Origin: Gordonia sp. SID5947
GTDB taxonomy: Bacteria > Actinomycetota > Actinomycetes > Mycobacteriales > Mycobacteriaceae
Direction: 5' to 3'
Assembly (NCBI RefSeq): GCF_009862785.1
Contig: NZ_WWHU01000001.1
Span: 3,286,001 to 3,350,000, forward strand
Length of the DNA stretch: 64,000 nt
In this document: positions 1 through 64,000 of the stretch, in pieces
How positions within the stretch are numbered: the first letter of the stretch is position 1
Layout: the number at the start of each line of letters is the position of its first letter
Program-made: the position numbers and the translations under genes
The notes under the pieces: model-generated
The model's database searches: none
What the model saw: only the letters and a program-made list of their open reading frames with translations
What the model was told of the DNA's origin: nothing

Positions 1-233
1 ACTTTCGGACCGAATCTCTCAGCCGGACAATCGAGACGGCCGTCGACATGGATGCGGAAATCACCCTCGAAGAGACCTCACTCGGATCAGTCGGCCGCAT
101 CGCGAGACTCTGTGACCCTGTGGGAGCGCCGTTCGGTCTGATCGAACTCGCCCCGCACTCTGCCGATCCCGAACCCGACCCAGGCGCCGGCCGCGACGAC
201 AACGCCGGCTTCCCGACGACCCTCTCACTATGA
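1..233 (+). CDS. VOC-fold (glyoxalase/bleomycin-resistance-like) protein, C-terminal fragment cut by the window edge
   Basis: The frame is open from base 3 with no stop upstream, so the gene begins outside the window and only about 76 C-terminal residues are visible. The visible part (SRTIETAVDM, then RLCDPVGAPFGLIEL) is the last beta-alpha unit of a VOC domain. It matches the end of the VOC gene at 4976-5799, including the unusual tail DDNAGFPTTLSL against DDNAGYPTSLRL, so the two are paralogues. The stop overlaps the ATG of the next gene as ATGA, which implies translational coupling. The family covers metal-dependent lyases, dioxygenases and drug-binding proteins; no substrate can be named from a fragment. 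Confidence 0.75.
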   Translation, partial: FRTESLSRTIETAVDMDAEITLEETSLGSVGRIARLCDPVGAPFGLIELAPHSADPEPDPGAGRDDNAGFPTTLSL

Positions 234-2812
234 CCAGTAACCGCACCCGCGCCCCAGAGGCGACTCATCGCGACGCCTGGCTGGCCGCTGCACATTCCAC
301 CGACGCCCTATCCGGCCTGCTGGTGTTGCTCGGCGTCCTCCTGACCGCGGCCATCGGCTGGGGGATTCATGCCGCAGGCCACCCGTACCCCGCATACGCG
401 GTCTTCGCCGTTGTGACGGTGTTCTTCATCGGCTGGTGTGCATGGGACGGTCTGTCGCGCCTCCTCTCGTCCTTTCGGATCCCGGCACGCCGCTTCCGGA
501 TGATGGGCTACAACGTCGTCGCCACCGCGGATGGTTTGATCGTCGACACATTGTCCACCAGCGGTTTCGCCACCTGGGCGGAGCTGGCACAGACCGCTGA
601 TCTGAGTGTGGATCGTGGCGCGATGAAGCCGCATGACAAGTACCCGAAGATCGCAATCGTCGTCGACGGGGCGGTTATCCGCGGGCGACGGCGGTCACGT
701 CGCGTCGCGACCTGGGCCTCGCGTGTCGACGCACATCCGGAACGTATCCGGATTCCTCTGACCCCGACGTTCGACCCAGGCGGCGCGCTCGGCGCCGTGC
801 TGGCCGTCATCGGCGATCACTGTCCCGAACTCGGCACCAAGATCGACCGCGCAATGGCCACCGTGACGACGTTGCCCGAACGGCCCGTGAGCACGGACCC
901 TGCGGCGACAACCGGCATGAGGCCATCGACCACTCTGCCGACCGCACCCTCTGGGTCCTCGGCGCCCAAGGCCCCAGTGCAGGACATCCCCCTGGTATCG
1001 GCCGACCGTCCCCCGCGCGTCGGTCCAGCGCTCCTGCTCCTTGTCTTCATCGGCCTCCCCGCCCTGTATGTGGTGGGAGATCTCGCCATCGGTACCGGCG
1101 ACACCCGCATCACCTCTGCCGCGGTCACCGCCTGGGCAGTCGTGGTGGTCTGGTTCCGCGGCCGAAACCGACTGGTACGCACACTGTCTCGCATCGGGAG
1201 AGTCAATCTCGACCGGCTCCACCGGATGAACTCACGACTGACAGCCACCCCGGGCGGCCTGATCATCGACCACCGACGCATGACGGAGTTCCTCCCGTGG
1301 GCCGGCATCCGTACCGCGCCGCATTCCATCGCGTCACCGGGCTCACCGACACCCGTATCCGAAATGCCACCCTCCACACTGATCGTCGGTGACGGCGTGG
1401 CGATTCCGCGTTCTCGCCGGTGGCGGGCGATCGGCGACTGGGCGGAAGCGCGCTCCGGATCACCGACGACCGTATATTACGACGTTTCGTCGCTCGCCGG
1501 TTCCGAAAGCTACGGACGGCTGCTCGCAACACTGCGTCAGAACTGTGCCGGCGTGGAGGTGACCGCACCGACGACCACCAAAGACGGCCGTCGCGCGAGG
1601 CGCCGACAACGTGACGAATGGCTGGCGGACTCCCAACTCAGTTCGATGGGAACGATTCTCACGGTGCTTCTGGTGATCACCGCTGCCATCGCCGTGCTCG
1701 GCGGACTCGTCGTCGCGCTGGCTACCCAGCCGATCCAACACGCGGTCGCGCTTGCAGTGTTCGCGCTCCTCGGGGTGATCGCGCTCAAACCGGTGATCAC
1801 CTCGATGATCCGTGCCGGTGGCCGGCAACCCGACCGATTCCGTTGGGCAGGCTGCCATCTCGCCGTCACGCCGGACGGACTGATCCTGACGGGCCGACGT
1901 CGCACCGAGTGGTTGAGCTGGGCGGGCATCACCGGGGTGGAGCCGCATCCGATGAACCGTCGACAGGCGCGGATCCTGGGCGTACCACCCATCGTTCGGC
2001 CGACGATCGTCGGCTCAGGACTGTTGCGCTCGCACTGGTTCCCGATCCGCCACATCGGCAGTTTTCGATCGCGACAAGGGCGCCGGGGGCCCGTCCACAT
2101 CGATCCGGAAGTGTTCTTCGACCAGAACGAGATCGCCAGACACCTCTGGCGGTACCGGCCCGACGTCGCTGCCGAATGCGGATTCCCAGAGGCCGTCAAC
2201 GTGCCGGTCACGAGCTACGGTTCCGGGGATTCCACACACCGCAGTCTCCGCGGCAGCCTCACGACGAGCGACGCCTCCACTGCGGTGACGCTGCGTATTC
2301 CCGATTACGGGGCGACTCTCACCGAGTACTTCCCCGACCAAACCCGGATTCGGGTTTCCGGCGAACGGATACCGACGGTCAGCATCGAGCGTCACGGTGG
2401 TCGCCGTCGTCACGCGATCCCCATCGGGACCACAAAGCTCTCGTCGTTGGCGATCACCGTGGACGGCACCTCGGTCGAGCCGGCGCGCGTTCAGCGGGAC
2501 TTCGTCACGTTTCGCCGACATCAGTACGCCATCACCGACGGCACCGGCGGCCTGTTCCTGATGAAGCCCACGTACTTCGTGTCGGGCAACGAGATGCAAG
2601 CCCATCGCGGAATCCGGCCATACGCGCTGCGACCGATCGCCCGGCGCCACGGCGACGGACGGATCACTCTCACCCTGCTCGGGAGCACCACCGACGATCA
2701 GGACGCCACCCACATCGCGCTGACGCTGGCACTGGCCGCCGCCTTCGGTACCCGGTCTGTGCAACTTCGCAACATCCCGTTGTTGCCGGCCCACCTGCTC
2801 AACTGGCTCTGA
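230..2812 (+). CDS. Large membrane protein with three [two-helix + PH-like] modules and a unique C-terminal domain
   Basis: This 860-residue protein repeats one module three times: two hydrophobic helices followed by a PH-like beta unit. The PH-like cores start near residues 88, 325 and 536 and share the pattern 'xxxTPxGLIxxxxxxxexLxWAGI' (FATWAELAQT, FLPWAGIRTA, WLSWAGITGV). Two modules begin with similar leaders (DAWLAAAHS, DEWLADSQLS). A Pro/Thr/Ser linker lies near residues 220-260. About 195 residues after the third module (from about 665) are soluble, rich in beta pattern and resemble nothing I can name. The start overlaps the preceding VOC stop (ATGA). The neighbours (YbaB-like, WXG-like, T7SS substrate) suggest a T7SS accessory or immunity-like membrane role. 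That is inference; no family is assigned. Confidence 0.8.
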   Translation: MTSNRTRAPEATHRDAWLAAAHSTDALSGLLVLLGVLLTAAIGWGIHAAGHPYPAYAVFAVVTVFFIGWCAWDGLSRLLSSFRIPARRFRMMGYNVVATADGLIVDTLSTSGFATWAELAQTADLSVDRGAMKPHDKYPKIAIVVDGAVIRGRRRSRRVATWASRVDAHPERIRIPLTPTFDPGGALGAVLAVIGDHCPELGTKIDRAMATVTTLPERPVSTDPAATTGMRPSTTLPTAPSGSSAPKAPVQDIPLVSADRPPRVGPALLLLVFIGLPALYVVGDLAIGTGDTRITSAAVTAWAVVVVWFRGRNRLVRTLSRIGRVNLDRLHRMNSRLTATPGGLIIDHRRMTEFLPWAGIRTAPHSIASPGSPTPVSEMPPSTLIVGDGVAIPRSRRWRAIGDWAEARSGSPTTVYYDVSSLAGSESYGRLLATLRQNCAGVEVTAPTTTKDGRRARRRQRDEWLADSQLSSMGTILTVLLVITAAIAVLGGLVVALATQPIQHAVALAVFALLGVIALKPVITSMIRAGGRQPDRFRWAGCHLAVTPDGLILTGRRRTEWLSWAGITGVEPHPMNRRQARILGVPPIVRPTIVGSGLLRSHWFPIRHIGSFRSRQGRRGPVHIDPEVFFDQNEIARHLWRYRPDVAAECGFPEAVNVPVTSYGSGDSTHRSLRGSLTTSDASTAVTLRIPDYGATLTEYFPDQTRIRVSGERIPTVSIERHGGRRRHAIPIGTTKLSSLAITVDGTSVEPARVQRDFVTFRRHQYAITDGTGGLFLMKPTYFVSGNEMQAHRGIRPYALRPIARRHGDGRITLTLLGSTTDDQDATHIALTLALAAAFGTRSVQLRNIPLLPAHLLNWL

Positions 2813-2914
2813 CTCGCCCGTCATCCACGCAACCGACAATTCAGCATGCCGAAGACAGCCCCGGCCACCTGCATTGATAGCCTGGCGCCGTCAACTATCT
2901 GTAGGGGGACAGAT

Positions 2915-3445
2915 ATGGAGTTTCCACGTACCGCCGACGACGTCGCACCACTACTCGACACGATGAACTCGCTGATGAGCGAGATGGGCGAGATCCGCCA
3001 GACGGCCGCCGCCCTCACCGCGACAGCCACCGAACTCGGCGGTCGTGTCCAGGTGACCGTCAACGCCCGCGGCATCGTCGTGGAGACAGTGGTCGACGAG
3101 GACGCCCTCACCACCGTGACCGCCCGTGATCTCGGGGCCGCGTTCACGTCAGCGACCCAGAAGGCGGCCCAGCAGGTTGCCGAAAAGGCCCAGGAGCTGT
3201 GGGCTCCGATCATCGAGAAGCAGAAGTCACTGCCTCGCGCATCAAACCTCCTCGACGGTCTTTCCGACATCACGACGATGTTCGGCACCAGATCCGAACC
3301 TCCGCTGCATCCGCATCGCCACGACGATCCGGACGAGGTCTACGTCGAGGTCGAAGAGACTGCGGCCATCGACGACGAACCCCACTACGAGGAGACCAGC
3401 GAGCGCGAGCCACGCCGCGGCACCATCACCGATCGCGCCTGGTGA
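2915..3445 (+). CDS. YbaB/EbfC-like protein associated with a T7SS cassette
   Basis: I start at ATG 2915 because AGGGGG sits 7 bases upstream; an in-frame ATG at 2846 has no ribosome site. The 176-residue protein has an amphipathic N-terminal helix (LLDTMNSLMSEMGEI), then a short beta unit (GRVQVTVNARGIVVETVVD) and a second helix. This is the fold order of the YbaB/EbfC nucleoid-associated family. The C-terminal third is acidic and probably disordered. YbaB-like proteins such as EspL recur in ESX loci, and this window has three. It lies 30 bases ahead of the WXG-like gene, in the same direction. DNA binding is possible but not shown; a chaperone or scaffold role for secreted partners is equally possible. 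Confidence 0.65.
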   Translation: MEFPRTADDVAPLLDTMNSLMSEMGEIRQTAAALTATATELGGRVQVTVNARGIVVETVVDEDALTTVTARDLGAAFTSATQKAAQQVAEKAQELWAPIIEKQKSLPRASNLLDGLSDITTMFGTRSEPPLHPHRHDDPDEVYVEVEETAAIDDEPHYEETSEREPRRGTITDRAW

Positions 3446-3474
3446 GCACCGGACACGTCATCTAGGAGACCGCC

Positions 3475-3792
3475 ATGGCAGATCATTTCCTGATCGAACC
3501 GGAGCAATTCGACCGGTACGCGACCCTCATCGGGCAGCTCGGCGCCGCGTTGGCAGACGCAGAACTCGCCCTTGCCTCCGACCTCCACGACGAAGGTGAG
3601 TGCTGGGGCGACGACGACCCCGGCAAGTCCTTCGCCGGCGCGTACGGGCCCAAGGCCGAAACGGCGTTCGGCAATACGCAAAGCGTCGCGAGACACCTCG
3701 GCGAACTCCATACGGCACTGGTCGATTCGTCGAATCGCGCCAAGGATCAGGAGGCCGCCACTTCCTCCGCCAACCGCAACGCGGGGAGTTGA
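3475..3792 (+). CDS. Small WXG100-like / EspC-like T7SS protein
   Basis: This 105-residue all-helical protein has the helix-turn-helix layout of WXG100 proteins, with the turn ECWGDDDPGKSFAGAYGP at about residues 43-60. 'WGDDxxGxxFAxxYxP' is the common variant found in WXG100 partners of T7SS polymorphic-toxin substrates. AGGAG precedes the ATG at good distance. It ends 6 bases before the long substrate gene, so the two are surely co-transcribed and probably act as secretion partners, as EsxA/EsxB-type proteins do. I see no clear YxxxD/E signal near the C-terminus, so the partner may carry the export information. Confidence 0.75.
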   Translation: MADHFLIEPEQFDRYATLIGQLGAALADAELALASDLHDEGECWGDDDPGKSFAGAYGPKAETAFGNTQSVARHLGELHTALVDSSNRAKDQEAATSSANRNAGS

Positions 3793-3798
3793 GCGCCG

Positions 3799-4956
3799 AT
3801 GGGGATGGAACTGCCGGGTGCCATCGCCGGCCCCCTGGGGTGGGTCGGAATGGAGTGGCCCAAGGGCGACGAGTCCGCGATGGATCGGTTGAACGACGAC
3901 TGGGAAAGGTTCGCGCGCAACGTAAGCGCCATCCAATCGGAGCTCAACTCGGTGGCCGGCGGGATCGGCCATTCCATCGACGGCGACATGCAGACCGCAC
4001 TGGACGCGCAGCTGAAGGCGATTCTCTCGGGCGACCAGTCGTTGGAGAAGCTCATCACGCAGGCCGCCGACATCGCTGAGTGCTGTAACACCATGTCGAA
4101 TGAGATCTTGGTCCTCAAGGTCATCTTCATCACCGAACTGGTTGCGTTGGCCACCTATGTGGCATTTCTGGTGGCGACCTCGGAGTTCAACTGGTCGGCT
4201 CCGATCGAAATCGCCCAAGCAGTGCTCGAGGGCAGGCTCACCCTCACCGAAGCCGTCGAATTGGTCGCGCGACGCATCCTCGCCAAGCTGCTCGAGAAAG
4301 GTATCGAGGAATTCGGCTCGGCATCGACCAAGGAAATGGCCAAGCTCCTCGGCAAAGACCTTCTGCACAACGTTCGCGGCAAGGCTTTCAACGCCGCGAT
4401 CATCGAGGGTTCCAAGAAACTTGCCTTCACCTCGCTCGATCAGGTTCGCGACAACGTGTTGTGGGACAAGCCGATGGACCCCAAGGAACTGATCGAGAAG
4501 ACCACGGTCAGTGCCGTCACGGGGGCAGCCCTCAGCCCGATTGCCGCCAAGGTCGACGATCTGGTGACGAACCGGGGAGACGACACCGCCAAAGGCTTGG
4601 TGAACATACTCGGCCCCGGTCGTGCCGCCGACAAACCCTCGGCTCGTCAGAAAGCAATCGAACCTCTGGTCGGATTCGGCAACTGGTGGGGCAAAGACAC
4701 TCTACCGGGCAAGCTCATCGGGCCCGCAACCAAGTACGCAGAAGAACGCATCGTCGGCCCCGGGCTCGAGTCCAACTGGGAGAGGGGCGAACAGCCGGGA
4801 ACAGAAGAACCCCATTCCATTCCGTCCGAGCCGAGCGCCGAGCGCAGTGGGGCATCGCCATCGATCGGACCTGCATCGGGCCCGATCGTCTCCTCGAGGG
4901 ACAGCCAAACCGCGACTCCCGCCGCGAACGGCACCGTGCCCGGCATCGCTCCCTGA
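3799..4956 (+). CDS. T7SS substrate of the polymorphic-toxin carrier type, lacking a recognisable toxin domain
   Basis: The N-terminus (ELPGAIAGPLGWVGMEWPKG, then DRLNDDWERFARNV) is typical of the WXG100-like domain that opens actinobacterial T7SS polymorphic toxins. A hydrophobic segment (about residues 104-130, VFITELVALATYVAFLVA-like) and a long helical region follow. In known toxins the last 100-200 residues carry a nuclease, deaminase, NADase or ADP-ribosyltransferase. Here the last ~100 residues are Pro/Ser/Thr-rich with no catalytic signature I recognise, and no classic immunity gene follows. It may be a structural substrate, a decayed toxin, or an effector with a new domain in residues 200-300. 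It follows the WXG-like gene directly. Confidence 0.65.
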   Translation: MGMELPGAIAGPLGWVGMEWPKGDESAMDRLNDDWERFARNVSAIQSELNSVAGGIGHSIDGDMQTALDAQLKAILSGDQSLEKLITQAADIAECCNTMSNEILVLKVIFITELVALATYVAFLVATSEFNWSAPIEIAQAVLEGRLTLTEAVELVARRILAKLLEKGIEEFGSASTKEMAKLLGKDLLHNVRGKAFNAAIIEGSKKLAFTSLDQVRDNVLWDKPMDPKELIEKTTVSAVTGAALSPIAAKVDDLVTNRGDDTAKGLVNILGPGRAADKPSARQKAIEPLVGFGNWWGKDTLPGKLIGPATKYAEERIVGPGLESNWERGEQPGTEEPHSIPSEPSAERSGASPSIGPASGPIVSSRDSQTATPAANGTVPGIAP

Positions 4957-4975
4957 CGGCTGAAGGCGCTACCCG

Positions 4976-5799
4976 ATGACCACCGAAGCTCCGCATTCTC
5001 CCATCGTGCCGGGCCCGCCGTACTGGATCGACCTTGTCACGCCCGATCTCGAACAGTCGAAGCTCTTCTACCGAACCTTGTTCGGATGGGTCTATACGGA
5101 TGAGGGCCACGAGTCGATTGCGATGCTCGACGGCCGTCCCGTATGCGGATTGTGGCCCGACTCAGGGAAACTCGCTGCCGGACTTTCGTACTGGCACACC
5201 TACTTGCAGGTGCACGACATCCACACCACACTCGAACGACTGTCGGAGACACGAGAGGCGGTCCTCTGGGGCCAGGTGACTACCGAGGAGCCGCGGTGGT
5301 GGCCACGGTCCAAGACCCGGCCGGCGCCACATTCAGCCTCTGGGAACCTCGGACTGTCGGGCGTCTACTGACCGACGTCCCCGGCTCTCTCACTTGGGCG
5401 GAACTCGTCGTCGACGAACCGTCTTCCGTCGCAGATTTCTATCACAACCTCCTGCACCTCAATGCGCGAACAATCGCTCTGGAGGACCGCCGCTATCGCG
5501 TACTGTGCGTGGACGACGTTCCCGTATCGGGAGTGGTCCGATCTGCGGTCAAAGCACATTGGCGCATCTACTTTTCGGTCTCTGATCTGAGTGCCACTCT
5601 CAGCAGAGCCGAAAGCATCGGAGGCAAGGTCCTATCCCCTCCGTCGGCGACGATTCCCGGTACCACAGCGCTGATCCGGGACCCGCACGGAGCAATCGTC
5701 GGCCTGATGGAGGCCGACCACGGACGCGGCGCCAACTCGAGGCACGCCGTTTCCGAGGTCGACGACAACGCCGGCTATCCGACGTCGCTCCGGTTGTGA
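4976..5799 (+). pseudogene. Two-domain VOC-fold protein, interrupted by a single-base frameshift
   Basis: The first frame (4976 to about 5267) encodes a complete VOC half beginning TTEAPHSPIVPGPPYWIDLV. It then runs into nonsense, while the -1 frame continues the family sequence (GPGDYRGAAVVATVQDPAGA, second VOC half, tail DDNAGYPTSLRL) to 5799. Restoring one base at TGGGGCC near 5266-5268 gives one 274-residue protein of the usual two-domain VOC length. Its tail matches the partial VOC gene at the window start, so the T7SS cassette is bracketed by paralogues. The G/C-run context suggests a base-call error, but a real null allele cannot be excluded. It lies 19 bases after the T7SS substrate gene and is probably in its operon. 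Confidence 0.7.
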
Positions 5800-6020
5800 G
5801 AAGCGTACTCCCGCAACATCCTCCGGTTCGGTAGCTCACGTCATCCACAGTATTCAACAGTCCGGTTCGCGGCCACGCTGATTCCGATTCGCGACTGGGA
5901 TCATTAGGTCCATGCGTCCATCAGGGGCGCCTGAACACAAACGGACCGCGTCGCATTCATCGAGCCACCCACCGACCGCGGAGAATCTGACTGTCCAATT
6001 CCGGTCTGCCGTATCGACAG

Positions 6021-7508
6021 CTATCCGCCGGACCCACCTGACCCGGCCTCCACCACAGACCCCATACCGTCCGACTCCACCGTGTCCCGTTCGACCAACG
6101 CATCGTGTTGGGAGAGAGCGGGTCCGGTCGGCAGCAAGCCCACGATCGGCCAGGGTGCCACCTGCGGTTGATCGCCGAGCCCGAGGGATTTTCCGGTGGC
6201 GTCGTCGGCGACCTCGAACCGGACGCCTGCGTCGTTGACGAAGACCAGCGATTCGCGGCGTGGTGAATCCGGATCGCTACCCGTGGTCGCCACGTAGTTG
6301 CCGGTACTCGGTGGGATGTACGCAGTGTCGAGGCCCGGTCCAGAACCGTCGCTGGTGGCCAGAGCGACGGGCGCTTTTCCTTCGGCCAGCGGCAACCCGG
6401 AGCCGGCCAGGACCCGCAGCGACGCACTCGCGTTGTCGCCGGAGGAACGATCCCAGGCGAGGCAGCCGACAGGTGCCGAACGCTGGTCGACGATTTTCGG
6501 GGCGGTCGCCGGAAAGTCCTCCACCGCAAGGTCATGCAACTGGGCCGCATCGGTGATCGCGGCCGGCGCCACAGAGTCGATCTGCCCGCCGGCGGCGTCG
6601 TCGGAGTAACGGATCACGTCGGCGGCAGCCTGGCCGATCTTCTGAATCCCGTTCTCGAGCACCACATAGAGCGTCGGGTCGGCGTCGCCCACACCGGCGA
6701 CCTCGATGACCGTGCCCACCGCACCGAGTCCGGTCCGCGACGCCTTCCCTCGATCAGGGATGTCGGGGGTGGTCAGTTCGGCTGCATCTGGGAAGGCGTT
6801 CAACATGCCCGCGCTGACCGGACGGACGGTCGCGTCGTCGAGGCCGAAAGCCCTTGCCACGGCGGGATCGTCAGTGTCGACGAGGTGTCGTCTACCGCGG
6901 TTGAGCAGATAGGTCTTGTCTCCGGTCCGGACCAGCAGGCCTTCCCCACCGGAGAGCGCGCGGCTGGCACCCTGATTCTCCGGTGCCGACGACAGGACGG
7001 TGGTGGTGACGCCGCCGTCCATCGAGCCCGAACCGGTCGGCACCGCAACGGTGTCACACACCGTCCAATACGAGTGGCCGCCGTCCTGCGGACCCGGCAG
7101 CGTCTGTGGGGCACCGGGAATGCCGACGAGCGGACCACGCTTGTAATCGGTCATCTTGGACTCCGACACCGACGACGGCTTCTCCGGGCTACCGATGATG
7201 AGTCGCGCGGACGCCACGTTCAGCACAGGGTGCAGGGTGTCGTCGATCATGACGAACAGTCCGCCGGATTCCTTGCTGACGACGATCTTGCTGTCGCCGA
7301 CGGAGCCGGCCGGCTTGATGAGGCCGTACACCGCGCATCCGCCCGTGACGAGCAGGGCGAGGGCGATACCGACGATCGCTGCTCGGAAGTGGGAGCGCAT
7401 CGGATCCTGCAGCATGCGCACGTCGCGGCGCATCAATGCATGTTCCAGACGACGGAGCAGGAAGCGGTAGCCGTTGACTTGTTGGCGCGTCGTCAACTGT
7501 GCGGGCAC
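6021..7508 (-). CDS. eccB: EccB, membrane component of the ESX/type VII secretion core
   Basis: I choose GTG 7508 because GAGGGGAGGG lies just upstream; the frame runs further to 7580 without a ribosome site. The 495-residue product has the EccB signature start (PAQLTTRQQVNGYRFLLRR), a cytoplasmic stretch, one transmembrane helix (AAIVGIALALLVTGGCAVYG, about residues 45-65) and a large periplasmic domain with repeats of the R1-R4 type. EccB, EccC, EccD and EccE form the inner-membrane secretion complex. It is transcribed away from eccE across an 89-base spacer. eccC and eccD, usual neighbours, are not in this window. Confidence 0.95.
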   Translation of the reverse strand: MPAQLTTRQQVNGYRFLLRRLEHALMRRDVRMLQDPMRSHFRAAIVGIALALLVTGGCAVYGLIKPAGSVGDSKIVVSKESGGLFVMIDDTLHPVLNVASARLIIGSPEKPSSVSESKMTDYKRGPLVGIPGAPQTLPGPQDGGHSYWTVCDTVAVPTGSGSMDGGVTTTVLSSAPENQGASRALSGGEGLLVRTGDKTYLLNRGRRHLVDTDDPAVARAFGLDDATVRPVSAGMLNAFPDAAELTTPDIPDRGKASRTGLGAVGTVIEVAGVGDADPTLYVVLENGIQKIGQAAADVIRYSDDAAGGQIDSVAPAAITDAAQLHDLAVEDFPATAPKIVDQRSAPVGCLAWDRSSGDNASASLRVLAGSGLPLAEGKAPVALATSDGSGPGLDTAYIPPSTGNYVATTGSDPDSPRRESLVFVNDAGVRFEVADDATGKSLGLGDQPQVAPWPIVGLLPTGPALSQHDALVERDTVESDGMGSVVEAGSGGSGG

Positions 7509-7597
7509 AAACCCTCCCCTCGTCCCCGTACATTTGTGCTGGACGGTATCGTACAGGGGCTGAGCACTGGTAATACGCATGGGGGAGGCTGCGCGGG

Positions 7598-9289
7598 GTG
7601 ACCGATCGTACGTCGTTCAACGTCCACGCGCCCGACACCTTCTGGGCGGAACGGTGGCTGCCGACTCCCGTCCTGCTACTTGCCGAAGGCGTGGTGATCG
7701 CAGCGACCTTCATCGCCGGAGTGTTGGGTCAACCCTGGTGGATCGGCGCGATCATCGGTGCCGTACTGGCCATCCCCACCCTCGTCAGATCACGCGGGAA
7801 CTCGGTGGCCCACAGGATCTCTGCACGCATGGGGTTCATTCGTCGACGGATGCGCCGCCCTGAGTTCTGGTACGAGCCCCCGTTTGACGTGCCGCTCGCC
7901 GAAGGCGGCAGTTGCGGTGTGCGATGGGACGGCGACCGCCTGATCACTATGGTGCGCATCGAGGCCAACCCCCGCGCTGTCACCCGTTTCGCGCCGGGCC
8001 GCGTCATCACCGACGATGTGGTGCCCCTCGATCTCATCGCGGAGTGCCTGCACCAATTCGATATCGAGCTCGAATCGGCCGACATCGTCAGTCACGGTTC
8101 GCGCGCCTACGGCAACGGCAACATCGCCCGCATCTACAGCCAGATCCTCGGGCCCCTGCCCGCGACCGCTTTCCGCTCGGTGACCGTGGTGCTGAGGCTC
8201 AACCCGCTCGCCAATGCCGACGCCATCGAACGTCGCGGAGGCGGCCCAACCGGTGTGCTCCGCACCGCCATCGTCGCCACTCGTCGCGTCGCGAATCGCC
8301 TGTCCGGCAAAGGCCACGCAGCTACCATCCTCACGGCGGCCGAGATCAACTCGGTGTTCACTGCGCTGATGGAGGGCACCAGCCCCGACGATCTGGTCGA
8401 GTCCTGGGATCACGTCCAGGTCGGCTCGATGCACTCGCACAACTACCGGCTCGACCAGACCGCACTCTCGGATCCCGGCCTCGGCGCCCCGTGGACGGTG
8501 CCGAGCCTCAGCACGGTGCTCACGCTGCATCTGCGGCCCGCCGAGAATCACGAGGTTCACCTGAGTGCGTTGGCCCGCTTCAACACTCTGACGGCAGATC
8601 CCGTTCCGGTTCCCGAGGGCTTCCACCCGTGCAACGGTCACCAGCGCGACGCCTACGTTGCGGGCCTGCCACTCGCCGATCCGTTCGACGATCGCGCCCA
8701 GATGGAGTACCTGACAACACGCGATTCCCTCGCCGCCGTGGCTCTTCCGGCAGCCGGTTGCGGTCAGCTCGTGGGCGCCGACGAGGAAGGCCGAGCCGTG
8801 GCGCTGTCCCTCGTCGGGTCGAGTGTTCGAACGGTCGAGATCGCCGGCACCCTCAACCTCTGCCAACAGGTGGTGCTGCGCGCGATCGCGCTGGGCGCCC
8901 GCGTCATGGTCAGCACGGATCGACCGGCCGACTGGATGCCGATGGCGCACGCGGTGGGCGACCCCCGCACCCTCGCGGTTGCCGGCGCCGCCGCCGGTTC
9001 ACAGGTCGCAGGCCAGCGACAGGGCTACTCGGTACTGGTGTTCGACGGTGTGGCACAGGAATCCATCAGTGCCGAGGCCACCATCATCACCGTGACCGCG
9101 CCCGGACTGGACGCCCAGCCCGGCGCCGACGTCGCCCTCCTACAGGACGCCGACGTCGGTCCTTGGGTGATGGTCCGCAGCGGCACCGAGGCCTCGCCGG
9201 TGGTCATGGTCGCCACCGATGACGAGATGCGTTACATCGGTTCGTCTCTCAACGCACCTGACCGGCAACTCAGCAGGCACCGCCGCTGA
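7598..9289 (+). CDS. eccE: EccE, membrane component of the ESX/type VII secretion core
   Basis: GTG 7598 follows GGGGGAGG at 9 bases. The 563-residue product starts with a short cytoplasmic leader, then two adjacent transmembrane helices (LLLAEGVVIAATFIAGVL and IGAIIGAVLAIPTL, about residues 24-62). A long soluble domain follows with the EccE pattern VPLDLIAECLHQFDIELESADIVSHG-like and a glycosyltransferase-like C-terminal part. In the ESX complex EccE sits at the periphery and stabilises the hexamer. It is divergent from eccB and convergent with the esx genes, with a strong hairpin at its 3' end. Confidence 0.93.
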   Translation: MTDRTSFNVHAPDTFWAERWLPTPVLLLAEGVVIAATFIAGVLGQPWWIGAIIGAVLAIPTLVRSRGNSVAHRISARMGFIRRRMRRPEFWYEPPFDVPLAEGGSCGVRWDGDRLITMVRIEANPRAVTRFAPGRVITDDVVPLDLIAECLHQFDIELESADIVSHGSRAYGNGNIARIYSQILGPLPATAFRSVTVVLRLNPLANADAIERRGGGPTGVLRTAIVATRRVANRLSGKGHAATILTAAEINSVFTALMEGTSPDDLVESWDHVQVGSMHSHNYRLDQTALSDPGLGAPWTVPSLSTVLTLHLRPAENHEVHLSALARFNTLTADPVPVPEGFHPCNGHQRDAYVAGLPLADPFDDRAQMEYLTTRDSLAAVALPAAGCGQLVGADEEGRAVALSLVGSSVRTVEIAGTLNLCQQVVLRAIALGARVMVSTDRPADWMPMAHAVGDPRTLAVAGAAAGSQVAGQRQGYSVLVFDGVAQESISAEATIITVTAPGLDAQPGADVALLQDADVGPWVMVRSGTEASPVVMVATDDEMRYIGSSLNAPDRQLSRHRR

Positions 9290-9308
9290 TCTTCGCAGAC
9301 CACAACAC

Positions 9309-9347
9309 AACGCCCGCACCGGAGCCTGATGCTCCGATACGGGCGTT
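9309..9347. terminator. Bidirectional hairpin between eccE and the esx genes
   Basis: AACGCCCG (9309-9316) pairs with CGGGCGTT (9340-9347), and an inner GGAGC/GCTCC stem closes on a CTGAT loop. It lies 20 bases after the eccE stop and 24 bases after the stop of the converging esxA-like gene, so it can serve both. There is no clear T tract, as is common in GC-rich actinobacteria. Confidence 0.75.
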
Positions 9348-9370
9348 GACGTTTACTGGGACGTCGTGCG

Positions 9371-9655
9371 TCATCCGCCGATCGCGTTGGCACCGGCCTG
9401 ATCGGTCTGGTGCATGTGCTGGCCACCCTCCCGAACCGCGTTCGCGATCTTGGCCAGGATCTGCTGGGTGTCGCTCATCTCGGATTTCCACGACGCCATC
9501 TTCGCCTGGTAGGCCTCGTAGGAACCACCGGTGAAGGTGCCGCTGAGCTGCTTGACCGCCGACTCGAGGGTCTCGGTCTGGGAGATCAGGTTGTGCCCGT
9601 TCTGCTGGAGCGCGTCGGCCAGAGCGTTGATCTCGCCGAAGTTGTACTTCATCAT
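9371..9655 (-). CDS. esxA: EsxA-like (ESAT-6 family) secreted protein with FTG in place of WXG
   Basis: This 94-residue helical-hairpin protein aligns with ESAT-6 along its second half (SYEAYQAKMASWKSEM, then IANAVREGGQHMHQTDQAG). The canonical Trp of the WXG turn is replaced by Phe (F41-T42-G43), while the helix-2 Trp (ASWKSE) is kept. The position of Tyr in a YxxxD signal holds Met (MHQTD). It is second in a bicistron after the EsxB-like gene, 40 bases downstream, with GAAAGGA before the ATG pair at 9655/9652. Together they should form the secreted heterodimer of this ESX system. Confidence 0.88.
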   Translation of the reverse strand: MMKYNFGEINALADALQQNGHNLISQTETLESAVKQLSGTFTGGSYEAYQAKMASWKSEMSDTQQILAKIANAVREGGQHMHQTDQAGANAIGG

Positions 9656-9695
9656 GATGAGTTGTTTCCTTTCGGATCAGGTGTGATCGGAACGA

Positions 9696-10022
9696 TCAGA
9701 GGTTGAGGCCGCCGGCCTGCATGCTCGAGAAGCTCGACGCGATGTCCTGGTTCGCGGTGTCCGAACCCTTGAACACGGTGCCGCTCAGCGTCTCTGCGAG
9801 ATCGTTCAGCTTCGCATTGAGACGCGCGGCCTCGGAATCCCACTCGGTCGCGGTCGACTGGAACGCGTTGAATGCGTCGCCGACCCACGACGCCCGAGCG
9901 GTGTCGACCTCGCCACTGATCACCTTCAGCGTCTGACGAAGACTGTCGATCACCTCGTGAACCGTGTCGGTGTGCTTGAACCCGGCATCGAGGTCGAGTT
10001 CGAAGTTGTTACCTTCCGCCAT
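9696..10022 (-). CDS. esxB: EsxB-like (CFP-10 family) secreted protein
   Basis: This 108-residue protein keeps the WXG turn (SWVGDAF, W46-V47-G48) and a helix-2 Trp (ATEWDSEA). The flexible tail carries FKGSD (F84-D88), a conservative form of the YxxxD/E export signal. By analogy with CFP-10 this tail is the part read by the secretion ATPase EccC. GGAGG stands 8 bases before the ATG. It is the first gene of the esxB-esxA pair, with 112 bases between it and the espG stop, room for its own promoter. Confidence 0.9.
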   Translation of the reverse strand: MAEGNNFELDLDAGFKHTDTVHEVIDSLRQTLKVISGEVDTARASWVGDAFNAFQSTATEWDSEAARLNAKLNDLAETLSGTVFKGSDTANQDIASSFSSMQAGGLNL

Positions 10023-10134
10023 CTGATTTCCTCCATCTGTGAGTGGTTATCTCCAGCCGCATGAACGCGGCCGCAGTCCTGTGTTCCTCTCGGTCACCGC
10101 ACCGGCGCACCGAATCTCCTCCCCCGCCAACGGT

Positions 10135-10941
10135 TCAGTCGAGCCACCGTCCATTCGGCAAGGTTTCCACCAGCAGCCCGATGGCCTGCTTGATGCGATG
10201 TCCCGAACCGGCAGACAATGTGGTCCACATCTGCCCGTCTGGGGACACACTGGGACTGCCCACCACGCGACCGCGAGCGGTCTCGTAGACGGCGACAGCA
10301 CCAGACGCTTGTTGGGTACGGCCTTCCCAGGTCTCGTACGCGACGATCTCGGCGTAGCCACGGCAATCGGCAAACGCCGTACCGAGTTTCATCGATTCCT
10401 GCTGATCCACCCCGAGTGCGTACAGCACTTCGGAATACTCGGCAGAGCTGGTCGCGGCGTCGAGACGTTCGGCGAGTTCGGCGGTCGGCAGGCTCACCGA
10501 CGTCAGTTTCGCCTCATCGGCCGCCCCGAGGCAGGACACGATCTTCTGTGCCGCAGAGTCGACTCCGTCGACCGACACCGTCTCGACGGTGACCGAGCTG
10601 CCGTACCGAAGTACCAACACATGCTCACGCCCGCGGCGCGCCAACAAGATCCGTCGTACGCCACCCTCGCCGAACACCCTGGCCTGCAGTTGTACCTCGG
10701 GGGCCGTGACCATGCGCAACGCGAGGTGGAAGTTCTCGTCCACACCCTCAGGGCCGAGTAGGCCTGCGGTCCGGAGTTCGGCGTCGGCCTCCGCCACACC
10801 GGCCTGGTATGCGTCGATGGTGTCGTACCGTGCCGACATGTCGAGCACCGTCGGCCAGATCTGCACATCGATCAGCTCGCCCGCTCGCCACAAAGCGTCG
10901 ACCGAGATCGTGTGCAGCAGATCGGTCATCGTGTCCCACAT
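10135..10941 (-). CDS. espG: EspG-family chaperone for PE/PPE substrates
   Basis: The 268-residue product has the EspG layout, with an N-terminal strand region (HTISVDALWRAGELI), the central 'FHLALRMVTAPEVQLQARV' stretch and a C-terminal repeat of the fold (YAEIVAYE, TLSAGSGHRIKQAIGLL). EspG proteins bind the hydrophobic tip of a PPE protein in the cytosol and deliver the PE-PPE dimer to the ESX machine. The ATG (10941) shares its A with the stop of the PPE gene (TGATG), so the two are translationally coupled, which fits a chaperone-client pair. Confidence 0.88.
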   Translation of the reverse strand: MWDTMTDLLHTISVDALWRAGELIDVQIWPTVLDMSARYDTIDAYQAGVAEADAELRTAGLLGPEGVDENFHLALRMVTAPEVQLQARVFGEGGVRRILLARRGREHVLVLRYGSSVTVETVSVDGVDSAAQKIVSCLGAADEAKLTSVSLPTAELAERLDAATSSAEYSEVLYALGVDQQESMKLGTAFADCRGYAEIVAYETWEGRTQQASGAVAVYETARGRVVGSPSVSPDGQMWTTLSAGSGHRIKQAIGLLVETLPNGRWLD

Positions 10942-12041
10942 CAGTCGCGACCCCTGTCGTCGGGGGCACCGAGGACGGCGGGCGAGACCTGTCCGTCACC
11001 GAGATCGAGCACGCCCTCGGGAAGTGTCGGCGCCGAGGGCGTCTCGTACCGTCCGGCGATGTCGGACCAGGAGACCTCGGTGTCGTGCTGATCGGCCTGA
11101 ACCCAGCCGGCGGGGAGATTCACACCCGGTGACGAAGCGCCGGCACTGCTCTGCGTCGGCTCGGCGGAAGCCGGCCGGTGCTCGTCATCGCCCGATCGCG
11201 CGCCCGCTGCCGCCGCACCCGCGCCTGCGCCCGCAGCCATCGGGACCGAGCCCGACGAACGGTCGGGCTCGGACGATCCCGTGCCCTCCACGAGTTGTGT
11301 GGGAGCGTCGCCGCTCGCCGCCAATTCGGTTGTGGCGTACCTGGATTTCTCGCGCGTGATGTCGATCCCACGAGCCGCGCCGAACATCGGCGCCATCGCG
11401 AGACCGGCCTGGATGCCGGTGCCCTGCGCGATTGCCTTTGCCTTCTCCGCGGCCTCACGGGCTGCGGCGGCCTCGGCATTCAGTGCCGCCTCGGACACGA
11501 TGTGCGGGGGTTTGGGGAGCGTCCAGGGTTTCTCGATCGGTGTGGACGCACGTTCGTAGCTCTCCATCACCCGTGAGGCACGCTGCTTCTGATCCTGCTG
11601 TGTCCGTTCGGTGTTCGCCGCAGCCGCGATCAGCGGCGAGCCGGCGGCGGCGTGCACATGGGACAACGCCTCCTGCACGGCCTTCGTGGCCTGGATCTCC
11701 ACCGGATTGGGCATGGCGGTCAGCGCAACTGTCGTGGCCACCGCCTGCCCCTCCGCCGCGGCCGCAGTCTGGACCGCCTGGTTCGCCGCGTCGGCGAACC
11801 AGGGTGCGAACTGCATCAGCTTCTCGAAAGCATGGTTGTACGAGTGCGACTCCCAGTGCACCCCGAGCTCGGTGAGGATCTTGCCGTACTCCACACCGAT
11901 CTCCGCGAGTTCACCCGCCACCGCGGTCCACGCGGCACCGCTCTCGGCCATTCGTGCAGGACCGAGCCCGTTGTGCAGGTCGTGGGCGAGCCGCTCCGCG
12001 GGACGCCCCTCCCAGATCACACCGGTGAATCCGACGATCAT
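10941..12041 (-). CDS. PPE-family T7SS substrate
   Basis: The 366-residue product starts with a PPE-type domain (GFTGVIWEGRPAERLAHDL). The eponymous Pro-Pro-Glu is replaced by GRPAE, as is usual outside Mycobacterium, and the long helix pair continues to about residue 180. The middle contains an Ala-rich helical stretch, and the tail is Gly/Ser/Ala-rich and acidic. It is coupled to espG downstream and follows the PE/EspC-like gene by 42 bases. This gives the standard PE-PPE-EspG order, so it is the likely EspG client and a secreted heterodimer with one of the small helical proteins nearby. Confidence 0.88.
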   Translation of the reverse strand: MIVGFTGVIWEGRPAERLAHDLHNGLGPARMAESGAAWTAVAGELAEIGVEYGKILTELGVHWESHSYNHAFEKLMQFAPWFADAANQAVQTAAAAEGQAVATTVALTAMPNPVEIQATKAVQEALSHVHAAAGSPLIAAAANTERTQQDQKQRASRVMESYERASTPIEKPWTLPKPPHIVSEAALNAEAAAAREAAEKAKAIAQGTGIQAGLAMAPMFGAARGIDITREKSRYATTELAASGDAPTQLVEGTGSSEPDRSSGSVPMAAGAGAGAAAAGARSGDDEHRPASAEPTQSSAGASSPGVNLPAGWVQADQHDTEVSWSDIAGRYETPSAPTLPEGVLDLGDGQVSPAVLGAPDDRGRD

Positions 12042-12083
12042 GACCTCATCCTCAACCTGTAGTCGCTACCCCGACGTCCGACC

Positions 12084-12389
12084 TCAGGCGAGGAAGGTCG
12101 TCAGATTGGTGTCCTCGGCACGGCCGAAGGTGTTCGCCTGCAGTCGGAGCACGGCAGCGATCTTGCGGAGCTCGTGTGCGGCGTTGTCGCCATCCGTACC
12201 GAAATCTTCGGCCACCGTGTTGAAGGTGTCGGCTGCTCGGACCGAGACCTCGTCGGATCCCGATGCGGGGACCTTGAGCCCCGCCGCGTGGGTGTTCATC
12301 GTCGACTCGAGGCGATGCGCCAGCGCGTCGAGTCTCGCTGCGGCGGTGTGCAACTCGCTCGGGTCGACCGAAAGCTCGTTCTCGCTCAT
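12084..12389 (-). CDS. PE/EspC-like small T7SS substrate with an FxxxE signal
   Basis: ATG 12389 has GGAGGAC 7 bases upstream, which decides it over an in-frame start at 12479. The 101-residue helical protein has the PE-like 'SGSDEVSVRAADTFN' turn and ends helix 2 with TFGRAEDTN, an F88-x-x-x-E92 version of YxxxD/E. N-terminal 'LSVDPSELHTAAARL' also resembles the EspC/DUF2580 family, so the exact family is open. Its place directly before the PPE gene favours the PE partner role. Confidence 0.75.
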   Translation of the reverse strand: MSENELSVDPSELHTAAARLDALAHRLESTMNTHAAGLKVPASGSDEVSVRAADTFNTVAEDFGTDGDNAAHELRKIAAVLRLQANTFGRAEDTNLTTFLA

Positions 12390-12435
12390 GGTGCTGTCCT
12401 CCCTGTTGTCTGTGGTCTCGGCTCGGTCGGCGGCA

Positions 12436-13779
12436 TCAGAGCCGCAGATCCACATCCGGAGATTCGACTTCGATCTCACTGTCGCCGCCGAGTACCGGCG
12501 GCGCGGCGTGCGGCATGTCCCCGACGACCTCGGTTCCGTGATCTGCGGTCACCAGGAAGTCCGGGGAACCATGTCCGTCGTCTGCGCCCGCGCCGCGAGC
12601 GGCTCCCGCCGCGCCCGCCGCCCCTGCGCCCATCGGCATCATCCCGCTACCGGTGGTGGCCCCGCCGACGCCACGGGCAGCAGGCGCCGAGGTGGCACCA
12701 CCCGTCGTTCCCTCGACCGGCCCGGTGCCCAGGTTCGGTGCCCCGGGACGCGCTTGCAGCTGCGTGGCCGGCGCCCCGACCCCACCACCGCCTGCGCCAC
12801 CGCCTCCGGCGCCGCCGCCCTTCTTGCCGGCGCCGCCAGCGCCCGAATGAAGACCCGCGGGCACAGTTGCGCCCTTCTCGCCCTTGGCTTTCTCGAGGCT
12901 TGCCTGGTGAGCGGCGGTCAATTGCTTCGTCATCGACCCCATCATCGACGTGCCCGTACCGGCAAGCCCGCTGATCGGCTGACCGACGGATTCCAGCACG
13001 GACGCGGCGATACCGAAGGGCGACGGACTCGTCGGCGCACCGGTGATCGGGATCTGCGCGCCGTTGGCCGTCTGTGTCGCTGTCTCGGGTGCGAGAGCGG
13101 TCTTGGTCCCGGTGACGATCGCGATCGCCTCTCCCAGGGCGGCGCTCGCGGCCGCCAAGATCGCCATCATGCCGGCCGGTGCCGTCGGCGGTGTCATGAG
13201 TAGCGGCAAGGTCATCGTGACCTCGACGTTGAACTTGGCGATCACGCCCTGGATCGACGCGTTGCCAGTGCCGACGATCCCGGCCCCGGCCTGGGTGTTC
13301 GCGGCGATGCCGGACGACTTGCCTGCGACCGCACCGGCCTGGCCCGCAGCCGTGGCGGACTTGGCCGCGTTCGACATCGCAGCCTGTCCTTGCCAGACCT
13401 GGTCGGCGGCTTTCAGTGCGCCGCCCGACATCCCGATCATCGACTGCATGATCGATGACAGTCCGGTGAACAGTTGGGTCGGATCGAAGCCGCTCTCGCC
13501 GAGATCGCCCGATCCGAACGATTGCGCCAGATCGGTCAGCGGCTTGAACAGGTGCTCGATGTCGATCGGCGGGAACGGGGGGAGGCCCGGCATGGCGGGT
13601 GGGAGTGGAGCCGGCATCTGCGGGAGGGGCGGAAGCCCCAGCTTGGACAAGACGTCTCCGACGGGAGTCTCGAGAATCGGCCCGAGGGGACTGTTCTCGA
13701 GCATGTCGATGAGGGATTGGTCAATGGGTGCGGGCACCAGCGAGTTGGTGCTGTCGAACGGCGCGTTACCGTGCGTCAT
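12436..13779 (-). CDS. EspA/EspE-like secreted T7SS protein, Gly/Ala/Pro-rich
   Basis: This 447-residue protein has a Pro-rich start (PLPQMPAPLPPAMPGLPPF), a helical middle containing a WQG turn (KAADQVWQGQAAM, about residues 125-137) and a hydrophobic hairpin (LPLLMTPPTAPAGMMAILAA). The tail is Gly/Ala-rich with an acidic end. The order helical WXG-like unit, hydrophobic pair, low-complexity tail is that of the EspA/EspE group co-secreted with ESX-1, but similarity is loose and I would not claim orthology. AGGAG lies about 11 bases before the ATG. It sits between two small helical substrates, all in one direction. Confidence 0.6.
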   Translation of the reverse strand: MTHGNAPFDSTNSLVPAPIDQSLIDMLENSPLGPILETPVGDVLSKLGLPPLPQMPAPLPPAMPGLPPFPPIDIEHLFKPLTDLAQSFGSGDLGESGFDPTQLFTGLSSIMQSMIGMSGGALKAADQVWQGQAAMSNAAKSATAAGQAGAVAGKSSGIAANTQAGAGIVGTGNASIQGVIAKFNVEVTMTLPLLMTPPTAPAGMMAILAAASAALGEAIAIVTGTKTALAPETATQTANGAQIPITGAPTSPSPFGIAASVLESVGQPISGLAGTGTSMMGSMTKQLTAAHQASLEKAKGEKGATVPAGLHSGAGGAGKKGGGAGGGGAGGGGVGAPATQLQARPGAPNLGTGPVEGTTGGATSAPAARGVGGATTGSGMMPMGAGAAGAAGAARGAGADDGHGSPDFLVTADHGTEVVGDMPHAAPPVLGGDSEIEVESPDVDLRL

Positions 13780-13799
13780 GACGAAGGTCGACTCCTGCG

Positions 13800-14117
13800 T
13801 CAGAGGTTCAGCGGGACTGAGTTGAAGCTTTCGACCTGGCCCGCCTCGGTGGCGGTGTATGCAGCAGCTGACCCGTAGGCGGCGGCCGCCTGACCGGCAT
13901 GGACGGCCGCGAGCTGGCCGGTCTCGAAGAGGTTGGTGGTCATGGCGACGACGGTGGCGATGAGGTGTTCTGTTCCGAGAAGCCCGAAAACCGGTGTCAG
14001 CAGAGCGGAGATCGCCCCGACATTGACGGCTCCGGCACTGGCGATCTCTGCGGCGATGGCGGCCTCGGCATCACCGTATGCCGAAATAGCTGCAGCATCT
14101 GCAACAAGATTCTCCAT
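13800..14117 (-). CDS. Small helical T7SS substrate with YxxxE signal
   Basis: The 105-residue product is an Ala-rich helical hairpin. After the second helix it carries Y87-T-A-T-E91, an exact YxxxE export motif, followed by a short tail. The turn lacks WXG. It belongs by architecture to the PE/EspC/WXG superfamily and heads the run of substrates 14117 to 9371. GGGGGC precedes the ATG by 3-4 bases. It ends 20 bases before the EspA/E-like gene and may be its dimer partner, as EspC is for EspA. Confidence 0.72.
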   Translation of the reverse strand: MENLVADAAAISAYGDAEAAIAAEIASAGAVNVGAISALLTPVFGLLGTEHLIATVVAMTTNLFETGQLAAVHAGQAAAAYGSAAAYTATEAGQVESFNSVPLNL

Positions 14118-14258
14118 GACGCCCCCAATCGTTCATGCCCCTGGCCACACCGTATCGCACGATTTGACCACATCGCCGACCATGTCGGCCGTTCGACCGA
14201 CACCTTTCGGGTCGATCGATCCACTTCGGGATCGTACATCGACCTCAGTGAAGAAACT

Positions 14259-14615
14259 TCATTCAGGGCGAGCCTCAGGAGACGAATCATCCGGCGACGA
14301 ACCCGGGGCGGCGACGAGGCCGGCGAACTCCTCGGAGAACTCCTCATAGATCTTCGCTCGCTGCGCGAAGGCCTTCTGACATGCGACGTTCGCGGTCGCG
14401 ATGATGAGCTGCTCCAGCTGCTTACCGGTCAGCTTGCCTACTCGGTCCGAAAGTTGCAGTCCGACAAGCGCTCCCATGCCATCGACATCGGCACGCACCT
14501 CACCGTCGGGTGAGGTCTCGGTGGCGACGATCCGCGCGAGCCGTTCGTTGACATCGGTGAGGCTGTCGAGCTGACGACGTGCCCGCGCCTCCAATTCGTC
14601 CATCGCCCAGCTCAC
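14259..14615 (-). CDS. YbaB/EbfC-family protein in the ESX locus (EspL-like)
   Basis: The 118-residue protein has the YbaB order: helix (DELEARARRQLDSLTDVNE), beta hairpin (DGEVRADVDGMGALVGLQL), then helix (TGKQLEQLIIATANVACQKA). The GTG start at 14615 overlaps the preceding stop as GTGA, so it is coupled to the gene before it. EspL of ESX-1 is a YbaB-like cytosolic protein needed for stability of secreted Esp proteins. That precedent fits this position beside espI-like and substrate genes. Confidence 0.75.
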   Translation of the reverse strand: MSWAMDELEARARRQLDSLTDVNERLARIVATETSPDGEVRADVDGMGALVGLQLSDRVGKLTGKQLEQLIIATANVACQKAFAQRAKIYEEFSEEFAGLVAAPGSSPDDSSPEARPE

Positions 14616-14926
14616 GTCGACCTCATCCAGGTCTGCTGGTCGTAGTCGTCGTCCGCCTCGGCGATGATCTCCTCACGCGCCACGTCCTCGGGCTTGGGCA
14701 GATCGAACAGTTCGATGACATGCCCCGGCACCCCGTCTGCGACCATCTGCGCCCGTCGCTCCAGCCCGGCTCGCTGCGCGGCCTGCCTGCAGAGCCGGAG
14801 GATGTCTTTGCCCAGCACACGGGGATCTCGCCGCAACTGGGAATCGTCGATCGTCAGTGCGGTGGGCAGACCCGCTTCGGTGGTGGTCACCTTGAGCGCG
14901 CCGTTCCTACTGGCCGCGGTGGTCAC
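14612..14926 (-). CDS. YbaB-like partner protein in the ESX locus
   Basis: GTG 14926 is preceded by AGGGGG at 8 bases; an in-frame ATG at 15013 has no ribosome site and would overlap the divergent promoter. The 104-residue product has a beta hairpin (GALKVTTTEAGLPTALTID), then helix (LGKDILRLCRQAAQRAGLE) and an acidic tail, reading as a YbaB-like fold missing the first helix. It is coupled (GTGA) to the YbaB-family gene that follows and could form a heterodimer with it. It is divergent from the EspI-like gene. Confidence 0.65.
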   Translation of the reverse strand: MTTAASRNGALKVTTTEAGLPTALTIDDSQLRRDPRVLGKDILRLCRQAAQRAGLERRAQMVADGVPGHVIELFDLPKPEDVAREEIIAEADDDYDQQTWMRST

Positions 14927-15079
14927 AAGAGTCCCCCTTTCTCTTCGGGCGCCATGATAGGTGCGAGCGCCGCGCGCCCCAAGCGCCGGTTCACGGGAAC
15001 GGTGCGTATTCACGATTCTGAATCGGCCCTGCCCGGCTGTATCCTCGGCACGGAAACCGGGGAAAATGCGAGGAAAACC

Positions 15080-16630
15080 GTGACGTTCGACAAGAACCGA
15101 ATGCCTGCCACGCCACCGTGGCTACTCGGGGGAGGGCCCAGCGTGCCACCCCCGCCGGCGTCGGCGCCGAGGCCCGAACGGTCCGCTGACCAAACGACTC
15201 CGCCGGACGAGAGAGTGCCACCGCCACCGTCACGACCGCCCCTGCGGGTTGTACCGAGGACGGAAGCAGACGAAACGGAAACGGATTCTTCGGCACCCGT
15301 CGAACCCAGCAAGGAGTCGGGCGCCGACACCGCGCCGGTCCAGGCCGCGCCGGCCCCCTATCCGCCTGCCCCGCCCACCGGGTGGGCACCGCCGCCGCAG
15401 TCGCAGGTTCCTCGTCCGACCCCCGCGTCACCTCCGCAGGCGGGCTACCCGCCGCCGCCGTATCCGCCACCGCCGTATCCGCAGCCGGAGCAACCGCTTC
15501 CGCCGCGCCCGGGCACCCCGCCGCAACCGCACGATCCGAACCGGGATCGATCCGTTCCGCCGCAGGAATCGCAGCAGTACGCAGCACCCCCACAGTTCGC
15601 ACCACCACAGCTCGCGCCACAGCAATTCGCGCCACAGCAGTTCGGTCCACAGGGGTTCGGTCCACAGGGGTTCGGGGCGCCCGACTCCGACTCGACGCTG
15701 GACCCGCACGCCCTGCTGCGCAAGTCGCGACGGGCGCCGCAGACCGGCTGGCGTCGCACCGTGCACAAGATCTCCGGCGGCACCATCAACCCGGGCGACT
15801 CGCAACAGACCGTCTACTTCGACGAACTCGTCCGCAAGGTCAACGCACCCGTTCGTGGCGACTATCGGATCGCGGTGCTCTCCCTGAAGGGCGGCGTCGG
15901 CAAGACCACCACGACCGTGGGCCTGGGCTCCACCTTCGCGGATCTGCGTGGCGATCGCGTCATCGCGGTCGATGCCAACCCGGACCTCGGCACCTTGTCG
16001 CAGCGCGTGCGTCTGCAGACCGGTTCCACCGTGCGCGACGTGCTGCTCGACGACTCGATCTTCCGGTACTCCGACATCCGGCGCCACACCTCCCAGGCCG
16101 CGAGCAGACTCGAGGTGCTCGCCTCCGAACGCGATCCCGCGACGGCGGAGACCTTCAACGAGCAGGACTACCGCAGTGTCATGCGAATCCTGCAGCGCTA
16201 CTACAACATCATCCTGACCGACTGCGGAACCGGTATGTCGCATTCGGCGATGGACGGAGTCCTCGACCTCGCGGAATCGCTGATCCTGGTGTCCACACCG
16301 GCCATCGACGGTGCGCGCAGTGCAAGCGCCACCCTGGACTGGCTCGAGGCGCATGGCTACGGTCATCTGGTGTCTCGTGCGGTGGTGGTCTTGAGCGGCC
16401 CGCGCCGTGGCGACGTCAAGATCGACCTCGACCAACTCGGTCAGCACTTCCTCGCGCGCACCCGTGCCGTTCAGACGATTCCATACGACGACCACCTCGC
16501 GGAGGGCGCCGAAGTGGATCTTGCGATGCTGAACAAGGCCACGCGGCGCGCCTACGTCGAGCTGGCGGCGACGGTGGCCGAGGGCTTCGCACTCACGTCC
16601 GAACCCGGCGACCACCGGTTCACTCACTAG
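15080..16630 (+). CDS. EspI-like MinD/ParA-type ATPase with a proline-rich N-terminus
   Basis: GTG 15080 has GAGGAAAA just upstream. Residues 1-205 or so are a disordered Pro/Gln-rich region with a short repeat (QQFGPQGFGPQGFG). The C-terminal half is a SIMIBI ATPase with deviant Walker A KGGVGKTTT (from about residue 270), a switch at VDANPDLGTLSQ and LTDCGTGMSHSAMDG. This matches EspI of ESX-1, a Pro-rich ATPase reported to down-regulate secretion when ATP is low, and related ESX ATPases. It begins the rightward unit with eccA (13-base gap). Confidence 0.88.
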   Translation: MTFDKNRMPATPPWLLGGGPSVPPPPASAPRPERSADQTTPPDERVPPPPSRPPLRVVPRTEADETETDSSAPVEPSKESGADTAPVQAAPAPYPPAPPTGWAPPPQSQVPRPTPASPPQAGYPPPPYPPPPYPQPEQPLPPRPGTPPQPHDPNRDRSVPPQESQQYAAPPQFAPPQLAPQQFAPQQFGPQGFGPQGFGAPDSDSTLDPHALLRKSRRAPQTGWRRTVHKISGGTINPGDSQQTVYFDELVRKVNAPVRGDYRIAVLSLKGGVGKTTTTVGLGSTFADLRGDRVIAVDANPDLGTLSQRVRLQTGSTVRDVLLDDSIFRYSDIRRHTSQAASRLEVLASERDPATAETFNEQDYRSVMRILQRYYNIILTDCGTGMSHSAMDGVLDLAESLILVSTPAIDGARSASATLDWLEAHGYGHLVSRAVVVLSGPRRGDVKIDLDQLGQHFLARTRAVQTIPYDDHLAEGAEVDLAMLNKATRRAYVELAATVAEGFALTSEPGDHRFTH

Positions 16631-16643
16631 AAGGCCGACAACG

Positions 16644-18413
16644 ATGGCAGATTTCATGCAAGCCCGCAGGGTGTTCGATGCCGGCGTCCTCGCGTGGGGA
16701 ATCCCGGTCGACGGCCAGGAGGCCGAACGCGACGAGCGTTACGCGTCGCTGGCATTCAAGCGTGCCACCGAGTACGCGCCGATGATGGCCGATGCCTGGC
16801 TCGGTCGGCTGGCCACCGGTGACAACTCCGTCGACGTGCTGTTCAACATCTACAAGTACCGGGACTCGCTGTTCGTCGAGCAGCGACGGCTGGGCCTGCC
16901 GCCGCGGACCCTGGCCGGGCGGGCGTCGACCGGCTTGCTCATCGACTACCCCGTCTCCGATCCCTTCGAGGCGGCGGCCGCCTACGCCTGCGCCATGATC
17001 GGTGAAGGCGACCACGACGGTGCCGAGGCCGCGATCGATTCGGTGAGCACTCCGGACAAGCCACCGATCGTCGATTTCGCCCGTGGTCTCCTGCATTTTC
17101 GAACCCAGCGGTGGCCCGATGTCCTCACATCTCTCGCCCAGTCGCAGAACTGGCCGGACGAGTACATGAAAACCGTGGGCGACCTGATGGTCGGTTCGTC
17201 GTGCGCGCAGCTCGGACTGTTCGGCGAGGCCGTGAAGCGGTTGGAGGCGGCCGAGGCAGGCCCGCTCGCCGCCGCTCACATCCCGGCGATGTTCACTCGC
17301 GGACTCTGTCTGCGCGAGATGGGCAATGAGCCCGAGGCGCGCGGCATCTTCGAGACGGTGTACTCGCGCCAGCCCGGATTCGAGGACAACGCCGCGGCGC
17401 TCAACGATCCCAAGTTCCGGATCACGGTGACCACCAAGGCCGAGATCGATTCACGCACGGACCGTTGGGATCCGAGCTCGGTCCCGGAACCGGAGGCCGA
17501 GACCGCCGAGGCCAAACCCGACCTGCTGAAGCAGGCCCAGGAGGAACTGAACGAGCAGATCGGGCTCGAGTCGGTGAAGGCCCAGGTCGCCAAGCTCGAG
17601 TCGGCCGCGACCCTGGCCCGCCTGCGGGCCGAACGCGGCCTCGCCAGCGCCTCTCGCAGCCAGCACCTGGCGTTCACCGGGCCGCCCGGTACCGGCAAGA
17701 CCACCATCGCCCGGGTCGTCGCCAAGATCTATTGCGCACTGGGCATTCTCAAGACCGACGCGGTCATCGAGGCCAGCCGCCGGGACTTCGTCGGCCAGCA
17801 CCTCGGTTCCACGGCCATCAAGACCGGCGAGCTCATCGATCGCGCCCTCGACGGCGTGCTGTTCATCGACGAGGCCTACACCCTCATCCAGACCGGTCTG
17901 TCCGGCGGTGACGCATTCGGTCGCGAGGCGGTCGACACCCTGTTGGCCCGCATGGAGAACGACCGCGATCGACTCGTCGTGATCATCGCGGGGTACGACG
18001 GTGAGATCGACCGGTTCCTGGCATCCAACGACGGTCTCGCATCTCGGTTCGCCCGCCGTATCCGATTCGACTCGTACTCTCCGGAGGAACTGGGACGGAT
18101 CGGCACATTGATGGCCCGCAAACGGGATTCGGTGATCGCCGACGAGGCGTTCGACGTACTGGTCCAGCGACTCGCGCCGCTCTACGAGACGACGCAGGTC
18201 GATCAGAGCGGCGAGGTCCGCCGCAGCATCGACCTCGCCGGCAACGGCCGATTCATCCGCAACGTCATCGAGGCGGCCGAGGAGGAACGGGAGTTCCGCT
18301 TGAGCAGCGGCGACATCGGGATCGAGGATCTCGACGAGGAGGCGCTGATGCGGATCGATGCCGGTGACATCAACGCGGCCCTCGACAGCGTGCTGGGGAT
18401 GCTGCAGCGCTGA
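16644..18413 (+). CDS. eccA: EccA, AAA+ ATPase of type VII secretion
   Basis: The 589-residue product has an N-terminal TPR-like domain (to about residue 275) and a CbxX/CfqX-type AAA+ domain. Walker A is GPPGTGKT (346-353), Walker B VLFIDEA (D409-E410), and the arginine-finger region is SRFARRI. EccA is cytosolic and is thought to release EspG from PE/PPE clients before export. The length is normal for the family. It follows the EspI-like gene and converges on the next, membrane-anchored, gene. Confidence 0.95.
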   Translation: MADFMQARRVFDAGVLAWGIPVDGQEAERDERYASLAFKRATEYAPMMADAWLGRLATGDNSVDVLFNIYKYRDSLFVEQRRLGLPPRTLAGRASTGLLIDYPVSDPFEAAAAYACAMIGEGDHDGAEAAIDSVSTPDKPPIVDFARGLLHFRTQRWPDVLTSLAQSQNWPDEYMKTVGDLMVGSSCAQLGLFGEAVKRLEAAEAGPLAAAHIPAMFTRGLCLREMGNEPEARGIFETVYSRQPGFEDNAAALNDPKFRITVTTKAEIDSRTDRWDPSSVPEPEAETAEAKPDLLKQAQEELNEQIGLESVKAQVAKLESAATLARLRAERGLASASRSQHLAFTGPPGTGKTTIARVVAKIYCALGILKTDAVIEASRRDFVGQHLGSTAIKTGELIDRALDGVLFIDEAYTLIQTGLSGGDAFGREAVDTLLARMENDRDRLVVIIAGYDGEIDRFLASNDGLASRFARRIRFDSYSPEELGRIGTLMARKRDSVIADEAFDVLVQRLAPLYETTQVDQSGEVRRSIDLAGNGRFIRNVIEAAEEEREFRLSSGDIGIEDLDEEALMRIDAGDINAALDSVLGMLQR

Positions 18414-18428
18414 CCGGCGCGGCCCCGG

Positions 18429-19982
18429 TCAGCTCGAGGCCGGCACCGTCGCCACGTCGATCCCAGAGATCTGGTTGTCGGCCAACAGTTTCGACATGGC
18501 GTTCGCCGAGTTCTGCTCGGCGAACACCCAGCGCACGGGTTGATCGCCGGCCGCGGCCTTCGCCTTCTTCGCCTGCTCGGCCACCTGCTGCGTCCCGGCC
18601 CACGACGGGTCGAAACTCCCACCGCGCACGTGATCGTCGTACCCGGGTGCGGCCGTCATCAGCAACGTGCCGTCCGCGTCGCGGCCGTCGAACGGGACGT
18701 CACCCACCAGGTAGCCGAAACCGGAAGGCACACCGGCGATCTGCTGATTGAATCGGCGCGCCACCGGATCGGCCTTGTACCCGCCCGGATACCAGTGGCC
18801 CGGTTGCGCGGTCGCGATGTCGCGACCCTTCTCGGCCGACTCCACGATCACCCTGACATCCTTCTCCGCGGTGGCGGAGATGTCGAAGTTGCTGTCCGCG
18901 TGATAATTGATGGTCCGAGTGCGGGGATCGGGGAAGCGGAACGTGCACGTCGACTGCCCCGCGCCGTTCATGGGCATGGTGACTGTCCGCGCGCAGGATC
19001 CGGCCGGCGCACCGTTGACCGTGAGCGACGACGTCTGCTGGATGGTCACGGTGCCGCGGTCGGCACCGGGCATGCTGTTGGTGAACTGGTACTCGAGGAC
19101 GCAGAAGGTGTTTGTACAAGCGTCGAGATTGCCGCTGGGTTTCGGTACGTCGACCTGCGGCGCCGCGACTCTCGACAGTGGGTCGGAGAAGCCCTGGATC
19201 GTCGAATAGAAGGACTTCACCTCGTCATCGGTGAGCAGTGTGACCTTGAGCTTGGTGGTGGTCGGACGATCGGTGGGTGCGGTACGGACCGGCCCGGCGA
19301 TGCCCCAGATGCTGCCGTCGGCGTTGACGCGTACTGGGTTGTCCCCGGCGACGAGGGTCTGGCCGTCGGATTCGACCGGCCCGGCGCGAAGCCCCTGCGG
19401 GTCAGAGGTCGACCGGACGCGACGATCAGGTGTCTGATCGGCCTCGGGAACCGGTGTCGTGTTGTCGCTCTCGAAAATTCGTTGGTCCTGGTCTTGGGAA
19501 CCGAGCCCGAACGAGGCCGGCCGCAAGGTGGCTCCGAGGTCGATGCCCAGGAAGTCCGGAGGCACGAGCGCCCAATTGCCCGCGGCCCCAGACGAATCGT
19601 GCCGGACCGAGCGGTCCGCGCCCGCGCTGTGTGCATCCCAGAACGCGGCGCCGGCCTTGAGATACGTGCCGCCGGCGATCATCAGCACCTCGGCCGGCTG
19701 CCCGTCGAGGGTCACCGTGCCGTGGACATCCCCGGCAGCCGTCACCGTCAGATCCTGCACCTGCATCGACTGACCGCCCGCGACGATCTCACCGCTGTAG
19801 GAAGCGGCGGGGGCGTCGGCCATCGCCGTGGTCGCGTGGTCGAGTTCCTTCTGGGCGCGGGTCGGCGCGTCGGACACCGCCTCACCCGTCGTCGAGCGCG
19901 GAACGACCCCGCTGACGGTCACCACGATCACCACAACCAGCACGGCAACCATCGCGCCTGCCGCGATCTGCGCCTTGCGCAT
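18429..19982 (-). CDS. Membrane-anchored extracytoplasmic protein of unknown function in the ESX locus
   Basis: I start at ATG 19982, which has GAGGA 6 bases upstream; the ATG at 19988 overlaps that site. The 517-residue product has one N-terminal transmembrane helix (AGAMVAVLVVVIVVTVSGVV) and a long extracytoplasmic region. Two paired-Cys spots (DACTNTFCVLEY and SCARTVTM / STCTFRF) suggest disulfides. The last ~120 residues hold mixed alpha/beta sequence (YPGGYKADPVARRFNQQIAG). I do not recognise the family. Its place between eccA and two wall hydrolases makes a cell-envelope role in secretion plausible. Confidence 0.75.
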   Translation of the reverse strand: MRKAQIAAGAMVAVLVVVIVVTVSGVVPRSTTGEAVSDAPTRAQKELDHATTAMADAPAASYSGEIVAGGQSMQVQDLTVTAAGDVHGTVTLDGQPAEVLMIAGGTYLKAGAAFWDAHSAGADRSVRHDSSGAAGNWALVPPDFLGIDLGATLRPASFGLGSQDQDQRIFESDNTTPVPEADQTPDRRVRSTSDPQGLRAGPVESDGQTLVAGDNPVRVNADGSIWGIAGPVRTAPTDRPTTTKLKVTLLTDDEVKSFYSTIQGFSDPLSRVAAPQVDVPKPSGNLDACTNTFCVLEYQFTNSMPGADRGTVTIQQTSSLTVNGAPAGSCARTVTMPMNGAGQSTCTFRFPDPRTRTINYHADSNFDISATAEKDVRVIVESAEKGRDIATAQPGHWYPGGYKADPVARRFNQQIAGVPSGFGYLVGDVPFDGRDADGTLLMTAAPGYDDHVRGGSFDPSWAGTQQVAEQAKKAKAAAGDQPVRWVFAEQNSANAMSKLLADNQISGIDVATVPASS

Positions 19983-20194
19983 CGACATTCCTCGATCACC
20001 CCCGACGTGCACCGGCCCGGTGCACGGTATGTTCGGAACCCCACTCTGCTCGGACCCACTCTGCCCTGCGCGGGCCGGCCGCCGGAGACGGGGTCGGTCA
20101 TGCGCATGACTGCGCAGCAAACTCGTGACTTGATAACCTACATTGCGAAAGCTGTGACGCTCGGGCGTGTGCCACCGGGCAAGGGGGTCAGATC

Positions 20195-20984
20195 GTGGCG
20201 GAACTCAACGTCGACACCGATTCCGTTCGCAAGTTCGGCCTGCAGACCGAAGACCGGGGGACCACGGTCGCGGTCGAGGGCACCGAGGCGAGTTCGACAC
20301 CGCGGTGATGGGCTCGGTCTTCGGGGTGATCGGCGCCGACTTCATGGCGGTGGCCTCCCTGGTGACCAACAACCACAACCATCAGGTGACCGAGATCGGT
20401 GAGCGGTACACGAGCGTCGGCCGCGCGGTGATGGGCGTTTCCGCGGGTTACACCGAAGCCGACGCAGAGAACGGCAGACACTTCGCCGGCGCATCGACCC
20501 GGGCAGACGGCGAATCCCGCGGGGCGCGAACGGCGTCCGGTCTCGATCCGTCGAGCAAGAGCCTGACCCGCGAGCAGGTCGCCACGATCATCATCGACCG
20601 CGGCAAGAAGATGGGCATGTCAGAGGACGAGATCAAATCCGCCCTCGCGACCGGCATCGTGGAGTCGAACCTCCAGAATCTCGACCACGGCGACCGCGAC
20701 AGCGTCGGTGTCTTCCAGCAGCGCAACTTCGAACCGTGGACCGTCAACGGCCGCAGTCGAACGAACGTCGATGACGCGGCAACGTCCTACTACGAGCAGC
20801 TACGCCACACCTCCGGCTCCCCGGGCGACCGCGCACAGCAGGTCCAGCGCTCAGCCCTCCCGGATCGATACGCGCAGGAACTCGGGGCGGCCTCCACGCT
20901 CTACCACTCGTTGACGTCGGCCGGCGTGACCGGGGCGCGGCCTCCGGCGCCAACGCGGGCCCTCGGCCCGAGGTACAGATCTAG
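20195..20984 (+). pseudogene. T7SS-targeted lytic-transglycosylase-like protein, broken by two single-base frameshifts
   Basis: GTG 20195 has AAGGGGG 8 bases upstream and opens VAELNVDTDSVRKFGLQTED, the start of an EspC/DUF2580-like helical domain. The frame slips at about 20280 (ACCGAGGCGAG, probably a lost G) and again near 20937 (GGGGCGCGGCC). Restoring one base at each gives a 263-residue protein ending in GPRPEVQI one codon before the next gene. Residues 30-105 finish the helical domain with AGYTEAD, an exact YxxxD T7SS signal. The rest is a lysozyme-like transglycosylase domain with the family hallmarks GIVESNLQNL (candidate catalytic Glu) and GDRDSVGVFQQRN. Read whole, it is a peptidoglycan hydrolase carrying its own T7SS tag. 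Confidence 0.78.
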
Positions 20985-22043
20985 ATGTTCCCGCTTGCGC
21001 TCCTGCTGGCGCCACTGCAGGCGTTGTTGCACTCCTTCGGCACCGGCCTGATGCCCGTCGACGGTCCGTCCGCTCAGCTGCGTCAGACCAGCGAGGTCCT
21101 GGATCACGTACGGCGACAGTCAGTCACCGCCACCGCGGCCCTCGATCATCAGTGGAGTGGCGGCGCGGCCGAGCGGACCGTCGAGGTGATGGAGGCGATG
21201 CACCTCGACACCGCTCATGCGTCCGATCGGGGCAACGACATCGCGACAGTGATGGAGACGGCCAGTGAGATCGTCAACGGCGGCTACCGAGATCTCGCGG
21301 CGATCCTCGAGTCCTTCGTGGAGATCACCACCGCTGCCGGTCCGTCATTGCTCACCCCCGCGGGCTGGCCGGTACTCACGCAAGTGGCCGAGCAGCATCT
21401 CCGACGTGCCGTGTCCGTCGTCGAACGGGTCCGGGCTGACGTGGCCGGCGAAGCCCGGAAGCTGCAGAGGATCGCCGAGCAACAATCCGCCGACCAGCGC
21501 AGGTTCAGTGACCGCGACAAGCAGCTCGACCGGGCCCGACAGTCCTTGTCGGGTGCGTCGCCGTCATCGTCCGGCAGCGCCGAAGATGCTGCCGCACAAG
21601 GGATAACGTCGGAGAGCCTACCGGGCGGCGGCGTGCGGCTGACGTTGCCGAACGGCAAGGTGGTGACTGCGCCCAACGAGAAGGCCGCGAACGCAGTCCG
21701 CGCCGCACTGACCCAGCAGGGTGTTCCGTACGTGTGGGGCGGAACCTCGCCGGGCAAGGGCCTCGATTGCAGTGGGCTCACCCAGTATTCGTATCGGCAG
21801 GCCGGGGTCGAACTACCCCGGACCGCCGATCAGCAGGCCATCGGCCAGCGCGTGCCGGACGGTCAGGCGATGGCGGGCGATCTGGTGGTGTGGGACGGGC
21901 ACGTCGCGATGGCGCTCGGCGACGGGACGTTGATCGAGGCCGGTGATCCGGTGGCCATTTCCGGCATGCGAACCGACAACATCGGCATGCAGTACATGGG
22001 GGTGTACCGGCCGACCGCGGCCGGCGGTGCGGCCGCAGCCTGA
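20985..22043 (+). CDS. NlpC/P60 peptidoglycan endopeptidase with an N-terminal WXG-like domain
   Basis: The 352-residue product has a helical N-terminal half with a WSG turn (LDHQWSGGAAERTVEV, about residues 46-61) and helices up to residue 190. A Ser/Ala linker precedes an NlpC/P60 domain: catalytic Cys in KGLDCSGLTQYSYRQAG, His in WDGHVAMALGDG. NlpC/P60 enzymes cut the D-Glu to diaminopimelate bond of peptide stems. There is no Sec signal peptide; the WXG-like half suggests T7SS export. The ATG directly abuts the stop of the transglycosylase-like gene, so the two hydrolases are a coupled pair that could open the wall for the ESX apparatus or its cargo. Confidence 0.88.
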   Translation: MFPLALLLAPLQALLHSFGTGLMPVDGPSAQLRQTSEVLDHVRRQSVTATAALDHQWSGGAAERTVEVMEAMHLDTAHASDRGNDIATVMETASEIVNGGYRDLAAILESFVEITTAAGPSLLTPAGWPVLTQVAEQHLRRAVSVVERVRADVAGEARKLQRIAEQQSADQRRFSDRDKQLDRARQSLSGASPSSSGSAEDAAAQGITSESLPGGGVRLTLPNGKVVTAPNEKAANAVRAALTQQGVPYVWGGTSPGKGLDCSGLTQYSYRQAGVELPRTADQQAIGQRVPDGQAMAGDLVVWDGHVAMALGDGTLIEAGDPVAISGMRTDNIGMQYMGVYRPTAAGGAAAA

Positions 22044-22075
22044 GGACCACGGTCGCTGCCCGCCCGCCACGACAG

Positions 22076-23065
22076 CTACCGCAATGTGACCTGACGGCCG
22101 CGGATACCGTCCCGCGACCGGAGCTCTGCGGTGGTGAGGTCACCGGTCTGTGCCATCGCCTCGGTCAACCACTCGTCGAACTGGTCGAGCCCGGGGTACC
22201 ACTCCTCGTGGTGGAGCTCGTTGTCCAGGTCGAACACCGGCACCAGCAGCCCGTGGGTGCGGAACGACCCGGCGAAACGTGAACCCTCTCCCAGCGTCAG
22301 CCGATCCGCGGCGTGCAGTCGGGCCAGCGCGGTCATCAGGTCGTCCTCGTCCTCGGGCCGCACCCACCGCAGATGGGCGCGTTCCCCGGCGTCGACCCAC
22401 CAGGGTGCACCGACACCGCTCTTCGGGTTCAACCGGGCGGTGGGCATGATCGAGTCATTGGCCCGCTCCAGCATGTCGGCGATCTCCGGCGGGATGTCCG
22501 AGCCGGCCGGGAACCACCACGAGAAGTCGTCGTAGACGACAAGATCCAGCGCGGCGTCCGCGTCGAGCAACTCGGTCAGAACCCGCTCCGTGCCGACCGG
22601 CTCGTAGTCGGCGTCCGGCTCGGCGTGCGCCGCCCACTCGATCGCGTCGGCGAGGGAGCCGGGCAGGTCGGCGGGCTCCGGATCGGTCTGCATGGCGACG
22701 AGCCCCTCCGGTCCGTTCGTCGCGTCGCGGACCAACGCCGGCACCGCACCGGGCAGGATCGTCGCGAGCCGAACCTCGTTCCGGACCCCTTCCGGGCGTG
22801 TGGAACTCGCCTGCGGCGTGGCGTCGTCCGGCACCGCCGAGGTCAGTTCGGGCTTCGTCGGTCCGGGCTCGACGAGCGGGAGGTCGGCAATCGCCGAGGC
22901 GACGAATGCGCGCAACGCGACCAGGTCGCATTCGGCCGCCAATCCGGCAAAGGGCCTGGGCGGCGGAGCCATCGCGGCGAGTTGCCGCTCCTTACGTGCC
23001 GCCACACGCTCGGCCCGATTGCTCCCCGGACGCGGTCCGCTGCCCCGCTTGCTCTTCTTCGCCAT
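22076..23065 (-). CDS. DUF5926-family protein
   Basis: The 329-residue protein starts with a Lys/Arg/Gly-rich segment (AKKSKRGSGPRPGSNRAERV) and then has the conserved core of the actinobacterial DUF5926 family, including VVYDDFSWWFPAG and the SGVGAPWWVDAGERAHLRW block. It is cytosolic, with no membrane segment or signal. Function is unknown. GAGGG precedes the ATG. It is read convergently with the NlpC/P60 gene and divergently from the palindrome-containing spacer. Confidence 0.8.
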   Translation of the reverse strand: MAKKSKRGSGPRPGSNRAERVAARKERQLAAMAPPPRPFAGLAAECDLVALRAFVASAIADLPLVEPGPTKPELTSAVPDDATPQASSTRPEGVRNEVRLATILPGAVPALVRDATNGPEGLVAMQTDPEPADLPGSLADAIEWAAHAEPDADYEPVGTERVLTELLDADAALDLVVYDDFSWWFPAGSDIPPEIADMLERANDSIMPTARLNPKSGVGAPWWVDAGERAHLRWVRPEDEDDLMTALARLHAADRLTLGEGSRFAGSFRTHGLLVPVFDLDNELHHEEWYPGLDQFDEWLTEAMAQTGDLTTAELRSRDGIRGRQVTLR

Positions 23066-23163
23066 CTGTCCACCCTCTCACGTGGCGACCTGGCCGAGAT
23101 CACGACCGCGGACTCGCCAACGCCCTCAGATCCGGCGCCTACTCGCGCCCCGTGAATTGCGAA

Positions 23164-23224
23164 GTGAATTCACACTGCGAACACCACCATGTGGCGGTAG
23201 TTTATGATAGTGAATGCAGTTCAC
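23164..23224. promoter_or_regulatory. Two GTGAA/TTCAC palindromes in a divergent spacer
   Basis: GTGAATTCAC (23164-23173) is a perfect palindrome, and GTGAATGCAGTTCAC (23210-23224) repeats the same arms around a 5-base core. Their centres are about 49 bases apart in the 246-base spacer between DUF5926 and the leader ORF. A related inverted pair, TTCAC-N8-GTGAA, occurs at 38895-38912 ahead of a surface protein. They look like operators of one dimeric repressor, but the regulator is unknown. Confidence 0.5.
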
Positions 23225-23311
23225 CTGAGTGGTCGCGCGATTGCGAACCCCGTTCATCACCGCGCAACCACCGGAGTCACAGCGCTCGACGCCGAATCCA
23301 GAGGAGGACAC

Positions 23312-23380
23312 ATGCAGCAGCACGACATGGCCGGTACCGCTCGCGGTACAGAGGAGGTCGCGCAGTCATGGCTCTTCTGA
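23312..23380 (+). CDS. 22-residue leader ORF overlapping the next gene
   Basis: ATG 23312 stands 6 bases after a perfect GAGGAGG. The 22-codon frame (QQHDMAGTARGTEEVAQSWL, then F and stop) ends 13 bases inside the following gene, whose own GAGGAGG lies within the leader. The two sites share ACAGAGGAGG. Translation of the leader would cross the second site, so it may tune expression of the 92-residue protein. Whether a peptide accumulates cannot be told from sequence. Confidence 0.45.
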   Translation: MQQHDMAGTARGTEEVAQSWLF

Positions 23381-23646
23381 AGAAGAAGCGCGAGGCCGAG
23401 TCCGAACCAGCTGCGGAGTCCGCACCACCCACGCCGGCCGAGCCGGAGATCGTCATCGGCACCACGGTGTCGGCCACCCTCGACGACGGCACCGTGGTGG
23501 AGGCGATCGTGGTGGACGATTTCGGCGAACAGACCGACGCCTCGCTGACTCGTATCGGCTCCCGTCCCATCCGCGCAAAGCGGTGGGCCATCAAGCTGTC
23601 GACCGGCGAGTTGGCGTTCACCGACACGATCGAACCGCGCGCGTAG
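23368..23646 (+). CDS. Small conserved-looking protein of unknown function, 92 aa
   Basis: ATG 23368 has GAGGAGG about 10 bases upstream. The product has a Lys/Glu/Pro-rich first third (ALLKKKREAESEPAAES) and a beta-rich remainder (IVIGTTVSATLDDGTVVEAI, AKRWAIKLSTGELAFTD) that could form a small barrel. No signal or membrane segment. It lies after two palindromes and a leader ORF and 57 bases before another small gene in the same direction. I do not recognise the family. Confidence 0.65.
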   Translation: MALLKKKREAESEPAAESAPPTPAEPEIVIGTTVSATLDDGTVVEAIVVDDFGEQTDASLTRIGSRPIRAKRWAIKLSTGELAFTDTIEPRA

Positions 23647-23703
23647 CGGAACCGAAGCGCACTCACGGAGTGCGACATGGCGATTGTCAGGGGAGGCAAT
23701 CAG

Positions 23704-23931
23704 TTGGTCAGTAGTTCTGCCGAGATCTTCACTTCCGAGGATCACGCACGGATCACCGCGGCGTCGAGAGCCCGCAGCGACGTCGCGTTCGATGAGGTTG
23801 CGGCACTGCGCACTCCGGGGCCCACGTGGTCGACGTATCTGCACGCGCTCGGGCTGCCCGACCTGGCCGACCGTGCGCGTGTTCGTCTGCCCGCCGACAT
23901 CGCCGATGTCGCGGCCCGGACACGCGACTGA
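23704..23931 (+). CDS. Small hypothetical protein, 75 aa
   Basis: I favour TTG 23704 because AGGGGAGG lies 6-7 bases before it; ATG 23677 has only a weak site and would give 84 residues. The product (SSSAEIFTSEDHARITAAS, then FDEVAALRTPGPTWSTYLHA) is mostly helical, soluble and unfamiliar. It ends 1 base before the converging GDPD gene and is probably co-transcribed with the 92-residue protein before it. Confidence 0.55.
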   Translation: MVSSSAEIFTSEDHARITAASRARSDVAFDEVAALRTPGPTWSTYLHALGLPDLADRARVRLPADIADVAARTRD

Positions 23932-23932
23932 G

Positions 23933-24724
23933 TCAGTCGACGGTGACCAGCCAGTCACGGACCTTCGCCGGACGATTCGTCGCGAGCCAACGCACTCCGA
24001 GGTCCGCACAGAGTTGGACGTCGACCTGTTCGTCCACCGTCCAGCAATAGGTGACGCGGCCTGCCGCAGCCGCTCGGTCCACCAGATCCGGGTTGAGCCG
24101 CAGGGTTTCCACAGATGGCCCGATACCGGTGGCTCCCACCGCCGTCGCGGCGCTGCCGCCGAGCAGACGGGCGGTGTCGCCGAGCAGGATCGTCGGCAGC
24201 ATCGGTGCATGGCGTCGGATCCGCCACACCCCGGCCGAAGAGAACGAGATGACCACCGCACGACTGTGATCCGCAGACGGCGGCATCCCCACACCGAACT
24301 CGTGCAGGAGCGACAGCAGCTTCTGCTCGACGAGGCTCCCGTAGCGGACCGGATGCTTGGTCTCGATGAACAGCCGCACCGGACGTCGCCAGTCCAACGT
24401 GAGCGAGAGCAGCTCCCGCAGGGTGAGGACAGTCGCAGGCCGGCCCGCCTGGTGCCAACTGCCGAAGTCGAGGTCGCGCAGCTCAGCCAGCGACATCTCG
24501 CTCACCACGCCGGTTCCGTTCGACGTCCGGTCGACCGTACGGTCGTGGACGCAGACCAGTTCGTGATCGCTGGTGAGCCGGACGTCGCATTCGAGTCCGT
24601 CCGCCCCCTGAGTCAGCGCCAACTCGTAGGCCGCGAGCGTGTGCTCGGGCAGCGCCTCCGACGCGCCGCGGTGCGCCACCACGGCGGGCTTACCTGACCG
24701 AGAGATCTGTTCCACGCCCGTCAT
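23933..24724 (-). CDS. Glycerophosphodiester phosphodiesterase family protein
   Basis: The 263-residue product has the GDPD TIM-barrel signatures: VAHRGASEALPEHTLAAYE (His-Arg-Gly), GLECDVRLTSDHELVCVHD (metal-binding Glu/Asp and catalytic His) and FIETKHP. It hydrolyses glycerophosphodiesters to glycerol-3-phosphate and an alcohol. No signal peptide is present, so it is probably cytosolic, unlike the secreted GlpQ. The ATG overlaps the stop of the DUF4328 gene (ATGA), making it the last of three coupled genes. Confidence 0.9.
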   Translation of the reverse strand: MTGVEQISRSGKPAVVAHRGASEALPEHTLAAYELALTQGADGLECDVRLTSDHELVCVHDRTVDRTSNGTGVVSEMSLAELRDLDFGSWHQAGRPATVLTLRELLSLTLDWRRPVRLFIETKHPVRYGSLVEQKLLSLLHEFGVGMPPSADHSRAVVISFSSAGVWRIRRHAPMLPTILLGDTARLLGGSAATAVGATGIGPSVETLRLNPDLVDRAAAAGRVTYCWTVDEQVDVQLCADLGVRWLATNRPAKVRDWLVTVD

Positions 24725-25740
24725 GCGACAGCCACCCAGCGTCTTGCCGGCACGGGCTCGTCCTGCGGCGCTCCGAAGACCGTCAGCAGGCGTTTGCCGA
24801 GCCACCACGCGAAGACGCCGGAGACCGCCGAGCTGATGACCACTGCGGCCAGGCCGTTGGCCGACGTCTGGATCGAACCCGACACCGCCGCAACCGTACG
24901 TGTCACCACTGCGACCAGCGCGAGCACGTTGACGACCGTCCAGGCGACCCAGAGCTTGGTGAGCCTGCTCCGCGTGCGTTCGGCGTCGAGGTCGTCGCGC
25001 ATCCGGGCGACCTCATGCAGCAGGATGGCTGCCCCGGCGACGTTCACGAGCGGGACCGCAGCCAGCACCGCGATCTGCCAGCGCGGCCGCGGGTCACGGA
25101 GATGGTGCCGCCGGTAGGCATCTGCTCGCAGCACGATGATCCACCGTGCGAAGACCACGGACGCGTAAACGAAGACGCCGAAGGCCACCAGCCCACCGAA
25201 GATCACCAGGAACGCGGTTGCCCGGTCCGTCCAACCTGCCACCGGTACCGATCTGTTCACCACGGCCAGGACGTATCGCAGCAAGTGGACGACCGCCGCG
25301 AATCCGAGAGCAGCAGTGAGGAGCCGGAGGGCGGAGAGGAGGGTGGCCGTCAATTCCTCGAACGGGTCACGACTGTCGACGGTGGCTTCCGGCGGCGCAT
25401 CGCGGAGGCCCCAGCGCGGGACATAGACATAACGCGGGATGGGTCGCGGGCCGGAAGGCCCTGTTCGACGCCGGGCCGGGATGGCCTCGGGCGGTCGGCG
25501 GGCGACCCACCGGACATGCCTGCTCCGGTAGAGCCGACTGCTCCGTGGGCCGCTCGAGGGATGACTCGACGGCGACGCGGACGCGGGAACCGGTGTCTCG
25601 TGCTGCGGTGCAGGCGAGCCGGCGGGGCCACCGACCAGCTCGCCGTCGACGACGCGCAACGGACCACCGCAGCGCGGACATCGGTCACGCCCCGGACGAT
25701 GCGGTGCCTGGATTCGGCACCGCGGACACAGGTCGATCAT
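24721..25740 (-). CDS. DUF4328 membrane protein with N-terminal zinc ribbon
   Basis: ATG 25740 overlaps the rhodanese stop (ATGA). The 339-residue product starts with a CPRC...CPRCGG zinc ribbon (residues 5-25), a Pro/Arg-rich linker, and about six transmembrane helices of the DUF4328 type, including ARWIIVLRADAYRRHH and PLVNVAGAAILLHEV. Function is unknown. Tight coupling on both sides suggests all three proteins are made in fixed proportion. Confidence 0.82.
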   Translation of the reverse strand: MIDLCPRCRIQAPHRPGRDRCPRCGGPLRVVDGELVGGPAGSPAPQHETPVPASASPSSHPSSGPRSSRLYRSRHVRWVARRPPEAIPARRRTGPSGPRPIPRYVYVPRWGLRDAPPEATVDSRDPFEELTATLLSALRLLTAALGFAAVVHLLRYVLAVVNRSVPVAGWTDRATAFLVIFGGLVAFGVFVYASVVFARWIIVLRADAYRRHHLRDPRPRWQIAVLAAVPLVNVAGAAILLHEVARMRDDLDAERTRSRLTKLWVAWTVVNVLALVAVVTRTVAAVSGSIQTSANGLAAVVISSAVSGVFAWWLGKRLLTVFGAPQDEPVPARRWVAVA

Positions 25741-26078
25741 TTCGACCCGGCACTCCCCGCCTCGACCGGCTTCTGGTTCTCGACCCACGCGAGCATGCCG
25801 CCGCGGACACAGCTGCCCTCGTAGCCCTGCTGCGCGAGGTACTGCAGAACGCGCATCGACCGTCCACTCGAATGACACACCACCAAGAGGTCTGCGTCGA
25901 GGTCGATCTCGTCGATGCGGGCGGGCACATCACCAAGCGGAATGTGCAATGCGCCCCGGACGTGACCGGCAGCCCACTCATCGTCCTCGCGGACATCGAG
26001 CAGGACGCGGTCCACCTCGTCCGTGAAATCGTCCGGCAGCTCCGTGACCGGCACCTGCCGGATGTCGCCCATGCTCAC
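25737..26078 (-). CDS. Single-domain rhodanese-like protein
   Basis: The 113-residue product is one rhodanese domain: LLDVREDDEWAAGHVRGALH and active-site loop CHSSGRS, then GGMLAW near the end. The Cys can carry a persulfide, so sulfur transfer is likely. Two starts are possible (26078 and 26072). It heads the operon with DUF4328 and GDPD; the DnaA-box-rich spacer lies upstream and must hold its promoter. Confidence 0.9.
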   Translation of the reverse strand: MSMGDIRQVPVTELPDDFTDEVDRVLLDVREDDEWAAGHVRGALHIPLGDVPARIDEIDLDADLLVVCHSSGRSMRVLQYLAQQGYEGSCVRGGMLAWVENQKPVEAGSAGSK

Positions 26079-26118
26079 GAATCCATGGTGGCACAGCCGC
26101 CCGGACGGCGGCGCGCCC

Positions 26119-26441
26119 TGTGTACAACCGCCGGGCCTGCAGCCGCACGAGTTGACACGTCCGACACGTTCAAAATGGCGCTATGTAGGTCTGCATATAA
26201 CTATCCACATGCCGGTTTGCGCGAGTCCCCCGACGTGTGCATCGGGCACCATAAAGCTGTGGATGAGACTGTGGAAACTGTGGACAACCAGGCCACACGC
26301 AGCACTGTTGTGTGATGACTACCACATCCGTTGTGATGCGGGTCACCGATCTGGTTGCGCAACGGTTGAGACTATTCGACAACGTGCAGACCCACGTCAC
26401 AGTCAAAGGTTCTTCGCGATCGCTGCTTATCCTGTGGATAA
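26119..26441. promoter_or_regulatory. Spacer with a cluster of DnaA-box-like sites
   Basis: This 387-base spacer (26079-26465) has no convincing gene and is less GC-rich than its surroundings. It holds two perfect DnaA boxes on the reverse strand: TTGTCCACA (26279-26287) and TTATCCACA (26433-26441). Near matches lie at 26119-26127 (TTGTACACA), 26201-26209 (CTATCCACA), 26259-26267 and 26270-26278. The flanking genes are sppA and a rhodanese, not dnaA/dnaN, so this is not a textbook oriC. It also carries the rhodanese promoter. Confidence 0.55.
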
Positions 26442-26465
26442 CTTGGGGAGAGTTGGGGAAAAGTA

Positions 26466-27314
26466 TCAGCGCAGGCGCATACCGGCAGCGCGATCGACGG
26501 CCGTGACGGTTCCGGCGACGGCGCTCTCCATCAACCTGTTCATACTCACCTGACCGCCGACCAGACGGGCGAGAAGAGGCTTGGGTGCCTCGACCACGGT
26601 GATCTCGGCATCCGGGTATCGCTCGGCGATCACCGAACGCATGACCCCGATCCCATCGACGAGACCTACCTCGACGGCGCGGCTACCAACCCAGATGTCG
26701 CCGCTGAACAATTCCGCCTCGGGGGCGCTCAGTCGCTTGCCGCGGCGCTGCCGCACCCACGCGGTGAAGGCCTGGTGCAACTGGGCCTGCAACGCCCTGA
26801 GCCACTCGACATCCTCGGGGCGCTCCGGCGAGAAGGTGTCGAGGCGGGCCTTGTTGTCGCCCGTCGTGTACAACCTGCGCTGCACACCGAACCGCGTCAA
26901 CACGTCGGAGAGACCGAACCCCGACGACACCACCCCGATGGACCCGATCATCGAGGTGTGCGCGGCAAAGATCTCGTCAGCGGCGCACGCGATCCAATAC
27001 CCACCCGACGCCGCGACGTCTTCGCAGAAGGCGATGACGGGGACACCCTTCTCCGCGGACAGCTGACGAATTCGTTCGGCGATGTACTCCGATTGCGCGG
27101 GCGAGCCACCCGGCGAATTGATGACCACCACCACGGCCTTCACGTGTTCGGTGTCGAAGGCGCGCTTCAAGACCGACTCGACGTTGTCGGCGGTCAACCC
27201 GGAACGACCGGGCCCGCCGGTGCCGATCGGCCCGTCGAGACGGACCACGGCCACCCGATCGGCCCGTGACCGCGCCACCCGCTCGGCCACCTTGTTCCAC
27301 GGTCCACGAGTCAT
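26466..27314 (-). CDS. S49-family signal peptide peptidase (SppA/SohB-like)
   Basis: ATG 27314 gives 282 residues, the usual short SppA length. Signatures are VVVINSPGGSPAQSEYIAER, the nucleophile Ser in EDVAASGGYWIACAADEI, and YTTGDNKARLDTF with the general-base Lys. The protein degrades cleaved signal peptides at the membrane; no clear N-terminal helix is visible here, so membrane contact may be peripheral. It is divergent from the VOC gene with a 73-base spacer. Confidence 0.9.
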   Translation of the reverse strand: MTRGPWNKVAERVARSRADRVAVVRLDGPIGTGGPGRSGLTADNVESVLKRAFDTEHVKAVVVVINSPGGSPAQSEYIAERIRQLSAEKGVPVIAFCEDVAASGGYWIACAADEIFAAHTSMIGSIGVVSSGFGLSDVLTRFGVQRRLYTTGDNKARLDTFSPERPEDVEWLRALQAQLHQAFTAWVRQRRGKRLSAPEAELFSGDIWVGSRAVEVGLVDGIGVMRSVIAERYPDAEITVVEAPKPLLARLVGGQVSMNRLMESAVAGTVTAVDRAAGMRLR

Positions 27315-27387
27315 GTGCCGAGTGTAGTGCCACGACTCGATGCCCATCGGGCCCGGCGACGGCGGTTGCGACACTAGACTTTCTCCC

Positions 27388-28140
27388 GTGGAGATCCGAT
27401 GGCTCACCGCATTCCTCGACTTTCCCGCAGAGCAGTTCGGCGCCGAGGTCACGTTCTGGCGGGCGATCGCCGGCAGCACAGTGTCACCGCCGCGTGGCGA
27501 ACACCGCGAGTTCGCCTCGCTGGAACCCTTCAACGGGGATCCGCATCTTCGCGTGCAACGCGTCGACACCGGTTCGGGTGGGATCCACCTCGATTTCCAC
27601 GTCGATGACCCACGATCGGCCTCCGCCGAGGCGATCGCGCTGGGTGCCACCGTGGTCCACGATCACGCCGGTCCGGCCTGCTTGTCATTGGCCTCGCCCG
27701 CCGGTTTCGTCTTCTGCCTGGTCGACTGGCAGGGCGAGTCCGTGCGGTCGCGACCGATCCGGTGGCCTGGTGACACCATCAGCATCATCGACCAGGTGTG
27801 CATCGACATCCCGCACGGGCTCTACGAACGCGAGGTGGCGTTCTGGGCCGAGTTCACCGGCATGCCCACCATGGCGACCAGCCGTCCCGAGCTGCTTCGG
27901 TTACGTCGCGACCGCGCGCTGACCGTCGGCATCCTGTTGCAGCGCAACGATCGGGACGACGATGCGACATATGCCACCGGGCATCTCGATCTCGCTGCCA
28001 CCGCGGTCGAGGACGAGGTCGCACGGCACGAGGACTGGGGCGCACGGGTGGTCGAAGAATTCCCTCGGTGGACGGTGATGTCGGATCCGGTCGGCCGGCG
28101 GTACTGCATCACCGACCGTAACCCCCGCACCGGCGAGTGA
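27388..28140 (+). CDS. Two-domain VOC-family protein
   Basis: The likely start is GTG 27388, opening VEIRWLTAFLDFPAEQFG, giving 250 residues; an in-frame GTG/ATG at 27340 overlaps the divergent promoter. Two VOC halves are visible, each with a 'F..(A/E)..FW' start (GAEVTFWRAIAG, REVAFWAEFTG) and ending in GFVFCLVDW and GRRYCITDR. It is unlike the VOC pair in the T7SS cassette. The substrate is unknown; lyase, dioxygenase or binding roles are possible. It converges on the AlkZ-like gene. Confidence 0.8.
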   Translation: MEIRWLTAFLDFPAEQFGAEVTFWRAIAGSTVSPPRGEHREFASLEPFNGDPHLRVQRVDTGSGGIHLDFHVDDPRSASAEAIALGATVVHDHAGPACLSLASPAGFVFCLVDWQGESVRSRPIRWPGDTISIIDQVCIDIPHGLYEREVAFWAEFTGMPTMATSRPELLRLRRDRALTVGILLQRNDRDDDATYATGHLDLAATAVEDEVARHEDWGARVVEEFPRWTVMSDPVGRRYCITDRNPRTGE

Positions 28141-28141
28141 C

Positions 28142-29212
28142 TCAGGCCTGGGAGTCGCAGAACTGTTGGAGCCGTAGGCATTCGGCGTCGAGCTCAGCGC
28201 GTTCCCGCCGCGTGAGATCGACCATCATGTCAGTGACCACGCGACCGCTCTCGAGACGCCATGAGCCGGCGAGACGGCCGTCGACGAGCACGAATCCCGG
28301 AAACCGGCCGTTCGCGGTGAGAAGTCGGCGATACCGGTCGTCGTCGGCGATCCGACGGCGATCTGCCTGTGCGACAAAGACATTGTCGTACGGGGCGACG
28401 AGACGGACCGGTGCGGGGACATCCGCGTCCACGATGTCGAGACCGTCGAGGTCGAACAGCTGCTCGCCATCCGGGCCGGTCCGGATCACGAGTTCCCAGT
28501 CCGCTTCCATCGCTTCCAGCAGTGGACGCAGGCGGGTACGCCCGCACCACGTCTGGATGCCCTTCACGGTCGCGGGGCCGAAGCCTCGGAGATAGAGCCG
28601 GATCAGGTCTTTGAGGGCCTCGTCGTCGACCACCGCCGGCTCGCCCGGACCGACCCAGTCGTCGAAGAGCTGATAGGTGGGCGCAGCCGAACCCCGCCAG
28701 AGACCGCGGGGTGGCACTTGGACCAGCGGTAAACCACACCTCGCCACCGAGACCAGCGTCGACGGGTCGTCGTCGGGGTGGCGTTGTGCCAGTTCACGAC
28801 CCAGCTCCGCACCCGACATCTCCCGCCCCGCCAGCAGCTCCGCCGCATCGGCCAGCACGTCGGTGGCCGCGGTGCCGGAGAGTCGGCGTTCGTGGATCGC
28901 GACTTCGGTGTGCAGCACCGGTTGCGCGATCGGCCGTATCCAACGCGCATCCTCGGCGTCGATGAGGAAGACCGTCGAGCGCAGCAGCGCCATCCGGACG
29001 ACCTCCCGGTCCACGAGCAGACCGTCGAGCTCCGCCGCATCGAAATCGTTGATACGCGACCACAAACCGAAGAACGGCGCCTTCGGATCCTGGGCCTGCA
29101 GGCCGACGCAACGATCGAGCACCTCGATGGCGTCCTCGTCGACCCGCTCGAGTAGGTGCTGACGTTGCAACAGCGTCCGGTTCCACTGCCCCGGACTGAT
29201 CTCGTCGGCCAC
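28142..29212 (-). CDS. Winged-helix protein of the AlkZ / HTH_42 family
   Basis: The 356-residue product is a tandem winged-helix protein with the family's Gln-x-Gln motif in VGLQAQDPKAPFFGLWSRI. In AlkZ these glutamines take part in unhooking alkylated bases and interstrand crosslinks from DNA. Other recognisable parts are the LRSTVFLIDAEDARW strand and the conserved LVAPYDNVFV...R end. The GTG start lies 3 bases after the msrA stop, so the repair-like protein is co-transcribed with MsrA. Glycosylase activity is inferred from the motif. Confidence 0.82.
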   Translation of the reverse strand: MADEISPGQWNRTLLQRQHLLERVDEDAIEVLDRCVGLQAQDPKAPFFGLWSRINDFDAAELDGLLVDREVVRMALLRSTVFLIDAEDARWIRPIAQPVLHTEVAIHERRLSGTAATDVLADAAELLAGREMSGAELGRELAQRHPDDDPSTLVSVARCGLPLVQVPPRGLWRGSAAPTYQLFDDWVGPGEPAVVDDEALKDLIRLYLRGFGPATVKGIQTWCGRTRLRPLLEAMEADWELVIRTGPDGEQLFDLDGLDIVDADVPAPVRLVAPYDNVFVAQADRRRIADDDRYRRLLTANGRFPGFVLVDGRLAGSWRLESGRVVTDMMVDLTRRERAELDAECLRLQQFCDSQA

Positions 29213-29215
29213 CGA

Positions 29216-29920
29216 TCAGGCGGCCGGGTAGTGCAGACCCGTGGCCGCGTGGCAGCGGTAACCGTGCGGGTTCTTCGCGAGATACTGCTGGTGATAATCC
29301 TCGGCGTAGTAGAACCGGCCGTCACCGGCTTCCGCGAGCGGCTTGATCTCGGTGGTGATCTGGTCCAGCCCCGCATCGGCGAGAACCTTGCCGAACTTCT
29401 CGGCGGTGGCCCTGGCGAGTTCGGCATCGGAGGCCGACAGCGTGTAGATCGCCGACCTGTACTGCGTCCCGACGTCGTTGCCCTGCCGCATCTCCTGGGT
29501 GGGGTCATGGCTCTCCCAGAAGATCTTCAAGATGCCCTCGAGGTCGATGACCGACGGATCGAACACCACCAGAACGGATTCGGTGTGCCCGGTGCGCGCG
29601 GTGCACACCTCCTCGTAGGAGGGATTCGACGTGTGGCCACCCGCATAGCCGACCGCCGTCGTGTAGACACCCGGTACCTGCCAGAAGATCTCCTCGACAC
29701 CCCAGAAACATCCGCCGGCGAGGACCACGGCCGAGAGTCCGTCACCGAACTCACCGATCCCGTTGTGGTGCGGGTCGGTGGCACCCTTCATCGGGTGGTG
29801 CAGGAGAAGATGCTCGGCCGCGACCGGCACCGCGGCCTCACGGCCCGGCAGCGCCTGATCGGCCGCGACGAGCTGACGCTTGTGGGAGTGTCCGGAAAGT
29901 AGCTGGTCAAGCCATGACAT
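29216..29920 (-). CDS. msrA: Peptide-methionine (S)-S-oxide reductase MsrA
   Basis: The 234-residue product has the MsrA active site GGCFWGVEEIFW, then GYAGGHTSNPSYEEVC, GHTESVLVVFD and the C-terminal EDYHQQYLAKNPHGYRCH with recycling Cys. It reduces S-methionine sulfoxide in proteins. The 60-residue N-terminal extension (HKRQLVAADQALPGRE) is the usual one for the long actinobacterial MsrA. It is followed by the AlkZ-like gene and divergent from the 50-residue membrane protein. Confidence 0.96.
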   Translation of the reverse strand: MSWLDQLLSGHSHKRQLVAADQALPGREAAVPVAAEHLLLHHPMKGATDPHHNGIGEFGDGLSAVVLAGGCFWGVEEIFWQVPGVYTTAVGYAGGHTSNPSYEEVCTARTGHTESVLVVFDPSVIDLEGILKIFWESHDPTQEMRQGNDVGTQYRSAIYTLSASDAELARATAEKFGKVLADAGLDQITTEIKPLAEAGDGRFYYAEDYHQQYLAKNPHGYRCHAATGLHYPAA

Positions 29921-30002
29921 GCCCCGATCCTACGCTCGCCGGGGCAACTGTCGGAGTTGATGTATGGCTGACGGTCTGCCTATCATGACCGACTATCGGG
30001 TG

Positions 30003-30018
30003 TGTGACCATAGTCACT
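30003..30018. promoter_or_regulatory. Candidate CRP/GlxR box
   Basis: TGTGACCATAGTCACT matches the cyclic-AMP receptor consensus TGTGA-N6-TCACA with one mismatch. The inner GTGAC/GTCAC is a perfect inverted repeat. It lies in the 165-base divergent spacer between msrA and the 50-residue protein, 68 bases before the latter's start. Confidence 0.45.
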
Positions 30019-30085
30019 ACAGGTCACTGCCTGGCGGTCCAGCCCCGCGGCTTTTGCCCGCGACCAGTGACGAGGAAGGGTTTCG

Positions 30086-30238
30086 ATGGCAACGCACGCG
30101 AGCACGGAACTCCGTCGAGCGATCAGCCGTCGGCCCGCGGCGCCGAGGGCGACGTACGACGTCCGCTCCGCGTGTTTCGGTACCGCGGTGAGCATTGCCG
30201 GACTCATCGCATTGCTCGTCGTTCTGATCCTCATCTGA
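30086..30238 (+). CDS. 50-residue single-pass membrane protein
   Basis: ATG 30086 follows GAGGAAGGG at 5 bases. The product has a basic, soluble first half (ATHASTELRRAISRRPAAPR) and ends in one hydrophobic helix (VSIAGLIALLVVLILI) that reaches the last residue, so it is tail-anchored with its basic part in the cytosol. It lies between a CRP-like site and sodA (183 bases before it). No family is recognised; codon use and ribosome site argue it is real. Confidence 0.6.
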   Translation: MATHASTELRRAISRRPAAPRATYDVRSACFGTAVSIAGLIALLVVLILI

Positions 30239-30421
30239 ACAGCTGGTCCGCACCGGATCTCACCATCGAGAACTTCAACCGCACTTGAAGTGGATTCACC
30301 CGCAATGTTTGCAATCCCCCATGCAGTGGGTAAGGGTGGAAGTACCCGCGTGACCGACGCCAGACGTCGCAGCTTTTCACGCGCACAGTGAGAAACGCAC
30401 AGCACCTCAGAGAGGAAAATC

Positions 30422-31051
30422 GTGGCTGAATACACCTTGCCGGATCTCCCGTACGATTACGCGGCGCTCGAGCCGCACATCTCCGGCAGGATCATGGAGC
30501 TCCATCACGACAAGCACCACGCCACCTACGTCAAGGGCGCCAACACCACACTGGAGAAGCTCGCCTCGGCTCGCGAGGACGGCACCATCGCCGACAAGGT
30601 GTACGGCCTGTCGTCCACCCTGGCGTTCCACCTCGGTGGCCACACGAACCACTCGATCTTCTGGAAGAACTTGTCCCCCAACGGTGGCGACAAGCCCGAG
30701 GGCGATCTCGCAGCGGCCATCGATGATCAGTTCGGCAGCTTCGACAAGTTCCAGGCGCACTTCACCGCGGCCGCCACCACGCTGCAGGGCAGCGGCTGGG
30801 CGATCCTCGGCTACGACACCATCGGTGGCAAACTGATCATCCTGCAGCTGACCGATCAGAGCGGCAACATCCCTGCGGCGATCATCCCGGTCGTCATGCT
30901 GGACATGTGGGAGCACGCCTTCTACCTCGACTACCAGAACGTGAAGCCGGACTACGTCAAGGCCTGGTGGAACGTGGTCAACTGGGCCGACGCGGCCGAG
31001 CGTTTCGCGACGGCCTCGAGCAAGGGTGCGGGCCTCATCGTCCCTGCCTGA
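30422..31051 (+). CDS. sodA: Superoxide dismutase, Fe/Mn family
   Basis: The GTG start has GAGAGGAAAA upstream. The 209-residue product has the four metal ligands in the expected settings: [23 protein letters not shown], and [15 protein letters not shown] (Asp and His). No Sec signal is present, although the mycobacterial homologue is found outside the cell. The metal (Fe or Mn) cannot be decided safely. A strong terminator follows, so it is probably monocistronic. Confidence 0.97.
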
Positions 31052-31070
31052 GCGGTCCTGTCCGACAGAA

Positions 31071-31107
31071 GTTGCCGCCCGACTCGCAAGACGAGTCGGG
31101 CGGCAAC
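31071..31107. terminator. Strong hairpin terminator after sodA
   Basis: GTTGCCGCCCGACTCG (31071-31086) pairs perfectly with CGAGTCGGGCGGCAAC (31092-31107), a 16-bp stem with a 5-base loop, followed by TCTTGTG. It lies 19 bases after the sodA stop and also faces the converging ecfT gene. Confidence 0.9.
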
Positions 31108-31180
31108 TCTTGTGCGGGCTGCTGTTCGTTCACAACGGCGGCCCCTGAGCAGCCTGCGAGGACGCGTCACGAAGGGCGGG

Positions 31181-31930
31181 TCAGAGCAGGATCGTCGCGA
31201 CGATCGCACCGGCACAAGCGATTCCGATGACGACGAGCACCACCACGTCGCGGGCCCCCGGCCTCGAGGGGTAAGCGGTGAGACGTCCGGTGCCCCCGCG
31301 CGCGGTGATCGCCTCGGCCATCTCCGCACTGCGACGTAGCGCGCTCGACATCGCCGCCGTGATCATGTCCACCACACCCATTTCCGCGGCCGGATGCCCA
31401 CTGCGTGAGGGTGCGGACGGACGGAGGCGATGGGCGGCCCGCAGCATCCGCAATTCGTCGATGAGCAACGGCAGACCGCGTAGGCACAACGCGATCGCCA
31501 CCGCCCACTCGTCGACGGGGAGACGCAGAATCCGCAGTGGCCGCATCAAAGTCGCGATCGCGGGCGCCACCTCGGCCATCGGCGTCGTCCAGATCACCAG
31601 GATCGAACTCGCGACCAGCACCAGCCCCAGCGTGACGGCACGCAGATAGACCACGAGCGCAGAGGGGCCGAACGTCAGGTTCAGTGCGCCGCCGGCGATG
31701 ATCAGGCCCCAGAACCACCAGGGCGGACGGGGAATCGCGCCGATCGGGATGCCTGCGGTGATGGCCGTCAGCAGCACCACCGCGGCGACGAGCCCGAGCG
31801 CAGGCCACGACGGCAGCACCCAGGTCATCACGCCCAGCGCCATCACGACGATCAGCTTGGTGCCCGCCCACAGGCGGTGGATCAGCGAATCACCCGGCAC
31901 CTGCCGGAGCGGGACTGTCTGGACGCTCAT
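31181..31930 (-). CDS. EcfT, transmembrane subunit of an ECF-type transporter
   Basis: The 249-residue product has about five hydrophobic helices and the EcfT coupling motif near the end of its cytosolic loop (AEAITARGGTGR, the A-x-x-ARG type). EcfT links the ATPases to the substrate-binding S component in vitamin and metal uptake. The ATG overlaps the stop of the ATPase gene (ATGA). The pair corresponds in layout to Rv2325c-Rv2326c. Confidence 0.87.
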   Translation of the reverse strand: MSVQTVPLRQVPGDSLIHRLWAGTKLIVVMALGVMTWVLPSWPALGLVAAVVLLTAITAGIPIGAIPRPPWWFWGLIIAGGALNLTFGPSALVVYLRAVTLGLVLVASSILVIWTTPMAEVAPAIATLMRPLRILRLPVDEWAVAIALCLRGLPLLIDELRMLRAAHRLRPSAPSRSGHPAAEMGVVDMITAAMSSALRRSAEMAEAITARGGTGRLTAYPSRPGARDVVVLVVIGIACAGAIVATILL

Positions 31931-34011
31931 TCGGACACCTCCGGTGACGCGGGCTGGAAGTCGGGGGTCCCCGGTGTCGTCGACGGTTCGGACAGCGTTG
32001 TCAGCGTGCCGTCGGTGAGTGTGACCCGGCGGTTCACCACCGCATCGAGGTCGGTCAGGTCGTGGGAGATGATCACGATGGTCAGTCCGTCGGAGCGCAG
32101 GCGGGCGAGCATCGCGACGATCTCGGTGCGCGCGTACGGATCCACGCCGGCAAGCGGTTCGTCGAGGATGAGGACCTTGGGGCGCCGCGCGACGAGTCCG
32201 GCGAGTACCACCCGGCGCATCTGACCACCGCTGAGCGAATCGATCCGCCGGGCCGCCATCTCACGCGGCAAACCCACCGATTCGAGGACCCGCGCGACCT
32301 CCGCGGTTCCGACCTCGATACCGCCCGCGGCCATGATCTCGTCGCCGACGGTCTGCTTCTGCAACTGCAACCGGGCGTGCTGGAAGGCCAGGGCGACGTC
32401 GCCGACCTGACCTGTCACCGGCTTGCCGCGCAGGTCGGCGGTGCCGGAGGTGGGGGCGATGAGCCCGGCCATGATCCAGGCGAGTGTCGTCTTGCCCGAA
32501 CCATTTCCGCCGACCACGAGCACGCCGTCGCCCCGATACACCGTCAGCGACACGTCGTGCAGCGCTTTGACCTGCCAGGGCGAGCCCGGCAGGTAGGTGT
32601 GCGCGACACGGTCGAGTACCAGCAGCGGCTCGCCGGTCGCCATCCCGGCCCCACTGTCGAACATCGTCGGCACGACAGGCTCTTCGACGGATCCGGGCCG
32701 CGGCACCCACTGTGGCGGATGGTCGATGACCCGTCCGAGGTGCAGGTGGACGACGCGGTCGGCGGCCGCGGCCTCCGCGCCGCGATGGGTGATGAGCACG
32801 ACCGTCATCCCCCGCCGGGACGGGAGGTCGGCGAGGAGTGCGAGGAGTTCGTCGCGGCCGGTGGGATCGACCATCGAGGTCACCTCGTCGGCGATCAAGA
32901 GGGCGGGCTCGCGCGCGAGGGCCGCGGCGACGGCCAGGCGCTGTTGTTGTCCGCCGGACAGATCTGACGTCTCGCGCCCACCGAGTCCCTCGAGTCCGAC
33001 CTCGGCGAGCAGCCCTTCCACGTCGACGTCGACGCCGGCCGGTAGGCCCCACACCACGTCGTCGGCGACGCGCGAGCCGAGCATCTGGGTCTCGGGACGC
33101 TGCAGCACCATCGCGGTGCCGCCGTGCCGACCCAGACCGGCCGCACCGGGGCGGGTGACGACACCCGACGTCGGCGACCGGCCGGCCAGGATCTTCGCGA
33201 GCGTCGACTTGCCGGACCCGTTGGCGCCCACCACTGCGACGAACTCGCCCGGCACCAAAGTCAGGTGGATGTCGTCGAGGACCTGCGGCATCCGCGGCCC
33301 GTACCGGAATCCCACACCCGCCATCGACAGGGGCAGCGGTCCGACCGGCGCATCGTCGTCTGCGACATCGCCGGCGTCGAGTGTGTCCTCACTCGGGATG
33401 TCTGCGAGCCGTCCGACGACACCACCGAGCAGCCACCACGCCACCGCGAGCGAGAGCGCGGTGCCCAGGGCACCCGACACCCACATCCAGATCCACCACT
33501 GGTCGACCATGCTGTCGCCCAGCGACTCGACGGTATCGGCGAGCCCGGACAGTGCCGGGAAGTTGTCGAGGAGCTTCACCAGTCCGCCGATGGTGTTGCC
33601 GAGCGCCTCGAGGGCCAGTGTCCGCAACGGCACGAGGACCAGCAACAGGAGTACCGACAGACCTCCGATGATCGGGGCCGCGATCAGGCTTGCCAGGGTG
33701 ATGGTCCCGAGGCCCCGGCCGCGACGTTTCGTGTCGCCGACGATGCCGCCGACCAGCGCCGAGCCCAGGACGGTCGCGGCGGCGCCGGTGCCCGCCATCG
33801 CGAAGCTCACGCCGGTGGCCGCCACCGATGCCGCGATCAGCGCCCGCGGACGTGTGCGTGCGGCGACCAGCGCCAACGGGACCGGGGCCAGCAGGCCGAC
33901 CGCGGTCGCCAGTGGCACCACGGATGCGACCACGATCGCCGCGACGGTCAGTCCACCGAAGATGGCTACCGATGCCATCTCCATGGGACGCAGCGGGGCG
34001 GAATTTCTCAC
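31927..34011 (-). CDS. Fused ECF transporter: membrane domain plus two EcfA ATPases
   Basis: GTG 34011 gives 694 residues, close to the Rv2326c length; ATG 33984 is an alternative. Residues 1-220 have six or so membrane helices of the S-component/DUF2232 type. Two ABC ATPase domains follow, with Walker A GANGSGKST and GGNGSGKTT and signatures LSGGQQQRLAVA and LSGGQMRRVVLA. In the first ATPase the Walker B end reads LLIADEV; in the second VLILDEP, both with catalytic Glu. With EcfT it makes a whole ECF importer in two genes. The substrate is not evident. Confidence 0.88.
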   Translation of the reverse strand: MRNSAPLRPMEMASVAIFGGLTVAAIVVASVVPLATAVGLLAPVPLALVAARTRPRALIAASVAATGVSFAMAGTGAAATVLGSALVGGIVGDTKRRGRGLGTITLASLIAAPIIGGLSVLLLLVLVPLRTLALEALGNTIGGLVKLLDNFPALSGLADTVESLGDSMVDQWWIWMWVSGALGTALSLAVAWWLLGGVVGRLADIPSEDTLDAGDVADDDAPVGPLPLSMAGVGFRYGPRMPQVLDDIHLTLVPGEFVAVVGANGSGKSTLAKILAGRSPTSGVVTRPGAAGLGRHGGTAMVLQRPETQMLGSRVADDVVWGLPAGVDVDVEGLLAEVGLEGLGGRETSDLSGGQQQRLAVAAALAREPALLIADEVTSMVDPTGRDELLALLADLPSRRGMTVVLITHRGAEAAAADRVVHLHLGRVIDHPPQWVPRPGSVEEPVVPTMFDSGAGMATGEPLLVLDRVAHTYLPGSPWQVKALHDVSLTVYRGDGVLVVGGNGSGKTTLAWIMAGLIAPTSGTADLRGKPVTGQVGDVALAFQHARLQLQKQTVGDEIMAAGGIEVGTAEVARVLESVGLPREMAARRIDSLSGGQMRRVVLAGLVARRPKVLILDEPLAGVDPYARTEIVAMLARLRSDGLTIVIISHDLTDLDAVVNRRVTLTDGTLTTLSEPSTTPGTPDFQPASPEVSE

Positions 34012-34247
34012 CCGTCCAGTGTGCCTGTTCCCGCAGGCTCGCCGGTGTGGCGGCGGCCATATCGCGACGCGGTGGCTCGGGTGGTCCCCGGCTGACACCC
34101 GCTCGGCGTCGACGGCGTGTAAAAGAACCGTCACAACAGTCGTGTTCGAGTTGTCTGCGCGGCACCGCGGGTGGATATTTCTTCCACAGGATCTCCGCGC
34201 TCAGGTCCGAGTCCGGCGATCCGCCCTGTGGACGAGGGAGAACAGCG

Positions 34248-34772
34248 ATGACCACATCAATCCCGATCGGCCTCACGCCGTTTCACTTCGACGGGGAGCT
34301 CAACGGGATCCTGATCTCGGGTCGCTGGCCCGAATCCACGCTCGAGTGGACGCAGACACTCGTCGCCTCCGTGCGCATCGCCTGTCGCCCGGGTTTTCTG
34401 CCGACCACCACCATCTTCGGAGTGGTCGAAGAACGTCCCGACGACGCCGAACCCGACGCGGTCGGCATGATGCTCGCGGTCGGCAACGTGATCGACGACA
34501 GTTTCGTGGAGGCGGGCCGATTCCTCACCAATCCGCCTGCCCTGGTCATGCTGCATCCGCCGTCGCAGACCCGACCGTCGCTGCCGGAATGTGCCGACGT
34601 CGCGTCGGGATGCGTTCTGCTGCCCGGGCTGCCCGAGCTCGGACTCGAGCACCGGGCCGGCTGGGCCGAGGCGGAAGCGGACGGGACGGTTGTCACATTG
34701 CGCAACCAAGTCGGCATAGATCCCAACTCCGACCCCGACACCGCAGTACTCGCCATGTTGCTGGCCGCCTGA
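34248..34772 (+). CDS. Hypothetical soluble protein, 174 aa
   Basis: ATG 34248 has GAGGGAG 7 bases upstream. The product is mixed alpha/beta with no signal or membrane helix (ITTFGVVEERPDDAEP-like and VTLRNQVGIDPNSDPDTAVL patterns). Two runs resemble conserved strands (PFHFDGELNGILISGRW, SGCVLLPGLPELGLEHR). I do not recognise the family. It is divergent from the ECF operon and followed by a 114-base spacer before the GDT1-like gene. Confidence 0.7.
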   Translation: MTTSIPIGLTPFHFDGELNGILISGRWPESTLEWTQTLVASVRIACRPGFLPTTTIFGVVEERPDDAEPDAVGMMLAVGNVIDDSFVEAGRFLTNPPALVMLHPPSQTRPSLPECADVASGCVLLPGLPELGLEHRAGWAEAEADGTVVTLRNQVGIDPNSDPDTAVLAMLLAA

Positions 34773-34886
34773 CCTGCGGGTTGTGAATTAGGGTCCCCAA
34801 ACTTTTTGTTTTGAGCCTCCTACCTGCGTAAATACGGCTCGGCAATCTGTTGCTCCGGCGAGTGAGGCCACACTAACCTAGCGTTC

Positions 34887-35624
34887 ATGATTGCTGCCCT
34901 GTTGCTGAGCTTCGGCGTGATCTTCGTCGCCGAACTCGGCGACAAGTCGCAGCTGATGGCCATGACCTACGCCCTGCGCTATCGCTGGTGGGTGGTGTTG
35001 CTCGCCATCACCGTCGCCACCACGGCGGTGCATGCGGTGTCGGTCTTCTTCGGCCACTTCCTGGGCATGTCGATCCCCTCGGACGTCATGTCGATCTTCG
35101 CCGGCCTCGCGATGCTTGTCTTCGGGCTGTGGACTCTGCGCGGCGACCACCTCGACGACGACGAGGCGACCAAGGCCAACCGGGTCGGCAAATCGGTGTT
35201 CTTCGCCGTCATGTCGTCGTTCTTCCTCGCCGAACTCGGTGACAAGACGATGCTCGCGACGATCACGCTGTCCACCAACAACGACTGGCTCGGGGTGTGG
35301 ATCGGTTCGACGGTCGGCATGGTCGCCGCCGATGCGCTCGCGATCGCGATCGGTGCGCTGCTCGGCAAGCATCTGCCGGAACGGACGATCGCACGCGCTG
35401 CCGCCGTCCTGTTCTTCGGTTTCGCGGCGTGGTTGTTGTGGGAGGGACTCTCCGAGGCCGGCGCGGTCACGGTGATCGCGACGCTCAGCGCCGTGGTGGT
35501 CCTGCTCGGCATCGGCGCGGTCTACCTCAGGCATCTGCGCCGCGCCCCGCAGCAGGCCTTTCCCACCGTCGACGATGATGCATCCGAGACCGGCGACGAA
35601 GAGTCCCGAACGATCGTTCGGTGA
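34887..35624 (+). CDS. TMEM165/GDT1 (UPF0016) family cation transporter
   Basis: The 245-residue product has six or seven membrane helices and the two family motifs E-x-GD-(K/R)-(S/T): AELGDKSQLMAM (residue about 13) and AELGDKTMLATI (about 116). Bacterial members export manganese, and eukaryotic ones move Mn2+ and Ca2+ against protons. The spacer upstream holds an AT-rich run but no recognisable yybP-ykoY manganese riboswitch. Confidence 0.9.
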   Translation: MIAALLLSFGVIFVAELGDKSQLMAMTYALRYRWWVVLLAITVATTAVHAVSVFFGHFLGMSIPSDVMSIFAGLAMLVFGLWTLRGDHLDDDEATKANRVGKSVFFAVMSSFFLAELGDKTMLATITLSTNNDWLGVWIGSTVGMVAADALAIAIGALLGKHLPERTIARAAAVLFFGFAAWLLWEGLSEAGAVTVIATLSAVVVLLGIGAVYLRHLRRAPQQAFPTVDDDASETGDEESRTIVR

Positions 35625-35730
35625 TTTTCCGGGCCGGGGGCGAGTCCGCAGGCACGCTGTCTAGTGTGATCGGTGACACCGTCAGCTCGCCCGGCCATTC
35701 GGCGGCCGGTGCACCTCGAAAGGATCGCTC

Positions 35731-36492
35731 ATGGACGTTGCCGGATCATCCGTACTGGTCACCGGTGCGGCATCGGGGCTCGGGGCGGCAACAGCCGCAC
35801 GTTTCGCCGGTGCGGGTGCCCAGGTCTTCGGCCTCGACCTCCAGCCCGCCATCGACAAGGCGGAAGCAGTCACTGGCGTGACGCTGCTGGCCGCCGACGT
35901 CACCAGCGAAATCGACGTCCGGGCAGCGATCGACACCGTCACCGACACCGCTCCCCCACTGCGTGCCACGATCAACTGTGCAGGCGTCGGGTGGGCAGCA
36001 CGCATCCTCGGCAAGGACGGCCCACACGATCTGAGCCTCTTCCAGAAGATCATCAACATCAATCTGGTCGGCACGTTCAACGTGATGCGCCTGGCCGCCG
36101 AACGAATGGCAGCCGAGCCGACCGTCGATCACGACGGTCAGCGCGGCGTGATCATCAACACGGCTTCCGTCGCAGCGTTCGAAGGGCAGATCGGCCAGAT
36201 CGCCTATGCCGCCTCCAAGGGCGGTGTGCATGCGATGACCATTTCGGCGGCCCGCGACCTGGCCCGGGCCGGAGTCCGGGTGTGCACCATCGCCCCTGGC
36301 ACCATCAAGACCCCCATGCTGGCGGGCGTGACGCCCGAATTCCAGCAGACGCTGGCCGAGGCGATACCGTTCCCGCGGCGGCTCGGCGACCCCGACGAGT
36401 ACGCGCAGCTCGCCCAGATGATCGTCGAGCACAACTATCTCAACGGAGAGACGATCCGGATGGACGGCGCGATCAGGATGGCGCCGCGCTGA
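35731..36492 (+). CDS. SDR-family oxidoreductase, 3-hydroxyacyl-CoA dehydrogenase type-2-like
   Basis: The 253-residue product is a classical SDR: cofactor loop TGAASGLGAATAARF, NCAGVGWAAR, catalytic Ser in NTASVAAFEGQIG and YAASK with the Tyr/Lys pair. The sequence around GPHDLSLFQKIININLVGTFNV is typical of the HSD17B10/3-hydroxyacyl-CoA dehydrogenase type-2 branch. It probably acts in fatty-acid, branched-chain or steroid oxidation with NAD(H). AAAGGA precedes the ATG. Confidence 0.88.
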   Translation: MDVAGSSVLVTGAASGLGAATAARFAGAGAQVFGLDLQPAIDKAEAVTGVTLLAADVTSEIDVRAAIDTVTDTAPPLRATINCAGVGWAARILGKDGPHDLSLFQKIININLVGTFNVMRLAAERMAAEPTVDHDGQRGVIINTASVAAFEGQIGQIAYAASKGGVHAMTISAARDLARAGVRVCTIAPGTIKTPMLAGVTPEFQQTLAEAIPFPRRLGDPDEYAQLAQMIVEHNYLNGETIRMDGAIRMAPR

Positions 36493-36514
36493 TCGTCGCG
36501 TTCGGCCCGGGCCT

Positions 36515-37609
36515 CTACACCGACTGCGCGGCGACGGCCCTCGACAACCTCAACAGAGGTTCCGCGTCGGCGTCGATGTCCGTTGCGCCGGGCACGACCT
36601 CGCGCACCGCGCCCCGCGGACGCCCGGCGATCTCGTATTCCTCCACCGCAGCCCAGAGCATGTCGACCCGGGCGTCGTCGTCGACGACCTCGAAATCCTC
36701 GGTGAGGAACGGACTGAGCTGGGTGAGCGCATCGCGCGTCTCCACCACCCGGCGGTGGAACACCATCGACGCCGATGGCGAGCCGAAGGTCGGCAGCACC
36801 ACCTCTGGGACCGGACCGGTCACCATCTCCCAGAGCGGGAGCAGGTCGTCGGCGGCGCGGCGATGCCGCCGGCCCACGGTGATCGAATGCCAGCGCGATC
36901 GCAGCATCGGGAAGCTGATGCCGATCAGGAAGGCGACCACGCCGATGATCGAACTGACGCGGCTCACGTCGAGCAGCCACGGCAGACGGACGACGTCGGC
37001 CGCCGAGCCGAGGACGAACGCGATCTGGAGCACCGTGCTGACGGACAAGAAGATCAGACCACCGAGCAGAAGCCCCAGCGATATCCGCAGGTAGCCGTCC
37101 GCGAGGACGATCACGCGGCCCACGCTGCGGACGCAGGCCACGAAACCGTAGGTGAGATATCCGCTGGCGATCAGCATGAACAGGGCGAACGCGACGTTGC
37201 GTACCGTCCACTCGGACACCTGCTCGGTGCGGAGGTCCGGGGGTATGACGAGCATCGTCACCTGCAGGCCGATCAGCGCCACCACCAGTGGGATGGCCTC
37301 GATGCCCGCCCGGCGTTCGCGGGTGGTCGACCGGCCTGGATAGAAGAAGACGACGATCAGGGCGGCCACGCCGAGCGCCAGCAACGCGTAGAAGATGACG
37401 CGGTCGGCGCCGGTGAACGTCAGCTCGTCGATCGCATCGGTGACGTCGTCGCCGGAGACCACGAAGGCCAAGGTCAGGGCCGCGATGGCGACGGTCATCG
37501 CAACCGCCTGAAGACCACCGCCCTCACGCCGGATCTGCTCGAGCCGCCAGCACAGCGCGGCGGCAAAGATCACTGCGGCCACCGTATTGACCACGCCGAC
37601 GACGATCAC
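36515..37609 (-). CDS. Multi-spanning membrane protein of the MAB_1171c type
   Basis: GTG 37609 opens a 364-residue product with about seven N-terminal membrane helices (VVNTVAAVIFAAALCWRL onward) and a soluble C-terminal third (DDLLPLWEMVTG, VVETRDALTQLSPFL, EEYEIAGRP). This layout is the one annotated as MAB_1171c family, often last in a three-gene set after an XRE regulator and an ImmA/IrrE protease. The regulator and protease stand immediately upstream here. Transport has not been shown for the family. Confidence 0.78.
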   Translation of the reverse strand: MIVVGVVNTVAAVIFAAALCWRLEQIRREGGGLQAVAMTVAIAALTLAFVVSGDDVTDAIDELTFTGADRVIFYALLALGVAALIVVFFYPGRSTTRERRAGIEAIPLVVALIGLQVTMLVIPPDLRTEQVSEWTVRNVAFALFMLIASGYLTYGFVACVRSVGRVIVLADGYLRISLGLLLGGLIFLSVSTVLQIAFVLGSAADVVRLPWLLDVSRVSSIIGVVAFLIGISFPMLRSRWHSITVGRRHRRAADDLLPLWEMVTGPVPEVVLPTFGSPSASMVFHRRVVETRDALTQLSPFLTEDFEVVDDDARVDMLWAAVEEYEIAGRPRGAVREVVPGATDIDADAEPLLRLSRAVAAQSV

Positions 37610-38120
37610 GCCACAGCCATCCCTTGTGGCCGCCGAGGACGCGCTGGATTCCGCGGAGATGGGTGTCGTCGTGCGTCGAGCCGATGGTCAGACGTGCCTC
37701 GGCGGCCCAGTTGAGGATCATCGACGCCAGCATCTCGGCTTCCCATTCACGGTCATCCGCATAGCAGGTCCGGCTCAGCGCCTCCTCGGACTGCTGATCC
37801 GACGGTGTGGTCAACGCCGCGGCCGAGACAGTGCCGAGCATCTGGTGCCCGGCGATCAGGTGGCCGAACTCGTGCACGACGATCTGATCCTGATGCAGCT
37901 TGGACGTATTCGCCTGGTAGAAGAAGTAATCCGCGTCTTCGGCGGCCAGCCAGATCCCGTTGGGCACACCGGCCGGGAGGGGATGGGCGATCAATCGAAT
38001 GGGGCGGCCACGTTGCGCGCCGAAGCGATCACACAGCTGGGTGACGTCGAGCGGGAGATCGAGATCGAGGCTCTTGAGCGTGTCACGGCACAACGCGCGC
38101 AGTGCACGTTGACTTCGCAT
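37524..38120 (-). CDS. ImmA/IrrE-type metallopeptidase
   Basis: The 198-residue product has the zinc site HEFGH (H83-E84-x-x-H87) and a downstream Glu-rich third-ligand region (ADDREWEAEMLASMIL), as in ImmA and IrrE. ImmA-type peptidases cleave the XRE repressor encoded beside them when a signal arrives. As read, it overlaps the membrane-protein gene by 86 bases. One missing base in TGTGGCGTGA would end it at 171 residues, as ...GWLWA, in a tidy GTGA overlap, so the visible tail may be spurious. Confidence 0.85.
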   Translation of the reverse strand: MRSQRALRALCRDTLKSLDLDLPLDVTQLCDRFGAQRGRPIRLIAHPLPAGVPNGIWLAAEDADYFFYQANTSKLHQDQIVVHEFGHLIAGHQMLGTVSAAALTTPSDQQSEEALSRTCYADDREWEAEMLASMILNWAAEARLTIGSTHDDTHLRGIQRVLGGHKGWLWRDRRRRGQYGGRSDLCRRAVLAARADPA

Positions 38121-38150
38121 GGATCAGTGGGCCCCGTGGAACAAGCAGGC

Positions 38151-38693
38151 TCAGTCGCCCGCGGGCGCGCCGACGACGCGCAGACGTGCTTCCTCGGTTG
38201 CGGCGTCAGAGATCCCCGCAGCGAGGATGTCCGGCGGATCCTTGGGCAGACCCTGCTGTTCGCGCAAGACCTTGATGAGCTCGTTGACGACGGTGACCGA
38301 GTCGCTCGACAGGCCGGCGAGACGGAAGGCCGCCAGCTGGACGTTGGTGTCGGCCTGCAGACGCATGAGGTCGATCTCGTCCCGCGTGCGCTGAGCCGCG
38401 CGGTCCTCGAGGAAGTAATGGACGTCCACTCCGAACGCGGCGGCGATGCCCTCGACGGTCCGGAACGACGGCGACTTGGCCTTACCCGACCGCAACTGGC
38501 TCAGGTAGGACTCACCGAGCCGGAATCCCCGTTCGGTCGACCGCGCCGCGATCGCCTTTGCGCTGTACGCACGCCCATTCGGTCCCGGAACCGTACGGAA
38601 CAGCTCTTCGAGGCGGCGGGCGAACAGACCTGGATCCAGCGCTTCTTGCGGTGGTGCGGATTGTGGTGCGGAGCCGATCTTCTCGACGTTCAT
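38151..38693 (-). CDS. EspR-like XRE-family regulator
   Basis: From ATG 38693 (AGGGGG about 11 bases upstream) the product has 180 residues; ATGs at 38738 and 38726 are also possible. The N-terminal domain carries an HTH of the EspR kind: FARRLEELFRTV, YSAKAIAARSTERG, SYLSQLRSGKAKSPSFRTV, FGVDVHYFLED. EspR of M. tuberculosis has the same YLSQLRSG recognition helix, is a nucleoid-associated regulator of espACD, and is a neighbour of sodA. Here the downstream ImmA-type protease hints that the protein may be removed by cleavage. Confidence 0.82.
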   Translation of the reverse strand: MNVEKIGSAPQSAPPQEALDPGLFARRLEELFRTVPGPNGRAYSAKAIAARSTERGFRLGESYLSQLRSGKAKSPSFRTVEGIAAAFGVDVHYFLEDRAAQRTRDEIDLMRLQADTNVQLAAFRLAGLSSDSVTVVNELIKVLREQQGLPKDPPDILAAGISDAATEEARLRVVGAPAGD

Positions 38694-39012
38694 TCGACGG
38701 TCGCCCCCTACTGACACATCGGCCATACGTGAAGTCATTCTTCTCCCCGGCAAATTCAAAGCTTGAACTTGCAAACATTTAAGACCGGCGTGCATCGTAA
38801 ATGCAACGCCCGTTACGATCCGAACGTACCTGAACGCAACCACCCATGCGTATCACCTGTGCCGATGCTGTAACGAATGCCTAGTGTGGCATTGTTCACA
38901 CTCGATAGTGAATAACCTGTGGTGGCGCAAATCAGAGCTTACCGGAAGGTGAACTCTGGGCGACGATCAAACCATCATCGTTGCAGTACACGCGAGCGAA
39001 CCGGGGGGTCCG
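38694..39012. other. Regulatory spacer with several inverted repeats
   Basis: This 319-base divergent spacer holds no gene that I can support. It contains the EspR-like half-sites described separately, TGCAT-N5-ATGCA (38791-38805), AGTGTG-N8-CACACT (38883-38902) and the overlapping TTCAC-N8-GTGAA (38895-38912). The last resembles the palindromes at 23164-23224. It must hold promoters for the EspR-like operon and the surface protein. Confidence 0.5.
38748..38775 (-). promoter_or_regulatory. EspR-box-like half-sites upstream of the EspR-like gene
   Basis: On the reverse strand TTTGCCG (38754-38748) fits the published EspR half-site TTTGC[TC][GA]. TTTGCAA (38775-38769) differs at one position. 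The two start exactly 21 bases apart, two helical turns, 55-82 bases before the gene start. Between them is the near-palindrome TTCAAAGCTTGAA (38755-38767). This would suit autoregulation. Confidence 0.4.
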
Positions 39013-39972
39013 ATGAAGCACCGTGCCACGCGGCGGTCGACACCGCGCCGACGTTTCGGCGCTCTTGCTGCTCTGATCGCTCTGATCGTCGCGGCCGTGC
39101 TCGGGGTCGGCGCCGGGGTCGCGTTCTCCGCCCCTGATTCGTCGTCGGGCTCTGGCAGTGGTTCGGACAGCGGTTCACACAGCGGTTCGGGTTCCGGCGA
39201 CGAATCGAACGGCAACGCATCGAACGGCAACGGATCGAACGGCAACGGACCGAACGGCGACGGACCCGGAAGCGAGGATCAATCCGGAAGTGGCGGATCC
39301 AGCGGCGAGCACGGTCATGACTGGGGCGGCGGCCTGCACCCGCCGACCGGACCGGGCGAGACGACAGACGATCCTGAACCGACCGATCCGGAACCGACCA
39401 CAGCGGATCCGACCACCGCCGACCCGACACCAGCGGACCCGACACCAGCGGACCCGACCCAGCCCTCGGCCGGCGACAGCGACGACGCACCTGCCGTCGA
39501 CCTCCCCCCGCTTCGGCCGCCGACTCCGCAGACCGGCGGAACCATGCCCGGCAGTTCGACCGACGAAGACGAGGGCGACAGCGCGGACGACGCCCCGGCC
39601 GCCGGGCCAGGACCGGGCCGCCCCCAGCCTCAGGGGGACCCTGAGGTCCCCAGCTTGCCGACGGCCGATGCAGTCGCCCCGACCCCCGCAGGCCCGAAGG
39701 CCGCGCGGCCCACTGCTGCGGCGCCTGCCGCTCCCCGTCCGGCGCCCGTCCCCCGGTCGTCAGCTCCGGAAAAGGGCTCCGACACACCGGCTCTCGTCGC
39801 TCAGCCCGCCTCTGCCCAACCCACCGCCGCACCGCCCACCGACGACACCGTGCTGACGAAAGCCCGGCGGATCGTTCTCGGTCTCGCGCCCGGGGCACTG
39901 TTGCTGCTCGGCGCGATCGCATTGCTCGGCAGCGGCTCGTTCCTCGAGGCGTTCCGCGCAACGCGGTCCTGA
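39013..39972 (+). CDS. Low-complexity secreted or surface protein with C-terminal membrane anchor
   Basis: The 319-residue product has an N-terminal signal helix (FGALAALIALIVAAVLGVGAG). A long disordered region follows: Ser/Gly/Asp, then SNGNGSNGNGPNGDGP, then DPTxADPT repeats and Pro/Ala-rich sequence. A C-terminal hydrophobic helix comes next (LGLAPGALLLLGAIALLG) and a short basic end. This layout resembles a wall-spanning stalk held in the membrane. DNA repeats underlie both peptide repeats, so length may vary between strains. There is no LPxTG motif. Confidence 0.72.
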   Translation: MKHRATRRSTPRRRFGALAALIALIVAAVLGVGAGVAFSAPDSSSGSGSGSDSGSHSGSGSGDESNGNASNGNGSNGNGPNGDGPGSEDQSGSGGSSGEHGHDWGGGLHPPTGPGETTDDPEPTDPEPTTADPTTADPTPADPTPADPTQPSAGDSDDAPAVDLPPLRPPTPQTGGTMPGSSTDEDEGDSADDAPAAGPGPGRPQPQGDPEVPSLPTADAVAPTPAGPKAARPTAAAPAAPRPAPVPRSSAPEKGSDTPALVAQPASAQPTAAPPTDDTVLTKARRIVLGLAPGALLLLGAIALLGSGSFLEAFRATRS

Positions 39973-39997
39973 CCGTCACCCGAGAGGGCGACCGGGC

Positions 39998-41659
39998 TCA
40001 GCGGTTCCGAAACTCCATGACCGCATCCTCGTGCGGGACTTCGTCTTTCGCCGCACCGTCGATCCATTCCCGCAACACCTTGGTGGCACGGACGTCGTCT
40101 TCGTTGTATTCCAGAAGCCGTTGTCGCTGTTCGGGATCAGGTGTCGTGCCGCCCAGACCGACGGCGTCGCGGTACCAGTCCATCGACGCCTCGCCACTCG
40201 CCTCGGCGTCGCGCCATGCGAACCCCGCCACCGGGGCCACGCGTTTGAGTCCCTTCCCGTTGGGACAGATGAAATTGCGCCCGACCGCTTCATAGATGTC
40301 CACCCACTCGTCGGAGGCGATGAACTCCTCCACGTCGGCGCGTGGCGGCACACCGTCGTCACCGGCGAACCGCTGCGCCGAACCCAGCAACCACCGGTTC
40401 TCCGCCTGTTGTGAATAGCAATATGCGGCAAACGTTTTGCCGGCAGCGCGGGCTGCATCGCGTTCGGCGTTCAGCCACGCCCAGAACTCCGCGAACGACC
40501 TGCCCTCGTCGCGTGTGGGAAGCGGGTCCCACGTGACGAACGCCCGATATCGGACCGGTCGCGCGGGGTCGGTGTTGTCGGTCAGCAGCGTGCCCCAGAG
40601 ATAGGCGCCGTGTTCTCCGTAACTCTCCATGTCCACGTCGACCTCCACGTCGGCGCGTTCGACCTGCGGCTCTTCCAGGCGGCGGATCAGCGGGATGTCG
40701 CTCAGCCAGGCGATCGCGTTCAGCACCGCGTCGTCGAATCGGATGTTGCCCGGCCACTCCGGCGGTGGATCGCCCTGGTAGCGGGCGAGTTGGTCGATGG
40801 TCGTGATCCCGATCTCCCCGAGCGCGGTGCTCTGATTGCCGCCGACCACGAGGCTCACATCGCGCCGCTCCTCGAGCTCGGGCCCACACCGCGACCACCA
40901 CGGACAGCTCCGGCATTCACCGATGCGTCGCGGTGTGGTGGGGATGGTCTGTCGGGCGATCGCCATCCGGCGCTCGAACGACTCGGCGTAATCCTCGAGC
41001 AGCCCGGCCATCTCGTACACGACGATGCAGTCGGCGTCGATGCCGATGACACCGCCCTTGAGGTCCGCCGGATCGGTGGAGGGGGTCAGCCCGAGATCGA
41101 TCATCATCGCGGTCAACTGGGCGAGTCGTAGCTGGTCCCGGCGCTGGTTGCGTCCGTTGCGGGAGGCGTCGGGCCTCGGCGCCCACGTCCAGACGGGACT
41201 CGTCAGCGTCGACCCACCGTTGCCGCCACTCGCCCGACGTTCGGGTTTGACGTCGTAGCTCACGCGATGGTTCACGACGATCACCGGCACATAGCCCGAG
41301 CCGTCGCGGATGAGCAACTCCGCATGGCCCCGCCTGCCGCGGGTGAGATCGGTCGGCAGGGTGGCGTTCCAGATCCAGGCTGCCTCGGCCTCACACGCGG
41401 CGATGGTGGCCTCGACGCGGGCCGCGTGATCGAGCGTCGGGTCGACCATCACCACCGTGCCCGGCGGTTGGTCGCTGTGCAGTCCGCGCACCATCTCACG
41501 CACACCGGCACGGTGCTCTGCGGCGGCGTCCTTGCGCCGCTGCGCCTCGGGCGTATCGGGCCGCGCACGCACCAGGTCGGGGTGCGCCTGGTCGAGTGCG
41601 AGGCGATGCTCACAGCCGGCGAGGTCGCGTGGGTGCAACACCACTGCCGTTGCCGCCAC
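39998..41659 (-). CDS. TM0106-type RecB-like nuclease
   Basis: GTG 41659 has AAAGGA 8 bases upstream and is favoured over an in-frame 41761. The 553-residue product carries the RecB-like nuclease part (VVLHPRDLAGCEHRLALDQ, then MIDLG, DADCIVVYEMAGLLEDY) and a Cys cluster GECRSCPWWSRCG that in this family binds a metal or Fe-S cluster. An RNase H-like C-terminal domain follows, with VDVDMESYGEHGAYLWG and EYNEDDVRATKVLREW. This is the TM0106 family, whose biological role is not settled; DNA or RNA processing is likely. Confidence 0.85.
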   Translation of the reverse strand: MAATAVVLHPRDLAGCEHRLALDQAHPDLVRARPDTPEAQRRKDAAAEHRAGVREMVRGLHSDQPPGTVVMVDPTLDHAARVEATIAACEAEAAWIWNATLPTDLTRGRRGHAELLIRDGSGYVPVIVVNHRVSYDVKPERRASGGNGGSTLTSPVWTWAPRPDASRNGRNQRRDQLRLAQLTAMMIDLGLTPSTDPADLKGGVIGIDADCIVVYEMAGLLEDYAESFERRMAIARQTIPTTPRRIGECRSCPWWSRCGPELEERRDVSLVVGGNQSTALGEIGITTIDQLARYQGDPPPEWPGNIRFDDAVLNAIAWLSDIPLIRRLEEPQVERADVEVDVDMESYGEHGAYLWGTLLTDNTDPARPVRYRAFVTWDPLPTRDEGRSFAEFWAWLNAERDAARAAGKTFAAYCYSQQAENRWLLGSAQRFAGDDGVPPRADVEEFIASDEWVDIYEAVGRNFICPNGKGLKRVAPVAGFAWRDAEASGEASMDWYRDAVGLGGTTPDPEQRQRLLEYNEDDVRATKVLREWIDGAAKDEVPHEDAVMEFRNR

Positions 41660-41834
41660 TCGCCCATCCTTTCCGACATCGGTCCGCAGCGCGCCGTCAT
41701 GCGACGACGCTTCACGCGGGACCGCCCATGTCGACCCTATGTAATGCTTGTACCGATGCACGCACTCCCGCTCGGTTTCTGAGCCGGGTGTGATCTCAAG
41801 CTCCGGGACACCGCACAGGAGGTAGGTTCCTCAG

Positions 41835-42527
41835 ATGGGATTGTTCTCGTCGGATGGCAAGACTCGCGCCCAGCGCAAGGCCGAGGCGAAGGCGCTGAAG
41901 ACCAAGGCGAAGTTGGAGGCAAAGCTCGAGGCGAAGAGCGCGCGGAAGAAGGAGAAGGCGCGCCGCCGTCACGACCGAAAGCTCCGCGCCAAAGAGCTCA
42001 AGCAAGAGCGCAAGACCACCAAGTCGGCCGGCAAGGTCCAGGCGAAGGTCGCGAAAGCCGATGCCAAGGCCACCGAGGCCAAGGCGAAGGCCGCGGCCGA
42101 CGCGCAGGCGTTCAGTCCGGCGAGTGTCCGGCGTTATCTGACCGTGGTGCGGCTGGTCTCACCGATCGTGGTGCCGATCGCCTACCGCGCGGCAGTCGCG
42201 GCGCGCGGGCAGGTCACCGCATTGCAGGCGAGTCGCGCCGGCGTGTCGCCGGACGTGCTGCGTCAGTTCTCCGGTCACGGGGCGACGCTGTCGGCACGGA
42301 TCAGCACCACCCGGGCCTCGCTGGAGAAAGTCGCCACCAAGGACACCTCCGACGAGGGCTCGGCGTTCGTGTCCGCGATGACCGCCCGTCTCGACAATCT
42401 CGCGATCGCCGTCGACGCCGCGGAATCCATGCCGGCTGCTCAGCGGCGGACCGCACACCAATCGATCGAGTCGGAGCTCGCAGCGATCGACGCCGACATC
42501 TTGGCGCGGCTGGGCGTGCGCGCCTGA
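41835..42527 (+). CDS. DUF6474-type protein with a basic coiled-coil N-terminus
   Basis: The 230-residue product starts with a very Lys/Ala/Glu-rich helix (residues 8-90, KAEAKALKTKAKLEAKLEAK), followed by a hydrophobic stretch (VRRYLTVVRLVSPIVVPIAY) and a helical bundle (SARISTTRASLEKVA). This matches the actinobacterial DUF6474 family. The hydrophobic part may touch the membrane. Function is unknown. AGGAGG precedes the ATG (10 bases). It is followed by the Lys/Pro-repeat protein in the same direction. Confidence 0.78.
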   Translation: MGLFSSDGKTRAQRKAEAKALKTKAKLEAKLEAKSARKKEKARRRHDRKLRAKELKQERKTTKSAGKVQAKVAKADAKATEAKAKAAADAQAFSPASVRRYLTVVRLVSPIVVPIAYRAAVAARGQVTALQASRAGVSPDVLRQFSGHGATLSARISTTRASLEKVATKDTSDEGSAFVSAMTARLDNLAIAVDAAESMPAAQRRTAHQSIESELAAIDADILARLGVRA

Positions 42528-42628
42528 TCTCCACGTCTGATCTTCCATCGTGAGGTGGACGCCCGTGACGACGTCATAAACTGGGCCCCACCGCCGCACC
42601 GATTCACCGCGCAAGGGAGCGTGAGCAC

Positions 42629-43282
42629 ATGACCGAACCCGGCCCCAACAACACTCCTCAGGATTCGCCGTCCGACGACTCGGCGTCCGACGTGAACGGG
42701 ACGCCGGGTTCGGGTGCCCAACCCGGCAAGCAAGCGGGCGAGGGCGCTGCGGTTTCGGGGCAGCCCGCCGAGAAGACTCCACCGAGGAAGGCGCCCGCCA
42801 AGAAGCCGGCGGCGAAGAAGACTCCGGCAAAGAAGGCGCCCGCCAAGAAGCCGGTGGCGAAGAAGGCCCCCGCCGAGAAGCCGGCCGTCGAGGAGGCGCC
42901 GCGCGCCGACACACCGACCGAACCGTCGCCGCCTGCCGACACCCCGTCTCCGAAGCCCGACGTCGCCGCGCCGAGGCCGGCCACCGCGAAGTCAGCCTCC
43001 GCCAAGTCAGCCTCGGCCAAGCCGCCGGTCAAGAAGAAGGCGCCGACCGGACCGTCGGGACCGGCATCGACAGCACCGTCGGCCCCGTCGTCGCGTCCGT
43101 CACCGGCCGTTGTCGACGCCGTCGCCGAATCCGACGCGCAGCGAGCCACATTCGCTCAACTCCGTGCCGGTGCGCCCACTGAATTGCCATCCGCGAACCG
43201 GACTGTCCCGATCGTGGCGGCGGCATCGTTCGCCGCCGTCGTGGCGGTGCTCATCGCGATTCTCCGCCGTCGCCGCGGTTAG
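42629..43282 (+). CDS. Histone-H1-like Lys/Ala/Pro repeat protein with a C-terminal membrane helix
   Basis: The 217-residue product has an acidic start, then repeated (A)PAKKP(A)AKK units like those of histone H1 (residues 50-90), then Ala/Pro/Ser-rich sequence. It ends with a clear transmembrane helix (TVPIVAAASFAAVVAVLIAI) and RRRRG. The tail anchor puts the basic repeats in the cytosol beside the membrane, which would let it tether DNA or acidic partners. The stop codon overlaps that of the converging hydrolase. Confidence 0.75.
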   Translation: MTEPGPNNTPQDSPSDDSASDVNGTPGSGAQPGKQAGEGAAVSGQPAEKTPPRKAPAKKPAAKKTPAKKAPAKKPVAKKAPAEKPAVEEAPRADTPTEPSPPADTPSPKPDVAAPRPATAKSASAKSASAKPPVKKKAPTGPSGPASTAPSAPSSRPSPAVVDAVAESDAQRATFAQLRAGAPTELPSANRTVPIVAAASFAAVVAVLIAILRRRRG

Positions 43283-44127
43283 GCCGTCCCGGCCGCCACC
43301 CGGTCGAGGATCGCGGACGCGACCTCGGCCGGCCGATTCTCCGGCAACCAGTGGTCGGCGCCGTTGATCACCCGGAATTCATAGGGAGCATCCACCCAGC
43401 CGGCGGTCATCTCCGCGCCTGTGCGGCCGAGCGCGAAATCGCCGTCGCTCCACAGGTATGTGGTCGGGACGACGATCTTCGGAAACCGTCGGTCCTTGCG
43501 CGTCCAGAAGGGCATTCCGCGATACCAGTTCAACGCCCCGGTCAACGCCCCCGACGCGACGATGTCGTCGTAGAGACGCCCGGCGAACGGTTCCGGCAAC
43601 CCGATGCGCTTCCCGCCACCTGACGAGGGCCGAAGCATCCTGGACAGCAACAGTTCCGGGATCTTCGGCAGATTGAAGAACGCCATGTACCAGGACCGCA
43701 GAAGCTGTCCGCGCGGCATCGCTCGTACGAAGGCGGCGGGGTGCGGCACCGACAACGCCGTGAGCGTGCGGATCCGATCGGGATGTTCACCCGCCACCGT
43801 CCAGGCCGCCGCGGCGCCCCAGTCATGTCCGACGAGATGCACCTGATCCACCCCCAGCGCATCGATCAGTGTCACCACATCGCCGACCAGTTCGCCCATA
43901 CGGTAGTCACGGCGAGCGGGCGGCCGTGCTCGCGGGGAGTAGCCACGCTGATCCGGGGCGATCGTCCGAAACCCGTTGTCGTGCAACATCGGTGTGACCA
44001 AGTCCCAGGCAGTCGCGCGCTGCGGGAAACCATGGAGCAAGACGATCGGCGTGCCGTCGATCGGTCCGCTGTCGATCACGTCGAACACGTAGGGGCCGTT
44101 GGCGAACTCGGTGAGTCGGTCTGTCAT
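43279..44127 (-). CDS. Alpha/beta hydrolase, epoxide-hydrolase-like
   Basis: ATG 44127 follows GGGAAGG at 10 bases. The 282-residue product has the oxyanion motif LLHGFPQRATAWD, nucleophile Asp in VHLVGHDWGAAAAW, acid region YLWSDGDFALG and catalytic His in NGADHWLPENRP. Asp as nucleophile points to the epoxide hydrolase/haloalkane dehalogenase branch rather than esterases. No signal peptide. Physiological substrate unknown. Confidence 0.88.
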   Translation of the reverse strand: MTDRLTEFANGPYVFDVIDSGPIDGTPIVLLHGFPQRATAWDLVTPMLHDNGFRTIAPDQRGYSPRARPPARRDYRMGELVGDVVTLIDALGVDQVHLVGHDWGAAAAWTVAGEHPDRIRTLTALSVPHPAAFVRAMPRGQLLRSWYMAFFNLPKIPELLLSRMLRPSSGGGKRIGLPEPFAGRLYDDIVASGALTGALNWYRGMPFWTRKDRRFPKIVVPTTYLWSDGDFALGRTGAEMTAGWVDAPYEFRVINGADHWLPENRPAEVASAILDRVAAGTA

Positions 44128-44246
44128 CGTTGGCATCCTTCCCGGCGGATGACCCCGACAGTACCTTGCCTGCGCCACCCGACAGCGCGGGAAGCCGCCC
44201 ACCCCTGCAGGGTGAGCGGCTCTCCTCGCGGCCCGTATCAGTAGAG

Positions 44247-44279
44247 GTTCGCGGTCAGTTGATGTTCGCGGTCAGTTGA
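44247..44279. repeat. 17-base tandem duplication across the GT39 stop codon
   Basis: GTTCGCGGTCAGTTGA occurs at 44247-44262 and again at 44264-44279, a period of 17 bases. The second copy contains the TGA stop of the glycosyltransferase gene on the reverse strand, so the duplication supplies an extra stop in the trailer. Confidence 0.85.
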
Positions 44280-46344
44280 GCTTGTACACCGTGGTGCCGC
44301 CGACCGTGGTCGCGGTGTAGTTCTGCGCGACCCACGTGCTGATCTCGGAGTTGCCACCGGGGCCACCCTGGCCGCCGCCGATGTAGTAACCGATCTTTCC
44401 TGCCTTCACGTAGTCGATGAACTGCTGAAGCGTCGGAGCGGGATCACCGCTCCATCCACCGATCGCCATCACCGCTGTACCCGTGGCGATTTCGATACCG
44501 GAGGCAGACTGCGAACCGTTGGTGGCCGCCGACCACGTCGCGCCCGAGGACTTCAGCAAGGAGACGAGTTCGGTGTTCGACGAGACGTCGCCGCCCATGC
44601 CGCCACCCATGCCCGCACGACCGGACCGGCCCTGACCCTGGCCCTTGCCGCCGGCGGCCGTTGGCCCGTTCTGCGTCTGACCGTTCTGCGTCTGACCGTT
44701 CTGAGTCTGCCCGTTCTGAGCCTGCCCGTTCATCGACGGGGGTGTACCGCCGCCGGGACCGCCCATGCCGCCACTCTCCATGGCGGTGTTGACCGCGGTG
44801 GGGATGGAACCGTTGTGTGCGGTCGCGGCTGTCGCGATCGCGAACCCGACGCTACCGCCGGCTCCGGCGAGGGCACCGATGATCACGGCGCCCGCCACGG
44901 CCTTTCGCCAGGCCATCACGCTGCCCACCAGCAGCGCCGCCACACTGATCGCCGCCAGCGCACCGATCAGCCACCGGCACCACACCGGCCCGAAGTCGTT
45001 GCGGTTCAGCAGGACTATCGACCACCAGCCGGCAAGACCGATCATCGCTGCCAGCGCGATGCGGCCGTCCCAGTGATCCCTTCGCCGCCAGGCGAACACA
45101 CCACCCATGCCGACCATCGCACCGATCGCGGGTGCCAGAGCCACTGTGTAGTAGGGGTGAATCGTGCCGCTCATGAAGCTGAAGATCAGTCCGGTGATGA
45201 CGAGCCAGCCTCCCCAGGCCACCACGGCGCCTCCCTCGACACGGCTGATCCCGTCGGTGAAGCGGAAGATCGGGAAGCTACGCAGCCCGAGGTAGATCGC
45301 GAACCCGAGCGCGAGCAGGGCCACCGGCAGCAACCATGAGATCTCGTTGCCCATCTCCGAGCTGAACAGTCGGTTGAGGCCCGTGGAACCGCCGAACGAA
45401 CCGCCGGCCTGGCCTCCACCGGGTCCCCCGCCACCGCCGGCACCTCCGCCTCCGCTGATGCGGCCGACCCCGTTGTAGCCCCACACCAGGTCCATGAAGG
45501 TGTTGTCTGTTGAGCCACCGATGTACGGGCGCGCCGAGGCCGGCACGAGAATGGTGGCCACCACGAACCATCCCGCCGACACGATGAGCGCGACGGTTGC
45601 ACCGATCAAGTGGCCGATCCGCTTGAGCCAACCGTTGTCGGCGAACATCAGGTACGCCAGCCCGAACGCGGGCAACACCAGCAGGCCCTGCAGCATCTTG
45701 GTGAGGAACGCGAAGCCCAGTGCCACTCCGACCAGCGCGAGCCAGCGGCCCGAATTGGTCGCGATGGCGCGGGTCAACGCGTAACCCGCAGCCACCATCA
45801 GCAGGACGAGCAGTGCGTCGGGGTTGTTGAACCGGAACATGAGCGCCGCGGCCGGGGTGAACGCGAGCACGGCGCCCGCGATGAGACCTGCGGCGGTGCC
45901 GTGGCGCGGGTCGGCGAAGGTTCGCCGCATCGCGCAGTAGAGCAGCGCGACCGCGGCCACACCCATCAGTGCCTGCGGAACCAGTACCGCCCAGCTGTTC
46001 ATCCCGAACACCCGTACCGACAGCCCGGTCACCCATAGCGACGCCGGCGGCTTGTCCACCGTGATGAAGTTCGCCGAGTCGAGGGATCCGAAGAACCATG
46101 CCGTCCAGCTCTGCGAGCCCGCCTGAGCCGCCGCCGCGTAGAAGGTGTTGGCATATCCGCTGGCTGCCAGGTTCCAGAAGTAGAGCACCGCCGTGGTCAC
46201 CAGAAGCCCGGTGAGTGCGAGCGGACTCCAGCGCACGGCGTGTTTGTGCGTCGGCATCTCGCCGGCCTGGCGGCCGTGGCGGCCGGTCGGGGGTGGCGGT
46301 TCGCCGGGCGGCGTGGCGCCCGGGCGGGCCAGCACTGTGGTCAT
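44272..46344 (-). CDS. GT39-family membrane glycosyltransferase (ArnT/PMT type)
   Basis: GGAGGACCC precedes the ATG. The 690-residue product has about 11-12 membrane helices and the GT39 first-loop signature FITVDKPPASLWVTG with the catalytic Asp, then AALMFRFNNPDALL. The C-terminal third is extracytoplasmic, with Gly-rich runs and the repeat QNGQTQNGQTQNGQT, and a final folded piece (DYVKAGKIGYYIGGGQGG). It probably moves a polyprenyl-linked sugar onto wall or protein acceptors. The Gln/Asn repeat is encoded by near-identical 15-base DNA units (about 44672-44730). Confidence 0.85.
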   Translation of the reverse strand: MTTVLARPGATPPGEPPPPTGRHGRQAGEMPTHKHAVRWSPLALTGLLVTTAVLYFWNLAASGYANTFYAAAAQAGSQSWTAWFFGSLDSANFITVDKPPASLWVTGLSVRVFGMNSWAVLVPQALMGVAAVALLYCAMRRTFADPRHGTAAGLIAGAVLAFTPAAALMFRFNNPDALLVLLMVAAGYALTRAIATNSGRWLALVGVALGFAFLTKMLQGLLVLPAFGLAYLMFADNGWLKRIGHLIGATVALIVSAGWFVVATILVPASARPYIGGSTDNTFMDLVWGYNGVGRISGGGGAGGGGGPGGGQAGGSFGGSTGLNRLFSSEMGNEISWLLPVALLALGFAIYLGLRSFPIFRFTDGISRVEGGAVVAWGGWLVITGLIFSFMSGTIHPYYTVALAPAIGAMVGMGGVFAWRRRDHWDGRIALAAMIGLAGWWSIVLLNRNDFGPVWCRWLIGALAAISVAALLVGSVMAWRKAVAGAVIIGALAGAGGSVGFAIATAATAHNGSIPTAVNTAMESGGMGGPGGGTPPSMNGQAQNGQTQNGQTQNGQTQNGPTAAGGKGQGQGRSGRAGMGGGMGGDVSSNTELVSLLKSSGATWSAATNGSQSASGIEIATGTAVMAIGGWSGDPAPTLQQFIDYVKAGKIGYYIGGGQGGPGGNSEISTWVAQNYTATTVGGTTVYKLN

Positions 46345-46564
46345 GGGTCCTCCTGTGTCGGATGTGTTGATCCCACAGTGGGGCCCGGGACTCTCTCCAG
46401 GCTGGACGGTGACTGGGAGAACCCTGTGAGGGTCGGCCAGCCGTCGCGGTCTGTCACGTCAGTCACAGAAATGACCGCATGCACCATCGTTGCTCGCCAT
46501 TCCGACGTTTTCGGCCGATGCTGGGAGAAGGTCCCGTTTCAGAACATCGCATGGGAGGACGACG

Positions 46565-47125
46565 TTGCGGTACGCGCTCGGCTCGATCAGCAGTCGGATG
46601 CCGTGGTCGTCCAACCCGCTCCTACGGCGTGGCGACCGGGTGGTCGGCGTCGCGGGTCTCGTGGCCGCGGTGCTCGCCGTCCTCGCGCTCCCACTCGCCG
46701 TGCTGGCTGCCAGTGCGACGTACGACCAGGTGGCCGCGCGTGCCGAATCGACCACATCGGTGTCCGCACAGGTGGTGGATGTCCTGCCCGCCGAGCCCAC
46801 CGCCTTGAACACCGGCGCCACCGTCAAGTGGATGGACCATGGCGTGGCCCGCACCGACACCGCGTCCGTCCCGTCGACGACGAGGCCAGGGACGACGACG
46901 ATCGTCTGGACGGATGCCTCCGGCAACGTGGTGCCCCAGCCGCCGGACCGGCTGGGACGAATCGTCGGCGCGGGTGCGGTCGCGGTGTTCGGATGGCTCA
47001 CGGTCGCCGCGGTCATGCTGGCCTCCGTGCGCATGCTCAGCCTGCGAGTCGCTCGTCGCCATACCGATCGCTGGGACCTCGAGTGGCGACTCGCAAGCGC
47101 TGCGGACGGCTGGGCGTCCCGCTGA
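46565..47125 (+). CDS. Rv1733c-like two-helix membrane protein
   Basis: TTG 46565 has GGGAGG 6 bases upstream; an ATG at 46490 is in frame but has no site. The 186-residue product opens with SSNPLLRRGDRVVG, typical of the Rv1733c family. A membrane helix follows (VAAVLAVLALPLAVLAA), then an extracytoplasmic domain, a second helix (VAVFGWLTVAAVMLASV) and a basic end. Rv1733c is a dormancy-regulon antigen; its function is unknown. It converges on gabD2, matching the neighbourhood Rv1731/Rv1733c. Confidence 0.82.
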   Translation: MRYALGSISSRMPWSSNPLLRRGDRVVGVAGLVAAVLAVLALPLAVLAASATYDQVAARAESTTSVSAQVVDVLPAEPTALNTGATVKWMDHGVARTDTASVPSTTRPGTTTIVWTDASGNVVPQPPDRLGRIVGAGAVAVFGWLTVAAVMLASVRMLSLRVARRHTDRWDLEWRLASAADGWASR

Positions 47126-47150
47126 ACTGCGCCGCCCCCTCCCCGAGTCT

Positions 47151-47187
47151 GTAGCAATAGACCGCGAATACCGCGATCTATTGCTAC
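47151..47187. terminator. Bidirectional hairpin between the Rv1733c-like gene and gabD2
   Basis: GTAGCAATAGA (47151-47161) pairs perfectly with TCTATTGCTAC (47177-47187). After one mismatch an inner CGCG/CGCG closes on a 5-base loop. It is 26 bases after one stop and 14 bases from the other, serving both converging genes. Confidence 0.85.
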
Positions 47188-47200
47188 GAAACCGGCGTTG

Positions 47201-48754
47201 CTACCGCCCGGGAAGGTACTTCAGAGCGCGGACGGCGTACGGCGTCACCGCCCGGTAGACGCCCTGCGGGATGCCGGGCGCGCGGTCTATGCCGATGAAA
47301 CGCTGCTCGGCCACGGTCTGCGGCTCGGTGTACTTGAGCAGCCCCTCCTCGCCGTGTCGACGGCCCACACCCGAGATCCCCATGCCTCCCATGGGCGCGG
47401 CGGTCGAGGCCCAGGCCGCGGCGTAGCCCTCGTTGATGTTCACCGTGCCGGCGCGCAACCGGTCGGCGATCTCGTTGGCCTCGGCGCTGCTCCCCGCGAA
47501 GACGCTGGCGTTGAGGCCGTACGCGGTGTCGTTTGCCGACTTGATCGCCTCGTCGGTGGAATCGACCGGGTAGATCGACACGACGGGCCCGAACGTCTCG
47601 TCGGCGTAGCAGGTCATCCCATCGGTGACGTCGGTGAGCACCGTGGGCTCGAAGAAGAACGGGCCCAGATCCGCTCGGCGACGACCTCCCGCGAGTACCT
47701 TCGCTCCCTTCGAGACGGCGTCCTGCACATGGGCTTCGGCCGTGTCGATCTGCGCGGCGGAGGCGAGGGAGCCCATGTCGGCGACGAAATCGTAGGTGGC
47801 ATCCAGCTTCATCGCGGCGACATGTGCGGCGAACTTCTCGGTGAACTCCTCGGCGATCGCCTTGTCCACGTAGAGCCGTTCGATGGAGATGCAGAGCTGA
47901 CCCGAGTTGGAGAAGCACGCGCGCGCAGCGCCCTCGACCGCCCGGTCGATGTTGGCCTTGGCGGTGACGATCATCGGGTTCTTGCCGCCGAGTTCCGCGG
48001 AGAAGCCGATGAGCCGTCTTCCGGCCTGCTCGGCGAGGGTGGCGCCGGTCGCCGAGGACCCGGTGAACATCACGTAGTCGGTGGTGGCCACAATCGCCTG
48101 CCCGACAACACTTCCCGGCCCCGGGACCACAGCGAACAGCTCCCGTGGCAGGCCTGCCTCGTACAGCAGTTCTGCGAGTGCCAATGCGCAATAAGGGGTT
48201 TGGCTGTCGGGCTTGATCACCACACCGTTGCCGGCCAGCAAGGCGGCCACCGCATCCGATACCGCCAGGGTGAGCGGATAGTTCCACGGGCTGATCACAC
48301 CGACAACGCCCTTGGGCTGGTAGCGAACCCGGACGCTCGTCGCGCCGGGCAGCATGCCCTTCACCTTGTGATCGGCGAGGGTCTTGGGGCCCGTCGTCGC
48401 GTAGTACCGAGCGGTGAGCGCGACGTCGATGACCTCTTCCTGTGCATAGATCCGCGCCTTGCCGGTCTCCGCTTGTGCGATGTCCATGAGCTCGGCTGCA
48501 TGGGAGTGGACGAGTTCGGAGAACGCGGCCAGCACCTCGGCCCGCTGCTCGGCGCTGCGCTGAGCCCAGCCCTCCTGCGCGGCGCGCGCTCGAGCGACCG
48601 CCGTCTCCAGATCCTCCGCGGTACCGACCGGGATGGTCGTCATCTCCACACCACTGAACGCCTCGAGGACCGGGCGGGTGGGTCGCGCTGCCGCGTCGTC
48701 GATGGCCACCAGCGCGGCCAGCCGACGGAAGTATTCGGGTGTGGGCTTCGGCAT
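47201..48754 (-). CDS. gabD2: Succinate-semialdehyde dehydrogenase GabD2
   Basis: ATG 48754 has GAGGAA 7 bases upstream and gives 517 residues, the GabD2 length. ALDH motifs are clear: PWNYPLTLAVSDAVAALLAG, nucleotide site TGSSATG, catalytic Glu in AELGGKNPMIV, and catalytic Cys in the ARACFSNSGQLCISIERL block. It oxidises succinic semialdehyde to succinate with NADP+, linking GABA and 2-oxoglutarate metabolism to the TCA cycle. The RraA-like gene ends 10 bases before it. Confidence 0.92.
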   Translation of the reverse strand: MPKPTPEYFRRLAALVAIDDAAARPTRPVLEAFSGVEMTTIPVGTAEDLETAVARARAAQEGWAQRSAEQRAEVLAAFSELVHSHAAELMDIAQAETGKARIYAQEEVIDVALTARYYATTGPKTLADHKVKGMLPGATSVRVRYQPKGVVGVISPWNYPLTLAVSDAVAALLAGNGVVIKPDSQTPYCALALAELLYEAGLPRELFAVVPGPGSVVGQAIVATTDYVMFTGSSATGATLAEQAGRRLIGFSAELGGKNPMIVTAKANIDRAVEGAARACFSNSGQLCISIERLYVDKAIAEEFTEKFAAHVAAMKLDATYDFVADMGSLASAAQIDTAEAHVQDAVSKGAKVLAGGRRRADLGPFFFEPTVLTDVTDGMTCYADETFGPVVSIYPVDSTDEAIKSANDTAYGLNASVFAGSSAEANEIADRLRAGTVNINEGYAAAWASTAAPMGGMGISGVGRRHGEEGLLKYTEPQTVAEQRFIGIDRAPGIPQGVYRAVTPYAVRALKYLPGR

Positions 48755-48764
48755 GGTCGGTTCC

Positions 48765-49358
48765 TCAGCTCTCGGTGTCGGCGGTGTCGGTGTCGGCGGT
48801 GTCGGTGTCGGCCGCCTCGGTGTCGGTGTCGGCCGCCTCGGTGTCGGCCGTGGCGACCGCTTCGTCGTCGGTCTGCGCGCCCGCGACGATGACGATGCCG
48901 TCGTCGTCGGAGTAGACGATGTCGCCTGCGTTGAATGTCTCGCCACCGATTGTCAGCGGGATGTCGCGATCACCGACGCCGGTCTTGGTGGACTTGCGCG
49001 GGTTGGTTCCCAGTGCCTTGACACCGATCTCCATCTCGCCGATCGCCTTGGCGTCGCGGATGGCGCCGTTGACGATGATCCCGGCCCAGCCGTTGGATCG
49101 TCCGAGTTCGGCGATGATGTCTCCGACCAGTGCCGTGTGCACCGACTCTGCACCGTCGACGACGAGCACGCCGTCGGGGTTGGGCTCGGAGAGGATCGAT
49201 TTGAGCAGCGCGTTGTCCTGGAAGCACTTGACCGTGGTCACCCGGCCCACGAATTCACGGCGTCCGCCGTACTGGGTGAACTGGGTGTCGCAGCTCCGGA
49301 CGAGGTCGCCGATCTCATCGACGAGGTCGGCGGTCGGGGTGAAGGTCAGGTCGCTCAT
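48765..49358 (-). CDS. RraA-like protein with an acidic repeat tail
   Basis: From ATG 49358 the product has 197 residues. The first ~160 form the RraA/HMG-aldolase fold ([54 protein letters not shown]). The R-D is present but the x-x-Glu/Asp expected of class II aldolases is lost (RDAKA), favouring the RNase-regulator-like branch. The tail is a run of (A)DTEAADTDT units encoded by GGTGTCGGC-type DNA repeats (48770-48850), an addition I do not know from other RraA proteins. An earlier ATG (49391) falls in an inverted repeat. Confidence 0.85.
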
Positions 49359-49370
49359 GGCCAATAGTTT

Positions 49371-49393
49371 AGGTGTTACCAGGTGCAACACCT
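49371..49393. promoter_or_regulatory. Inverted repeat in the rraA-MBL divergent spacer
   Basis: AGGTGTT (49371-49377) and AACACCT (49387-49393) form a perfect 7-base inverted repeat with a 9-base spacer. It lies 12 bases before the rraA-like start and about 100 bases before the MBL gene. Position suits an operator or an rraA leader hairpin. Confidence 0.45.
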
Positions 49394-49493
49394 ATAGGTG
49401 GTGGTGCGATGCCTCGTCAGCGAACACGTGGCCCGCATAGGGTGGGCGGTGCCCGGTTCGCCACCGCACCCACAAAGGCTGCAGGAGATCCCG

Positions 49494-50486
49494 ATGTCGA
49501 ACGATGATCCCACTGGTCCCGACGATATCGGTGTCGTCGAGATCGCCGGCGCTGCCGCTCGCTTCGCCCGTGGCCTGGTACGACCGCGACCGGTGGACCG
49601 ACGCCTGCTCGCCTCGATCGAGGATCGCGGGCTGCCGGCAGGCGACGTGACGGTCACGGTTCGGGCGCTGCCACAGGTGGTCCGGCGCGTACCGGCGGTC
49701 GGTGTCGTGGAAGGTGCGGGTCTCGGGTTGCTGCCCAACGCGATGACGACCTATGTGGTCGAGCATCCCGATGCCACCTTCCTGGTCGACCCCGGCTATT
49801 GCCGTGACGCACCGTCGCGGGCCATCGCCGAACTCCCATGGCTGGCCCGTCTGCTGGTGACCCCGCCTGCCGACACGATCAGCTCCGCGGACGGGCTCCT
49901 GGCACACCCGCCGACGCGCCCACCGGATTTCGCGCTGCCGACGCACGCGCACTGGGATCACGTCTGCGGACTGCTCGATCTGCCCGATCTCCCCGTCCGG
50001 CTGCGCACCACCGAACGACAGTGGGCTCTCGACGGCGCGCACGCACCTGCGGGCGGCGTGCGCTCGTCGTTGAGCGACGGCCGTCCGATCATCGATTACG
50101 ACCTCGACGGCCCGCCGGTCGCGACGTTCACCGCGAGCCATGACCTCTTCGGTGACGGCTCCGTGATCGTCGTCGACCTCGCCGGGCACACTCCGGGCAG
50201 CGTCGGCGTGCTGGCCCGGACGACCACACGCTGGGTGCTGTTGGCCGGAGACGCCGCATGGCACACCGAACAGGTCCAACGGGTACGCCAGAAGCCTGCG
50301 ATTCCCGGCGAGTTCGCAGACGAGGATCGCGATGCAGCGTTCGCCACCCTGCACCGGCTACACCTCGCCCGTCACCGGGTGCATGTGGTGCCCACTCACG
50401 ACGCCGATGCCTCGGGTCATCTCTGCGACGGCCGGTTCTCGCAGACCAGATCCGTCGACGACTTCAGATACGGCGGACTCGAGTAG
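49494..50486 (+). CDS. MBL-fold metallohydrolase
   Basis: ATG 49494 follows CAGGAG at 7 bases. The 330-residue product has the zinc motif THAHWDHVCGL (HxHxDH), a DLAGHTPGSVGVL strand with a further His, LLAGDAAWHTEQV with the bridging Asp, and VVPTHDADA with the last His. All five usual metal ligands seem present. Residues 1-60 are a helical extension. The substrate is unknown. Its 3' end overlaps the converging secreted-protein gene by 70 bases. Confidence 0.88.
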   Translation: MSNDDPTGPDDIGVVEIAGAAARFARGLVRPRPVDRRLLASIEDRGLPAGDVTVTVRALPQVVRRVPAVGVVEGAGLGLLPNAMTTYVVEHPDATFLVDPGYCRDAPSRAIAELPWLARLLVTPPADTISSADGLLAHPPTRPPDFALPTHAHWDHVCGLLDLPDLPVRLRTTERQWALDGAHAPAGGVRSSLSDGRPIIDYDLDGPPVATFTASHDLFGDGSVIVVDLAGHTPGSVGVLARTTTRWVLLAGDAAWHTEQVQRVRQKPAIPGEFADEDRDAAFATLHRLHLARHRVHVVPTHDADASGHLCDGRFSQTRSVDDFRYGGLE

Positions 50487-50926
50487 GGCTGCACGATGGC
50501 CGACACCCACTTCTTGGCCATCGGCGACCACACCGGATCCTTCCGGACGCCCATCGCGAAGCAACCGCCCCGACGCACCAACAGATCCAGACCGGTATCG
50601 GACCGGAGCCATGCACCGACGCCGGCGAACGGGAGATGTGAGTCGGCAAACGGCGGCACCAGCCCGGATGCATTGATCGCCCTGGTCTGAGCGGCGTTGA
50701 ACAGCGTGTTGTACTCCATCCAGACGCCGGCCTGTGGCCAGTATCTGTTCCGATAGATCGCCGGAAACGAGTCCCAACTACCTCCGGCCTGGACCCGCAT
50801 TCCCGAGAGCACAGCGCCCGCCTCGCCCGGTCGCGCGGCCGGCGAGGCAGATGCAACCGAACCCAATCCCGCCACCAACCCGGCTGCCACGAGGAACGTC
50901 ACCAACAGTCGAACCACTGATCTCAT
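50417..50926 (-). CDS. Secreted protein of unknown function, 169 aa
   Basis: ATG 50926 has GAGGAC 8 bases upstream. The product has a Sec signal peptide (RSVVRLLVTFLVAAGLVAGL, cleavage probably after ASA near residue 30) and a mature domain with two Cys (GGCFAMG, LVCENR) likely joined by a disulfide. WDSFPAIYRNRYWPQAG and WLRSDTGLDLLVRRGG are the most distinctive stretches. I do not recognise the family. It overlaps the MBL gene tail to tail by 70 bases. Confidence 0.75.
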   Translation of the reverse strand: MRSVVRLLVTFLVAAGLVAGLGSVASASPAARPGEAGAVLSGMRVQAGGSWDSFPAIYRNRYWPQAGVWMEYNTLFNAAQTRAINASGLVPPFADSHLPFAGVGAWLRSDTGLDLLVRRGGCFAMGVRKDPVWSPMAKKWVSAIVQPYSSPPYLKSSTDLVCENRPSQR

Positions 50927-51098
50927 GAGCGTGTCCTCTCGCGCGCACATCCGGCGACCTCCGTTGGTGGCGGAGATCTGCCCGCATGGCCGTCCGACAG
51001 TTCAGCTCAACAAACACTATTTGAGATCGCGGACACAATGCCGATTGTGCCAGGCCTCGCCTGTTTGCGCAGGCTCATCGCGCGGACCCCTACGGGTC

Positions 51099-54000
51099 TC
51101 AGCTCTCCTGCGGCTTGGCCAGCGGAAACGCCAACGACTCCCGGATCGACTGCCCGGTGATCAGCATGACGACACGGTCTACGCCGACCCCGAGCCCACC
51201 GGTGGGCGGCATAGCGTATTCGAGGGCCTGCAAGAAATCCTCGTCGAGTTCCATCGCCTCGGGATCGCCCCCGGCAGCCAGGATCGATTGATCGGTCAGC
51301 CGCTTGCGCTGTTCGACGGGATCGGTGAGTTCGGTATAGGCCGTGCCGAGTTCGACGCCCCACGCCACGAGGTCCCAGCGTTCGGCCACCCCGGCCACCC
51401 TTCGGTGCGCGCGCGTCAACGGTGACGTCGACGTCGGGAAGTCGGTGTAGAAGGTCGGGAACGTGGTCCGGTCCTCACCGAGATGCTCGTACAGTTCCAG
51501 CACGACCTGGCCCGCGTCCCAGTCCGGCCGGTGGGCGATGTCGAGCCGGTCGCAGATCGCGCGGAGGGCCTCCACCGGTGTCTCCGGGGTCACCTCTTCG
51601 CCCGCCCCTTCGGAGACCACCTGGTGCACGGTCTTGACCGGCCACGGGCCCGAGATGTCCACGCGCTCTTCGTTCCCGTCGGCGTCGGTCCGCACGATCA
51701 CGGGTTCGCCGTAGGCGGCGGTGGCCGCGTGCTGGATCATCTCACGGGTGAGATCGAGCATCTGCAGGTAATCACTGTGCGCCGCATATGCTTCCAGACT
51801 GGTGAACTCGGGTTGTGGCTGAAGTCGACGCCCTCGTTGCGGAAATTGCGGCCGATCTCGAACACCTTCTCGACCCCGCCGACGCAGAGCCGCTTGAGGT
51901 AGAGCTCGGGCGCGATCCGCAGATAGAGGTCGAGATCGTAGGCGTTGATGTGGGTCTGGAACGGGGTGGCGTTCGCCCCGCCGTGGATCTGTTGCAGGAT
52001 CGGGGTCTCCACCTCCAGGAAGCCGCGTTCGGCGAGGAAGTCCCGCAACGACTTGACCACCACGCTGCGCGTCGCGAGCAGTTCGCGGCTCTTCGGGTTG
52101 ATCGCCAGGTCGACGTAGCGCTGACGGACCCGGGCCTCCGGGTCGGTCAGGCCGCTCCACTTGTCCGGCAGCGGCCGCAGACACTTGCCGTTGAATCGCC
52201 AGGCGTCGATGAGGATCGACAGTTCGCCCGAGCGGCTTGCTCCCACCACGCCACGCGCCTCGATCAGATCACCGAGATCGACGTCACCACCGAAATCCGG
52301 CGTCCCGGGGATCAACCGTGACTCTTCCACCAGGACCTGCACCTGACCCGACCAGTCATGGACGTCGGCGAAGACCACCTTGCCGAAGTCGCGAAGCCGG
52401 GTGACCCGGCCCGCGATGGTCACCACGGCGCCGGCCGGCTCGGCGACCGCCTCCGCGATCGTGTGGGTCGGTGCGTCGGCCGGTGGATACGGGTCGAAAC
52501 CCTCCTCGACCAGCCGTTCCATCTTGGCGAGGCGCACCCGGACCTGCTCGGGCCGATGCACATCCACCTGGGTGGCGTCGGCTTCTGCCTCGAACGTCGC
52601 GATCAGTCCGTCGACGTCCACGCCTGCCGGGATCGACGACGCACCCTCGATGTAATGTCGCGCGCGGCCGATCCGTGGCAACCGGACGAAGCCCTCGGTC
52701 ACGATGGCCGCGAGACCCACCCTCGGCATCACCCGCGCATCTTCGAAGCACAGATAGCGCGGCTGCCAGTCGGGCCGGTACTTCGCGTTCGACTTGTAGA
52801 GGGACTCCATCTGGAAGAACCTCGATCCGAACATCAGCACCGAGTAGGTCGCCCGCATCACCGGGCCGGCCCCGATCTCGGCGCCGTGTTCGAAGAACGC
52901 GCGGAAGGTGGCGAAATTCAGCGAGATCTTGGTGATGCCGTACTGCTCGGAATTCTTGGCCAGCTCGGTCACCATCGTCTCGACGATGCCGTTCACCGAG
53001 CCCCGGTCCCGGCGCATGAGGTCGAGCGAGACACCCGTCCGACCCCATGGGACGAACGACAGCATGCCGACGACTTTCTCCCCGGGGTCCCCGGCGTTCT
53101 CGACGGCCTCGACGAGGAGGCAGTTGCCATCGGACGGGTCGCCGATACGGCCCAGCGCCATCGCGAATCCGCGCTCCTCGTCCGTGTCGCGCCAGGCATC
53201 TGCGCGCGCCACCACCTGAGCCATCTCGGCAGGATTCGCCGCGATCTCCTCGTGACGCCGGATGCGGACCGTGATCCCGGCTCGCTTGGTGCGCGTGACG
53301 GCCTGCCTGACACCCTTCATCGCGGGTCCGTTGATGCTGTAGTCACGTGTGGGGAGAATTGCCTCGTCCCCGATCGAGAACGAGCCGAAACCGGCCGCAT
53401 CGTAGGCGGCGGCGCCACGCACGCTCGAACCCATCGCCGCGGGATGCCAGCCATACCGATCGCAGAGGGTCAGGAATTCGGCGACCGCGTCATCCCAGGA
53501 TTCCGGATCGCCGATGGGATCGCCACCGGCCAGGCCCACCCCCAATTCGACGCGATAGGTGATGGCCGCACGCCCGTCCGGCGCGAAGACCACCGCTTTG
53601 TCACGACGCGTGGCGAAATACGCGAGCGAGTCGTCGTCGTTGAAGCGCGTGATGAGTGCACGGATGAGCTTCTCGTCGTCGGCTGTGATCAGAGATTTGA
53701 GCCGCACCGATCGGAACAGCACGATCGCCGCCGCGATCAGCGCCAATGCACCGAACAGGCCGAGCAATCCGTTGATCGGCGGGTAGCTGTGCCGGCCGTC
53801 GAAGGTCGCCTCCTGGTCGATCGACCCGAACGCGACCACCCGGTTGACGGCGTACGGCAGACGGTCGGCACGGGTGAGGGTGTGCGGGAACAACCACACC
53901 AGTCCCCAGCCCAGCAGGCTGCCGATGACGAGACCGCCGAGCAGGACCCCGACAGCCCTCAGCACCGCGCCGCGCCGGACACGCGTGTGGAACTGTTTGT

Positions 54001-54520
54001 AGGTGGCGATCAGGAAGGTCAACGCGGCCACATCGACGACGATGCCGATCCATAGGTTGATGCGGTCGTTGTCGGTCACGGCGAGGTCGTCGGCGAGCGA
54101 CGGGATCAGGTAGAGCGCGTTGCCCAGGGTGTACAGCACGAGGAAGACCACGCAGATCCACCACGCGATGCGCTTGCGCATCGACAGCGCGAAGGCGACC
54201 AGGGCGAGCACAAAGGCCCACGCGAAGCTTGTGTCGGGCAGGGTGATGACGAAGGTGTCCACGTAGTCGCGCGGCACATGGACGAGGTGCCGGAACCACG
54301 GGAATACGCTGGACAGCAGCGCGATCGTCGCGAGCACGCCGACGACGGTCCCGGCGATCCTTGGCGCATGTCGCCCGAATCCGATTGGCGTACGGATGCG
54401 CTCGATCAGTTCACGCGATCGCCGTTCGGCCGGCGTATGCGCTCGCGGCGCGGAATCGATCGTCTCGTCCTCAGAGGTCCCTTCGGCAGCGAGATCTGAG
54501 CGCGGCGCTTCCAACGTCAT
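51099..54520 (-). pseudogene. lysX: LysX: lysyl-phosphatidylglycerol synthase fused to lysyl-tRNA synthetase, with one frameshift
   Basis: Two frames join to one 1140-residue LysX if a single base is restored near 51809. There CCCGAGTTC should read CCCGGAGTTC: the frame otherwise turns from GVDFSHNP into nonsense while the next frame carries on with [18 protein letters not shown]. Residues 50-280 have about seven membrane helices, 290-600 are the DUF2156 lysyltransferase domain, and about 690-770 an OB fold. The rest is a class II LysRS core ([23 protein letters not shown]). LysX adds lysine to membrane phosphatidylglycerol, raising resistance to cationic peptides. The context suggests a base-call error. 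Confidence 0.85.
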
Positions 54521-54570
54521 GGATAAACGTTAGCCGTTCGGACTCGCTCGACACGGCATCGTTCGGCAAG

Positions 54571-54792
54571 ATGGTTGCGGTGTATGACGTACCCATCCGC
54601 GACGGCTCGATCCGCCTCGGTCAGTTCCTGAAGCTGGCCAACCTCATCGACTCCGGCGCCGAGGCCAAAGGTGTCATCGCCGACGGAATGGTCTCGGTCA
54701 ACGGAGAGGTGGAAGACCGCCGGGGCCGGCAACTCGAGCCAGGCGACGTGGTGGAGATCGGCGGTCAGTCCGCGCGGGTCACCGCCGAGTGA
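54571..54792 (+). CDS. Small S4-domain RNA-binding protein (YbcJ-like)
   Basis: The 73-residue product is nearly all S4 domain: RLGQFLKLANLIDSGAEAKG, then MVSVNGEVEDRRGRQLEPGDVVEIGG. Proteins of this size bind structured RNA, often in ribosome assembly or stalled-ribosome handling. ATG 54571 is the most reasonable start although its ribosome site is poor. It is divergent from lysX with only 50 bases between them, so the promoters overlap. Confidence 0.85.
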   Translation: MVAVYDVPIRDGSIRLGQFLKLANLIDSGAEAKGVIADGMVSVNGEVEDRRGRQLEPGDVVEIGGQSARVTAE

Positions 54793-55212
54793 TCAGCGGC
54801 CGCCGTGATCCGCGCGGTGGTGCTCACAGATGAAGGCGTCGGAGTTCTGCCTGCGTGACAAGACGTTCGGCTTCGGCCGGAAAGGCGCGAGTGGTGGTGC
54901 CGCGCGCTCGGCGGAATCTGCCACCGGTGATGGAGCTCAGCATCGAGCTTCGACGTGGGCTGGAGGATGTATCAGCCAACCTCATGACCAATCACTTCCC
55001 TGGTTCGCTACAACGGACTCGATCTTCGACTTACTGTAATCGGTCGGACGGCCGCACCCAAGTCATTTGGTCCTTCGGAGAACGTATTCTCCGCCACACC
55101 AGAACTTCGATTCGCCGGGACCGCCCGCCGACATGTCAACTATCCGGTACATCGATGATCCCACGGAGTCTGTTACATCCCTGGTCGCGACGGCCGCCGG
55201 AGCCACGCAGAT
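54793..55212. other. 420-base stretch without a supported gene
   Basis: Short open frames occur on the plus strand but none has a ribosome site, usual codon use or familiar sequence. Part of it is less GC-rich than its surroundings. It holds a perfect hairpin, CGGAGAA (55076-55082) CGTA TTCTCCG (55087-55093). It may be a decayed gene or hold a small RNA; nothing more can be supported. Confidence 0.5.
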
Positions 55213-56106
55213 TCAGGCCAGGCCGGCCAGGAAGTCGTGGGCCCACTGCGCAGCGGTCACGCCCGGGCGAACCTGGAAGGTTGCGTAGTTGCCGTGCGCA
55301 CCCGACTTCAGGAATCTGTTGAACATCGTGATCTGCTCGCGAGCGCGGGCATTTCCCAATTCCTCGACGATCTTCCCCGGTCCACCGAGGGTGAGCAGCT
55401 CGGCGACGATGGCTCCCGCCTCCGCCTGGTATTGGCTGATCTGGCTCGGGGTCGGGTCGCTGGTCTCCGCCAGGTAGCCCACGATCCTCGTGATGAAGTA
55501 GTCGCGAGGAACGTTGCAGTACAGGTCGAGTGGCTCACAGATCGTGAAAGCCCTGGGCTTCACCCATCCCATGCCATCCAGACGAGGTCCGCCGCTGCCT
55601 TCACCGGACAGCGGCGGCCCGATCAGGTTGTCCCGCCGCGATCGACGCGGATCCGAGATCAGCACCACCCCGGCCACCTGGCCGGGCCGGATCGCCGCAC
55701 GTCCGGTACCGATCTCCGACGCCACGTCCCCCACGGCGTCGGCGCCCTGGCTGTAGCCGGTCAATGCGATTCGCGTGCGCGGACACCGACGCACCATGGA
55801 GGTGGCGAGTCCGGTCGTGTTCGCCACCGCCTGCGCCTTGGATTTTCCGTAGACCGCCTTCTCCCAGGGGAAGGCGGTGGCGTCGTATCCCACGAACTGG
55901 ACGCGGGTCTCCGGCCCGAGACCGGAGGTGACGGCCCCGAGGATGCCCGGGCTGTGACCGTCGGCCCAGGTGCCGGGAACCGCGAGCACATAGATCTCGG
56001 GACAGCGTCCCGGTGCGGCAGTCGACGGCGACCCCACACCGAGCGAGATCCCGACGGCCGAAACCAGTGTCAGCGCAGCGGCGATCATGCCCCGCGGATG
56101 CATCAT
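55213..56106 (-). CDS. Cutinase-like secreted serine esterase (Culp type)
   Basis: ATG 56106 has GGGAG 8 bases upstream. The 297-residue product has a Sec signal peptide (IAAALTLVSAVGISLGVG), a disulfide-forming Cys near the mature start (RCPEIYVLAVPGTWADG), nucleophile Ser in LTGYSQGADAVGD (S119) and a CEPLDLYCNVP block. The catalytic Asp and His are likely in that block and near SGAHGNY. Mycobacterial Culp proteins are lipases, phospholipases or thioesterases rather than cutin hydrolases. At 297 residues it is longer than the shortest family members. Confidence 0.9.
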   Translation of the reverse strand: MMHPRGMIAAALTLVSAVGISLGVGSPSTAAPGRCPEIYVLAVPGTWADGHSPGILGAVTSGLGPETRVQFVGYDATAFPWEKAVYGKSKAQAVANTTGLATSMVRRCPRTRIALTGYSQGADAVGDVASEIGTGRAAIRPGQVAGVVLISDPRRSRRDNLIGPPLSGEGSGGPRLDGMGWVKPRAFTICEPLDLYCNVPRDYFITRIVGYLAETSDPTPSQISQYQAEAGAIVAELLTLGGPGKIVEELGNARAREQITMFNRFLKSGAHGNYATFQVRPGVTAAQWAHDFLAGLA

Positions 56107-56253
56107 CGACCACTCCCCTCGCGCGGTTCGTCTCACGAGTTTAGTGCGTGGACGCCCATCCGGAACCGGTTCGGCGCCGAATCATGAGTGGGTTCGCCTC
56201 CCGACAGCAGATCGGGGTGTGCCCGCCGACCGTTCCGACCCAGAGGAGAAACC

Positions 56254-56688
56254 GTGGTCGATGTGACCCGCACGTTCACCGTCGCCCGCCCGCTCGACGA
56301 GGTCGTCACATATCTCCGCGATTTCGCCAATGCCGTCGACTGGGATCCGGGCACTCAGAGCTGCGAGCAGATCGGCGCCGATCCGGTGGGTCCGGGTACC
56401 AAGTGGCACAACGTCACCCGGCTCTACGGGATCAGCACAGAGCTCACCTATGAACTCACCCGCGACGAGACCGACCACCTCACGTTCACCGGCACCAACA
56501 AGACCGCGACCTCCGTCGACGACATGACGTTCGGTACCAGCGACGGTACGTCGACCATCATCACGTATCACGCACATGTCGAGTTCAACGGCGTTGCCCG
56601 CCTTGCCGACCCGCTTGCCCAGATCGGTTTCGGCCGGCTCGCCGACACCGTGGAGCGTCAGATGACTGCGGCGCTCGCGGGACGGTGA
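56254..56688 (+). CDS. SRPBCC (START-like) family protein
   Basis: GTG 56254 follows GAGGAGAAA. The 144-residue product opens VDVTRTFTVARPLDEVVTYL and has WDPGTQSCEQIGADPVGPGT followed by strand-rich sequence and a long C-terminal helix (GFGRLADTVERQMTAAL), the helix-grip fold. Such proteins bind hydrophobic ligands or act in polyketide and lipid metabolism. It converges on the tandem TetR gene. Confidence 0.85.
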   Translation: MVDVTRTFTVARPLDEVVTYLRDFANAVDWDPGTQSCEQIGADPVGPGTKWHNVTRLYGISTELTYELTRDETDHLTFTGTNKTATSVDDMTFGTSDGTSTIITYHAHVEFNGVARLADPLAQIGFGRLADTVERQMTAALAGR

Positions 56689-56709
56689 GGCCCGACACGG
56701 TACGACCGT

Positions 56710-57966
56710 TCAGCGGGAGGTGATCTGGGCGTCGAGCACCGCCTGCGCGAGATAGCGTGCGTCCGCAGGCAGGCCGGGCTCTCGCAGGGTCGGGATTCGC
56801 ACCACGCCGTCGACCACCGCGAGAGCGAGGTCGACGAGTGTCTGTGCCTCGTCGGGACTCAGTTCCGGCCGGCACTCCATCTCGAGGCGACGCCATTCGC
56901 TGACGTAGTCGAGGTAGGTCCGCCCGAGCACCGCGCGCTCGGCATCGTCGAGGATCCCCGAGTGCGACAGGCACACGGTGATCAGATCCCAATGCTCGTA
57001 GGCGAAACGAGCGTAGTGGTCGAGTAGATCGTCGAGGGCCTGCCGTGGGTCCGACGTGCTGCGGAGAACCTGACCCAATGTGAGCCACAATGATTCGAAC
57101 GCACGGCTGACCCCGGATGCCACGATCTCGCGTTTGCTGGCGAAATGGTTGTACACACTCGGGCCGGCGATACCGACCGCGTCACCGATGTCGTCGAGAC
57201 TCACGGTCTGGTACCCGCGTACCGCGAACATGGTGATCGCCGTGCTCAGCAATGCTTCCCGGCGCGATGCCGGACGGAGGCCGGCCAGGGCATCACGCGC
57301 CGACAGCTCGTCGGCCGACGACGTCGAGCCGGTGTCGGATTCGCGTCCGACATCGCGCCGTCCGGCGACCACGATCGCGTCGACGGCAGACGCGAGCGTC
57401 CGCCGTTGATCGGCTACCGGCACCGACAGCGGACGGTGACCGGGCCAGTCGAGCGCTGCGAAGACGGCCCACGCCGTGGTCCACGAAGGCACACAGCCCG
57501 TCTCGGAACCCACGTCGATCATCGCGGCGACCCGCCGCCCGACGCCTCGTAGCCGCCCGAAGAGCACCTCGTACTCCGCCGGACACAGATTCCCGCTGTC
57601 CCGCGACCACAGCACGTCAAAGGCCTGGACGTCCAGCGCGGCCTGGGCGATCCGACCGCTCGCCGTCGCCCAGTCGTCCACGCCCTCCACGGCCTGTTCG
57701 TAGCGGACCAACGCCGCATCCAAGACCGCGACCAGCAGATCGTGCTTACTCCGGTAGTGCCGGTACAGCGCGCTCGGCACGATACCGAGGGCGCCGGCGA
57801 TGTCGCTCATCCCGACCCCGTGGTAACCACGGCCGCGGAAGAGATCGGCGGCCGTTTCGAGGATCCGCTGCTTGCGGTCTTTCGGACGGGTTCGTCGCGC
57901 GGGACGATCCACGCCTGTCGTCATCATGGTCGTCCCGTCGAGTCGGCGTGTCGAGATGCCACCCAT
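56710..57966 (-). CDS. Tandem TetR-family regulator with two HTH domains
   Basis: ATG 57966 has GGAGGG 10 bases upstream; GTG 57984 and ATG 57927 are alternatives. The 418-residue product contains two complete TetR units. The first HTH (RKQRILETAADLFRGRGYHG, MSDIAGALGI, ALYRHYRSKHDLL) lies near residues 30-80, the second (REALLSTAITMFAVRGYQTV, LDDIGDAVGI, VYNHFASKREI) near 235-285. Each is followed by its own helical ligand domain. One chain thus mimics a TetR dimer. Targets are unknown; the neighbours gltD and the SRPBCC gene are candidates. Confidence 0.88.
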   Translation of the reverse strand: MGGISTRRLDGTTMMTTGVDRPARRTRPKDRKQRILETAADLFRGRGYHGVGMSDIAGALGIVPSALYRHYRSKHDLLVAVLDAALVRYEQAVEGVDDWATASGRIAQAALDVQAFDVLWSRDSGNLCPAEYEVLFGRLRGVGRRVAAMIDVGSETGCVPSWTTAWAVFAALDWPGHRPLSVPVADQRRTLASAVDAIVVAGRRDVGRESDTGSTSSADELSARDALAGLRPASRREALLSTAITMFAVRGYQTVSLDDIGDAVGIAGPSVYNHFASKREIVASGVSRAFESLWLTLGQVLRSTSDPRQALDDLLDHYARFAYEHWDLITVCLSHSGILDDAERAVLGRTYLDYVSEWRRLEMECRPELSPDEAQTLVDLALAVVDGVVRIPTLREPGLPADARYLAQAVLDAQITSR

Positions 57967-58085
57967 GCGGGAGCATCCCTCCACTCTGCTACATGTCCGG
58001 CTCGACGCACCACATATCCGCGGATGATTCGCCCCTGGATCATGAAATCCGGGACAAACGATCCCGCCTGTGTCAGATCAGCGGA

Positions 58086-59540
58086 TCAGCGCTGCGCAAC
58101 CTGGGTGGGGACGATCGGGGCGGGCAGGTCGCTACGGCCGGCGAGGAACGCATCGGCGGCCGCCGCGGCCGAACGGCCCTCGGCGATCGCCCACACGATC
58201 AGCGACTGACCGCGACCGGCGTCGCCGGCGACGAAGACGCCCGGCTGACCGATGGCGGCGAAGTTGTCGTCGCGCTTGATGTTGCCGCGCTGGTCGTACT
58301 CGACGCCGAGCTTGTCGAGGAAATCGGCGCGCTCGGGTCCGACGAAGCCCATGGCCAGGAGGACGAGATCGCACTCGAGTTCGAACTCGCTGCCCTCGAC
58401 CTTCTCGAACCGCCCGTCGCGCATGACCACCTCGTGCGCCCTCAACGCGGTCACCGTGCCATCGGCGCCGGTGAATTCCTCGGTGTTGACCGAGAAGACC
58501 CGCTCGCCGCCCTCTTCATGGGCCGAGGACACCCGGTACATCAGCGGATAGGTGGGCCACGGAGTCGACTGCGCACGCTCGTTCGGCGGCTTGGGCATGA
58601 TCTCGAACTGGTGCACGATCTCGGCACCCTGCCGCAGTGCGGTGCCCAGGCAGTCGGCACCGGTGTCACCGCCGCCGATGATCACGACCTTCTTGCCCTT
58701 GGCGGAGATCTGACCTTCGACGGTGTCACCGAGCTGGACCCGGTTCGCCTGCGGCAGGAATTCCATCGCCTGGTGCACACCGTCGAGTTCGCGACCCGGG
58801 ATCGGCAGGTCACGACCGATGGTGGAACCGTTCGCCAGCACCACGGCGTCGAAGTCTGCACGCAGCTGGTCAACGGTGATGTCGACGCCGACGTTCACCC
58901 CGGTCCGGAAGACGGTGCCCTCGGCCTCCATCTGGGCCAGGCGACGGTCGATATGCCGCTTCTCCATCTTGAACTCCGGGATGCCGTAGCGCAGCAGGCC
59001 ACCGATGCGGTCGGCACGCTCGAACAGCGTCACGTCGTGTCCGGCACGGGTGAGCTGCTGTGCAGCGGCGAGACCCGCCGGGCCCGAACCGACGACGGCG
59101 ACCGATCGGCCCGTGTTCTCGGTCGGCGGCACCGGGGTCACCCAGCCGTTCTCGAAGGCGTTGTCGATCAGTTCGACCTCGACCTGTTTGATCGTGACGG
59201 CCGGCTGGTTGATGCCGAGCACGCACGAGGATTCGCACGGTGCCGGGCAGAGCCGCCCGGTGAACTCCGGGAAATTGTTGGTGGCGTGCAGCCGCTCGAT
59301 ACCCTCACGCCACTGGTCCTTGTAGACCAGGTCATTCCACTCCGGGATCAGATTTCCGAGTGGGCAACCGTTGTGGCAGAACGGGATACCGCAGTCCATG
59401 CAGCGGCTGGCCTGCGTGCGCAGCTCCGACTTGTCGAAGTCGGTGTAGACCTCTTTCCAGTCCAGCAGCCGGAGCTCGACCGGACGACGGTCGGGCAGCT
59501 CCCGCTCGGTGTGCTTGAGAAAACCTCTGGGGTCAGCCAC
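58086..59540 (-). CDS. gltD: Glutamate synthase small (beta) subunit
   Basis: The 484-residue product has the N-terminal Cys-rich Fe-S domain ([20 protein letters not shown] and [12 protein letters not shown]), the FAD site [15 protein letters not shown], the NADPH site [11 protein letters not shown] and the C-terminal [17 protein letters not shown]. It passes electrons from NADPH to GltB for conversion of glutamine and 2-oxoglutarate to two glutamates. Its start overlaps the gltB stop by 8 bases, so they are coupled. Confidence 0.97.
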
Positions 59541-62500
59541 GTGCGGCCTCCATGATCGCTTCGTTCACGTCTCGTCCTTCGCGCTCGGCGGCATCGATCG
59601 CCTTCAGTACGCGCTTGTAGTCACGCGGCATCACCTTGGCGAAATGCTTTTGCGCCGTATCCCAGTCATCGAGGATGGCGGCCGCGACCGGCGAATCCGT
59701 CTCGGCGCGATGCTCGTCGACGATGCCTGCCAGGAACTCGACGTCTTCGTCCTCGAGCTCCTCGATCTCCACGAGTTCGGTGTTGAGATTGTCACCGAGC
59801 TTGCGGCCCGGGTCATAGACATAGGCGATACCGCCCGACATGCCCGCCGCGAAGTTTCGCCCGGTCTCGCCGATCACCACCACGCGTCCACCGGTCATGT
59901 ACTCGCAGCCGTGGTCGCCCACGCCTTCGACCACAGCGGTCGCACCCGAGTTGCGCACACAGAATCGTTCACCGACCACACCTCGGAGGAAGATCTTCCC
60001 TTTGGTGGCGCCGAATCCGATGACGTTGCCCGCGATGATGTTCTGTTCGGCGACAAAGCCCTCCGGGGCGTTGCGCGCCGGCCGCACCACCAGGCGCCCG
60101 CCCGACAGACCCTTGCCCACGAAGTCGTTGGCGTCGCCCTCCAGGCGGAGCGTGATGCCCTTCGGTACAAACGCGCCGAAGCTGTTGCCCGCTGACCCGG
60201 TGAAGTCGATCATGATGGTGCCGTCCGGAAGCCCGTGTGCCCCATAGGCCTTGGTGACCTCGTGACCGAGCATCGTGCCGACGGTCCGGTTGACGTTGGT
60301 GATCTTGGAGCTGAACGACACGCGGGTGCCGTGATCGATGGCCTCACGGCTCTGCGCGATCAGCTGCTGATCGAGTGCCTTGTCGAGCGAATGATCCTGG
60401 ACCCCGGAGCAGTAGAGGTCCTGGTTCATGAACGGCGACTCGGGCATGGCCAGCACCGACGACAGGTCGAGCTTGCCGGCCTTGGCCGAGCCCCAGTGCG
60501 CCAGCGCCTTTGCCGTGTCGAGGGTCTCGACGTGGCCGACGGCTTCCTGCAGGGTCCGGAAGCCCAGGCGGGCGAGCAGCTCGCGCACCTCCTCCGCGAT
60601 GAACATGAAGAAGTTCTCGACGAATTCCGGCTTGCCGGTGAACCGCTCCCGCAGCAACGGGTTCTGGGTCGCGACACCAACGGGGCAGGTGTCGAGGTGG
60701 CAGACGCGCATCATGATGCAGCCCGACACCACCAGCGGTGCGGTCGCGAAGCCGAACTCCTCGGCACCGAGCAGGGCAGCGACGACGACGTCGCGGCCGG
60801 TCTTCAGCTGCCCGTCGACCTGGACGACGATGCGGTCGCGGAGTCCGTTGAGCAACAGGGTCTGCTGGGTCTCGGCGAGGCCGATCTCCCAGGGTGCGCC
60901 CGCGTGCTTCATCGACGTCAGCGGCGTGGCGCCGGTGCCGCCGTCATGGCCCGAGATCAACACGACGTCGGCGTGGGCCTTGGAGACACCCGCGGCGACC
61001 GTGCCGACCCCGACCTCGGACACCAGTTTCACGTGAATCCGAGCCTGCGGGTTCGCGTTCTTCAGATCGTGGATGAGCTGCGCGAGATCCTCGATCGAAT
61101 AGATGTCGTGGTGCGGCGGCGGCGAGATGAGGCCGACGCCCGGCGTCGAACCACGAACCTCGGCGACCCAGGGGTAGACCTTGTGCGGCGGCAGCTGTCC
61201 ACCCTCGCCGGGCTTGGCGCCCTGCGCCATCTTGATCTGGATGTCCGTGCAGTTGCTCAGGTAGTGCGACGTCACGCCGAAACGGCCGGACGCCACCTGC
61301 TTGATCGCGCTGCGGCGCCAATCGCCGTTCTCGTCGTGGTGGAAACGACGCGGATCCTCGCCGCCCTCACCGGAGTTCGATCGCCCGCCGAGGCGGTTCA
61401 TGGCGATCGCCAGTGTCTCGTGGGCCTCGGCCGAGATCGAGCCGAAACTCATCGCACCGGTCGAGAACCGCTTGACGATCTCGCTGGCCGGTTCGACCTT
61501 CTCGATCGGGATGGGGTCGCGGTCGCCGAAGTTGAAGTCGAACAGGCCGCGCAGCGATGCCATCTTCGACGCCTGGTCGTCGACGAGCTTGGTGTACTCC
61601 TTGAAGACCTTGTACTGCCCGGTCCGTGTGGAGTGCTGCAGCTTGAACACCGTGTCCGGGTTGAACAGGTGGTACTCGCCCTCACGACGCCACTGGTACT
61701 CGCCGCCCACCTCGAGCTCGCGATGGGCGCGCTCGGTCGGCCGGTCGGAGAACGCCAGCGCATGCCGCGTCGCGACGTCGGTGGCGATCTCGTCGAGACC
61801 GATGCCGTCGAGCTGGCTGTTCAGGCCGGTGAAGAACTCGTCGACGGTGTCCTGTGAGAGGCCGATGACCTGGAACAACTGCGCACCGGTGTACGAGGCG
61901 AGGGTGGAGATACCCATCTTGCTCATCACCTTGAGCACGCCCTTGCCCGCGGCCTTGATGTAGTTCTTGCGCGCGGTGGGGAAGTCGATGTCACCGAGAG
62001 CACCCCGCTCGACCATGTCCTCGATCGACTCGAAGGCCATGTAGGGGTTCACCGCGGCGGCGCCGAAACCGATCAGGGTGGCGACGTGGTGCACCTCGCG
62101 GCAGTCGCCGGACTCGACGATGAGACCGACGCGCGTGCGCATGCGCTCACGCACCAGGTGGTGGTGGACAGCCGCGGTCAGCAGCAGAGACGGGATCGGT
62201 GCGAGCTTCTCGTCCGACTCCCGGTCGCTGAGCACGATGATCGAGACGCCGTCGGCGATCGCCGCGCTGACCTTGGCACGCACTTCGTCGAGTGCACGGC
62301 GCAGACCCTCGCCGCCCTCGGCCACCGGGTAGAGGCCGTGGATGTGGGCGCTGGTGAAGTCCGGCAGCTCGGCGTTGTCATCGATGCGGACGAGCTTGGC
62401 GAGCGTGTCGTTGTCGAGCACCGGCTGGGGCAGCATGATCTGCCGGCACGACTCCGGGCCGGGATGCAGCAGGTCGGCCTCACGGCCGATGGTGCCGCCG

Positions 62501-64000
62501 ATGCTGGTCACCACTTCTTCGCGGATCGCGTCCAGCGGCGGGTTGGTCACCTGGGCGAACATCTGCTGGAAGTAGTCGAAGAGCATGCGCGGACGGGCCG
62601 ACAACACCGCGATCGGGGTGTCGGTACCCATCGAGCCGATGGCCTCGGCGCCGGTCTTCGCCATCGGCGCGACCAGGAGGTTCAGCTCTTCGTTCGTGTA
62701 ACCGAACACCTGCTGACGCAGCGCGACGCGGTCATGCGCCATGTGGACGTGCGGCAGTGCCTCCACATCGTCGATGTGCACGAGACCCTTGTCGAGCCAC
62801 TCCTGGTACGGGTGCTCGCCGGCGAGTTCGTCCTTGATCTCCTCGTCGTCGACGATGCGGCCTGCGGCGGTGTCCACGAGGAACATCCGGCCCGGCTGCA
62901 ACCGCATCTTCTGCACCACGTCGGCATGGTCGATGTCGAGCACGCCGACCTCCGACGCCATCACCACGAGGCCGTCCTTGGTGACCCAGACCCGGCTCGG
63001 GCGCAGCCCGTTGCGGTCGAGCACGGCGCCCACGACGGTGCCGTCGGTGAAGCAGACCGAGGCCGGTCCGTCCCACGGCTCCATCAGCGCCGAGTGGTAC
63101 TCGTAGAACGCCTTGTGCTCCGGCTTCATCGATTCGTGGCGTTCCCACGCTTCGGGGATCATCATCAGCACGGCGTGCGGGAGGGTGCGGCCGCCGAGGT
63201 GGAGCAGCTCGAGCACCTCGTCGAAACGTGCGGTGTCCGAGGCGCCCGGGGTGCAGGTCGGGAAGATCTTGGCGGCGACGTCACCGTCTCCGAACAACGC
63301 CGGGTCGATCAGCGCCTCGCGCGCCCGCATCCAGTTCTCGTTGCCGGTGACCGTGTTGATCTCACCGTTGTGCGCCACTCGGCGGAACGGATGGGCCAGC
63401 GGCCACGAGGGGAAGGTGTTGGTCGAGAAGCGCGAATGCACCAGCCCGAGCGCGCTCTCCACCCTCGAATCCTGCAGATCGATGTAGAACTCGCGCAGCT
63501 GTGGGGTGGTCAGCATGCCCTTGTAGACAAAGGTCTGACCGGACAGGCTCGGGAAGTACACGGTCTCGCGGCCCGGGCCGTCGGCGCCGGCACCCTTGGT
63601 GCCGAGTTCGGCCTGCACACGCTTGCGGACGACGAAGGCCTTCCGCTCGAGATCCATCCCTTCGGCACCGCCGATGAAGACCTGGCGGAACGTCGGCATC
63701 GCGTCACGAGCCAGCGCACCCAGCGAGTTCTCGTTGGTGGGGACCTCGCGCCAGCCGAGCAGGGTCAGGCCCTCGGCCTCGACGATCTTCTCGACGCCCT
63801 CGGTCGCGATGCGCGCATCCTCGGAGCCCTGCGGGAGGAAGGCGATGCCGGTGGCGTACGAGCCCTCGGCGGGCAATTCGAAGTCCACGGATTCCCGCAG
63901 GAAGCGGTCGGGCACCTGGATCATGATCCCGGCGCCGTCGCCGGTGTTCGGCTCGGCGCCCGCGGCTCCGCGATGCTCCAGGTTCACGAGTGCGGTTATC
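59533..64000 (-). CDS. gltB: Glutamate synthase large (alpha) subunit, 5' end beyond the window
   Basis: The frame stays open to base 64000 ([11 protein letters not shown]), so the true start with the N-terminal nucleophile Cys lies outside. About 1488 of some 1530 residues are visible. Seen here are the glutaminase domain ([19 protein letters not shown]), the FMN synthase domain, the 3Fe-4S loop ([18 protein letters not shown]) and the C-terminal beta-helix with [10 protein letters not shown] and [21 protein letters not shown]. With GltD it makes the main ammonia-assimilation enzyme. Confidence 0.97.

Follow-up and report, generated by a model that had tools for sequence, protein, structure and literature searches.

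The region at the start of the window (the whole stretch of 64,000 nucleotides that was analysed) is a tandem pair of one module, in which genes for a YbaB-like protein, a WXG-like protein, a WXG100_2 substrate of the type VII secretion system (T7SS) and a VOC protein follow one another in that order. A gene for a putative multi-PH membrane protein is an optional fifth gene that ends some module copies. The VOC proteins of these modules carry a conserved C-terminal tail that resembles the EsxB signal, and we consider the chances to be about even that the tail addresses the VOC protein to EccC, either as cargo or as a docked regulator of an accessory ESX substrate module.

All six genes at the start of the window lie on the + strand; their open frames were confirmed by coordinates, with Pfam matches for the YbaB family, WXG100_2 and VOC (Table 1). 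The original prediction had described one cassette bracketed by paralogous VOC genes. This bracketing was rejected as an effect of the window edge, as each VOC gene belongs to its own tandem copy: the missing part of VOC1, together with YbaB-like, WXG-like and substrate genes of its own, is found directly upstream of the window (L006:11311-13385 and L007:1406-2233), which makes two copies. Copy 2 stands directly before eccB, eccE and a WXG100 pair, and an eccC (G000:C1:3256552) precedes the window by ~27-30 kb. The same genome has a third copy, unlinked and of five genes, at 2.12 Mb (L011), ~1.1 Mb from the eccC that belongs to the window’s ESX locus and 0.39 Mb from a second eccC. The gene order is therefore present in three copies in this genome, two within the T7SS locus and one elsewhere. 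From the layout of the third copy, the membrane-protein gene was assigned as the final gene of the module upstream of it. The VOC1 and 860-amino-acid genes overlap by 4 bases, and the VOC gene is closely coupled to the substrate gene in all module copies.

Table 1 Features of the window
Feature	Position	Strand	Evidence or remark
VOC1, 3' part	1..233 (frame 3-233)	+	Gene start G000:C1:3285406, ~0.6 kb upstream; 275 aa whole; L007:1406-2233
VOC1 C-terminal tail DDNAGFPTTLSL	195..230	+	EsxB-like spacing
860-aa membrane protein, final gene of module copy 1	230..2812	+	Open frame
C-terminal domain of the 860-aa protein, residues ~667-840	2228..2749	+	Possibly tubby-like, from model
YbaB-like protein, copy 2, 176 aa	2915..3445	+	PF02575 E=1.2e-8
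WXG-like small protein, copy 2, 105 aa	3475..3792	+	Alignment with paralogues
T7SS substrate, copy 2, 385 aa	3799..4956	+	PF25547 (WXG100_2) E=3.4e-13
VOC2, copy 2, frame broken near 5266-5281	4976..5799	+	Frames 4976-5371 and 5143-5799
VOC2 C-terminal tail DDNAGYPTSLRL	5761..5796	+	As quoted in the original prediction
EccB of ESX locus	6021..7580	-	PF05108 E=4.6e-167, TIGR03919
EccE of ESX locus	7598..9289	+	TIGR03923 E=5.8e-82
Second WXG100 gene of pair, presumably EsxA-like by position	9371..9655	-	PF06013 E=3.3e-13
First WXG100 gene of pair, presumably EsxB-like by position	9696..10022	-	PF06013 E=7.7e-11; ends ...AGGLNL

The module extends beyond this genome. G. rhizosphera has an intact four-gene module at the corresponding site, followed directly by eccB, eccE and the WXG100 pair (flanks read by eye), as well as a decayed copy at the site expected for the third copy. 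The proposed T7SS-linked unit with a VOC gene is borne out by this shared order, in three copies here and one intact copy there. Co-occurrence of the genes likewise holds outside close strains, although intact modules were found in only 2 of the 59 genus genomes searched; at least two further Gordonia genomes contain module-type VOCs. Among 28 distinct loci in the genome scan, the four-gene set was found only in L024. Broad conservation of the whole gene set was not supported by the genus and order searches, and the protein-database searches, which were word-based and scored ~8000 candidates each, may have overlooked distant relatives. Our search of the open literature found no publication that connects VOC proteins, or Gordonia, with such T7SS modules.

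VOC1 contains two VOC domains, and the module VOC profile (positions 9-249) aligns with residues 28-280 of the 282 in the nearest solved chain, the likewise two-domain Rv0577 (TB27.3, PDB 3OXH; E=9e-43). Passages of PMC3094199 place Rv0577 among BCG culture-filtrate proteins. The second VOC gene was found as predicted, but as two frames between which the VOC profile matches shift; an intact relative is L024:11191-11970. This frameshift would be odd if the VOC protein were essential, unless it is a sequencing error.

In all nine module-type VOCs, a linker that varies in length leads to a conserved C-terminal tail of 12 residues, [DN]DNAG[YF]PxxLxL, which places the pattern Phi-xxx-Phi-x-Phi at the extreme C-terminus (hydrophobic at -7, -3 and -1). 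Both tail sequences quoted in the original prediction were confirmed. Mean pairwise identity among eight module VOCs (without VOC2; P0008 has a late start) is 77% in the tail versus 39% in the body, and none of 247 12-column body windows reaches the tail value (highest 72%). The refuting conditions set out with the original prediction gave a mixed outcome. The prediction stood to be undermined if VOC genes were equally common without T7SS genes, and related VOCs do give some match in 50 of 59 genus genomes (G000 and G330 included); however, the tail is absent from all 28 ordinary genus VOCs returned as loci, and the nine ordinary relatives in a tree of 18 rows all fall outside the clade formed by the nine module VOCs, which stand apart from Rv0577/KbpA-type VOCs with 100/100 support. 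The tail is also absent from all 20 further relatives that were read (P0011-P0030, of 52 proteins listed), among which P0015 ends IKL. Tailed VOCs were found only in modules or, without visible context, in Gordonia or further assemblies. As the nine tailed VOCs are one clade, they count as one event.

The hydrophobic spacing of the tail equals that of the EsxB signal read by EccC (LxxxMxF). According to passages of PMC6954902, this EsxB tail binds ATPase 3 of EccC, peptides altered at any of the three residues lose binding, and yeast ubiquitin with the LxxxMxF peptide is cited as a foreign protein exported by ESX-1. In the same passages, solved EccC-bound EsxB tails are largely helical, EccC pockets are not alike in all systems, and a single conservative replacement of the final EsxB residue abolished binding; position -6 of the VOC tail is a proline. 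Among Gordonia EsxB-like frames, 22 of 23 end in Phi-x-Phi (18 of 19 distinct ends), mostly as LxL or LxI; as only 3 of 23 are hydrophobic at -7, the match is better for the LxL ending than for the motif with all three positions. One WXG100 protein of the window’s genome (at 4.876 Mb) ends SIGGGLRI and fits -7, -3 and -1.

Of 393 background genes, 13 end in Phi-x-Phi. These genes were selected with a simple rule based on codon position, so that the set may contain false frames and lacks some genuine short genes. Six end in Lx[LI], and five of these six are in T7SS-linked loci (three families, VOC1 among them). An earlier background count gave 6 of 340; the later one differs in that it takes in the T7SS loci of the window’s genome and accepts a final valine. 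The statistic on the motif was made after the pattern, a short one, had been noticed. Other proteins of T7SS loci, one of 447 amino acids and one TPR-like, also end in LxL or LxI, so that the ending may serve another partner.

The copy 2 YbaB-like protein has the D-x-A-W end of its paralogues in alignment. The small partner protein is WXG-like in arrangement only: in copy 1 it matches EspC (PF10824 E=2.5e-4; 21.9 bits, cut-off 23.5) and WXG100 (E=1.3e-3), both under the cut-off, and in copy 2 Pfam gives neither a WXG100 nor an EspC match. The copy 2 substrate has the WXG100-type N-terminal head of T7SS polymorphic toxins (PF25547 E=3.4e-13), followed by a hydrophobic middle and a Pro-rich tail; no toxin domain was found with Pfam or NCBIfam, and there was no NCBIfam match. 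Module substrates are short (368-402 amino acids), and those of the three copies differ most from one another beyond residue ~200 (by eye, in alignment). Their heads are homologous to those of open frames of 1,558-1,912 amino acids from five further genomes of the genus. In three of five non-module genus loci (L064-L066; not in L062 and L067), the gene for a WXG100_2-headed protein of 1,551-1,651 amino acids has YbaB-like and WXG-like genes in line with it, and no VOC gene was found in any of the five fetched loci with long WXG100_2-headed proteins. WXG100_2-type matches occur in 106 of 401 family genomes at E<=1e-8, with scores of the module substrates only in G000 and G330.

The multi-PH membrane partner was anticipated as part of the set, and it does occur with copy 1, with the third copy and with the decayed copy of G. 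rhizosphera, but it is absent from copy 2 and from the intact G. rhizosphera module; we therefore rejected it as a core gene. The secondary structure of a low-confidence model (full-length AlphaFold, pLDDT 44.6), together with inspection by eye, makes the predicted helix-pair and beta repeat plausible, with three units of a hydrophobic helix pair and a PH-like region; the repeats are followed by another domain of a different kind, which is rich in beta structure and has a hydrophobic helix at its end. The PH-like assignment is weakly supported. It is suggested by one bPH_6 match (E=0.0092, 16.4 bits against a cut-off of 22) in P0003, which is 53% identical to the paralogue after VOC3 (L011:10365-12317), itself 34% identical to the 860-amino-acid protein; Pfam gives no bPH match in the latter or in its units. 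The C-terminal domain may be tubby-like. Foldseek against the PDB, run on a model of the membrane protein other than the full-length one, returned nothing at E<=0.001. The protein was found in 4 of 59 genus genomes (G000; G330, in pieces; G303 and G320, over the C-terminal part), and in one of 298 and one of 397 order genomes, both times the window’s own, with 2 or 3 candidates scored per listed genome.

In our proposal, each copy would serve an ESX (type VII) secretion system as an accessory substrate module, with the YbaB-like protein as a probable chaperone and the WXG-like protein and substrate as a putative exported pair. As our main proposal, the VOC tail would bind the recognition pocket of EccC ATPase 3. 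Such binding would bring the VOC protein to the secretion motor, where it could be exported folded, or could regulate or license export of the module’s substrate. The optional membrane protein might be a membrane-side anchor or receptor, which is speculative and the least certain role. A more specific version, which we hold as a tentative and somewhat less probable idea, is that a folded, non-WXG100 VOC protein acquired an EsxB-type tag and serves as self-addressed cargo in place of a fused effector region, or as a regulator of the motor. With a self-addressed VOC protein, the neighbouring substrate would be little more than a secretion head.

It is unlikely, although deserving of serious weight, that the VOC protein is instead a cytosolic regulator or ligand sensor that binds a partner as KbpA does (perhaps a kinase or the YbaB-like chaperone), with its tail docked on a module protein and not on EccC. 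The AfsK-binding protein KbpA is the best NCBIfam match of both VOC2 halves (36.4 and 66.9 bits, under the cut-off of 250) and is reported in passages of PMC6988585 to inhibit AfsK autophosphorylation; the eight aligned module VOCs have no invariant histidine, and the tight coupling of VOC and substrate genes would also suit a regulator. Against it, the LxL end of the tail is what EsxB-like proteins of the genus usually have and is rare among other genes, and no kinase gene was noticed among those of the module. An antibacterial toxin–immunity cassette, in which the short substrate would be a membrane-active toxin and the VOC protein, the polytopic membrane protein or both would confer immunity, seems improbable. 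The hydrophobic middle of the substrate, the position of the VOC and membrane-protein genes after it, the head shared with long frames in a polymorphic-toxin layout and the divergence of the copies beyond the head are consistent with it. The lack of a recognized toxin domain in the copy 2 substrate, the modules without the membrane protein and the retention by the VOC protein of its fold and conserved tail speak against it, and to our knowledge Rv0577-type VOCs are not known as immunity proteins.

VOC-fold proteins include many metal enzymes, and both VOC2 halves match Pfam Glyoxalase over the cut-off. That the VOC protein is an active enzyme, which would form or degrade a compound employed alongside the secreted substrate, is nevertheless a distinctly doubtful reading: the only invariant acidic residues in the eight sequences are E134, D105, D229 and D257, the last of which is in the tail. 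The original suggestion of a small-molecule enzyme is thus weakened by the missing invariant histidine, by a nearest curated model that is kinase-binding and by a nearest solved chain that is named only ‘RV0577 PROTEIN’. The envelope-modifying unit that the original prediction also suggested found no direct support in this analysis.

How the T7SS chooses cargo beyond small helical Esx, PE and PPE pairs is not settled, and a globular protein that seems to carry a C-terminal label of the EsxB kind makes cargo selection by EccC directly testable. If addressing to EccC is correct, these VOC proteins would be a natural counterpart of the engineered export of ubiquitin with a tail, the LxL and LxI tails of the TPR-like and 447-amino-acid proteins would form part of an EccC recruitment code, and an Rv0577-type VOC family that is common and frequently labelled as glyoxalase would have been recruited into secretion modules.

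Among known systems, the module can be compared with the mycobacterial ESX-1 sets EspL–EspE–EspF and EspD–EspA–EspC, which also combine a stabilizing protein (EspL is of YbaB type) with a small and a larger substrate. This likeness is one of set arrangement only, together with the weak EspC match of the copy 1 WXG-like protein, and we know of no counterpart in these sets to the VOC and membrane proteins. For the C-terminal domain of the latter, the Tubby or LURP-one-related fold is a candidate likeness that is predicted only. Long WXG100_2-headed T7SS effectors of actinobacteria share homologous heads with the module substrates, which in contrast are without the long C-terminal region and have a VOC gene next to them. 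The VOC tail shares with EsxB (CFP-10) the three hydrophobic positions, and with many Gordonia EsxB-like proteins the LxL end, a likeness of sequence; it differs in its proline and in being carried by a globular, non-WXG100 protein. Rv0577 and Streptomyces KbpA are two-domain VOC proteins like those of the modules, whereas the module VOCs are a clade of their own, distinguished by the linker, the conserved EsxB-like tail and the T7SS-module setting.

The module—genes for a YbaB-like protein, a WXG-like protein, a WXG100_2 substrate and a VOC protein, sometimes followed by a putative multi-PH membrane protein—is a new form of T7SS substrate module with a narrow distribution. Its one striking feature, judged from sequence, is an apparently EsxB-like C-terminal tail on the VOC protein.

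The original prediction placed a T7SS-linked gene set between two bracketing VOC genes; the genes are real, but the bracketing is a product of the window edge. A second YbaB–WXG–substrate–VOC1 start lies upstream (copy 1), so the region reads [YbaB–WXG–substrate–VOC1–PH][YbaB–WXG–substrate–VOC2]. The reading frame of VOC2 switches near 5266–5281. The only other place in the same genome matched by the 860-aa membrane protein holds a third copy with 4-base substrate/VOC3 and VOC3/membrane protein overlaps, an arrangement that suggests a module order ending with the membrane protein. Relative to the window copy, the YbaB-like proteins of the other two copies are 54 and 50% identical and the WXG-like proteins 40 and 37%; for the substrates, compared with copy 1, identity is 36% in copy 2 and 37% in copy 3.

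Features of the modules and nearby genes (window, G000:C1:3286001-3350000; L006, upstream of the window; L011, third-copy locus; L024 and L075, G. rhizosphera loci)
Feature	Location	Strand	Remark
VOC1 3' end	window, to 233	+	open frame
860-aa membrane protein	window 230-2812	+	open frame
YbaB-like, copy 2	window 2915-3445	+	
WXG-like, copy 2	window 3475-3792	+	
WXG100_2 substrate, copy 2	window 3799-4956	+	
VOC2	window 4976-5799	+	split over two frames
Downstream of VOC2, in order			EccB (-), EccE (+), two WXG100 genes (-), EspG, PPE + PE genes (-), EccA (+)
447-aa ESX-locus protein	window 12436-13779	-	SP[DN]V-x-[LF]-R-[LI] tail
YbaB-like, copy 1	L006:11311-11811		
WXG-like, copy 1	L006:11860-12171		
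Substrate, copy 1	L006:12177-13385		then VOC1 start
YbaB-like, third copy	L011:7541-8065		
WXG-like, third copy	L011:8105-8425		
Substrate, third copy	L011:8429-9535		
VOC3	L011:9532-10368		
Membrane protein, third copy	L011:10365-12317		
YbaB-like, G. rhizosphera	L024:8809-9645		longest frame
WXG-like, G. rhizosphera	L024:9642-9995		
Substrate, G. rhizosphera	L024:10001-11194		
VOC, G. rhizosphera	L024:11191-11970		
TPR-like proteins	L006:5200-5988; L011:6075-6869 (-); L075:8856-9659; L077:8377-9225		SP[DN]V-x-[LF]-R-[LI] tail

Several neighbouring features were also recorded. Upstream of copy 1 are two near-alike lipoprotein-like genes (L006:8238-8876 and 10254-11060), near an EspG-family gene (L006:5995-6957, -) and a PPE/EspB-like gene (L006:6914-8236). 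The T7SS-linked YbaB-like proteins of the three copies share a D-x-A-W ending with one at L135:8258-8770 (-), which has no VOC gene nearby among the VOC-profile matches of its own genome. Another tail ending in Phi-x-Phi (hydrophobic residues at -3 and -1) is shared by the TPR-like proteins encoded near modules and a 447-aa protein of the ESX locus. Beside the ESX genes, a 563-aa protein (window 18429-20120, -) has a weak, below-cut-off C-terminal match to Tox-REase-5 (E=1.4e-4).

In G. rhizosphera, an intact module without membrane protein is followed by EccB- and EccE-like genes (by eye), the same place and composition as window copy 2; between it and a mycP-like gene stands a small pair resembling, by eye, an antitoxin and PIN-type toxin (L024:6611-7251). 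A second locus (L075, contig C210), flanked by the genes that also border the third copy (by eye), holds a decayed module: what is left is one YbaB-like frame, a C-terminal fragment of a VOC and a membrane protein broken into four open frames, with WXG and substrate genes not found there. The substrate profile matched 7 of 59 genus genomes, with module-level scores only in the window genome and G. rhizosphera; the other five (best E=6.0e-29) have open frames of 1,558–1,912 aa, one with an additional 447-aa frame. Across the family, 106 of 401 genomes matched at E<=1e-8 (best beyond those two genomes, 9.6e-34). When the VOC profile was searched against 5.8 billion proteins (8000 candidates scored), seven proteins reached E<=3.7e-75 before a drop to 2.3e-40, among them two from Gordonia sp. 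CPCC 206044, each listed with a 541,572-base contig, and one from CPCC 205515. Separately, L062:13984-18396 (genome G327) carries five tandem, closely alike 235-aa genes resembling repeated immunity genes (by eye); the gene before them has a WXG100_2-type head and a long second frame.

Nine module VOCs form a single clade (support 100/100; VOC2 represented by its downstream part only), within which VOC1, VOC3 and VOC2 each fall into a starred subgroup of their own. CPCC 206044 has members in two of these three subgroups, and such membership across species indicates that the module types probably predate these species. Ordinary relatives are frequent (50 of 59 genus genomes, including both module genomes). 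The protein has two VOC domains. Among solved structures Rv0577 is its closest relative (E=9e-43), and the VOC2 halves score best, below cut-off, with the NCBIfam model KbpA. According to PMC6988585, KbpA is a binding partner of AfsK and inhibits autophosphorylation of that kinase. No histidine is invariant among eight module VOCs, which makes a classic metal enzyme less likely.

Each of the nine module VOCs carries the C-terminal tail [DN]DNAG[YF]P-x-x-L-x-L, joined to the body by a variable-length linker; among eight of them, VOC2 left out, mean pairwise identity is 77% in the tail versus 39% in the body. The tail occurs in 0 of 28 ordinary genus VOCs (30 fetched loci, two with module VOCs) and in none of the 20 additional relatives that were read (P0011-P0030; 52 were listed). 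The WXG-like/substrate pair is probably chaperoned, and the VOC would probably reach the secretion motor through its own tail, where it may either be exported or act on EccC. As a guess, the optional membrane protein may tether parts of the module to the membrane or sense them there.

In the known case, described in PMC6954902, EccC ATPase 3 is bound by the LxxxMxF tail of EsxB. Peptides in which any one of the three residues was replaced by alanine, or the last Phe by Ile, no longer bound; EccC pockets vary between systems; and the paper cites export by ESX-1 of ubiquitin bearing the EsxB peptide. The local EsxB-like protein, assigned by position, ends in AGGLNL and matches 22 of 59 genus genomes. 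Among 393 picked genes from 45 stretches, including the window, 13 end in Phi-x-Phi and six in Lx[LI], five of these six in T7SS-linked loci and from three families including VOC1; the motif was noticed post hoc, and the VOCs count as one lineage. Phi-x-Phi ends 22 of the 23 EsxB-like frames found in the genus (18 of 19 distinct ends) and a hydrophobic residue at -7 is present in only 3 of 23, so the VOC tail shows a strong fit to EsxB over the final three positions and a weaker one at -7.
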